Positions 1 through 32,659 of a stretch of 32,659 nt of DNA are shown in pieces. Below the pieces are notes generated by a model that had not been told where the DNA came from, made no database searches, and saw nothing but the letters and a program-made list of their open reading frames with translations. Location of the stretch: NCBI GenBank assembly GCA_015488775.1, contig WFNF01000167.1, positions 1 through 32,659 of the forward strand. Reading direction: 5' to 3'. How positions within the stretch are numbered: the first letter of the stretch is position 1; every line of letters begins with the position of its first letter. Both the position numbers and the translations under genes were made by a program. The stretch is from Helicobacteraceae bacterium (GTDB taxonomy: Bacteria > Campylobacterota > Campylobacteria > Campylobacterales > Sulfurimonadaceae).

Positions 1-171
1 AAAAGAACAGGCTGTGCCTACTGCGCTTTTGGAACTCAATGTGAAGATAAAGATAACAACCGTTTTACAAGACTACAAAAAAGAAAGCCAAAACAGTTCA
101 AAAAGATGATGGCACTTCAAAATAATGGTGTTAGTTATAAAGATGCTTTAGGGTTTGTGCTTAGCTTGTAA
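1..171 (+). CDS. PAPS reductase-like protein, C-terminal end (partial)
   Basis: The reading frame is open from the first base and ends at TAA 169-171, so only about 56 C-terminal residues are visible. They contain RTGCAYCAFG followed by a further Cys and then NRFTRLQKRKPKQF. This Cys-rich block and the NRF-x-RL segment resemble the tail of phosphoadenosine phosphosulfate reductase/PP-loop family proteins, a type common in phages and mobile elements. The nucleotide-binding PP-loop would lie upstream of the window, so the reaction cannot be judged. The gene converges on the exonuclease gene, with 9 bases between the two stops. Its phage-like character fits the tRNA fragment and toxin-type genes to the right. 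The family call is from memory of motifs. Confidence 0.6.
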   Translation, partial: KRTGCAYCAFGTQCEDKDNNRFTRLQKRKPKQFKKMMALQNNGVSYKDALGFVLSL

Positions 172-180
172 GATGATACA

Positions 181-696
181 CTATTGCATTTTATTCAAAA
201 TATCTAAGGTCTTAGTGACGTCATATATAGCACTATGGTACTGTTCATCATCAAAGTCTATATTGTAGTGAAGACAAGTTTCAATTAGTTTAGGATTTTT
301 TAGATTGCCTTTGATATTTGTGGCTTGAACTATTTTTTTGTTTTCTTTCATTGTACAAAAATGATTTTCAAATGAGAGTAGCCTACCAATATGTCTTAAT
401 TCAAATGATATGTTGTGTGCAACAAGTGTTTTTGCATCCTTACAAAATTCTATAAAATCACCATCATCTTCAAAGAGTTCCTCATAGTCAACATCTTTTC
501 TAAGTCTAACTAATCGCTCCTGCGAGAGTTTATGAACAGCTAAAGAATAAGGATTTTCCTCATACTCTGAGAAATAATAACGATGAAAAGTATCTATAAT
601 TTTATATTTACCATCTATGAGTGTAACACGAAAAGCAGCTACCTCAATAACATCATGGATATTTGTAGAGTTCGTTTCAAAGTCTAATATAATCAT
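181..696 (-). CDS. DnaQ-fold 3'-5' exonuclease (DEDDh type)
   Basis: This 171-residue protein is little more than one exonuclease domain. Motif ExoI is D5-F-E7 near the N-terminus, ExoII is AHNISFE at 93-99, and ExoIII is HSAIYD at 154-159, with the His of the DEDDh subclass. Family members remove 3' nucleotides from DNA or RNA using two metal ions held by the acidic residues. The ExoII acid, usually Asp, is Glu99 here; the charge is kept, so activity is possible. There is no polymerase or other fused domain. AAGGA lies about 9 bases before the ATG. It sits beside a phage-like gene and may be mobile-element cargo rather than the replicative epsilon subunit. Confidence 0.82.
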   Translation of the reverse strand: MIILDFETNSTNIHDVIEVAAFRVTLIDGKYKIIDTFHRYYFSEYEENPYSLAVHKLSQERLVRLRKDVDYEELFEDDGDFIEFCKDAKTLVAHNISFELRHIGRLLSFENHFCTMKENKKIVQATNIKGNLKNPKLIETCLHYNIDFDDEQYHSAIYDVTKTLDILNKMQ

Positions 697-832
697 TTTA
701 GAGAATCCTTGTAGTGTTTTTTAATTGATCAAAGATAAGTTGGCATAGTTTTATATCTTCAAATTTTGTAATTATAGTTTTTATATATGTTAAGTAATAG
801 CGTATGGCATTTAATTGAAAGTTTACTTTTAG

Positions 833-882
833 TGGTACCAAAGAGGGGATTTGAACCCTTAAGGCAGCGGATTTTAAATCCG
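833..882 (-). pseudogene. 3' fragment of a tRNA-Leu(UAA) gene, attachment-site-like
   Basis: Read on the reverse strand this has an anticodon stem CGGAT/ATCCG around TT-TAA-AA, the start of a variable arm, a T-arm with TTCAAAT and an acceptor end TGGTACCA. The D-arm and 5' acceptor half are absent: upstream sequence cannot form them. One T-stem pair (A-C) is also mismatched. It is therefore a broken copy. A 3' tRNA half on its own is the usual trace of an integrated element that used a tRNA gene as target. The parent tRNA-Leu(UAA) is not in the window. Confidence 0.7.
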
Positions 883-987
883 TTATGCATGGTACTATTA
901 ATTGATAAAAATATCATATTGAACCCCTTAAATACGGGTTATTACAAGTATCTAAGAAATATCATTACTATTGTTTGATATATTTAG

Positions 988-1045
988 GTACACCCATTTT
1001 TGACAAAAAGTACACCCTTATGTACACTCATTGTCTGAGGTGTAC
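988..1045 (+). promoter_or_regulatory. Promoter overlapped by GTACACC-type repeats
   Basis: TTGACA (1000-1005) and TACACT (1023-1028) are separated by exactly 17 bases, a good sigma-70 promoter. The octamer GTACACCC occurs at 988-995 and 1010-1017, a variant GTACACTC at 1022-1029, and the inverted form AGGTGTAC at 1038-1045. The copies overlap the spacer and -10 element, as expected for operator half-sites. The regulator is unknown. It lies 20 bases before the small gene starting at 1065. Confidence 0.5.
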
Positions 1046-1064
1046 TTTAAGGAGCACTTGTTTT

Positions 1065-1301
1065 ATGGCATTATACAAAATAAAAGAAACAATAGGAAAG
1101 AAATTCATTAGTCATGTGAAGTACCATGATGAATATTTTAAAGATAAAAAGTCTTTCGCTATAGGACAATGCTTAGCCGTGATAAAACAAAATGGACCTA
1201 CCTCTAATCTAGAGTGCATATTCGGTATGTTAAGTTCAGCAGAAGATATAATTGAACTTTTGTGGGCTTCTACAAAGCTGAAGGCTGAATTATCATCATA
1301 G
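1065..1301 (+). CDS. Hypothetical protein, 78 residues
   Basis: I do not recognise this protein. It begins MALYKIKETIGKKF, is basic in its first third, has a Cys-containing middle (IGQCLAVIKQNGPTSNLEC) and ends in a helical stretch. There is no signal peptide and no clear membrane segment. The frame is open further upstream to an ATG at 975, but that would run through the promoter and repeat cluster. The ATG at 1065 is preceded by AAGGAG and lies just after the promoter, so it is preferred. It stands alone between a tRNA fragment and hipBA and is probably island cargo. Its own operator-like repeats suggest tight regulation, which is inference. Confidence 0.5.
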   Translation: MALYKIKETIGKKFISHVKYHDEYFKDKKSFAIGQCLAVIKQNGPTSNLECIFGMLSSAEDIIELLWASTKLKAELSS

Positions 1302-1369
1302 TAATTATTTACCCGTATTAATAATATATGGGTAATAAATCTAACTTTTTACACATATTGTTGTTTACA

Positions 1370-1406
1370 AAATCTTAAATACATTTTTCTTTGTATTTTA
1401 AGATTT
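1370..1406. promoter_or_regulatory. Inverted repeat upstream of hipBA (operator or hairpin)
   Basis: A 14-base arm (1370-1383) is matched by a 15-base arm (1392-1406) with one extra T, around an 8-base centre. The core TTGTATTT(T)A is shared with the repeat at 1438-1484, which suggests protein-binding half-sites. It could instead end transcription of the 78-residue gene as an RNA hairpin, but no U-run follows it. Confidence 0.45.
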
Positions 1407-1437
1407 AATTGGCTCCATTAATTTATAATATAACTTT

Positions 1438-1484
1438 ACTTGTATTTTATGAATTAAAAAGATATAATCTTACTAAATACAAGT
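1438..1484 (+). promoter_or_regulatory. hipBA promoter inside a perfect inverted repeat
   Basis: ACTTGTATTT (1438-1447) and its exact complement AAATACAAGT (1475-1484) flank a -10 box TATAAT at 1463-1468. The downstream arm covers the likely start of transcription. This is the expected layout for an autoregulated hipBA operon in which HipB binds paired sites over the promoter. That HipB is the binder is inferred. Confidence 0.55.
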
Positions 1485-1508
1485 TAATTAATATTTTAGG
1501 ATTATTTT

Positions 1509-1769
1509 ATGATAAAAGGTAAGAAAGTTAAACCTATCGAAGCTCCACCGTTTGATGGAACATTGACTACAGAGACTATAGGTCTATTTATCAAAGCACG
1601 AAGAACGCAACAAGGCTTAAGCACAAAAGATGCTGCTATGCTCTGTGGAGTATCTGCTAACACTCTCAATAGCATTGAAAATGGTATAGCAGGAATGAAA
1701 GTATCTTCAGTGTTGAAAATTATGACAGCCCTTGGTATAAAACTACAAATAGACCCTTGGAATAAATAA
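1509..1769 (+). CDS. hipB: HipB-like XRE-family antitoxin/repressor
   Basis: This 86-residue protein carries one helix-turn-helix of the Cro/cI (XRE) type at about residues 25-80: IGLFIKARRTQQGLS, then KDAAMLCGVSANTLNSIENG, then VLKIMTALGIKL. The N-terminal 20 residues form a short basic, proline-containing tail. In the HipBA family this protein binds the operon's operators and neutralises the HipA kinase. The stop codon shares one base with the hipA start (TAATG), so the two are translationally coupled. TAGGA lies about 8 bases before the ATG. The promoter repeats at 1438-1484, and possibly 1370-1406, are its likely targets. Confidence 0.85.
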   Translation: MIKGKKVKPIEAPPFDGTLTTETIGLFIKARRTQQGLSTKDAAMLCGVSANTLNSIENGIAGMKVSSVLKIMTALGIKLQIDPWNK

Positions 1770-3058
1770 TGAGTGATAATAGATTAAATATCACAATGTC
1801 AGGTAAAGATGTTGCATCTATATGGGTAGATAAAATAGAAGAAACTTACAAATTTGAATATACTAAAGAGTGGGTACAAAATGGCTTTGCAGTATCTCCA
1901 CATTTACAGTTAAATGAGACTTTAAAATCTGGAATAATTAGAAGGTTTTTAGAAAATCTTATTCCGGAGGGAAAGGGTCTTGAAGATATAACTCAGTTCG
2001 CTCACATCTCAAAAAATAATACTTTTGCCATTATAAAGGCTATTGGGTATGATACCTCAGGTGCTTTGATGTTTGGGGAACATACTAATCAATATGAAGA
2101 GATATTTAGATCTATTCCTGACGATGAATTGTCTAGCCGTATAACTAACATAGAAGAAAATAGTATTGTTATATGGGATAAGAAAGAGAGACTTAGTTTA
2201 GCAGGAGTTCAAGAGAAATTACCAATCATTATTAAAGATGGTCAAATTGGTTTAGGTGATGGGCTTCTCTCTTCTACTCATATAATGAAGTTTCAAACTA
2301 AAAAACATACCAATATTGTTGTGAATGAACTGTTTTGTATGAAGTTAGCAAAGAAGATTAACTTAAGTGTTGCAGAGGTAGAACTATATCGTTTTAAAGA
2401 ACACCCAGTTTTAATGGTAAAAAGATTTGATAGAGTTTATCAAGAGAATATGGTGGAACGATTACATGTAATAGATGCTTGCCAAATGTTAGACTTATCT
2501 TCTACGCACAAGTATGAGAGAAACTTTGGTTCTGGGCGAGATGTTAAAGATATAAGAGAGGGTGCTAGTTTTAGTAAACTTTTTGCAAGTGCTGATATAT
2601 GTGAAGTTCCAGCAAAGGCTAAACTAGAAATGCTTAACTGGAGTATTTTTAATCTTATTATCGGAAACTCTGATGCTCATGGAAAAAACTTCTCATTCTT
2701 TGTAGATAAAAGCGGTATAAGACCAACACCTTTTTATGACATGCTCTGTATTATTGCTCATGAGAATGTTGAACATGATCTTGCTATGGCTTATGGAGAT
2801 GAATTCAATCCTAATGAAGTTAATGCGTATCAAATGCGAGAGTTCGCAGAAGATATAGGTGTAAACTATAAACTTGTAGCTCAAACGATGAGCAAAGTCT
2901 CTAAGTCTATTATAAAAGCTTTAGAAGATGATTTTATGGATAAAAGTTTATTAAATGATGATGAAAAAGTTTTTATGAATAAATTAAAAGTGATAATAGT
3001 TAAAAGAGCTGAAGTGTTTCTAGATGTTTCTGTAAATATGAACAAAGTGACATACTAA
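1769..3058 (+). CDS. hipA: HipA-family serine/threonine kinase toxin
   Basis: At 429 residues this is close to the usual HipA length. The N-terminal subdomain is at about 5-110. The glycine-rich loop region SLAGVQEK at 143-150 contains the Ser position at which HipA proteins autophosphorylate. An ATP-binding Lys174 follows in HIMKF, the catalytic loop is GNSDAHGKN with Asp302, and the metal-binding Asp324 is in FYDM. All key kinase residues appear intact, so an active toxin is likely. Known relatives phosphorylate aminoacyl-tRNA synthetases such as GltX and cause growth arrest; this protein's target is unknown. It is followed after 25 bases by a tRNA-Leu gene on the other strand, and probably belongs to a small island. 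Confidence 0.9.
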   Translation: MSDNRLNITMSGKDVASIWVDKIEETYKFEYTKEWVQNGFAVSPHLQLNETLKSGIIRRFLENLIPEGKGLEDITQFAHISKNNTFAIIKAIGYDTSGALMFGEHTNQYEEIFRSIPDDELSSRITNIEENSIVIWDKKERLSLAGVQEKLPIIIKDGQIGLGDGLLSSTHIMKFQTKKHTNIVVNELFCMKLAKKINLSVAEVELYRFKEHPVLMVKRFDRVYQENMVERLHVIDACQMLDLSSTHKYERNFGSGRDVKDIREGASFSKLFASADICEVPAKAKLEMLNWSIFNLIIGNSDAHGKNFSFFVDKSGIRPTPFYDMLCIIAHENVEHDLAMAYGDEFNPNEVNAYQMREFAEDIGVNYKLVAQTMSKVSKSIIKALEDDFMDKSLLNDDEKVFMNKLKVIIVKRAEVFLDVSVNMNKVTY

Positions 3059-3083
3059 CTAATCACAAAACATTATTTTAAAA

Positions 3084-3167
3084 TGGTACCAGTGGCCGGA
3101 CTCGAACCGGCACGCCGTAAGGCAGTCGATTTTGAGTCGACCAAGTCTACCATTCCATCACACTGGC
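3084..3167 (-). tRNA. tRNA-Leu(CAA)
   Basis: This is a complete 84-base type II tRNA with CCA encoded. The acceptor GCCAGTG pairs with CACTGGT, the anticodon stem GTCGA/TCGAC surrounds CT-CAA-AA, the variable arm is long, and the T-arm contains GGTTCGAGTCC. The anticodon CAA reads UUG codons. Its 3' end borders the hipBA island. Confidence 0.95.
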
Positions 3168-3186
3168 ATAAAAAATAAAGTTTGAG

Positions 3187-3192
3187 ATTATA
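3187..3192 (-). promoter_or_regulatory. -10 box of tRNA-Leu(CAA)
   Basis: TATAAT on the reverse strand, 19 bases upstream of the mature tRNA 5' end. No clear -35 box, which is usual in this phylum. Confidence 0.5.
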
Positions 3193-3469
3193 TTTACTAT
3201 TTACTTAAAAGATTGTGAAAATTTTTAAATCTATAGCAAATAATGACAATAAATTCATAGTGGCATATATCTAAAACTTGAAATGGGAGTATACCAAAAG
3301 ATATATAAATATATTCATAAATAAATATAATTTTGCTTAAAGATTTTAAGCTACAAAGAATAAAACAAATTATAAGTATAAATATAGTATAAGTTCTCAA
3401 TTAATCTAGGACTGCGTTTTTCTTTCTTACATCAGTTCTCCATTAAAATTTTTTGGAGTTGTTATTAAA
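3193..3469. other. Intergenic stretch before the hyf-like operon
   Basis: Very AT-rich, with no gene I can support. A possible -10 element for the operon is TATAGT near 3382. TTGGAG lies about 11 bases before the first start codon. A 67-codon reverse frame in here has composition expected of AT-rich noncoding DNA and no ribosome site of note. Confidence 0.4.
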
Positions 3470-5353
3470 ATGTTTCAATTAGATACTCTTTCTCTTGTTT
3501 TTGTTGTACTTATTTTATTAGGAGTGGTGCCAAATCTTTTCTACTCAAGTGGTTATCTTTCACATATAAAACGAAAAGTACATTATCAATTACATTATTA
3601 CTCTTTTATTATATCTATGCTTGGTGTAGTTGTTAGTGCAAATGCTTTGATTTTTCTTTTCTTTTGGGAGCTAATGAGTCTAACTTCTTGGCAGTTGATT
3701 TTAACAGAAGTTAAGAAAAAAAGTACAGTTAAGGCTGCACAATTTTATTTTATTATGACACATTTCGGTTTTGTATTTTTACTTCTTTTTTTCCTTATTG
3801 TAACTGATGGCGATTTAAGTATAGGATTTGTTGCAATGAAGGAAACGGCAGTAGGATTTGCATATCCTACACTACTGTTTTTCTCTTTAGTACTAGGTTT
3901 TTTAAGTAAGGCTGGAGCTGTGCCACTACATGTATGGCTTCCTTATGCTCATCCAGAAGCACCTAGCCCAGTATCTGCCCTTATGAGTGGAATAATGCTT
4001 AAAATGGCTATTTATGGATTGTTTCGTTTTCTTTTTGATGTTCTGTATCCGTGGCCTTTAGAGTGGGGAATTATGATTTTAAGTATTGGGGCACTCTCTT
4101 CACTTGTTGGTGTATTATATGCTTTGAGTGAACATGATATAAAAGCACTGTTAGCAAACCACTCTATAGAGAATATTGGTATTATACTTATAGGTTTTGG
4201 TATGGGAATGATTTTTGATACTTTAAAGCTTGATACTTTAAGTACATTCTCTTTTATTGCAGCACTATTCCATACCTTTAATCATATGAGTTTTAAATCA
4301 CTTCTTTTCATGAGTGCAGGAGCAATTCTTCATCAAACACATACAAAAAATATGGAAAAGTATGGAGGTTTAATTAAAAAGATGCCTATAAGTGCTTTTA
4401 CATTTTTGATTGCTGCTATTTCCATATCAGCACTTCCTCCAAGTAATGGATTTTTAAGTGAATGGATGATTTTTCAATCAATGCTTAGTTCATCACATAT
4501 AGATATTATGGCACTTAAATTGGCTATGCCTTTTGCTATTTTTGCTCTTGCTATGACAGGAGGATTAGCTATTGCTTGTTTTGTAAAAGCGTATGGAATT
4601 ACTTTTTTAGGTTTACATAGAAGTGCAAATGCTAAACATGCACAAGAAGTTAATTTACTTATGAAAATTGGGATGATTATGATGATGTTAGTAATATTTT
4701 CTTTAATGCTTTTTACTCCTTTTTATATTCAATGGTTTGATAAAGCTTTTTTAGAACTTGGGCATACATCAGTTTATCAACAGATATTTCCAAATGGGTT
4801 TTGGCATATGCACTCAATTGGAATAAATGGTGGCATAGTATCGCCACTTATTTTATTTTTCTCTCTTGTTGGTATAACACTCTTGATGCTTATAGCATAT
4901 AAGTTATTTGGAGTAAAAACAAGAATTTGTCATACTTGGGCATGTGGTTACAATACAGTGGCAAAAACTCAATACTCTGCAACAGGATTTGCTGGACCTA
5001 TTCGTAGATTTTTTAGCTGGCTTTATAAACCGAATATTCATTTCACAAAACAGACCATCGCTGGACATGAAACAAAATTTATAACTTCAGAGTATGAAGT
5101 TCATGTGAAACCACTTTTTGAGAGAGTTCTTTATGACTCTTTTGCAAAATTTATTCAAAATGTAAGTTATTGGGTTTATCGTTTAGCTCATTTTGAGCAG
5201 ACTCGTTACGCTGCTATGATATTTAATATTATGTTAGTTGTACTTTTTAGTTACAGAATATTTTCCCATGAGTTCTCATGGGCTACATTTGTCTTGGAAT
5301 TTTTTGTTATGATAATTTCTGTGAAAATATTAATTATTGGAGATAAAAAATGA
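3470..5353 (+). CDS. hyfB: HyfB/HycC-like proton-pumping membrane subunit
   Basis: This 627-residue polytopic protein is of the NuoL/M/N antiporter-like family. Residues of the proton path are visible: Glu67 in FFWELMS, Lys147 in LSKAGAVPLHVWLP, Lys225 in DIKALLANHS and Lys276 in MSFKSLLFMSAG. The C-terminal extension carries the TWACGYN and TGFAGPIRR blocks typical of HyfB/HycC rather than NuoL. E. coli HyfB is somewhat longer at the N-terminus, but no upstream start exists because a stop codon lies in frame near 3404. It is the first gene of the six-gene operon and overlaps hyfC by 4 bases. In group 4 hydrogenases and relatives this subunit couples electron transfer to ion movement. Confidence 0.9.
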   Translation: MFQLDTLSLVFVVLILLGVVPNLFYSSGYLSHIKRKVHYQLHYYSFIISMLGVVVSANALIFLFFWELMSLTSWQLILTEVKKKSTVKAAQFYFIMTHFGFVFLLLFFLIVTDGDLSIGFVAMKETAVGFAYPTLLFFSLVLGFLSKAGAVPLHVWLPYAHPEAPSPVSALMSGIMLKMAIYGLFRFLFDVLYPWPLEWGIMILSIGALSSLVGVLYALSEHDIKALLANHSIENIGIILIGFGMGMIFDTLKLDTLSTFSFIAALFHTFNHMSFKSLLFMSAGAILHQTHTKNMEKYGGLIKKMPISAFTFLIAAISISALPPSNGFLSEWMIFQSMLSSSHIDIMALKLAMPFAIFALAMTGGLAIACFVKAYGITFLGLHRSANAKHAQEVNLLMKIGMIMMMLVIFSLMLFTPFYIQWFDKAFLELGHTSVYQQIFPNGFWHMHSIGINGGIVSPLILFFSLVGITLLMLIAYKLFGVKTRICHTWACGYNTVAKTQYSATGFAGPIRRFFSWLYKPNIHFTKQTIAGHETKFITSEYEVHVKPLFERVLYDSFAKFIQNVSYWVYRLAHFEQTRYAAMIFNIMLVVLFSYRIFSHEFSWATFVLEFFVMIISVKILIIGDKK

Positions 5354-6270
5354 TTACCTATCTATTGAGTATCCTTCTTTTAGTTATAGTAGCACCACTT
5401 TTGCTTTCCTATATAAAAGCTATTAAAATGATAATGTTATATAAAAGACCTATTTCTATATTACAAGGATATAGAAATTTCGCAAAACTTATACAAAAAG
5501 AGACAATTATTTCAAAAGAGAGTAGTGCAATTACACTTTATGCACCTTTTTTAATACTTTCACCTCTTTTAGTTGTTATGTTTTTTTTACCACCACTTGT
5601 AAAAGGAAGTTATTATGTAAGTTTTGTCGATGCCTTCACCATAACTGGTCTTATCTCTCTTTCAACTTTTTTTCTTATGCTCTTAGGTCTTGATAGTGCA
5701 AGTTCTTTTGGTGGTATAGGAAGTTCAAGAGAAGCCTTTATATCTGCTTTGGTTGAACCTGCAATGGTATTAACTATTTTTTCAGTGTCATTGATGGCGG
5801 GTAATTTGGGTGTAGGACAAGCTGGAGTCAATTTAGCACAAAACTTTCCAAAAGAACATATGGCTAGTTTTTTATTTGCAGGGATTAGCTTTTTTATTTT
5901 ACTTTTAGCAGAAAATGGGCGTATTCCTATTGATAATCCTGAAACTCATTTAGAACTGACCATGGTTCATGAAGCGATGATACTCGACTTAACAGGAGTT
6001 TATCTTGCGATTATTGAAACGGCATCTTCTATTAAGTTTGTTATTTTTACATCACTTTTTGCATCTTTATTTATCCCTTTTGGACTTGAGTTTAGTGCAC
6101 CAATTGCAATGTTAATCTTTTTTATTAAACTCTTTTTTATTGCAACTATTGTTGCATTTTTAGAAGTAAATACAGCGAAACTGCGTCTCTTTAAAATTCC
6201 AAATTTACTTGGGATTGCCATTGTTTTTGCTTTTTTATCTTTGATCACATTTTATGTTTTAGGAGCTTAA
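5350..6270 (+). CDS. hyfC: HyfC/HycD-like membrane subunit (NuoH family)
   Basis: This 306-residue protein has about eight membrane segments and is homologous in character to NuoH and HycD, which anchor the peripheral arm to the membrane and form the entry of the proton path. Characteristic cytoplasmic-loop motifs are present: GGIGSSREAF at 121-130 and ENGRIPIDNPETH at 188-200, followed by MVHEAM with Glu208. The start overlaps the end of hyfB (ATGA). Nothing looks truncated. The charged loop residues that contact the large subunit in complex I are retained, so assembly with the downstream hyfG and hyfI products is likely although the active site of the large subunit is lost. Confidence 0.92.
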   Translation: MITYLLSILLLVIVAPLLLSYIKAIKMIMLYKRPISILQGYRNFAKLIQKETIISKESSAITLYAPFLILSPLLVVMFFLPPLVKGSYYVSFVDAFTITGLISLSTFFLMLLGLDSASSFGGIGSSREAFISALVEPAMVLTIFSVSLMAGNLGVGQAGVNLAQNFPKEHMASFLFAGISFFILLLAENGRIPIDNPETHLELTMVHEAMILDLTGVYLAIIETASSIKFVIFTSLFASLFIPFGLEFSAPIAMLIFFIKLFFIATIVAFLEVNTAKLRLFKIPNLLGIAIVFAFLSLITFYVLGA

Positions 6271-6271
6271 A

Positions 6272-6865
6272 TTGGTAGATTTTTATATTGGACTTTTTTT
6301 GGCTTCTTTGATTATTGCTCTTTTTACAACAAGACTTTATGGATTACTTTTATGGTATGCAATTAACTCTTTTATGTTAGGAATATTAGCACTAACTATC
6401 GGAGAAAGTATAGATGATCGTGCTATGATAATTACGGGAATAATAACAATTATGATTAAAGCTTTTGGTATTCCATACACATTAAAAAATCTTTCTCAAA
6501 AATTTAAATTTGTTCGTAGTATTACGCCTAAGATACAAGTACAATATGCGATTATGCTTGTACCAGCTATCTTAGTTTTTACATTTTACCTATCAGAACC
6601 AATAGTAATGATGATACATACAAATGCAAATTATGTTGCTATTAGTATCTCATCTTTATTTCTATCTCTTTTACTTATGATGGAACATAGAAATGTTGCC
6701 CCAAAGATTATAGGATTTTTAAGTATGGAAAATTCACTTTTTTTATTAGGTATTACTGCAACAAATGGAATGCCTATGTTAGTAGAACTTGGAATATTTT
6801 TTGATTTATTAATAGCTATTGTTGTTATAAATCTTTTATTTAATAAAGAGGAACTGAAAATATGA
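6272..6865 (+). CDS. hyfE: HyfE-like membrane subunit
   Basis: This 197-residue protein has six or so hydrophobic segments and matches the small HyfE subunit; its N-terminal half resembles NuoK. The start is TTG at 6272, one base after the hyfC stop, with AGGAG at 6261-6265 inside the end of hyfC giving good spacing. A conserved-looking block ITIMIKAFGIPYTLKN contains the Lys typical of HyfE. The end overlaps hyfF by 4 bases. Together with the NuoN-like hyfF, it extends the membrane arm beyond the HycCD core of formate hydrogenlyase-1, making this complex Hyf-like rather than Hyc-like. Confidence 0.88.
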   Translation: MVDFYIGLFLASLIIALFTTRLYGLLLWYAINSFMLGILALTIGESIDDRAMIITGIITIMIKAFGIPYTLKNLSQKFKFVRSITPKIQVQYAIMLVPAILVFTFYLSEPIVMMIHTNANYVAISISSLFLSLLLMMEHRNVAPKIIGFLSMENSLFLLGITATNGMPMLVELGIFFDLLIAIVVINLLFNKEELKI

Positions 6866-8277
6866 TTTTAATTTTTTTATTACTTCCTTCCTTGATAATG
6901 TTTTTTATAAGTTTTTCTAAAAGTGATAAATCAAAATATTTATTAACTTTAACATTATTTGTTGTTCTACTGCCTATTGTAAAACTTTTTTTATTACAAA
7001 AACCGTATGCTGTTTTAGGAAATTATCTTGTTGTTGATAAGCTTGACACTTATGTACTTCTTGTCTCTTCTATAGTAGGGATAGGTGTGACTTTAGCACT
7101 TTTAACATTAGATAAACATGTAAAAGTGTCTCCAAAAGCATATAGAAAATTTTATAGATTTTTTGCTATTTTTTGGATAGGATTGATTTTATCAATATTA
7201 GCAAATAATATGGGGATTTACTGGATAGGTTTAGAACTTGCTACTCTATCTACAGTTTATATGATAAAAACAAACTATACACCTGCTGCACATAAAGAAG
7301 CATGGAATTACATGATAGTTGGAGCTATTGCAGTTTCACTTATACTTTTTGGGATTATTTTAATGTATGCAAGTGCAAAACCTATATTAGGTGAAGACGC
7401 TATGTCTTTTGACTTGCTTTTAAAACATGCTAAAGAGATTCCATCACCTTATCTTTTTGAAATTGGTTTTGCTATTACAACGATTGGAATGTTTGTAAAA
7501 ATGGGGTTTTTCCCTATGAATTTGTGGTTGGCAAATATTGAAAGAGCATCATTTTATCCTGTTGCTGCACTTTTTAGTGGTATTTTAGAATCAGCTGTAC
7601 TTATTGGTTTTTTTAGATTTTCTAAAATTGCTATGGAAGTTAACCATGATCATCTTTTTATTTTTATATTTGTTTATACTCTTTTGACCATATTTATTGT
7701 ATCTTTTCTTATTTTTAGGGCTAAAGATTTTATACGTCTTTTTTCTCTCTCAGGAATTGAACATATGGCACTCATATCAATGTTTTGGGTTAGTGGAGCA
7801 CCTTTTGCAGCTTTACTTCATTTTGGTGCACATGCTTTTTTAAAGCCAGCACTATTTCTTTCTGCTGGTGTACTTGAATCAAATGGGAAGTATAAAATTG
7901 CTGGAGCACTTAAGGGATACAAAGGAAGAGGTGGAACACTTTTTGTAGTTTTAATATCTCTTTTTTTACTATCTATTATCTCTTTGCCACCAAGTCCAAT
8001 GTTTTTTAGTGAACTTTATGGATTTGGCGCAATGATAACTACAGCAAAACATGGAAATCATATTTTAGCTATGATCGGGGCGATTTTATTTTTACTTATC
8101 TTGCTTTCGATTATTTTTTATCGTTTTATTGCTATATATCAATCTATGAAATATGAGGGAGAAATAAAAGAAAGAAAAGTTTATAATATTGAACTTTTTG
8201 TATTGATTTTATTTACTTTTTCCCTTATGATACTTATGCTTCCTACAACAATAGCATATTTAAAATCAATAGTATAG
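6862..8277 (+). CDS. hyfF: HyfF-like proton-pumping membrane subunit
   Basis: This 471-residue protein is a second antiporter-like subunit. Family residues include Glu125 in WIGLELATLS, Lys213 in MFVKMGFFPMNLWL, Lys288 in FRAKDFIRLFSLSGIEH and Lys328 in AHAFLKPALFLSAG. Retention of these lysines and the glutamate argues for selection on ion translocation. It overlaps hyfE by 4 bases and is followed 8 bases later by the large-subunit gene. With hyfB, the operon encodes two antiporter-like units; E. coli Hyf has three (B, D, F), so HyfD is missing here. Confidence 0.9.
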   Translation: MILIFLLLPSLIMFFISFSKSDKSKYLLTLTLFVVLLPIVKLFLLQKPYAVLGNYLVVDKLDTYVLLVSSIVGIGVTLALLTLDKHVKVSPKAYRKFYRFFAIFWIGLILSILANNMGIYWIGLELATLSTVYMIKTNYTPAAHKEAWNYMIVGAIAVSLILFGIILMYASAKPILGEDAMSFDLLLKHAKEIPSPYLFEIGFAITTIGMFVKMGFFPMNLWLANIERASFYPVAALFSGILESAVLIGFFRFSKIAMEVNHDHLFIFIFVYTLLTIFIVSFLIFRAKDFIRLFSLSGIEHMALISMFWVSGAPFAALLHFGAHAFLKPALFLSAGVLESNGKYKIAGALKGYKGRGGTLFVVLISLFLLSIISLPPSPMFFSELYGFGAMITTAKHGNHILAMIGAILFLLILLSIIFYRFIAIYQSMKYEGEIKERKVYNIELFVLILFTFSLMILMLPTTIAYLKSIV

Positions 8278-8285
8278 GAACAAAA

Positions 8286-9653
8286 ATGAGATTAATAGCA
8301 CGCTATGCAAAAGAGCTAAAAAATGATTTTGAAGTGATTACTATCTATGATAAAATTATTCAAAGAGAAAAAGTACCTAAAGATACTCCTTCTATGCAAA
8401 CTTTAGCAAAGATTCATCCATGTGCAGTTTGGTTTGAGCGAAAGATATATGATGATTTTGGTATAAATTTTAGTGATGCATATGATAAACGCCCTTTAGT
8501 ACATCAGGAAAGATTCGCAAAAAATATTCATCCAATGCAAAAATCATTTACTAACAAGAGTATTCAAGAGGTGGATTACCTTCCTTATAAGTACGAAGAA
8601 ATTAGTGGAGATGGAGTTTTCCAAGTTGCTGTTGGACCTATTCATGCAGGAATTATTGAACCAGGACATTTTCAATTTTCTCAAGCAGGAGAAGAGATGT
8701 TGCACCTTGAAGTAAGACATTTTTATAAGCACCGTGGGATTGAAAAGATGTTAGAGGGTAAATCCTTGTTTGATGTAAAAGCAATAATTGAACGAATTAG
8801 TGGGATTGAATCTATTGCATACCAAATATGTTTACGAGACATTATGTTACAAGCTTCAAAACAAGAATTGCCAAAAACTTTAAAAAAAAGACATGCACTC
8901 TTTTTAGAACTTGAACGAACAATTCATCATCTAAACAACTTAGGATTTATTCCAAATGATGCTGGTTTTGGTGCAGCAATGAGTTTTGCTTCTAAACTTT
9001 CTGAAGATGCCAGACGAAAATTAAAAGAGATTAGTGGACATAGATTTGGTTTTGGTGCTGTAGATTTTTCTATAGAATCTATAGATAAAACCTCTTTTTT
9101 GGAGTGGCTTGATACACTTCAAAAAGATATAGATTTTTTCGAGGATTGGATTATGGATATTCCTTCACTATGGGATAGATTTGATACAACAGGGAAACTT
9201 ACTTTAAAAAAAGCAATAAAATATGACACTATTGGTGTAGTAGCTCGTGCTTCTGGAGTCTCAGTAGATAGAAGAATAGATAAATTTTATCTTGAACATG
9301 GTTTTGAAATTGCAAACGAGAAAAGTGGTGATGTTGCTGCTAGATTTAAAATTCGGCTTCATGAAGTAAAAAATTCTATTTTAATGATGCGTAATTTTTT
9401 AGATGAGAATAGTGATGATTTTACACTAAACATTTTCCACGATGGAGAGTTTTTTAGTTTTTGTGAAAGTTCTATTGGAGAGTTGCTAGTTACTATTGAG
9501 TTAAAAGATGGTGTAATTGAACGTTTCTTTGTTAGAGACCCTAGTTTTATTAATTGGCAAGCACTACATTTGATGATGCGAAGTGATATAATCGCTGATT
9601 TTCCACTAATAAATAAAAGTTGTGATTTAAGTTATGCAGGGAGTGATTTATGA
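8286..9653 (+). CDS. hyfG: HyfG/HycE-like large subunit lacking Ni ligands (Ehr type)
   Basis: This 455-residue protein is a NuoC-NuoD type fusion. Residues 1-80 are a shortened NuoC-like part (VWFERKIYDDFGI). Residues 100-455 are the NiFe-large-subunit/NuoD part, with AVGPIHAGIIEPGHF and HRGIEKMLEG well kept. The two CxxC motifs that hold nickel and iron in every [NiFe] hydrogenase are gone. The first, normally ERICGIC, reads ERISGIE (169-175); the second, normally DPCxxC, reads DPSFIN (418-423). The protein therefore cannot bind a NiFe centre. The fold is otherwise intact and the gene undamaged, as in described energy-converting hydrogenase-related (Ehr) complexes and in NuoD itself. AGGAA precedes the ATG. 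It overlaps hyfI by 4 bases. Confidence 0.93.
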   Translation: MRLIARYAKELKNDFEVITIYDKIIQREKVPKDTPSMQTLAKIHPCAVWFERKIYDDFGINFSDAYDKRPLVHQERFAKNIHPMQKSFTNKSIQEVDYLPYKYEEISGDGVFQVAVGPIHAGIIEPGHFQFSQAGEEMLHLEVRHFYKHRGIEKMLEGKSLFDVKAIIERISGIESIAYQICLRDIMLQASKQELPKTLKKRHALFLELERTIHHLNNLGFIPNDAGFGAAMSFASKLSEDARRKLKEISGHRFGFGAVDFSIESIDKTSFLEWLDTLQKDIDFFEDWIMDIPSLWDRFDTTGKLTLKKAIKYDTIGVVARASGVSVDRRIDKFYLEHGFEIANEKSGDVAARFKIRLHEVKNSILMMRNFLDENSDDFTLNIFHDGEFFSFCESSIGELLVTIELKDGVIERFFVRDPSFINWQALHLMMRSDIIADFPLINKSCDLSYAGSDL

Positions 9654-10156
9654 TTAGGTTCTGGAGTAGAAGACTTTATGAAAGCAATATTACAGAAGAT
9701 ACAGATTTAGAAAAAAGATTATATGTAATTAAAAAAAATATAAAAGATAAAGTAAAAAAAAAGTTTGCAGGTAGTTTAGCAATTAGAATGGTTGATAGTG
9801 GAAGTTGTAATGCTTGTGAAGCTGAATGTAATGCTCTTTCAAATTCATACTATGATTTGGAACGCTTAGGTGTCTATTTTGTGGCAAGTCCTCGTCATGC
9901 TGATGTTATGCTTTTGAGTGGAGTTATGACTTTTAATATGACACCTTATGTAAAGAATGCTTATGAACAAATACCAGCACCAAAATGGGTGGTTAGCCTT
10001 GGCGATTGTCCTGTGATGCAAGCTCCATTTGAGTTAACACATGCAATTAACGCTCCAGTTGATAAGTATTTTGAAGTAACACATCATATTGCAGGTTGTC
10101 CACCAACACCTTTAGAAATAATGGAAGGCTTATTAGAATTTTTACAAAAAATCTAA
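9650..10156 (+). CDS. hyfI: HyfI-like small subunit with one FeS cluster (NuoB family)
   Basis: At 168 residues this is a short cytoplasmic small subunit like HycG and NuoB. Four cluster cysteines are present: Cys53 and Cys56 in GSCNAC, Cys120 in LGDCP and Cys150 in AGCPP. The proximal [4Fe-4S] cluster (equivalent to N2 of complex I) should therefore form. The CxxC spacing is hydrogenase-like rather than the adjacent Cys pair of NuoB. It is the last gene of the operon. No gene for the ferredoxin-like subunits HyfA or HyfH follows, so the electron source for this cluster is not encoded here. The first 40 residues are basic and may bind the membrane arm. Confidence 0.9.
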   Translation: MIRFWSRRLYESNITEDTDLEKRLYVIKKNIKDKVKKKFAGSLAIRMVDSGSCNACEAECNALSNSYYDLERLGVYFVASPRHADVMLLSGVMTFNMTPYVKNAYEQIPAPKWVVSLGDCPVMQAPFELTHAINAPVDKYFEVTHHIAGCPPTPLEIMEGLLEFLQKI

Positions 10157-10244
10157 GATTAAAGATTTAAACTTCTGATCAAATTCAAATTTTCTTATAA
10201 TAATCTTAAAATTGACGATGTTATTTAGAGAAAGATTCTAAAAA

Positions 10245-10261
10245 GTGGAATATAAATTGCT
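10245..10261 (+). promoter_or_regulatory. Sigma-54 (RpoN) promoter of flgL
   Basis: GTGGAATATAAATTGCT has the invariant GG (10247-10248) and GC (10259-10260) separated by exactly 10 bases, with TTGC at the -12 end. In Campylobacterota many hook and rod genes, including flgL-type genes, are RpoN/FlgR dependent, which agrees with the gene downstream. Confidence 0.75.
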
Positions 10262-10303
10262 TAAATTAATTATTCAGCTTATACGTTCACAAGGAGGTGC
10301 ACC

Positions 10304-12997
10304 GTGAGAGTTACTCAAAGTATGTATTATAAAAACATTTCTGCAGAAGGTAATGTCATAAATAAACAACTTTTTGATGTAAACAAACAGATTGCATCTG
10401 GTCAAAAGATTAAATATGCTTATGAAAACACTACTACATTTGTTGATACTTTAAGATTAGATGATGAGATAACAACTTTAAATCAAGTTAAATCTAGTAC
10501 ATCAAATGGATATAAGTTTTCCACTCAAACCGATACAACTTTTAATGATATCTCTAAAACTTTAGACACTGTAAAAGTAAAGTTATTAAATGCATCTAAC
10601 GGAACACACTCTGATACAAGTATAAGTGCTATTGCAGAAGAGTTAAAAGGGATTAAAAAACACCTTTTTGCTTTATCAAACACACAAATAAATGGAAAGT
10701 ACCTTTTTTCAGGAACGGCAACAAATATTAAGCCTATAAGTGAAGATGGTGTGTATCATGGAAATGATGGGGATTTAAAATCATTTTTTGGAAATGGTAT
10801 TCAACAAAAATACAATATTAGTGGTAAAGATGTTTTTTTAGGATCTGAAAACTTAAAAAGAAATATAACTACAAATGTACCTATGTTTAATCAATCAAAA
10901 TTACATCCAGATATTATGGTAGATGAAACAATTGACCCTGTAAACAGTGTAGAAGAGTATCTTAAAAATACTGATACTATTAGAGATATGCTTGGTGATA
11001 ATAATACTAAAATTGATACAGTAAATGAAAAAAATATATTTTATATTCGTGGTGTTAAACATGATGGAATAGCTTTTAAAGAGACTATATCTATGAAAGA
11101 CACTGATTCTGTAGAATCTTTACTTGTAAAAATTGGTGAAGCTTATGGTAATGCAGGAAATACATCTGTTGTAAATGTAAGTTTAAGTAAGAATGGTCAA
11201 ATTGAGATAGAAGATAAACTTTCTGGTTCTTCAAAAATTGATTTCAATATGATAGCATCAACTGCTCAATCTTACTCACCACCTTTACTTGCTACAAGTG
11301 TTGCACCAAACTCGAACCAGATAACAGTTCCAAGTGTTGGAACTTTAAATGTAGATGACACGCTACTTATTGATGGTTCTCAATACAGTGTTACAGCAGT
11401 TTCTGGTGGAGCTGCACCTGAAACTATAACTTTAAACAATACTGTCCCAGGTAGCATCTCTAATATAGAAGTTTTCAAATCAACAGGTACAGATTTAGAG
11501 AACGATATAGCTTCAAACTATAGTTTTAATAAATTTGGGGTAAATGTAGTTGAATTTAATAAAAGTGAATTTGTTGAGTACCAATCTAGTATAACAACTG
11601 AGCGTAGCATATTTGATAAAACAGATTATGTACTTGATGCTGATTTATTTACTACTGAGGGTAAACCCAGTGATGGATCTACATTAGCTACACATGTGTT
11701 AAAACCTGAAGTTAGAAGCATAGCCTTAAGTGGAACTAGAACTGATGGTAGTGCAATGCCTGTAGGCTCAACTTTAGATATAACAAACACAACTACTCTA
11801 AATGATATAGTAACCTTTATAGATAACTCTTATGATTTAACAAATGAGATAAATGTATCAATTCAAAACTCTAAAATTGTTATAAATTCAGCAAATGAAA
11901 GTGTACCTATAAATATTGTATTAGAGTCTTTTGACGCTGTATCTGGTGGAGGAAATAGAGTCGATGGTTTGCCTTCAAATGCTGGTAAATCTTATGATGA
12001 GGGCAATTTTATTGTAAAAGATAATAAGGTTCTCTCAAACCAGTCACAAATAGTTTCATCTACAAACGATTTTGCTACAAACTCTACTAAACTAGTTGAT
12101 GTTAGTGGTGCTTCAAATCTTGATGCTGAAACTTTAGAGTTTAATGGAAATGACATAAATGGAAATCCATTTAGTGTAAATATAAACTTAGCAAACGCTG
12201 GTAGTAGTTTTGATTATACAGACAGTGCAGGGGTGACAACAAATTTTCCTATATTTGATGCAGTGTTTCAAGACAATGATAATGATGGTATCTTTACTCC
12301 AGGTGTAGATGCTGGAGTTCAAACACCAGCGAATGAAGTGTCTTATAAACAACTTTTTGATGTTATGAACATGGTATCAACTGCTCAACTTCCTCAAAAT
12401 ACCAATGGAGTTGCTGGTATTCAATATGATGAATATTATGATGCTGTAAAAGTTTCAAACCTATCTGGAACTACAGAGTTTACCCAAGATTCTAAAATAG
12501 AGTTTTCAGATAAAACAACAACAAACACAAAGGCTCAATTTAAACTTAGTGACGCAAAAGCAAGTGATTTTACACAAGGTGCATCTATTTTAAGTTTTCA
12601 TAATAATTCAGCTTTAACCATTAAAGATTCTAAAATGGATTTTTTTAACACTATAGATGAAGTTATAAACTCTGTAGAGATAGCAAGATTAAGACCAGAT
12701 GGTGATGATAAAGATCCAAGAACTTTGGGTATGCAAAATGCAATAACCTTACTTGACTCATTGATGGAACATGTTCAAAGAAACCAAACACAAGCAGGGG
12801 TTCAATCTCAAACTCTTGATGCTGAGTCACAAAGAAGTGATCTTCTGATTTTAAGTACAAAAACACTAAGATCTAGCGTAATAGATGTAGATATTGCAGA
12901 AGCTGCTATGAATCTTCAACAATTGACATTAAATTACCAAGCTATGCTCTCTAGTGTTGGTAAAGTTTCGCAACTTTCCTTAGTAAACTATTTATAA
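10304..12997 (+). CDS. flgL: Flagellar hook-associated protein 3, long form
   Basis: FlgL joins the hook to the flagellin filament. Residues 1-145 match the flagellin N-terminal coiled-coil domain (MRVTQSMYYKNI, then SGQKIKYAYEN). About residues 810-897 match the flagellin C-terminal domain, ending in IDVDIAEAAMNLQQLTLNYQ. The protein is 897 residues against roughly 317 in E. coli; the extra length is a central, surface-facing region. It is Asn/Ser/Thr-rich, with beta-rich blocks (for example ITVPSVGTLNVDDTLLIDGS) and a DNDNDG motif at 657-662 that resembles a calcium-binding loop. The start is GTG with a near-perfect AAGGAGGTG at 10291-10299. A sigma-54 promoter lies upstream and a terminator just downstream, so it is transcribed alone. 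Confidence 0.92.
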   Translation: MRVTQSMYYKNISAEGNVINKQLFDVNKQIASGQKIKYAYENTTTFVDTLRLDDEITTLNQVKSSTSNGYKFSTQTDTTFNDISKTLDTVKVKLLNASNGTHSDTSISAIAEELKGIKKHLFALSNTQINGKYLFSGTATNIKPISEDGVYHGNDGDLKSFFGNGIQQKYNISGKDVFLGSENLKRNITTNVPMFNQSKLHPDIMVDETIDPVNSVEEYLKNTDTIRDMLGDNNTKIDTVNEKNIFYIRGVKHDGIAFKETISMKDTDSVESLLVKIGEAYGNAGNTSVVNVSLSKNGQIEIEDKLSGSSKIDFNMIASTAQSYSPPLLATSVAPNSNQITVPSVGTLNVDDTLLIDGSQYSVTAVSGGAAPETITLNNTVPGSISNIEVFKSTGTDLENDIASNYSFNKFGVNVVEFNKSEFVEYQSSITTERSIFDKTDYVLDADLFTTEGKPSDGSTLATHVLKPEVRSIALSGTRTDGSAMPVGSTLDITNTTTLNDIVTFIDNSYDLTNEINVSIQNSKIVINSANESVPINIVLESFDAVSGGGNRVDGLPSNAGKSYDEGNFIVKDNKVLSNQSQIVSSTNDFATNSTKLVDVSGASNLDAETLEFNGNDINGNPFSVNINLANAGSSFDYTDSAGVTTNFPIFDAVFQDNDNDGIFTPGVDAGVQTPANEVSYKQLFDVMNMVSTAQLPQNTNGVAGIQYDEYYDAVKVSNLSGTTEFTQDSKIEFSDKTTTNTKAQFKLSDAKASDFTQGASILSFHNNSALTIKDSKMDFFNTIDEVINSVEIARLRPDGDDKDPRTLGMQNAITLLDSLMEHVQRNQTQAGVQSQTLDAESQRSDLLILSTKTLRSSVIDVDIAEAAMNLQQLTLNYQAMLSSVGKVSQLSLVNYL

Positions 12998-13000
12998 AAA

Positions 13001-13026
13001 GTATTGCTTTAAGCAATATTTTTTAT
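13001..13026 (+). terminator. Rho-independent terminator after flgL
   Basis: TATTGC and GCAATA form a stem (extendable to 8 pairs) around TTTAA, followed by a run of six to seven T. Confidence 0.75.
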
Positions 13027-13034
13027 AATACAAC

Positions 13035-13119
13035 TCTTTTTTGATATAATCACTATAATATTTTAATTTAATAGATTTTAGCAACTTTTACTAAGCTAAA
13101 ATTTTAATTTATAAGGTGA
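13035..13119 (+). promoter_or_regulatory. ftsK promoter, leader hairpin and ribosome site
   Basis: Two -10 boxes TATAAT lie at 13035-13040 and 13044-13049. An 8-base inverted repeat ATTTTAGC/GCTAAAAT (13075-13082 and 13095-13102) can form a hairpin in the leader. It is followed by AAGGTGA at 13113-13119, the only Shine-Dalgarno-like site near the start of ftsK, which points to an AUU start at 13124. Confidence 0.5.
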
Positions 13120-13123
13120 AACC

Positions 13124-15424
13124 ATTTTACGAGACATTATTTACATCATATTTTTAGGAATTTTTGCTTTTGTTGCATTCGCAACTCTTTTAGATACTTT
13201 GGCTATTTTTGGTTCTTTTGGAAATAGCATTAGTGCTTTTAATCATCAATTTTTTGGTTATCTGTCTTATCTTTATACTTTTGTGGCTTTTGGAGTACTT
13301 TTTTATATATATAGACATGGTGGATTTAATTTTAGAAGAGTTGAACTTTCTTTAGCTGGTACACTGATATTTTTTGCAATGTTAATGTTCCAATCTTTAG
13401 TTGTAACATCAGACATGAGAGGAGAGATAGCTAGCGATTTTGTTGATTTTTTAATGCCATATATCGGAACTTTCGGATTGTGGGTGTTTTTAATAATAAT
13501 AACAAGCGTTGCAAGTACTATTATCGCGGATAAAAATATACATGATGTTATAGATATAGTAAAATATAAAATAAACTCTAAACTATTGGCAAATAAAAAA
13601 CTTAGAGAATCTAAAAAAGTTGCTGAAACAAAATATGTAGAGGAAAAAAGCTATAAAGAAGACAAAAATATAAATGATAATATTAAGGAAACTCCTTATG
13701 TTAAAAAAGAGAAGCCAGTAGAAAAAAACTATGAAGAAGAGACAATTTACGAAGATCAACTTGATGAACCAGCATTTTTAAGACATGAAAATAACAATAA
13801 AATAAATTTTAATAGACGCACATCATCTGATCAGGTAGAAGAGATATCTAAGACTAAAGATAAATCTGTTCACATAGATAAAAAACCTGAAAAACCCTCA
13901 AATATTTTAGAACAAGTTGAATCTATTAAAATGGGTAAAAAAGCAACAGTTGTTGAGGAGCTAGAGGAAAATAAAAAATTACTTGATCAGATTGAAGTTG
14001 GAAAAGTTGAAAAGCCTAAAGATTTTATTTTACCTAAAATTGAATTTTTACAAAAATCAAACGGTAAAACAGGTGCTATAGATGAAAGAGAGATAGATAC
14101 AAAGATTAGAGATTTAATTGAAAAGTTGAGACACTTTAAGATTGATGGTGATGTTATAAGAACATATACTGGTCCAGTTGTTTCTACCTTTGAGTTTAAA
14201 CCAGCAGCAAATATTAAAGTATCAAAAATTTTAAACTTGCAAGATGATCTTGCAATGGCTCTAAGAGCTCAAACCATAAGGATTCAAGCACCAATCCCTG
14301 GAAAAGATGTTGTAGGTATAGAGATACCAAATCATAGTGTTGATACTATATATTTAAGAGAAATTTTTGAATCTAAACTTTTTCAAGAAGCTAGTTCACC
14401 ACTTACAATTGCTTTAGGTAAAGATATAGTTGGAAATCCTTTTATAACTGATCTTAAAAAACTTCCACATCTTCTTATAGCGGGAACAACTGGTAGTGGT
14501 AAAAGTGTTGGTATAAACTCTATGATACTTTCGTTATTATATAAAAATTCACCAGATGATCTTAAACTTCTTATGATTGATCCAAAAATGTTAGAGTTTT
14601 CTATTTATAATGATATTCCTCATCTTTTAACTCCCGTAATAACTAAGGCAAAACAAGCCATAGTTGCTTTAAGCAATATGGTTTACGAGATGGAAAGACG
14701 TTATCTTCTTATGAGTGAAGCTAAGGTTAAAAATATTGAAAATTATAATGAAAAAATAAAAAAGCATGGTGGTGATAAATTTCCATATATAGTTGTAATT
14801 ATTGATGAGTTGGCAGATTTGATGATGACAAGTGGTAAAGATGTAGAACACTCTATAGCAAGACTTGCACAAATGGCTAGAGCAAGTGGAATACACCTAA
14901 TAGTTGCAACTCAAAGACCAAGTGTTGATGTTGTTACAGGTCTTATTAAAGCAAACTTACCATCTCGTATCTCTTACAGAGTAGGGCAAAAGATAGATTC
15001 TAAGATTATTCTTGATCAGATGGGTGCTGAATCTTTACTTGGTAGGGGAGATATGCTTTTTACACCTCCTGGTTCTGTTGGTTTGGTTAGACTTCATGCA
15101 CCTTGGAGTACAGAGGAAGAGATTGAAGAGATAGTTGACTTCATCAAATCACAAAGAGAAGCAGTTTATGATAAAAGCTTTTTACAAGAAGCAAGTGAAG
15201 AGTCTAAAAGTAAAACAGATAACTCTGAGGCCTTCGCTGAAGATTTGGATGAGCTTTATGAAGAGGCTAAAAGTATTATATATTCAGATAAAAAAACCTC
15301 TATAAGTTACTTACAAAGAAAACTACAAATTGGATATAACCGATCTGCTAGAGTTATAGAACAACTTGAAAATCAAGGGGTCTTATCTGCACCAAATGCT
15401 AAAGGTATAAGGGAAATACTTTAA
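13124..15424 (+). CDS. ftsK: DNA translocase FtsK
   Basis: FtsK pumps chromosomal DNA at the closing septum. Counting from codon 13124 it has 766 residues. The N-terminus has several membrane segments within about the first 150 residues, followed by a Lys/Glu-rich linker (about 160-310). The RecA-like motor has Walker A GTTGSGKS at 454-461 and Walker B IIDELADL with Asp561. The C-terminal gamma winged helix ends LQIGYNRSARVIEQLE. The first ordinary initiator is TTG at 13199, but it has no ribosome site and would cut off the first membrane helix (DIIYIIFLGIFAFVAFATL). No ATG, GTG or TTG lies further upstream in frame before the stop at 13112. ATT at 13124 follows AAGGTGA with correct spacing, so AUU initiation is proposed. 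Confidence 0.93.
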   Translation: MLRDIIYIIFLGIFAFVAFATLLDTLAIFGSFGNSISAFNHQFFGYLSYLYTFVAFGVLFYIYRHGGFNFRRVELSLAGTLIFFAMLMFQSLVVTSDMRGEIASDFVDFLMPYIGTFGLWVFLIIITSVASTIIADKNIHDVIDIVKYKINSKLLANKKLRESKKVAETKYVEEKSYKEDKNINDNIKETPYVKKEKPVEKNYEEETIYEDQLDEPAFLRHENNNKINFNRRTSSDQVEEISKTKDKSVHIDKKPEKPSNILEQVESIKMGKKATVVEELEENKKLLDQIEVGKVEKPKDFILPKIEFLQKSNGKTGAIDEREIDTKIRDLIEKLRHFKIDGDVIRTYTGPVVSTFEFKPAANIKVSKILNLQDDLAMALRAQTIRIQAPIPGKDVVGIEIPNHSVDTIYLREIFESKLFQEASSPLTIALGKDIVGNPFITDLKKLPHLLIAGTTGSGKSVGINSMILSLLYKNSPDDLKLLMIDPKMLEFSIYNDIPHLLTPVITKAKQAIVALSNMVYEMERRYLLMSEAKVKNIENYNEKIKKHGGDKFPYIVVIIDELADLMMTSGKDVEHSIARLAQMARASGIHLIVATQRPSVDVVTGLIKANLPSRISYRVGQKIDSKIILDQMGAESLLGRGDMLFTPPGSVGLVRLHAPWSTEEEIEEIVDFIKSQREAVYDKSFLQEASEESKSKTDNSEAFAEDLDELYEEAKSIIYSDKKTSISYLQRKLQIGYNRSARVIEQLENQGVLSAPNAKGIREIL

Positions 15425-15426
15425 GA

Positions 15427-15519
15427 GTAACTTTTAGTTACATATTAAAATTTTATAAATCATAAAGTGTGTATATATGTAACATATGATTATGTGATTA
15501 ACTTTTATTTAGCTATACT
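15427..15519 (+). promoter_or_regulatory. acnB: acnB promoter region with inverted repeats
   Basis: A -10 box TATACT lies at 15514-15519. Upstream, GTTACATAT (15437-15445) and ATATGTAAC (15475-15483) are perfect complements. GTAAC at 15427-15431 can also pair with GTTAC at 15437-15441, so two alternative stems are possible. This could be an operator or the end of the ftsK transcript; no U-run marks a terminator. TAGGAG stands 6 bases before the acnB ATG. Confidence 0.45.
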
Positions 15520-15545
15520 CTTGAAAATTTATTTTAGGAGACATA

Positions 15546-18131
15546 ATGGCTTTTTTAGAAGATTATAAAGCTCACGTTCAAGAGCGTGAAACTCTAGGTG
15601 TTCCACCACTTCCACTTTCAGCTGAACAAACAGCAGAGGTTATCGAATTAATTAAGGGTAACTGTACTGACGAGTTATTAGACCTACTAACTAACCGTGT
15701 TGCTCCAGGTGTTGATGATTCAGCACAAGTTAAAGCTGCTTTTTTAAATGAGATAGCTTTAGAAAATATTAAAGTTGATGCTATTGCACCAGAAAAAGCA
15801 GTTGAGATGCTTGGTATGATGCTTGGTGGATTTAATGTTCTTCCTATGATTCATGCTCTTTCATCAAATAATAGTGCTGTTGTTGATGCCGCAGTTGATG
15901 CTTTAACTAAAACTCTTCTTGTTTATGATGCATTTAATGATGTTGAAAAACTTCATAAAGAGGGTAATGCTGCTGCAACTAAAGTTATGACTTCATGGGC
16001 AAATGCTGAGTGGTTTACTCATAAGCCTGCACTTGCTGAAGAGATTACTGTAACAGTATATAAAGTTCCTGGTGAAACAAATACAGATGATTTATCTCCT
16101 GCTTCTGAAGCATTTACTCGTTCAGACATTCCTGTACATGCAAACTCATTTTTAATAAATAAAATGGAAAAACCATTAGAAACTATGGCAGAACTTAAGA
16201 AAAAAGGTTACCCTTTAGCTTATGTTGGTGATGTTGTTGGTACGGGTTCATCTCGTAAGTCAGGTGTTAACTCTGTGCAATGGCACATGGGTGTAGATAT
16301 TCCTGGTGTACCAAATAAGCGTACTGGTGGTGTTGTACTTGGTGGTATTATTGCTCCAATTTTCTTTGCAACAAGTGAAGATTCTGGTGCCTTACCATTA
16401 GAACTTGATGTTTCTCAAATGGAAACAGGTGATGTTGTTACTATTTACCCTTATAAAGGTGAAGCACATAAAGATGGTAAATGTATATCTACATTTAAAT
16501 TAAATCCAAATACTATAACTGATGAAGTAAGAGCTGGTGGACGTATTCCACTGATTATTGGTCGTGGTCTAACTTCTAAAGCTCGTTCAGTTTTAGGTTT
16601 AGGTGCATCTGATATATTTTTAACTGCTGAACAACCTGCTGATACTGGTAAAGGTTACACACTAGCACAAAAAATGGTTGGTAAAGCTTCTGGTCTTGCT
16701 GGAGTTCGTCCTGGTATGTATGTTGAGCCTGAGATGTCAACTGTTGGATCTCAAGATACAACAGGACCAATGACTAGAGATGAGATTAAAGAGCTTGCCG
16801 CGCTTGGTTTTAATGCAGATTTAACTCTTCAATCTTTTTGTCATACAGCAGCTTACCCTAAGCCTGTTGATGTTCAAATGCATGCTAACCTACCTAAGTT
16901 TATATCTAATCGTTCAGGTGTGGCTCTTCGCCCTGGTGATGGAGTAATTCATTCATGGTTAAATAGAATGGTTTTACCAGATACTGTTGGAACTGGTGCT
17001 GATTCACATACACGTTTTCCTCTTGGAATCTCTTTTCCTGGTGGATCTGGTGTTGTTGCATTTGCTGCTGTAACTGGTGCTATGCCACTTACTATGCCTG
17101 AATCTGTACTTGTAAGATTTTCTGGTGAGATGCAACCAGGTATCACTTTACGTGATCTTGTTAATGCAATCCCATATGTTGCAATACAAAAAGGTCTTCT
17201 TACTGTTCCAAAAGCTGGTAAGAAAAATATTTTTGCTGGACGTATTTTAGAGATTGAAGGTCTTCCTAATCTTAAAGCTGAACAAGCTTTTGAGCTTTCT
17301 GATGCTTCTGCTGAGCGTTCTGCTGCTGCTTGTACAGTTCTTTTAAACGAGGCTCCAGTTGAAGAGTATTTAAAATCAAATGTTTCTCTTTTAGAAGCTA
17401 TGATTAAAGATGGTTACCAAGATGCAACAACAATTCAACGTCGTGTTGATAAAATGAAAAATTGGTTAGCAAATCCTTCATTAATGAAACCAGATGCTAA
17501 TGCAGAGTATGCAGAAGTGATAGAGATAGATTTAAACACTATCACTGAGCCAATCTTAGCTTGTCCTAATGATCCAGATAATGTAAAGTTGTTATCTGAA
17601 GTTGCTGGTACTAAAATTGATGAAGTATTTTTGGGTTCTTGTATGACAAATATAGGTCACTATAGAGCTGCTGGTGAAGTTATGCGCGGTGAAACTAAAA
17701 ATGCAGTTGAAAAATTTTGGATTGTTCCACCAACACGTATGGATGAGCAACAACTGATCAATGAGGGTTACTATGATGTGTTTAATGAAATTAAAGCACA
17801 AACAGAGGTACCAGGCTGTTCTTTATGTATGGGTAATCAAGCATCTGCTCGTGTAGGTAGTACTGTGTTTTCAACATCTACTCGTAACTTTGATAATCGT
17901 TTAGGTAAGGGAACTCAAGTTTATTTAGGTTCTGCTGAACTTGCTGCTGTATGTTCTAAACTTGGTCGTATTCCAACACCTGCTGAGTATATGGATATAG
18001 TTCCTTCAAAAATCGAAGGTAAAGAAGCAAAAATATACAAATACCTTAATTTTAATGAAATTGATGGTTACCATTTAGAGCAACGCGATGTTGCTGAAAA
18101 CAAATATGGTGTTACTGTTAAGCCTGTTTAA
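15546..18131 (+). CDS. acnB: Aconitate hydratase B
   Basis: Aconitase B interconverts citrate and isocitrate in the (often reductive) TCA cycle. The 861-residue length and start [15 protein letters not shown] are typical of AcnB. The domain order is HEAT-like helical N-terminus, then the swivel domain (GTGSSRKSG at about 232-240), then the catalytic core. The [4Fe-4S] ligands are Cys699 in GSCMTN and Cys758 and Cys761 in GCSLCMGN. The gene has its own promoter and a strong terminator, so it is likely monocistronic. Its codon use is richer in preferred codons than its neighbours (many GGT, GCT, CGT), consistent with high expression. AcnB apoenzyme in other bacteria also binds mRNA; whether this one does is not visible. 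Confidence 0.97.
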
Positions 18132-18146
18132 TCTTAAACTACCTTT

Positions 18147-18178
18147 ATACACAAAAGAGTTATCTTTTGTGTATCTAA
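18147..18178. terminator. Strong hairpin terminator after acnB
   Basis: A perfect 11-base stem ATACACAAAAG/CTTTTGTGTAT (18147-18157 and 18164-18174) closes a 6-base loop, followed by a weakly T-rich tail. Confidence 0.65.
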
Positions 18179-18253
18179 ATTTTCTCTTTCAACTCTTCTT
18201 TATCACATTAGTAATAGAATATACATATAGTAACGATATATATGGAGAGTTGT

Positions 18254-20062
18254 GTGGCTAACCTACAAGATTTATTACCCTTAACAAATAATTTGTCTTT
18301 ATTGTATATAGATAAAAATGATACAAATAGAACTTTTATGTCAAAAAGTTTAGAAAAGATTTTCAAATATATAGATTATTCAGAAGATGGCTATGATGCT
18401 TTAAATCAGTTTAGAATCAATACTCATGATATCATTATTGTAGATATTGATGTTCCTAGCTCTTCAGGTATTCAACTTATAAAAAATATTAAATCTCATA
18501 ATCCAAATCAAAAAATAATACTTACAACTAAAACTATTTTACAAGATGATATGGTTGAACTTATAAACTTAGGTATAGGTTCTTACTTAGTAAAACCATT
18601 TACTATAGATAAATTATTGGATGCTTTAGACAAACTAGTTAATTCATTTTTATTGAAAACTCAAAATTTGGATTTATCAAAAAAAGTAAATCTTATTAAG
18701 AAAGAGCATTCTTTAGTTTTAAATAAACTTGATGAACAAGATAAAAAATCTAAAGAGACTATACTTTACGAAAGAAAACGTATTGGTAAACTTCTTGCAA
18801 ATCAAAAAGTATTGGAAGATGAATTAAATGAGTGTAAAAATCAAAGTACAGGAAGTAAACTAGTCAGTGAACTTGTTCCAATTGCAAATAAAAATGCTTT
18901 ACAAATTGATTTGAAAAAGCATGGAAATAAAGCATTATTGTATTTAAATATTGATCATTTTAATTTAATTAACAAAATATATGGCATGGGTGTTGCAAAT
19001 AGACTTTTAAAAGAGGTAACAGCAAAATTAAAACAATTATGTTCAGATTTTTCTACTCTTTATCATATAACAGCAGATGAATTTGCGATACTTTTAACTG
19101 AAAATAATATTTCTAAAGCTGGAGAGTTAAGTACTAAAATACAAAACTATTTTAAAAATCGCTCTTTAAATATTGCCAACTATACTATGGACATAACATT
19201 TTCTATAGGTATGGATGAGGGAAATTCTTTGTCTATCTTTGTAAGCTCAAAAGCAGCTTCACAAGAGGCAAGAAATTTTGGTGGTGGAAAAAACATATTT
19301 TATAATTCAAAAAGTATTTATATGGAATCTCAAAGAGAACTTTTAAAATGGATTAAGATTGTTCAAGATGCTCTTATAAATGACAGACTTATTGTTCATT
19401 ATCAAGCAGTTAAATCAAATGATGATTCTAGTATTTTACATTATGAAGTTTTATCTAGAATTATAAGTGATGATAACACATACATAGATGCCAAAAAATT
19501 TATATCACCAGCAAAAAAAGCTGGAATAATCCCTAAAATAACTAAAATTGTCATTGAAAAATCATTTAAACATTTTAGAAATAATGATTTTTCTTTTTCA
19601 ATCAATATATGTAAAGATGATCTTTACGCTTCATATCTGAAAGATTATCTTATTAAACATTGTGAAACTTATTATATAAAGCCTGAGCGTGTTTATTTAG
19701 AGTTGATTGAAAATGATAAAGTTGAGGGTGGGGATGTTCTTTTTGAATACATAAAAGAGCTAAGAGATGCTGGTTTCAATATTGCTGTTGATGATTTTGG
19801 TAGTGATAAATCTATATTTAACCATATTTTAAATGTTAAAGCAAAATTTATTAAGATAGATAGTTCATTTATAGATGATTTGGATTCTAATGAATCACAC
19901 AAAATAGTTGTTGAAAATATTGTCAGATTTGCAAAAGAAGTAGGTATTAAATGTGTTGCTGAAAAGGTTGAAACAGAAGAAATTTATGATATAGTTAGAA
20001 ACCTTGGAGTTCAATATTCCCAAGGTTATTATATTAGTAAACCCAGCAAAGAGACAAATTAA
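18254..20062 (+). CDS. REC-GGDEF-EAL protein, probable c-di-GMP phosphodiesterase
   Basis: This is a cytoplasmic three-domain protein of 602 residues from GTG 18254. That start has GGAGAG 4 bases upstream; an in-frame ATG at 18242 has no ribosome site. The receiver domain (about 12-130) keeps phospho-acceptor Asp64 and Lys114. A coiled coil (about 130-195) follows. The GGDEF domain is degenerate: the signature reads TADEF (273-277), so cyclase activity is unlikely. The EAL domain keeps the expected catalytic set: YEVLSR, the Asn in SINIC, LELIEN, the two Asp in VDDFG, the Lys in FIKID, the Glu in VAEKVE and the Gln in YSQGY. Degradation of c-di-GMP controlled by phosphorylation is the likely role. 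No partner kinase is adjacent. Confidence 0.88.
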   Translation: MANLQDLLPLTNNLSLLYIDKNDTNRTFMSKSLEKIFKYIDYSEDGYDALNQFRINTHDIIIVDIDVPSSSGIQLIKNIKSHNPNQKIILTTKTILQDDMVELINLGIGSYLVKPFTIDKLLDALDKLVNSFLLKTQNLDLSKKVNLIKKEHSLVLNKLDEQDKKSKETILYERKRIGKLLANQKVLEDELNECKNQSTGSKLVSELVPIANKNALQIDLKKHGNKALLYLNIDHFNLINKIYGMGVANRLLKEVTAKLKQLCSDFSTLYHITADEFAILLTENNISKAGELSTKIQNYFKNRSLNIANYTMDITFSIGMDEGNSLSIFVSSKAASQEARNFGGGKNIFYNSKSIYMESQRELLKWIKIVQDALINDRLIVHYQAVKSNDDSSILHYEVLSRIISDDNTYIDAKKFISPAKKAGIIPKITKIVIEKSFKHFRNNDFSFSINICKDDLYASYLKDYLIKHCETYYIKPERVYLELIENDKVEGGDVLFEYIKELRDAGFNIAVDDFGSDKSIFNHILNVKAKFIKIDSSFIDDLDSNESHKIVVENIVRFAKEVGIKCVAEKVETEEIYDIVRNLGVQYSQGYYISKPSKETN

Positions 20063-20082
20063 ATCATCTTTACAAGTGCCAT

Positions 20083-20595
20083 TTATTGAATTATGTCAAA
20101 ATCGTCTGGAACAACTATATCGAAAGTGGCTTTTTTAAATTTAACATCTGTTTTTTGAGATGTAAATTTAATCTCTACTGTATTATCAAACTTATCTACA
20201 TACGTTATTTTTTGCACTATACCTTTTATAATCTCTAAAGAGTATGAATCATCATTGTATTTTACTTCATAAATATTCTTTTTTACTTTTTTAGCATTAT
20301 TTAAAAGTGTAAAAAGATCAATCTCTTCGTTTAACTTTTTATATATTGCTTGTTCCATATCGTACTCTACAACAGTAACATCACGTCTAATTATATAAAC
20401 AACTTTCTCTATAGGAAATGTGTAATGCCATATAGCTTTATATGGTTTTTTTGATTTTAAATTACCTTTGTAGATGATTGTTTTACCTTTTTCATCTGTA
20501 ATACTCTGTGTGAAATTTGCCTCAAAAGAGTTAAATTTTATATCTAAGGCAAATAAGTTTACCATAAGCGTTAAAAGGGCTATAAATACTTTCAT
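20083..20595 (-). CDS. lolA: Outer-membrane lipoprotein carrier LolA
   Basis: LolA ferries lipoproteins across the periplasm from the LolCDE transporter. The 170-residue precursor begins with a signal peptide (MKVFIALLTLMVNLFA, cleavage near 16). The mature part shows LolA character: FEANFTQSITDEKGK near the start, then YKGNLKSKKPYKAIWHY and a beta-rich body ending in VPDDFDIIQ. AAGGAT precedes the ATG. It is divergent from secA with about 94 bases between starts, and a LolC/E-type permease lies beyond secA. Lipoprotein export and transport genes are thus clustered. The stop is 20 bases from the end of the convergent EAL gene. Confidence 0.85.
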   Translation of the reverse strand: MKVFIALLTLMVNLFALDIKFNSFEANFTQSITDEKGKTIIYKGNLKSKKPYKAIWHYTFPIEKVVYIIRRDVTVVEYDMEQAIYKKLNEEIDLFTLLNNAKKVKKNIYEVKYNDDSYSLEIIKGIVQKITYVDKFDNTVEIKFTSQKTDVKFKKATFDIVVPDDFDIIQ

Positions 20596-20649
20596 TAAGT
20601 ATCCTTTATAAAAAAGTTATGTGGATTTTATCTAAACTATATTTTATGT

Positions 20650-20677
20650 GTGATAAAATCACGGTAATTTATAGAAT
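20650..20677 (+). promoter_or_regulatory. secA promoter region with GTGAT-AAA-ATCAC palindrome
   Basis: A 5-3-5 palindrome GTGATAAAATCAC (20650-20662) precedes a possible -10 element TATAGAAT (20670-20677). It sits midway between the divergent lolA and secA genes. A related palindrome with the half-sites reversed lies upstream of ribBA. The binder is unknown. Confidence 0.35.
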
Positions 20678-20689
20678 AGGCTAACAATA

Positions 20690-23239
20690 ATGATTCAAAA
20701 TGTTTTTGGTAAAATCTTTGGTACTGCAAATGATAGAGTAGTAAAGAAGTATTTTAAAAGGATAAAACTTATAAATGCTTTAGAAAGCAGTTATGAGAAA
20801 CTAAGTGATGATGAACTACGCAATAATTTTAATTTATTAAGAGAAGATGTTCAAAATAATAAAAAAACACTTGATGATGTTTTGGTGGAAACTTTTGCAC
20901 TTGTAAGAGAAGCTTCTAAAAGATCAACAGGTTTGAGACATTATGATGTGCAATTAGTTGGTGGTATGGTTTTACACGATGGTCGTATAGCTGAAATGAA
21001 AACAGGTGAGGGTAAAACACTTGTAGCAACTCTAGCTTGTGTTCTTAACGCGATGAATGGCAAAGGTGTACATGTTGTTACAGTGAATGATTACCTTGCT
21101 ACTCGTGACGCTGATGAGATGAGTGTGTTATATAGCTTTTTTGGACTTACAACTGGTACTATACTTGAAACAACTTATGATCATGTAGAGAAAAATGAAG
21201 CTTATAATTGTGATATCACTTATGGTACAAATAATGAGTTCGGATTTGATTATCTAAGAGACAATATGTCTTATTCAGCTGAACAAATGGTACAAAGATC
21301 TCATGCTTTTGTTATAGTTGATGAAGTTGATTCAATCTTAATTGATGAGGCTAGAACACCACTTATTATATCTGGACCAGCAAATAGAAGTGTTCAAGAT
21401 TATTCTAAATCTAATGATGTTGCTAAAAAACTTCAAAAAGATGAACATTTCACTGTTGATGAAAAAGATCGTTTAGTTTTAATCACTGAAGAGGGAATAG
21501 CTGAGGCTGAAGAACTTTTTGGTGTTGATAATCTTTATTCTATAGAAAACTCTTCACTTTCTCATCATCTTGATCAGGCTTTAAAGGCTAATTATCTTTT
21601 TGAACTTGATGTTGATTATGTTGTTCAAGATGGGGAAGTTGTAATTGTTGATGAGTTTACAGGACGCCTTAGTGAAGGTCGCCGTTTCTCTGAGGGTTTA
21701 CATCAAGCACTTGAGGCAAAAGAAAATGTATCAGTGAAAGAGGAAACTCAAACATTAGCAGACATTACTTTTCAAAATTACTTTAGAATGTATGACAAAA
21801 TAGCTGGTATGACCGGTACTGCGCAAACTGAAGCTACAGAATTTTCTGAAATCTATTCATTAGATGTTGTTTCAATTCCTACAAATGTTCCAGTTATTAG
21901 AAAAGATTTTAATGATTTGATTTATAAAACTGAAGAGGAAAAATTTGCAGCTGTAATTAAAAAAGTAAGAGAACTTAATGAAGTAGGGCAACCAATATTA
22001 ATTGGTACAGCTTCAATTGAAAAATCTGAAATATTAGATGCTCTTTTAAGTAAAGAAAAAATTGTACATACTGTTCTTAATGCAAAAAATCATGCCCAAG
22101 AGGGTGAGATTATTAAAAATGCTGGTGTAAAAGGTGCGATAACTATTGCAACAAATATGGCTGGTCGTGGTGTTGATATTAAAGTAAACGATGAAGTTAA
22201 AGCTCTTGGTGGTTTATATATTTTAGGTACAGAAAGACATGAAAATAGACGTATTGATAATCAGTTACGTGGACGTTCAGGTCGTCAGGGTGATCCTGGT
22301 GCTTCTCAATTTTTACTTTCATTAGAAGATAATTTATTAAGAATTTTTGGTTCTGATAAAATTAAATCTATTATGGAAAGACTTGGTGTTGAAGATGGTG
22401 AATATATAGAATCAGGTATGGTTACTAGAGCAGTTGAAAAAGCTCAGAAAAAAGTTGAAAACATGCACTTTGAAGGTCGTAAGCAAATTGTTGAATATGA
22501 TGATGTTGCAAATGAGCAAAGAAAAATTATATATAAATTTAGAAATCAACTTTTAAGTGATGATTATGATCTTGACACTAAAATTGTAGATGTTAGAGAA
22601 GAATATATAAAAGATGCTCTTTCACGCTCAGGTGCAATGGAAGGTATAGCAAAAGAAGATTTTGATTTAGAAAAACTTGAAACTATTTTTAAAGAAGAGA
22701 TAAATCAAATTATCGAAGAGCTTGCTGATTTAGAATATGATGAGCTTTATGAAAAAGTTTTAAATGAAGTAAAAGGTGTTTACGAGCAAAAAATGTCTAT
22801 TTTAGACGATGATACAAGAAAAAATATTCAGGGTGAAATTTATCTTAAAACATTAGACAATGCTTGGAGAGATCATCTTTACACTATGGACAATATGAAA
22901 ACTGGTATTAGACTTCGTGCTTATAATCAAAAAGATCCTTTAGTAGAATTTAAAAAAGAGAGTTTTTCATTATTTACTGAGTTAGTTGAAACAATAAAAT
23001 ATGAAACTATTAAAACTTTACAGATTATACAGTTTGAGATAAAAAATGTAGATAAGTTTGAAGAGCAACGTGCGGAACAACAAAAATTAGATGAACTTTC
23101 ACAAAGTTTGAGTAATGATGAAGAAAATGAAAAGTTTGCAAAAGTAGCTAGAAACGAGCCTTGTCCATGTGGTAGTGGAAAAAAGTATAAACAATGTCAT
23201 GGTAAGAGTGGACCAAAGAAAGGGGCTTTTGCCTCTTGA
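20690..23239 (+). CDS. secA: Protein translocase ATPase SecA
   Basis: SecA drives preproteins through the SecYEG channel. The 849-residue protein has Walker A MKTGEGKT at about 103-110 and the DEAD-type box [15 protein letters not shown]. The preprotein cross-linking domain follows, then the second nucleotide-binding fold with [13 protein letters not shown] and the arginine-finger region [12 protein letters not shown]. The helical scaffold and wing come next. The C-terminal zinc motif [13 protein letters not shown] is complete, so SecB/ribosome binding is possible. AGG about 10 bases before ATG is a weak ribosome site. The stop overlaps the TTG start of the LolC/E-type permease gene, implying one operon. 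Confidence 0.97.
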
Positions 23240-24432
23240 ATTTAGTCCCATATCTTGTAAAAAGGTTTTTGCGTTTTGACAAAGAGCAACCTTTTATCTT
23301 TCTTTCAGCACTTTTAGCTTTTGTTGGTATTGCCCTTGGTGTAATGGTACTTTTAGTAGCAATGGCCTTGATGACAGGTTTTGATAGTGAGTTTAAAAAG
23401 AAGCTTTTTGTTATGAATTACCCTTTAACTATACTTCCTAAATTTTACGGTTCTGTTGATGATAGTTTATTGATTGATTTAGAGATGAAGTATCCAAATA
23501 TGAAATTTTCTCCATATGTATCTTCTTCTATTATTGCTAGAAATGGAAGTAGAGTAGAGGGAGGATACCTGTTTGGCGTAAATTTTGAAGCTGAAAAAGA
23601 AGTAAATAAAATAGTAGCTAAAGCAATAAAAGGCTTAGAATTTAAAAAGTTTGAAGTTTTAGTTGGTCATGAGCTATATAAAGAGTTTTATCTGAAAAAA
23701 GATGAAAAAATAACTTATATATTTACACAAATGGAACCAGGTGGACTAAGTATAACACCAAAGCTAAAAAGATTTAGAGTTCAAGGTAGTTTTGAGTCTG
23801 GATTAAGTGCTTATGATAAAGCTTTTTCATACACAACTTTAGAATCTTTACAAAAAATTCTTCATATTCCTGCAAATCAATATGATGGAATACATGTTTT
23901 TTCAAAAGAGCCAAAAAGTGATATAATAAAACTTAAAGATACTTTACCAGATAGTATATCTGTAAAAGGTTGGTGGGAAGATAATGCAAACTTTTATGCT
24001 GCACTTGAACTTGAAAAAAGATCACTATTTATAGTGTTGATGTTGATTATACTTATTGCATCAGTAAATATTATATCCTCTTTATTGATGACTGTTATGA
24101 ATAGAAGAAGTGAAATTGCATTGCTTTTATCTTTAGGTGCATCGAAAAAAGAGATAAAAAAAGTTTTTCTATATCTTGGTATTGTTATAGGTATTGGAGG
24201 AATTTTTACAGGTGTTTTACTTGGTCTTAGTGGTATTTGGATTTTAAGTAATTTTGATATAGTAACATTGCCTAAAGATGTTTATCCAACCTCTAAACTT
24301 GCTTTAGAGTTAAAAACGTTAGATTTTTTATCTATAGTTTTTGGAGCATTTTTCATTGTAATACTATCGGCACTTTACCCAGCTAAAAAAGCTAGTGAAG
24401 TTGATATTTTAACTGTTTTAAGAAATGAATAA
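23236..24432 (+). CDS. LolC/LolE-family lipoprotein-releasing permease
   Basis: This 398-residue inner-membrane protein has the MacB/FtsX permease layout: one membrane helix near 20-50, a large periplasmic domain (about 60-255) and three helices in the C-terminal 140 residues. The block [23 protein letters not shown] is the typical cytoplasmic-loop motif that meets the LolD ATPase. The start is TTG within the secA stop (TTGA), with AAGGGG about 14 bases upstream. No LolD gene is adjacent. As a single gene it may form a homodimer, as proposed for LolF-type systems, or pair with a distant partner. Its product would release lipoproteins to LolA (20083-20595). Confidence 0.83.
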
Positions 24433-24443
24433 AAGGTTTTTAA

Positions 24444-25370
24444 ATGAAGCGTGATCCTATTCAAGATATGTCAATACTGATAGTTGATGATTCAAAGGCT
24501 AATACAACTTTATTAAAAGCGATATTGAATAATGAAGGTTTTACTTGTATTGATAATAGTGTTAATGGTGAAAATACTATTAAAAAACTTGAAGAGACTA
24601 AAGTTGATTTAATACTTATCTCTTCTGTACTTTCACATGAAAGTGGGATAACTTTATGTAGTGTAATTAGTTCTGATTTGCGTTATGAAGACATACCTAT
24701 ACTAATTGTAACTGCTGATTCAAAAATGCAAACACTTAGAAAAAGTTTTGAAAATGGTGCTATTGATTATATTTCAAAACCTATAAACTCAGTTGAACTT
24801 ATAGCTAGAGTTCAAGCGCATCTGATCAGAAAACAGATTATGGATGAAAGAAAAACATCTGCTATAACAGATGTTTTAACTAAACTTTATAATAGAAGAT
24901 ATTTTGATACTGTTTTTGACAGACAGTACAATAAAGCCCTTTTAGAAGATAAATATCTAACTTTTTTTATGATTGATATAGACAATTTTAAAAAATATAA
25001 TGACAATTATGGTCACCAAAAAGGTGATGAAGTTTTAAGTAGTGTTTCTGAAACTATGAAATCTCAATTAAGACGTAATGGTGATTATATATTTAGACTG
25101 GGTGGTGAAGAATTTTCAATACTGCTTTTAGATATTCCAGATAATTATTGCCTTAAGTTAAGTGATGCAATACATTCTGCTATATATGATCTAAATATTG
25201 AACACAAACTAAATGAAAATTATGGACGTATTAGTATATCTATAGGTGTTTCCAAAGTTAAAGTAAATAAATCAATTTCTAAATTTGATATATATAACTC
25301 AGCAGATAGTGCTTTGTACGAAGCAAAAAAAACTGGTAGAGCAAAGAGCGTGTTTACGAAACTAGGTTAA
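24444..25370 (+). CDS. Diguanylate cyclase with a pseudo-receiver domain
   Basis: At 308 residues this is receiver (about 8-125) plus GGDEF domain (about 138-308). The receiver keeps the acidic pair Asp15-Asp16 and Lys112, but the phospho-acceptor position is Ser60 (DLILISS where DLILLDI is usual), so it cannot be phosphorylated in the normal way. The cyclase has GGEEF at 220-224, an active form. Five residues before it is RNGD (211-214), the inhibitory c-di-GMP-binding I-site. Synthesis of c-di-GMP with product feedback is likely. It follows the permease gene by 11 bases and is probably co-transcribed with secA. A terminator lies directly after it. Confidence 0.9.
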   Translation: MKRDPIQDMSILIVDDSKANTTLLKAILNNEGFTCIDNSVNGENTIKKLEETKVDLILISSVLSHESGITLCSVISSDLRYEDIPILIVTADSKMQTLRKSFENGAIDYISKPINSVELIARVQAHLIRKQIMDERKTSAITDVLTKLYNRRYFDTVFDRQYNKALLEDKYLTFFMIDIDNFKKYNDNYGHQKGDEVLSSVSETMKSQLRRNGDYIFRLGGEEFSILLLDIPDNYCLKLSDAIHSAIYDLNIEHKLNENYGRISISIGVSKVKVNKSISKFDIYNSADSALYEAKKTGRAKSVFTKLG

Positions 25371-25377
25371 ACTTCTT

Positions 25378-25406
25378 AAAAAAGTAAAATACTTTTTTCT
25401 TTTTAA
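25378..25406 (+). terminator. Rho-independent terminator after the cyclase gene
   Basis: AAAAAAGTA and TACTTTTTT pair fully around an AAA loop (25378-25398) and are followed by CTTTTT. Confidence 0.65.
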
Positions 25407-25450
25407 TATTTTACGAATATAATTACAAGTATATTGATAAGGATTATATT

Positions 25451-25630
25451 ATGAATTTTAGTAAATTTAGAAAAGTATGTAGGCCTGTTAGAATTCTATT
25501 AGGTTTGAGTTTGATTATCGCTGGTGTTTATACATCAAATTCATTTTTGTATTTAGGTATACTACCATTAATAGCTGGCATAGTAAATTTTTGCCCTATT
25601 TGTATAATTACAAAAAAATGTGCTATTTAA
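25451..25630 (+). CDS. Small DUF2892-type membrane protein, 59 residues
   Basis: This short gene begins MNFSKFRKVCRPVR and has two hydrophobic helices (LLGLSLIIAGVYT and LGILPLIAGIVN). It ends in the Cys block NFCPICIITKKC. That pattern (basic start, two helices, CPxC near the end) is the DUF2892/YgaP-tail family, found alone or fused to rhodanese domains; the function is not established. It has its own signals: -10 box TATAAT at 25418-25423 and AAGGA 8 bases before ATG. The stop overlaps the end of the convergent pseudouridine synthase gene by 8 bases. Confidence 0.72.
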   Translation: MNFSKFRKVCRPVRILLGLSLIIAGVYTSNSFLYLGILPLIAGIVNFCPICIITKKCAI

Positions 25631-26303
25631 ATAATTCCCATGGTTTTTGATACTCTTTAACCGAATTTAAAAAATCTTCACTTAAAAACTTTTTTCCCTC
25701 TTTTGGTAGAGTTAGAAAGTCATAGTTTTTATCATTAAAGATAAATTTTAGTGCGTATGCATGAAGGTAGCCTCTATCTTCAAGTTTTGCTTCATTTGCA
25801 TTTGAGTATCTGATGTCTCCACAAATACTACCGCTAATGCTTTTTAGTGCTACTCTAATTTGATGAGTTTTTCCAGTGTGTGGTTTTATTAAAAACAGCC
25901 TTTCATTAGCTTTTATGTTTTTTGATATAAACTGTGTAATAGCAGGGTTTTCTTTGGAGTTTAAAAGTTTATATGAACCTCTTCTAGCTGATGTCATATC
26001 TGCTTTTATCCAGCCTTGTTTCTTTTTTGGCTTTTTAGTAGATATAGCAAGATAGTATTTTTCTATTTTTCTATTTTCAAACATTTTTGCAAATAAAGAT
26101 GCAGATTTAGAGTTTTTTGCAAGTATAATCAGTCCAGAGGTCATTTTGTCTAATCTATGAACACTATAAAGTTTTATTTGTAAAAGTTCACTTGCTTTTA
26201 CAACAAAACCTTTTTCACCTTCACTATGAAAGTTTTCATCTGCATTTTTATAAAAAATCACAAATTCATCATTTTCATATAATAGATTTTTATCTTTAGT
26301 CAT
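25623..26303 (-). CDS. RluA-family pseudouridine synthase
   Basis: This 226-residue enzyme converts uridine to pseudouridine in RNA. The catalytic motif HRLDKMTSG is complete with Asp52, and the downstream RluA-family block KPHTGKTHQIRVAL is present. There is no N-terminal S4 RNA-binding domain. The internal GWIKADMTSARRGSYKLL resembles a small Rlu-related subgroup, so the exact target (rRNA or tRNA site) cannot be named. It is the last gene of the ribBA-dksA-rluA reverse operon and overlaps the dksA-like gene by 8 bases. The 3' end overlaps the convergent DUF2892 gene. Confidence 0.87.
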   Translation of the reverse strand: MTKDKNLLYENDEFVIFYKNADENFHSEGEKGFVVKASELLQIKLYSVHRLDKMTSGLIILAKNSKSASLFAKMFENRKIEKYYLAISTKKPKKKQGWIKADMTSARRGSYKLLNSKENPAITQFISKNIKANERLFLIKPHTGKTHQIRVALKSISGSICGDIRYSNANEAKLEDRGYLHAYALKFIFNDKNYDFLTLPKEGKKFLSEDFLNSVKEYQKPWELFK

Positions 26304-26631
26304 CTAAACATTCAACACAAATTTTAGAATCTGGTGATATTTTCAGTCTTTCAAAACTTATCTCTTCATCACATATATTACAAATACCAAATTTTTTATT
26401 GTCTATATTTTTTAAAGCATGTTTTAGTGAATGTAGCCTTACTGTTAGTATCTCTATGTTTTTAGATGTTACAGCCTGAGATTCTAAAAGCTCAAACCTC
26501 TCATCATAGCCAACACTACAAGATGGTTCAATGATTTCAATGTTTAAGCACAATAGGTCTATATTGTCTTGTATAGATTCAATCTCTTTAGTTAGTATTG
26601 AAATTAATTCATCTTTGCTTTTTTGGTTCAA
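26296..26631 (-). CDS. dksA: DksA/TraR-family zinc-finger regulator
   Basis: This 111-residue protein has a long helical N-terminal half, likely the coiled coil that enters the RNA polymerase secondary channel. A C-terminal four-cysteine zinc finger has CNIC (84, 87) and CVEC (105, 108). DksA-family proteins modulate rRNA and amino-acid promoters together with ppGpp. Short DksA-like proteins of about this size occur in Campylobacter. The coiled-coil tip does not show the classic DksA acidic tip clearly, so whether it acts like DksA is uncertain. It is coupled to both neighbours by 4- and 8-base overlaps. Confidence 0.8.
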   Translation of the reverse strand: MNQKSKDELISILTKEIESIQDNIDLLCLNIEIIEPSCSVGYDERFELLESQAVTSKNIEILTVRLHSLKHALKNIDNKKFGICNICDEEISFERLKISPDSKICVECLDD

Positions 26632-27656
26632 AGGGTAATAACTTCTTTTACTTCAAGATTAAACCCACTTAGTCCAATATAATCAGTATTTGAATTTGAA
26701 GAGATTAAATTCATTTTCTCAATCCCCATTGATTTAATGATTTGTGCACCTATACCATACTCTTTCATAGTTGCAGTTACATGATCAGGTTTATTTATAA
26801 AAACCAATACACCAGAATTTTGCTTTAGGTATTCAATAGAATCAATTAAATGAGTATATTTTTTATAATTAAGCATTAAGTCTAAATCTCTTACTATATT
26901 GTGTACTTTTACATTTGCCTCACTAGATGAGTTATAAAAGTTAATTGCTACATGCTCAATTTTATCATGATCAATAAAAGTATGTTTTTTAGCTTTTACA
27001 CCAAAAAACTCTACTTCTTCAACGTTTGTTTCACTAACTAAAGTTTCATTTGCAAGACGGTATTCAACTATATCTGAGATAAAAACCATTGCAAGATTAT
27101 GTTCTTTACAATATATGTCTAAATCAGGTCGTCTAGCCATCTCTCCATTTTCTTTTATAATCTCACAAATTACAGCACACTCGTTTAATCCTGCCATCTT
27201 ACATATATCAACAGAACCCTCTGTATGTCCAGTTCTTACAAGTGTTCCACCATCTTTTGCAATTAGTGGAAATATATGTCCAGGCTTAACTAACTCTTGG
27301 GGTCTTGCTAATGGATTAGCTAAAATTTTTACAGTCATATCTCTTTCAAAAGCAGATATACCAGTTTTAGCATCAGTTGCATCAACAGAAACTGTAAAAG
27401 CAGTTTCATGCATAGAGGTGTTTGAACTAACCATTGGATTTAGCTCAAGTTTTGCAGCTATTTCATTGCTTAGAGTAACACAAATCAAACCTTTAGCATG
27501 TGTAGACATAAAGTTAATATGTTCTGGAGTAGAAAAAGTTGAAGCATAAACAAGATCACCTTCGTTTTCTCTATCTTCATCATCTAACATTACAACCATA
27601 TTACCTTTTTTAATCTCGTCAATAGCTTTTAGTACTCTTTTTGTAGAATCATCCAT
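26628..27656 (-). CDS. ribBA: DHBP synthase with decayed GTP cyclohydrolase II domain
   Basis: Residues 1-200 are 3,4-dihydroxy-2-butanone-4-phosphate synthase (RibB), which makes the four-carbon riboflavin precursor. DDEDRENEGDL, THAKGLICV and RTGHTEGSVDI are intact. Residues 205-342 align in outline with GTP cyclohydrolase II (RibA), for example GIGAQIIKSMGI near the end. However, the three zinc cysteines and the GDVFGS/RCDCG and RQEGRGIG blocks are missing, so this half cannot catalyse. A separate functional RibA is expected elsewhere. A GTG at 27665 is possible, but ATG 27656 gives the usual MDDSTKRV start and is preferred. No FMN riboswitch was seen upstream. First gene of a three-gene reverse operon. 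Confidence 0.88.
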   Translation of the reverse strand: MDDSTKRVLKAIDEIKKGNMVVMLDDEDRENEGDLVYASTFSTPEHINFMSTHAKGLICVTLSNEIAAKLELNPMVSSNTSMHETAFTVSVDATDAKTGISAFERDMTVKILANPLARPQELVKPGHIFPLIAKDGGTLVRTGHTEGSVDICKMAGLNECAVICEIIKENGEMARRPDLDIYCKEHNLAMVFISDIVEYRLANETLVSETNVEEVEFFGVKAKKHTFIDHDKIEHVAINFYNSSSEANVKVHNIVRDLDLMLNYKKYTHLIDSIEYLKQNSGVLVFINKPDHVTATMKEYGIGAQIIKSMGIEKMNLISSNSNTDYIGLSGFNLEVKEVITL

Positions 27657-27682
27657 AATTATCACTTATATATTTATTTTTA

Positions 27683-27732
27683 AACCCAAATTATTGGGTT
27701 AATATTATAATGGCATTTTATCACAAAGTGAT
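27683..27732 (-). promoter_or_regulatory. ribBA upstream region: leader hairpin and palindrome
   Basis: AACCCAA/TTGGGTT (27683-27689 and 27694-27700) forms a 7-base hairpin in the expected 5' leader. On the reverse strand a -10-like TATAAT lies just upstream at 27703-27710. Further upstream is the palindrome ATCAC-AAA-GTGAT (27720-27732). This suggests an operator plus leader hairpin, without riboswitch structure. Confidence 0.4.
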
Positions 27733-27770
27733 TATAAAGAGGGTAAGTTTTATCATTAATTATAAAACTC

Positions 27771-27799
27771 TTGACAATATATAGAAGTTTAACTATAAT
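27771..27799 (+). promoter_or_regulatory. Consensus promoter of the tRNA-Gln/tRNA-fMet unit
   Basis: TTGACA (27771-27776) and TATAAT (27794-27799) match the consensus exactly with a 17-base spacer, and the tRNA starts 14 bases later. A full -35 box is unusual in this phylum and fits a strong stable-RNA promoter. Confidence 0.85.
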
Positions 27800-27812
27800 T
27801 TCGCCCACATAA

Positions 27813-27887
27813 TGGGGTATCGCCAAGCGGTAAGGCACCAGTTTTTGGTACTGGCATTCGGGGGTTCGAATCCCTCTACCCCATCCA
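27813..27887 (+). tRNA. tRNA-Gln(UUG)
   Basis: This 75-base cloverleaf has acceptor TGGGGTA/TACCCCA with the U1-A72 pair typical of tRNA-Gln, anticodon stem CCAGT/ACTGG around TT-TTG-GT, T-arm GGTTCGAATCC and encoded CCA. Campylobacterota usually lack GlnRS. This tRNA is then charged with Glu by GluRS2 (30882-32180 is a candidate) and amidated by GatCAB. Confidence 0.96.
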
Positions 27888-27929
27888 TGACATATTTAAG
27901 CTTGCTTAGATATACTTCCACATACTTAA

Positions 27930-28006
<77 letters not shown>

Positions 28007-28008
28007 AT

Positions 28009-28031
28009 CAACTACAACTACAACTACAACT
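28009..28031. repeat. Short CAACTA tandem repeat
   Basis: Three full copies and a five-base part of CAACTA stand directly after tRNA-fMet. They are noncoding, and copy number may vary between strains. Confidence 0.7.
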
Positions 28032-28091
28032 TTTACAAACTCCTAAACACTTTTAGATATAATAATCCCAAATTTACTTACTAGGTTAAAT

Positions 28092-29009
28092 ATGTTAAAT
28101 TTATCAATTTTAAAATCTGTTATGAACTCTAACTTACCATCGAATAAAGATGAATTTACAAGACTTTTTCATGGTCGTGGTGAACTATATGATGGTTTCA
28201 AATTTCTAACAGTAGATTCTATAGGTACAATACTAAGTATCACTTTTTTTAATCCTATAGATGAGATTGATGAAAAAGAACTTTTAACTTTTTTAGAAGA
28301 GTATCTGTATGAACATAGTTATGAAACTTTATTATTGCAAAGACGCTATATCAAAAATAGTGAAAGAGAGATCTTAGTTGGAGAGCTTCAAGGCTCTAAC
28401 TATGCTTTGGAAAACTCCTTAAAATATAAGCTCACTTTAGATAAAAATCAAAACTCTGGTTTTTTTGCAGATATGAAAAATGGTAGAACTTTTGTGTATG
28501 AAAATTCTAAAGATAAAAATGTATTAAATCTTTTTTCTTACACTTGTTCATTCTCAGTTGCCGCTTTAGCTGGTGGTGCGTCTAGTGTTGTAAATGTAGA
28601 TATGGCAAAAAAAGCATTAAGTGTTGGGATGCAAAATCATCATCTAAACAATTTAGAGATGAAAAAAGTTAAATTTCTACCATACAACATACTTAAATCT
28701 TTTTCAAGAATAAAAAAAGCTGGACCTTACGATTTGGTTATTATAGATCCACCTAGTTTTCAGCGTGGAAGTTTTGAAGCATCTAAAGATTATATTAAAA
28801 TTATTAAAAGATTAGATGAGCTTTGTAATGAGGATGCTGTAGTTCTTAGTTGTTTAAATGCACCAGAACTTAAAAGTGATTTTATAATAGATCTTTTTAA
28901 AGAGTATGCTGATGAGTTTAAGTTTATAAAAAAACTTCCAAATCTTGAAACTTTTAAAGCTAAAGATGAGGAGAGATCTTTAAAAAATTTAGTTTTTAAA
29001 AGATCTTAG
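28092..29009 (+). CDS. RlmI/RlmK-type SAM-dependent methyltransferase
   Basis: This 305-residue Rossmann-fold methyltransferase resembles 23S rRNA cytosine-C5 and guanine-N7 methyltransferases. KNQNSGFFADMKNGR (about 118-132) precedes the SAM-binding motif VLNLFSYTCSFS (144-155). VVNVDMAKKAL is the acidic motif II, and IIDPPSFQRG with Asp219 is the catalytic-site motif. The N-terminal 100 residues lack an obvious PUA domain, so it is shorter than E. coli RlmI, and the target base is unknown. A -10 box TATAAT lies at 28058-28063; the ribosome site (TAGG) is weak. The end overlaps the convergent lytic transglycosylase gene by 4 bases. Confidence 0.82.
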   Translation: MLNLSILKSVMNSNLPSNKDEFTRLFHGRGELYDGFKFLTVDSIGTILSITFFNPIDEIDEKELLTFLEEYLYEHSYETLLLQRRYIKNSEREILVGELQGSNYALENSLKYKLTLDKNQNSGFFADMKNGRTFVYENSKDKNVLNLFSYTCSFSVAALAGGASSVVNVDMAKKALSVGMQNHHLNNLEMKKVKFLPYNILKSFSRIKKAGPYDLVIIDPPSFQRGSFEASKDYIKIIKRLDELCNEDAVVLSCLNAPELKSDFIIDLFKEYADEFKFIKKLPNLETFKAKDEERSLKNLVFKRS

Positions 29010-30613
29010 TGTTTATACAATAACTCAGGCTCTAAAAGTCTCTGCATTAAGTTTAAAACAGATACCTTTTTATGGTTAATCTTTTTGTACATAATATAGT
29101 TTGCTAAAACTTTTTTTCCATACTCTCTACTTTGAGTGTTTACCATCATCTCCATAGAGTAGTATGGTTCATAAGAATCTTGTTTAAAATGTCCAGATTT
29201 TAAAAGTCTTCTAGTAAATCCACCACCACCATTGTAAGCGTAAGCTATAAGAAGAGGGTGGAAAAACCTTTGCTTAAGGTGCTTCATATGGATTTGAGCA
29301 AATTTTAGATTTTTTTCTGGCTTAAATAACTCATCAAGATGTTTGATATGCTCTTTTTGAGATTTATCTATATGTCTGATCAAAAAAGGCATAAGTTGCA
29401 TTAAACCAAGAGCATAAGAGTAAGATATTGCTGGTGGCATAAAACGTGACTCTTGTCTCATGATGGCATTATATAACTCTTGATCATAAACATGTAAATC
29501 ATCCAACTCTTTTTTATATGGTTGAATGTAGGTATGAAACTTACCATTATAAGCTTTTTGTAAAATATAACTTTTATAAATAAGCTCATTTTTTGAATCA
29601 AAATTTTCAAGATAATCAAATTTTTCTTTTGAACTCATCTCTTTAGATTTATCTAAAACATCCTTCCAAACAAAAGGATCACTTATATTTGTTTGAGATA
29701 TATAATCTTTGGTATAAATATCTGATGTATAGTTTGTGTGCTCTTTACCTGTAATTTCATCTGCTAAAAGTGTGTATATATTTATATCATCACTTTTATT
29801 TAAAGCTTTTAGATTCTCTTTTGAAGAGGTTATTAGGTATTTCCACCAATTTACCTTATCTATTTTAGATTGATAATATGCTTTTTTAAGTGAATAATCT
29901 AAATGAATAATGGCAGATTTTTTATCATGATAGTGTAAATGATTTAATGCTAAAAAAAAGTGTGCTTTATGGGAAAGATTGTCTGCATCTACATCTAAAA
30001 GAGAAAGCTGTATCATCTCCATTTTAGGGTTTGTAACACTTAGTTTTACAAACTGATCAAAAGATGGAGTTTGAGAGAGCTTGTTTATATAATCTACACT
30101 AAGTAAAAAATTAAAGTTTTTTTCTCTAAAAGCTTTTCCTGCACCATTATATATCTTAACAAAAGTTTTTGGATCATATTTATAAATAGCATTTTTTAAA
30201 TCATTTTCAAGTAAAAAATCTAGATACTCATAACTTATATTTTGCTCATTCAAAATAGATTTAACAACTTTTTTCTGATCAGTAGATAGTACTGAGAAAG
30301 AGTAGGGTGATATGTTCATATTTACACAAAGTGGTAAAGTGTTTTTAGCTAATGATCTGTTTTTGTAGCAATACTCTACCTCTTTAAAAGCTTTATCATC
30401 GCTATATTTTGAGTAAGACAAAAAATGTTTTCTATTTATTCTTGAATATTGATAAAAAAGATTTAATGCCTTATCTTTACTTATATTACCATCTTGTAAA
30501 AGTTCATAAATATAAAAATCTTTTGCTCTTGATGTTGGCATTTTTTCTATCTCTTTAATACTAACCGCATTTAAACTTAAAACAGTAAAAAGAAGAAAAA
30601 ATACCACTTTCAT
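29006..30613 (-). CDS. slt: Soluble lytic murein transglycosylase (Slt70-like)
   Basis: This 535-residue periplasmic enzyme cleaves peptidoglycan glycan strands. It has a signal peptide ([16 protein letters not shown]). A long all-helical region (about 20-370), like the Slt70 ring domain, is followed by the catalytic SLT domain. The catalytic Glu388 lies in IMRQESRF, with SYALGLMQLMP and AYNGGGG following, all family signatures. The gene starts at the stop of yggT (shared base, TAATG) and is third in the gltX2-yggT-slt operon. Nothing indicates truncation. Confidence 0.9.
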   Translation of the reverse strand: MKVVFFLLFTVLSLNAVSIKEIEKMPTSRAKDFYIYELLQDGNISKDKALNLFYQYSRINRKHFLSYSKYSDDKAFKEVEYCYKNRSLAKNTLPLCVNMNISPYSFSVLSTDQKKVVKSILNEQNISYEYLDFLLENDLKNAIYKYDPKTFVKIYNGAGKAFREKNFNFLLSVDYINKLSQTPSFDQFVKLSVTNPKMEMIQLSLLDVDADNLSHKAHFFLALNHLHYHDKKSAIIHLDYSLKKAYYQSKIDKVNWWKYLITSSKENLKALNKSDDINIYTLLADEITGKEHTNYTSDIYTKDYISQTNISDPFVWKDVLDKSKEMSSKEKFDYLENFDSKNELIYKSYILQKAYNGKFHTYIQPYKKELDDLHVYDQELYNAIMRQESRFMPPAISYSYALGLMQLMPFLIRHIDKSQKEHIKHLDELFKPEKNLKFAQIHMKHLKQRFFHPLLIAYAYNGGGGFTRRLLKSGHFKQDSYEPYYSMEMMVNTQSREYGKKVLANYIMYKKINHKKVSVLNLMQRLLEPELLYKH

Positions 30614-30885
30614 TACATAGACCTAATTAAAGAGATTAAAAAAACATCTATAACTTGAAGTGCCACTATAATTATAAGTGGCGCTAAATCTATACCATTA
30701 AACACAGTTGGAATATGTTTTCTAACTAAGTCATAAGCAGGTTGAGTTAATCTATATAAAATTTGTATAATCTGATTGTTTGGATCAGGTCTTACCCAAG
30801 ATAATAAAGCAGATATAATTATTATCCAAATATACACATTTAAAAGGTTTTCAACTATACCTAATAGTCCAGCCATAATACTCAT
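30613..30885 (-). CDS. yggT: YggT-family membrane protein
   Basis: This 90-residue protein has two hydrophobic segments ([14 protein letters not shown] and [19 protein letters not shown]) around a conserved loop [27 protein letters not shown], which is characteristic of the YggT/CcmF-like YlmG family. Relatives are linked to cell division, osmotic response or membrane-protein biogenesis, without a firm biochemical role. It overlaps gltX2 by 4 bases and slt by 1, so expression is coupled. Confidence 0.88.
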
Positions 30886-32180
30886 GATGCGATCTCCTTT
30901 AGAAAGTTTTTAATTAATGGATAAACTATAGCAAGTTCAGGACCATCTTGTGAATTTGTAAGAACTATACGAAGTGGTTTTAAAAAGTTTTTACCCTCTA
31001 ATCCTGTTTCATTTATAACATGTTCTTTAAAATCATTAAAATCTTGAATATGATCAGACTTTAAAATTAACTTTTTTATAATTTTAACACCTTCACCAAA
31101 CTCACCATCTTCATCTCTTGGCTCAAAGTAGGGCTTTATCTTTTCTCTTAAGTCGTTTAAAGTGTTACATTCATCTATATATATTTTTGCTAAAGCACCT
31201 ATCTCATCATCAGCAAAACCAACATAACGAGATAACTCTTTGTTATCTAGCCTTTTCATATGCTCACGATTTAAAAATCTTAGCTTATCTATATCAAATT
31301 TAGCTGGAGATTTAGATATCTTTGAAAGATCAAACCACTCTAAAGCCTCTTTAAGAGTAAAAACTTCAACAGGAGGCTTATTTCCTATTAATATTAAATA
31401 ATTTGAGATAGCTTCTGGCAAAAAACCCTCACTTAAAAGCCATTTAATGCTTGAAGCGTTATCTCTTTTACTCATCTTTTGACCATTCGTATCTAGTATG
31501 ATTGGTAGATGAGCATACTCAATCTTTTTTTCATATTTTAAAGCGTCTCTTATAGCTATCTGTTTTGGTGTATTTGATACATGATCTTCACCTCTTATAA
31601 CTAAACTAATATCATTTAAAATATCATCACATGCACAAGCAAAGTTATAAGTCGGATTTTTGTCTTGTCTTAAGATAATAATAGAATCTATATCGTTAGG
31701 TTCAAAAGTAAGTTTTCCTTTTACTTTATCTGTAAAACTTACACTCTTCAGAGGCTTTTTTAGTCTAACTGTAAATGGAGCCATATTATCTATAACTTGA
31801 TCAGCAGGTAAGTTTTCACAACGACCTAAATATCTATAAGCTATCTTTTTCTCTTTAGCCTCTTTTTTATCCATCTCAAGTTGTTCAGTACTACAAAAAC
31901 AGTTAAAGGCTTTTTTATCATGCATTAAGGCTATAGCAAAATTTCTATGAAATTTTACATGTGAACTTTGATGTATAACTTGAGAATACTCTATATTAAA
32001 AAGATTTAATACATCAAGAATCTCTTTGTCCTTACCCTCAATATTTCTCTCTTTATCTGTATCTTCAATACGAATAATTAATTCTTCATTAAGTTGTTTA
32101 GACATGATAAAGTTAAAAAGTGCAACTCTTAGGTTTCCAATGTGCATATCGCCCGTAGGACTTGGCGCAAAACGTAACAT
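30882..32180 (-). CDS. gltX2: Glutamyl-tRNA synthetase, GluRS2 type
   Basis: This 432-residue class I synthetase has the HIGH motif as [10 protein letters not shown] (7-16) and the KMSKS motif as KMSKRD (235-240). ATG 32180 has TAGGAG ending 5 bases upstream and gives the family start [10 protein letters not shown]. An in-frame ATG 27 bases upstream lacks this. The [21 protein letters not shown] region and overall length resemble H. pylori GltX2, which charges tRNA-Gln with Glu for the amidotransferase route. A general GluRS1 would then lie elsewhere. Assignment to the second paralogue is from memory and not aligned. HipA of E. coli inactivates GltX, so the hipA in this window is a possible functional link. 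Confidence 0.9.
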
Positions 32181-32351
32181 CACTACTCCTAAATTTTTTA
32201 AAATCATATCAAAAAAGGGTTAATTTTTAGTTACATAAAAGCTTTATATTTATTTATCTGAATAATAAGTAGTTTTAGTTTATAAGTTTTTATCTTTTGC
32301 TTTGATATTGAAAGATGAAGTAAAGTGTTGATTAGATTATATAATTAAAGT

Positions 32352-32426
32352 TGGTGACCCCAAGGAGATTTGAACTCCTATGGCATGGATGAAAACCATG
32401 AATCCTAACCATTAGATGATGGGGCC
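32352..32426 (-). tRNA. tRNA-Glu(UUC)
   Basis: This 75-base cloverleaf has acceptor GGCCCCA/TGGGGTC, anticodon stem CATGG/CCATG around TT-TTC-AT, T-arm AGTTCAAATCT and encoded CCA. It stands alone, with a reverse-strand -10 box upstream. Confidence 0.95.
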
Positions 32427-32445
32427 ACAAATTGTGTAGAAGCGA

Positions 32446-32451
32446 ATTATA
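32446..32451 (-). promoter_or_regulatory. -10 box of tRNA-Glu
   Basis: TATAAT on the reverse strand, 19 bases before the tRNA 5' end, the same distance as for tRNA-Leu(CAA). Confidence 0.5.
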
Positions 32452-32598
32452 TCTTAAATAATATTAAAATATTCTTAATGTAGTAAATATTGCATCACTT
32501 TTTTATATTAAATAAATAATAATAATTTTAGGTGGATTTATAAAGTGAAATTAACATTATTAAGATAAAATTTGTTTAATAAAATTTATGGGATATAT

Positions 32599-32659
32599 AT
32601 GCAAGATTACTCATACGAATATGTAAATAAAGATGCTCTACTAAACTTTTTATCTCTGA
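32599..32659 (+). CDS. Start of an unidentified gene (partial)
   Basis: An open frame begins at ATG 32599 (MQDYSYEYVNKDALLNFLSL) and runs off the window. The ribosome site is weak (GGGA about 8 bases upstream). Only 20 residues are visible and I do not recognise them. Confidence 0.45.
   Translation, partial: MQDYSYEYVNKDALLNFLSL

Follow-up and report, generated by a model that had tools for sequence, protein, structure and literature searches.

A six-gene ehr operon from a Campylobacterota genome: a predicted complex I-type machine with a single iron-sulfur cluster motif

How could a membrane machine of the complex I type operate with one iron-sulfur cluster and no linked subunit to feed electrons into it? 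The question is raised by a six-gene operon in the window, the 32,659-nucleotide stretch analyzed here (contig WFNF01000167.1, assembly GCA_015488775.1) from a Helicobacteraceae bacterium. There is still no agreement on how complex I uses redox chemistry to drive ion pumping, and the energy-converting hydrogenase-related complexes (Ehr; the name is also expanded as Ech hydrogenase-related complex), widespread relatives of complex I and hydrogenases, have to our knowledge never been explained biochemically.

Operon structure and membrane subunits

The six plus-strand open reading frames at positions 3470-10156 form a tight operon; in the ORF list of the window, neighboring frames overlap, or lie apart, by no more than about 8 bases (Table 1). 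Subunit classes were taken from Pfam and NCBIfam scans, which matched EhrA to Proton_antipo_M (8e-54; HyfB-type antiporter), EhrB to NADHdh (5e-29; NuoH-like), EhrC to PRK11492 (6e-14; HyfE-like), EhrD to Proton_antipo_M (1e-21; HyfF/NuoN-like), EhrL to both Complex1_30kDa (3e-12) and Complex1_49kDa (9e-26), as in a NuoC/NuoD fusion, and EhrS to Oxidored_q6 (7e-22; NuoB-like). No ferredoxin subunit, HyfD, or maturation gene was found inside the operon, and no NuoE, NuoF, NuoG, or NuoI gene was found in the ehr gene cluster of the window; Nuo clusters are carried separately in the same genome (C130, C86, and C38). These results bear out the coordinates and subunit calls of a first-pass annotation of this DNA, as well as its observation that HyfA, HyfH, HyfD, and all maturation genes are missing from the operon. 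A promoter scan at the operon returned matches that were not in excess of those in shuffled sequences. A long gene 3' of the operon (10304-12997) was assigned by eye to a flagellar type.

Table 1. Positions of the ehr genes, predicted cofactor sites, and the upstream boundary in the window
Feature	Position	Strand	Description
tRNA-Leu(CAA)	3084..3167	-	Nearest upstream gene; operon boundary, outside the operon
ehrA	3470..5353	+	HyfB/NuoL-type antiporter-like subunit, 627 aa, lateral-helix-type C-terminal extension
ehrB	5350..6270	+	NuoH/HyfC-like membrane subunit
ehrC	6272..6865	+	HyfE-like membrane subunit, 197 aa, TTG start
ehrD	6862..8277	+	HyfF/NuoN-like antiporter-like subunit, 471 aa
ehrL	8286..9653	+	Fused NuoC/NuoD-like large subunit, 455 aa
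EhrL Ser172 to Glu175	8799..8810	+	First NiFe CxxC position (RVCGIC in hydrogenases); here RISGIE
EhrL Ser449 to Gly452	9630..9641	+	Second NiFe CxxC position (DPCYSC in hydrogenases); here DLSYAG
ehrS	9650..10156	+	NuoB/HyfI-like small subunit, 168 aa, without ferredoxin domain
EhrS Cys53 and Cys56 (CNAC)	9806..9817	+	Predicted first cluster ligand pair
EhrS Cys120 (GDC)	10007..10009	+	Predicted third cluster ligand
EhrS Cys150 (GCPP)	10097..10099	+	Predicted fourth cluster ligand

EhrA lacks the N-terminal ~75 residues of HyfB, unlike other known Ehr. Because all close relatives start at the equivalent place, the short N terminus is regarded as a feature of the clade rather than a miscall, and a truncated or frameshifted ehrA was ruled out on the same ground. 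EhrA retains Glu69 (FFWELMS), a TM7-type Lys (SKAGAVPLH), the His and Lys of HTFNHMSFK, and a Glu at the TM12-type site, while acidic E-channel-type residues are retained in EhrB (VEPAM and AENGRIPIDNPETHLE). Going by their roles in complex I, we take these residues to be proton-path and E-channel sites. EhrB also contains an Ehr-specific insert, LTMVHEAMI, in common with the EhrB proteins of Methanoregula and Moranbacteria.

Identity and distribution of the complex

The operon almost certainly encodes an Ehr complex (ehrABCDLS), of a subtype with neither a NiFe site nor a ferredoxin domain and with one [4Fe-4S] motif, since gene order, subunit classes, the tree position of EhrL, and the loss of the NiFe cysteines all match Ehr. 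The subunit set and its order, A (NuoL/HyfB)-B (NuoH)-C (HyfE)-D (NuoN/HyfF)-L-S, are those of Ehr, with the reference gene order taken from PMC4704411 and the subunit names from PMC7894505. In a quick EhrL tree, a few long-branch rows of which were unreliable and disregarded, EhrL grouped with Ehr proteins and apart from both HyfG/HycE of E. coli and the NuoD proteins encoded in the same genome as the window (SH-aLRT, 99). Campylobacterota EhrL formed a clade of its own, nested in the Ehr group (support, 100) and at most ~38% identical to other Ehr. Two of the group-4 reference rows, both short (L016 and L021), sat on a branch of length 10; this was treated as an alignment artifact, and the rows were disregarded.

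Ehr has been described in Methanospirillum hungatei (Mhun_1817-1822; PMC4704411), Desulfotomaculum ruminis (Desru_3260-3265; PMC3569383), Geobacter sulfurreducens (GSU0739-0745, with one gene named EhrA-1; PMC7894505), Nitrospira (PMC10284858), Sulfobacillus (PMC4378227), Methylacidiphilum (PMC6688271), and ammonia-oxidizing archaea (PMC10432482). The Geobacter, Methanospirillum, D. ruminis, Nitrospira, Sulfobacillus, and Methylacidiphilum complexes have the same six subunit classes as the window and, in cases where the order is written out, the same ehrABCDLS order. NiFe motifs are missing in most reported members, as in the window. The D. ruminis EhrL reportedly retains the NiFe cysteines, in contrast to that of the window, and these cysteines were noted to be mostly absent elsewhere (PMC3569383). 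The architecture, which the first-pass annotation had presented as new, was therefore already on record (PMC4704411, PMC3569383, PMC7894505), and its reading of the operon as a reduced Hyf gives way to Ehr on the strength of the EhrL tree and the loss of all four NiFe cysteines. The motif GPIHAGIIEPGHF in EhrL is common to Ehr proteins, and the fetched loci of Nitrospira moscoviensis (L081) and Methanoregula (L076) belong to the same EhrL motif family as the window. In contrast to other known Ehr, EhrS of the window has an additional invariant Cys60, and it lacks the ferredoxin domain found in Firmicutes relatives.

Among 150 other genomes of the same family, 9 had EhrL relatives at 55-73% identity, with identical gene order; conservation of this kind is not chance. 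EhrL of the window's type was found in 32 of 397 Campylobacterota, representing 18 of 69 genera. All subunits were 73-87% identical to those of a genome of another genus (L036), and many positions were invariant. A scan of genome contigs returned at least 581 relatives, the best 80 of which came from Nitrospira, Methanoregula, Methanosarcina, Selenomonas, Myxococcales, Proteobacteria, Thaumarchaeota, Acidobacteria, and Patescibacteria. Ehr loci were picked via the patterns HAGIIEPG and HF[QH]FSQ[AD]G, and the counts describe this sample rather than the whole family.

Redox sites of EhrL and EhrS

Alignment placed Ser172, Glu175, Ser449, and Gly452 at the four NiFe cysteine positions of EhrL, all of which are thus replaced. 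The equivalents of Nqo4 His38 and Tyr87, which we take to be the quinone-site His and Tyr of complex I NuoD, are Ile124 and Gly173. Judged from these residues, EhrL has neither of the known acceptor sites left, NiFe or canonical quinone. The NiFe maturation protein HypD was not found in the whole genome (95% complete).

EhrS of the window, in contrast, carries a predicted single [4Fe-4S] motif of the NuoB type. The four ligands named by the first-pass annotation, Cys53, Cys56, Cys120, and Cys150, are all present, and these positions read CCCC in 21 of the 21 Campylobacterota sequences compared. As they are invariant in the window's clade, the cluster appears to be under selection there, so it presumably does something in these organisms, and the behavior of cluster-free relatives need not apply to them.

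Compared with E. coli hydrogenase 4 (Hyf) and formate hydrogenlyase (Hyc; 7z0s), the window encodes HyfB, C, E, F, G, and I-type subunits but lacks HyfA, HyfD, HyfH, the NiFe ligands, and an in-operon maturation gene. Mbh (6cfw) and the sulfane reductase Mbs (6u8y) have, by homology, the complex I-type pump fold in common with the window complex, and EhrS is closest in sequence to MbhJ. However, the ferredoxin-type subunit and the Mrp-type small subunits that are part of Mbh and Mbs are missing here, and the NiFe ligands are lost. Respiratory complex I (Nuo) shares NuoB, C, D, H, L, and N-like subunits with the window complex, which differs in the absence of NuoE, F, G, and I and of the quinone-site His and Tyr.

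Search for an electron-input partner

E. coli HyfH and HyfA were searched for in 10 carriers and 10 noncarriers of the operon. The HyfH query matched NuoI and a ferredoxin protein of ~370 aa, and the HyfA query matched a ferredoxin protein of ~220 aa; the window's own genome contained three NuoI-type matches (C123, C86, and C38, judged to be NuoI from place or length) and ferredoxin proteins of ~370 and 222 aa, both on C39. The matched protein classes occurred equally in the 10 carriers and the 10 noncarriers, and an unattached HyfA/HyfH gene was rejected as the partner of the operon. Likewise, no extra gene was constant among ~35 Campylobacterota loci. The most closely tied extras, a DUF167 gene and a ClC channel gene, were rejected as constant partners, as they were present in only 7 and 5 Campylobacterota loci, respectively. 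Both of these checks had been proposed in the first-pass annotation, and its observation of one cluster and no linked electron-input subunit holds on gene content. Because no HyfA/HyfH gene tracks the operon and the NiFe ligands and quinone-site His and Tyr are gone, no donor subunit or acceptor site of a known kind is encoded.

Graded loss of cofactors across Ehr

NiFe ligands, small-subunit cluster ligands, and an upstream CxxCxxC ferredoxin motif in EhrS were scored in 81 loci. All four NiFe ligands, all four cluster ligands, and the ferredoxin motif were present in 11 loci; a single locus (Desulfosporosinus) had two NiFe ligands with the other sites complete, and 8 had no NiFe ligands but kept the cluster ligands and the ferredoxin motif. 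The state of the window (no NiFe ligands, four cluster ligands, no ferredoxin motif) was the commonest in the sample (47/81), and 10 loci had none of the three. The remaining four rows showed other states, one being a partial small subunit. Taken together, the loci form a graded series of states: NiFe site and ferredoxin domain both kept, NiFe site lost, ferredoxin domain lost, and last cluster lost.

Among 149 Methanomicrobia genomes, 32 carried Ehr, and all 30 readable EhrS sequences had Asp-Thr/Ala-Asp/Glu-Asn at the four cluster sites, with the operon kept. Several Patescibacteria also kept the operon with replaced cysteines, these sites reading Thr/Ser-Glu-Gly-Asp/Asn or, for example, DADD or SCDD; one Patescibacteria genome had CCCC. 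In the cluster-free genomes (Methanoregula, Methanosarcina, Altiarchaeales, and Dehalococcoidales metagenome-assembled genomes), any additional small subunit detected read CCCC, or CC in one cut-off match. The cluster-free state is no isolated error. On the EhrL tree, the cluster label required five changes, four of them forced by supported branches, the scored rows including two (L088 and L097) in which one cysteine was kept or which were read from a shortened ORF. Since the outgroups carry CCCC, the cluster-free states are most simply explained as losses. Cofactor-free Ehr of Methanoregula matches the window in its EhrL pocket letters (S/E/S/G), and its EhrA still has the proton-path-type residues. 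Ehr proteins of the candidate phyla radiation (CPR) are described as lacking metal-cofactor-binding cysteines in the accessible text of one report, which does not single out the small subunit there (PMC7304191). We found no earlier description of cluster-free Ehr small subunits in the openly readable literature and provisionally regard this state as new.

Gene neighborhoods

Four Patescibacteria genomes of the TEGN/TEGD type have atpD, atpC, ehrS, and ehrA in direct succession, with atpG preceding them in L065 and L075; the genes for the cofactor-free Ehr of Moranbacteria come right after ATP synthase genes, on the same strand. SulP-type transporter genes lie next to Ehr in Campylobacterota, Gammaproteobacteria, and Agromyces, as does the ClC channel gene in its five Campylobacterota loci. 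All three neighborhoods are associations in a modest sample.

Possible functions of the complex

We favor, at about an even chance, an ion-translocating machine of the complex I type in which EhrL/EhrS would act as a coupling or gating domain without net catalysis. This reading is preferred mainly because the cluster ligands are gone in relatives that share both the genes and the S/E/S/G EhrL pocket of the window (Methanoregula). The missing HypD and input subunit, the proton-path-type residues kept in EhrA of Methanoregula, and the ATP synthase neighborhood in Moranbacteria were also counted in its favor, and the chief point on the other side is the unbroken conservation of all four EhrS cysteines in the window's clade. 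EhrA, B, C, and D would form the membrane part and translocate protons (or sodium), the EhrL/EhrS pair, no longer catalytic overall, would couple or gate this movement, and the remaining EhrS cluster would serve in redox sensing or as a structural element, not as one stop along an electron chain running through the complex. We infer the assembly of the complex, the identity of the ion, and an ion gradient, instead of redox chemistry, as the driving force. Such ion movement may serve antiport or pH or ion homeostasis; a role in pH homeostasis has been suggested for the Methylacidiphilum Ehr (PMC6688271).

Alternatively, soluble ferredoxin or flavodoxin might reduce the EhrS cluster, which would pass electrons to an acceptor in the EhrL cavity that once housed the NiFe site and thereby drive ion pumping as in Mbh and Mbs. 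We consider this less likely but credible: all four cluster cysteines are conserved without exception in the clade, the best solved relatives are MbhJ for EhrS (1.6e-27) and formate hydrogenlyase HycE for EhrL (8.5e-54), and Campylobacterota with a reductive tricarboxylic acid cycle possess ferredoxin-dependent enzymes. However, the missing NiFe site and canonical quinone His/Tyr leave such a pump with no known acceptor, a dedicated input subunit tracking the operon was not found among the 10 carriers and 10 noncarriers, and the cluster ligands are missing from relatives built in the same way. The first-pass annotation held that a soluble donor "must" reach the cluster; with same-operon relatives lacking the ligands and no acceptor site left, this is not forced, while its other suggestion, a redox-gated ion channel, gains weight from the cluster-free relatives as a proposal. 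Electron transfer looks dispensable for part of the Ehr family, which argues for, without proving, redox-independent or redox-gated ion translocation over a ferredoxin-driven pump.

It is improbable that Ehr instead docks a separately encoded oxidoreductase, such as a formate dehydrogenase (FDH-Ehr), as the source of clusters and flavin. FDH-Ehr has been proposed for Riflemargulisbacteria and Saganbacteria (PMC6349859), the Methanospirillum ehr genes are listed near fdh genes Mhun_1813-1814 (PMC4704411), and Geobacter Ehr, whose subunits were detected by proteomics, is more abundant on formate (PMC7894505), a rise that could point to a redox role; yet no oxidoreductase gene was found as a constant operon neighbor in the Campylobacterota loci. 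A nonfunctional, degenerate remnant of a hydrogenase operon would account for the lost catalytic residues but is very hard to reconcile with six intact ORFs, the high identity of all subunits to those of another genus, the spread over 18 genera, and the many invariant positions. Hydrogenase 4 subunits are the best named families for EhrA, EhrC, and EhrD, but a genuine hydrogenase 4 minus a few subunits is excluded for practical purposes by the loss of all four NiFe ligands, and the absence of HypD and the separation of EhrL from HyfG/HycE also speak against it.

Implications for the Ehr family

Extended to the family, the favored ion-translocating reading becomes more tentative. Ehr may be complex I-type ion-translocating machines that need no electron transfer, with the window as an intermediate in cofactor loss and the cofactor-free relatives (Methanomicrobia, Altiarchaeales, Dehalococcoidales, and Patescibacteria) as gradient-driven antiporters or gated channels, a proposal that we regard as possible but short of probable. 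The architecture of Ehr was already known; the interest lies in its function and in the cofactor-free relatives. As Ehr keeps the whole pump and the NuoB/NuoCD-like interface while cofactors drop out, it offers a natural dissection series. If cofactor-free members move ions, interface and pump would work without electrons, and the coupling steps would become separately testable. If true, a function would be assigned to a very widespread complex, found here in both bacteria and archaea.

Gene neighborhoods of Ehr loci

Upstream of the ehr operon in the window lie a small helix-turn-helix gene, judged HipB-like by eye, and a HipA-family gene, which are likely a toxin-antitoxin pair. Elsewhere, Ehr is adjoined by a SulP-type anion transporter gene in Campylobacterota, Gammaproteobacteria and Agromyces. 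At five Campylobacterota loci (L050, L058, L154, L155, L167), ehrS is adjoined by a ClC chloride channel/exchanger gene, on the opposite strand wherever strand was read. ATP synthase beta and epsilon genes, immediately followed by a Moranbacteria-type cofactor-free Ehr, share one strand at L065, L075, L083 and L198-L201, and the gamma gene also precedes this Ehr at L065 and L075.

Coordinates of neighboring genes and extra cysteines
Feature	Locus	Position
HipB-like and HipA-family genes	window	1509-3058
SulP-type gene beside Ehr	L048	51-1628
SulP-type gene beside Ehr	L098	1833-3497
SulP-type gene beside Ehr	L104	1617-3272
SulP-type gene beside Ehr	L088	10759-12444
SulP-type gene beside Ehr	L090	
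SulP-type gene beside Ehr	L123	
DUF167/YggU gene between ehrD and ehrL	L037	12246-12629
DUF167/YggU gene between ehrD and ehrL	L038	12998-13372
DUF167/YggU gene between ehrD and ehrL	L048	8621-9004
EhrL Cys446	window	9621-9623
EhrS Cys60	window	9827-9829

Several Campylobacterota carry a DUF167/YggU gene within the operon, and a relative of it adjoins Ehr in a methanotrophic symbiont (L098). Two ehrA genes stand in tandem, the extra copy upstream, at L036, L037, L038, L041 and L048, recalling the gene name EhrA-1 in Geobacter. Seven open reading frames separate ehrL from ehrS at L160 (G205, a single-contig genome).

The window's own genome holds a further Nuo cluster (L047, G000:C38) that lacks nuoE, nuoF and nuoG. 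A gene for a pyridine nucleotide-disulfide oxidoreductase adjoins this cluster, and in the NuoCD that the cluster encodes the usual quinone His/Tyr are missing (GPTHPA-SGPIRL, ERLCF).

Cysteines of EhrS and EhrL

In EhrS of L076, L078, L066, L071 and L061, Asp-Thr/Ala-Asp/Glu-Asn replaces all four cluster cysteines. Carriers are Methanomicrobia, one Altiarchaeales MAG and one Dehalococcoidales MAG, and such loci also came from the class survey of G496 (L170-L197). These cluster-free subunits are encoded within full ehrABCDLS operons, as far as the contigs reach.

Two extra cysteines, EhrS Cys60 and EhrL Cys446, are kept across most of the Campylobacterota clade but are not conserved among the other Ehr sequences compared; the two residues could form a disulfide or provide an extra ligand.

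Follow-up and report, generated by a model that had tools for sequence, protein, structure and literature searches.

The six genes that run along the + strand of the window (the whole stretch of DNA analysed here, contig C167, 32,659 b with 30% GC) at 3470-10156, with the make-up BCEFGI (HyfB/C/E/F/G/I-like), very probably encode a Campylobacterota-type Ehr complex and not a hydrogenase. This reading of the sequence follows from the missing NiFe ligands, processing peptide and HypD/PF00374, together with the alignment, the tree of the large subunit and constraint at the codon level, and it sustains the original prediction of a maintained complex that cannot be a hydrogenase. Ehr (energy-converting hydrogenase-related) complexes form a family that is found widely, is little understood and stands between the hydrogenases and respiratory complex I; its reaction is a long-open question in complex I evolution. 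The window belongs to a Campylobacterota-like genome (G000) of 2.70 Mb in 170 contigs that is 95% complete.

The start and stop codons of neighbouring genes in the operon overlap or almost touch, and the run is flanked by a HipBA-like pair with a tRNA-Leu gene on one side and by flgL on the other. Gene calls and profile matches returned six genes only, with no HyfA/HyfH-type Fe-S subunits among them, and EhrC matched NF008556 (hydrogenase 4 membrane subunit) with an E of 5.9e-14, under the cut-off. The HipBA-like toxin-antitoxin pair lies at 1509-3167, by the tRNA-Leu(CAA) gene and directly upstream of the operon, and this region is a possible insertion site. The features of the operon are collected in the table.

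Features of the ehr operon and of its large subunit EhrL (positions in the window)
Feature	Position	Strand	Basis
EhrA / HyfB-like antiporter subunit, 627 aa	3470..5353	+	PF00361; alignment; conservation
EhrB / HyfC-NuoH-like membrane anchor, 306 aa	5350..6270	+	PF00146; alignment; conservation
EhrC / HyfE-like membrane subunit, 197 aa	6272..6865	+	NF008556; ortholog-like length
EhrD / HyfF-like antiporter subunit, 471 aa	6862..8277	+	PF00361; alignment; conservation
EhrL, fused NuoC+NuoD/HycE-like large subunit, 455 aa, without NiFe ligands	8286..9653	+	alignments; AF2 model
EhrS, NuoB/HyfI-like small subunit, 168 aa	9650..10156	+	PF01058; alignments; conservation
beta1-beta2 loop of EhrL, GPIHAGIIEPGH, with Glu125	8634..8669	+	alignment; roles from PMC9474812, PMC7684303
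ERISGIE, EhrL 169-175, first Cys-pair site (Ser172, Glu175)	8790..8810	+	alignment
EhrL His214, at the HycE canopy Ser283 position	8925..8927	+	alignment
EhrL Ile397, at the HycE R478 (canopy Arg/Lys) position	9474..9476	+	alignment
DPSFIN, EhrL 418-423, conserved RxPSFxN motif, not a Cys pair	9537..9554	+	alignment
D447-L-S449-Y-A-G452, actual second Cys-pair site of EhrL	9624..9641	+	alignment

To place the ligands, we aligned EhrL with E. coli HycE and HyfG, three NuoD proteins from its own genome and more than 50 orthologs. EhrL aligned with HycE (7z0s_E) at an E of 4.9e-37 and more weakly with NuoD. HycE DRVCGIC fell on ERISGIE, so that Cys241 and Cys244 correspond to Ser172 and Glu175, just as had been proposed for the first pair. 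The second pair had originally been sought in DPSFIN, as a changed DPCxxC with Ser420 and Asn423, and here the alignment disagrees: HycE DPC531YSC534 aligned to D447-L-S449-Y-A-G452, which places the lost ligands at Ser449 and Gly452. DPSFIN itself aligned to HycE RAATYANW and NuoD RAPSFWH and is ruled out as the second Cys pair; to our knowledge, the RxPSFxN-type motif that it shares with NuoD never holds a metal. With the second pair moved to 449/452, the claim that all four Ni-binding cysteines are lost stands, and by alignment all four NiFe-ligand Cys are absent from EhrL. Among 71 Campylobacterota-type orthologs, Ser172, Ser449 and Gly452 are each present in 71/71 and Glu175 in 66/71, and substitutions fixed in this way argue that the ligand loss is not due to chance. 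The four cysteines that EhrL does possess, at 46, 182, 393 and 446, lie off the ligand positions and vary among the orthologs (1/71, 23/71, 12/71 and 64/71, respectively), so they cannot form a replacement set; nearby cysteines acting as NiFe ligands, which would have overturned the prediction, are ruled out. Only 3 residues follow Gly452, leaving a C-terminal extension of 0 aa, compared to 32-35 aa in HycE and the Campylobacterota Hyf proteins of the alignment.

The gene had been described as intact with five undamaged partners, and this proved correct. EhrL is an uninterrupted, full-length ORF of 455 codons, and the partner genes have the lengths of their orthologs and keep the conserved charged residues. 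Mismatches between EhrL and its nearest named ortholog amount to 0.453 at third compared to 0.123 at second codon positions (ratio 3.7), with the partner genes similarly or more biased, a codon pattern indicating that the six full-length ehr genes are under purifying selection. Within the membrane arm, EhrA keeps TM5 Glu67, TM7 Lys147, TM8 Lys178 and TM12 Lys373 (alignment and conservation), while EhrD keeps its own Glu125 and Lys213 and has Glu243 at the TM8 Lys position, which is occupied by Lys in NuoM and by Asn in E. coli HyfF. EhrB carries the E-channel-like residues E188, R191, D195, E198, E202 and E208, and the antiporter arm looks competent. An AlphaFold2 model of the EhrL monomer had a mean pLDDT of 85, with a pLDDT below 50 in loop 106-129, and its best PDB match was HycE (7z0s_E, TM 0.82), followed by complex I NuoCD.

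The window genome gave no match to HypD (PF01924) or to the [NiFe] large subunit profile PF00374, at 95% completeness, and its PF00346-type proteins are EhrL and three complex I NuoD/NuoCD proteins only. HypD was also absent in 9/12 and 4/20 Ehr-bearing Campylobacterota genomes of two sets (each genome at least 90% complete with at most 5% contamination). G1366, a complete single-contig genome, has an intact ehr large subunit and is without HypD. Such genomes argue that the Ehr complex is independent of hydrogenase maturation. Three Ehr-bearing genomes that are 92-99% complete (G000, G016 and G029) have neither a PF00374 hydrogenase nor HypD, and three other Campylobacterota genomes (G1369, G1217 and G1458) encode, beside a window-type protein, a second match that lies in the range of four-Cys Hyf proteins by score, not by alignment.

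Profile and protein searches covered 228 genomes of the family, 1,278 genomes at the phylum level and 62 organism-named loci. Window-type proteins (50-74% identity) are spread across Campylobacterota, and more distant relatives of EhrL occur in Pseudomonadota, Verrucomicrobiota/Lentisphaerota and Melainabacteria; the phyla were deduced from those seed loci that have names. The title of one window-type locus (L090/G232) reads Piscirickettsiaceae, which could reflect transfer or misbinning. IQ-TREE was run without the Cys columns on 51 sequences, a set that did not include the named Geobacter and Nitrospira Ehr; all Cys-less sequences formed one clade (support 96/93), with a four-Cys Melainabacteria clade as sister, then HycE/HyfG and then NuoD; FastTree recovered the same order for 145 sequences. 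This large-subunit tree had been suggested as a check, and it places EhrL inside the Cys-less clade, which, with the alignment, supports the proposed membership in Ehr. By these data, the Cys-less clade is Ehr, a known family that spans at least four phyla. Since the Cys-less sequences fall in one clade across four phyla, the tree indicates that Cys loss was a single ancient event at the base of Ehr, not a peculiarity of the window gene, and the clade has persisted in genomes without hydrogenase maturation.

Melainabacteria and Lentisphaerae lineages are reported to bear Ehr, which has also been reported from genomes lacking a full quinone pathway (PMC6349859), and Nitrospira Ehr likewise lacks the CxxC motifs (PMC10284858). 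The window shares its kinds of subunits, and a large subunit without NiFe ligands, with the Ehr relatives of Geobacter sulfurreducens (GSU0739-45), Riflemargulisbacteria, Melainabacteria, Lentisphaerae and comammox Nitrospira (PMC7894505, PMC6349859, PMC10284858), and EhrL forms one clade with the Lentisphaeria and Melainabacteria Ehr sequences. The hyfBCEFGI of Acidithiobacillus ferrooxidans, whose catalytic subunit is a non-hydrogenase by HydDB (PMC7735108), has the same six-gene make-up as the window, a likeness by description, not by sequence.

Like E. coli Hyf/Hyc (group 4a [NiFe]), the window complex has the fold, the CxxC proximal cluster, the Glu proton donor and HyfB/C/E/F-like membrane subunits, but it lacks the four Cys, the 32-aa C-terminal extension, the HyfA/HyfH iron-sulfur subunits and HyfD. 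With complex I it shares a NuoC-NuoD-like fusion, NuoB-like and NuoH-like subunits and the antiporters, but not NuoE/F/G/I, His38/Tyr87 or the tandem CC cluster motif. The window genome also has apparently three further complex I-type enzymes, on contigs C86, C38 and C130/C123 (L006-L008); by eye, one has NuoE/F/G-like genes, another lies next to an FAD-dependent oxidoreductase-like gene and the third next to a large GltD-like protein.

Automatic annotation had been expected to name the large subunit hydrogenase-4, which held in part. NCBIfam did not do so: the best match of EhrL was NuoD, at 113.8 against a cut-off of 360 bits, and the nearest model for EhrA was 'hydrogenase 4 subunit B', at 560 against a cut-off of 667. 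Scores under the cut-offs suggest that curated models would leave EhrL unnamed or NuoD-like. On the other hand, a RAST-based paper called group 4 proteins of Sulfurimonas, probably these very proteins, 'Hyc hydrogenase' and reported group IV 'Hyc' hydrogenases in S. autotrophica OK10 and S. paralvinellae GO25 (PMC7952632). Two complete genomes, G086 and G101, encode window-type large subunits with 67% and 73% identity, respectively, and if they correspond to OK10 and GO25, the 'Hyc' of these strains is probably Ehr. In that case, published assignments of H2 metabolism would be corrected and a culturable test system would be gained. G101 has a true [NiFe] hydrogenase with HypD on its second contig, which the table of that paper may have missed (PMC7952632).

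We assessed the pocket by alignment, taking the roles of residues from the FHL and MBS/MBH structures (PMC9474812, PMC7684303). EhrL Glu125 (HycE E193, MbhL E21), whose equivalents are the proposed proton donors of FHL and MBH (PMC9474812, PMC7684303), is present in 71/71 Campylobacterota-type proteins and in all other Ehr, and is absent from the three complex I proteins of the same genome. Ile124 stands at the position of HycE D192 and complex I His38, and Gly173 (69/71 Campylobacterota-type) at that of complex I Tyr87. The HycE canopy residues S283, R478 and D529 are replaced by His214 (69/71), Ile/Leu/Met397 (71/71) and Asp447 (71/71). In other Ehr, residue 214 is mostly Asn (Ile in one Melainabacteria group), residue 397 is mostly the canopy Arg, at a site where hydrogenases keep Arg/Lys and the Campylobacterota proteins have a hydrophobic residue, and residue 447 is almost always Asn. 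At position 174, the other Ehr all carry Asp (63/63); the Campylobacterota-type proteins carry Asn in 67/71 cases, and the window carries Ile. Asp occupies position 218 throughout the other Ehr and in 70/71 of the Campylobacterota-type proteins, the window having Asn instead. These two window-only changes, N174I (8805-8807) and D218N (8937-8939), both lead toward the HycE residue and may be biological or assembly-related. In the tree, the Campylobacterota-type pocket changes fall on a long stem branch. As the alignment has it, the Campylobacterota branch has a pocket of its own, with Glu175, His214 and Asp447 and no canopy Arg/Lys, which is new here.

EhrS has one [4Fe-4S] site (C53, C56, C120 and C150) with hydrogenase-type CxxC spacing, CNAC standing in place of the tandem Cys-Cys N2 motif, and its ligands are conserved in 51/51 orthologs. 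It has no fused ferredoxin domain, in contrast to the EhrS of Lentisphaeria-type Ehr. Judged by these residues, the Campylobacterota branch combines a distinct pocket with a reduced electron path.

The sister Melainabacteria complexes (L096, L097, L112-L116 and L203-L206) display a pattern that mirrors the window Ehr. Their large subunits keep the four pocket Cys with no C-terminal extension (L096, L097, L112-L116), whereas their small subunits have three or all four of the [4Fe-4S] ligands replaced (CxxC by CxxE or SxxE, GDC by GDG, GCPP by GDPP/GNPP). HypD is absent in 6/6 genomes with these complexes, and 5/6 of the loci are linked to a gene of the SatP family, as are 5/6 to one of the ArsR type. 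From these features, the sister complexes are unlikely to be hydrogenases, and their four Cys may hold another metal.

The window Ehr complex is probably a redox-driven ion pump. Its predicted parts include a one-cluster, hydrogenase-like electron relay, a hydrogenase-like proton donor, E-channel-like residues and the Glu/Lys residues of the ion path, all kept, and the Ehr literature has suspected, never shown, redox-coupled charge translocation (PMC6349859, PMC10284858). We propose that ferredoxin or flavodoxin, acting as a soluble carrier of low potential, would give electrons to the EhrS cluster, which would hand them on to a small substrate, in its oxidised form, within the emptied and re-lined pocket (Ser172, Glu175, His214, Asp447 and Ser449). 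The substrate would be protonated via EhrL Glu125, and the movement of the loop and E-channel that follows would make the membrane arm transport ions, in the manner of group 4 hydrogenases and complex I. The machine could also reverse, with an ion gradient supplying low-potential electrons for autotrophy. On balance, a Campylobacterota-type Ehr acting as a redox-driven ion pump coupled to a pocket substrate is the explanation of the whole that we favour. The identity of the acceptor is more doubtful: for a Campylobacterota host that respires, we would tentatively name menaquinone first, and the main objection is that, with Ile124 and Gly173 in place of His38 and Tyr87, a quinone would have to bind differently. 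UbiA (PF01040) is found in 22/24 genomes, so the presence of quinone genes does not discriminate the acceptor. Electron entry is conjecture, because a comparison of neighbourhoods found neither a ferredoxin-like subunit nor a recurrent gene for an electron donor near the Campylobacterota ehr operons; genes for Fe-ADH, SatP and ethanolamine permease occur near particular Ehr relatives only. Moreover, the cluster ligands are missing from the sister Melainabacteria complex, so that redox work may be confined to part of the superfamily.

A rival reading is a non-redox chemiosmotic machine, in which the EhrL pocket would bind or convert some small compound, such as CO2/bicarbonate or an organic acid, the membrane arm would move ions and the cluster would be structural. 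We consider this unlikely. It would account for the lack of electron-input clusters and donor genes, for pocket residues that are charged and fixed, and for a sister clade in which the complete operon persists without cluster ligands and HypD, in most cases accompanied by a gene for a SatP-like transporter; however, cluster ligands as strictly conserved as those of EhrS in the Campylobacterota branch (51/51), and the fusion of EhrS to a ferredoxin domain in some Ehr, point to electron flow. A similarly small chance attaches to the idea that the Campylobacterota pocket (Ser172/Glu175/His214/Asp447/Ser449, no canopy Arg) serves a new metal-free substrate, with chemistry unlike that of hydrogenases, complex I and MBS. 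If so, then together with the Melainabacteria sister complex, it would show that the superfamily includes machines which couple non-H2, non-quinone and possibly non-redox chemistry to ion transport. A sulfane-sulfur or polysulfide reductase like Pyrococcus MBS seems more improbable still; here the lost NiFe centre would have left behind a hydrophobic chamber, and reduction of polysulfide there by the proximal cluster would be coupled to the pumping of ions. Many EhrL orthologs belong to records whose titles name Sulfurimonas, Sulfurovum or similar genera, which are known sulfur chemolithotrophs, but Ehr also occurs in Lentisphaeria and Melainabacteria, for which we know of no sulfur link. MBS of Pyrococcus furiosus is, like the window complex, a group 4 relative without a NiFe centre or quinone residues: two of its four NiFe cysteines are gone, and so are His38/Tyr87 (PMC7684303). 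On the other hand, it retains the other two Ni cysteines, lacks the MBH-type proton-donor Glu that Ehr has (Glu125 in the window) and has an Mrp-type membrane arm, a subunit set not found in the window. MBS further relies on an under-ligated proximal cluster from a shortened Cys loop (PMC7684303); such a three-Cys cluster is ruled out for EhrS, which keeps the four-ligand, hydrogenase-type CxxC loop.

Two further readings are far less probable. Drift of a hydrogenase-4 operon toward pseudogenes could explain N174I and D218N, at positions conserved in Ehr, but it is very hard to reconcile with six full-length genes whose differences are strongly third-position biased and with the same substitutions fixed across 71 orthologs. 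A real hydrogenase taking its NiFe ligands from other residues or nearby cysteines is scarcely credible: the Hyf-like fold and operon and the retained Glu125 would suit it, but no alternative Cys set is conserved, HypD is absent here and in several other Ehr genomes, and EhrL has no processing extension.

Compared to other Ehr, the Campylobacterota operons often contain additional genes, for a DUF167 protein or for another HyfB. The extra HyfB gene, full or partial, is found in at least eight Sulfurimonas-type loci, in tandem at the operon start (L040, L042, L044-L047, L049 and L063), and also in L216, a locus of the Pseudomonadota group; the window lacks it, with no second copy in its genome and no remnant upstream of the operon. 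A DUF167-family (YggU) gene, also lacking in the window, lies between the HyfF-like and large-subunit genes in 10 Sulfurimonas-type loci (L044:9621-10004 and nine similar ones). Finally, L207 (G1458:C27) carries two different ehr operons in tandem: in the window-type operon, the genes for the large and small subunits are set apart, and the space between them holds the second operon and a gene for an ethanolamine permease (TIGR00908).
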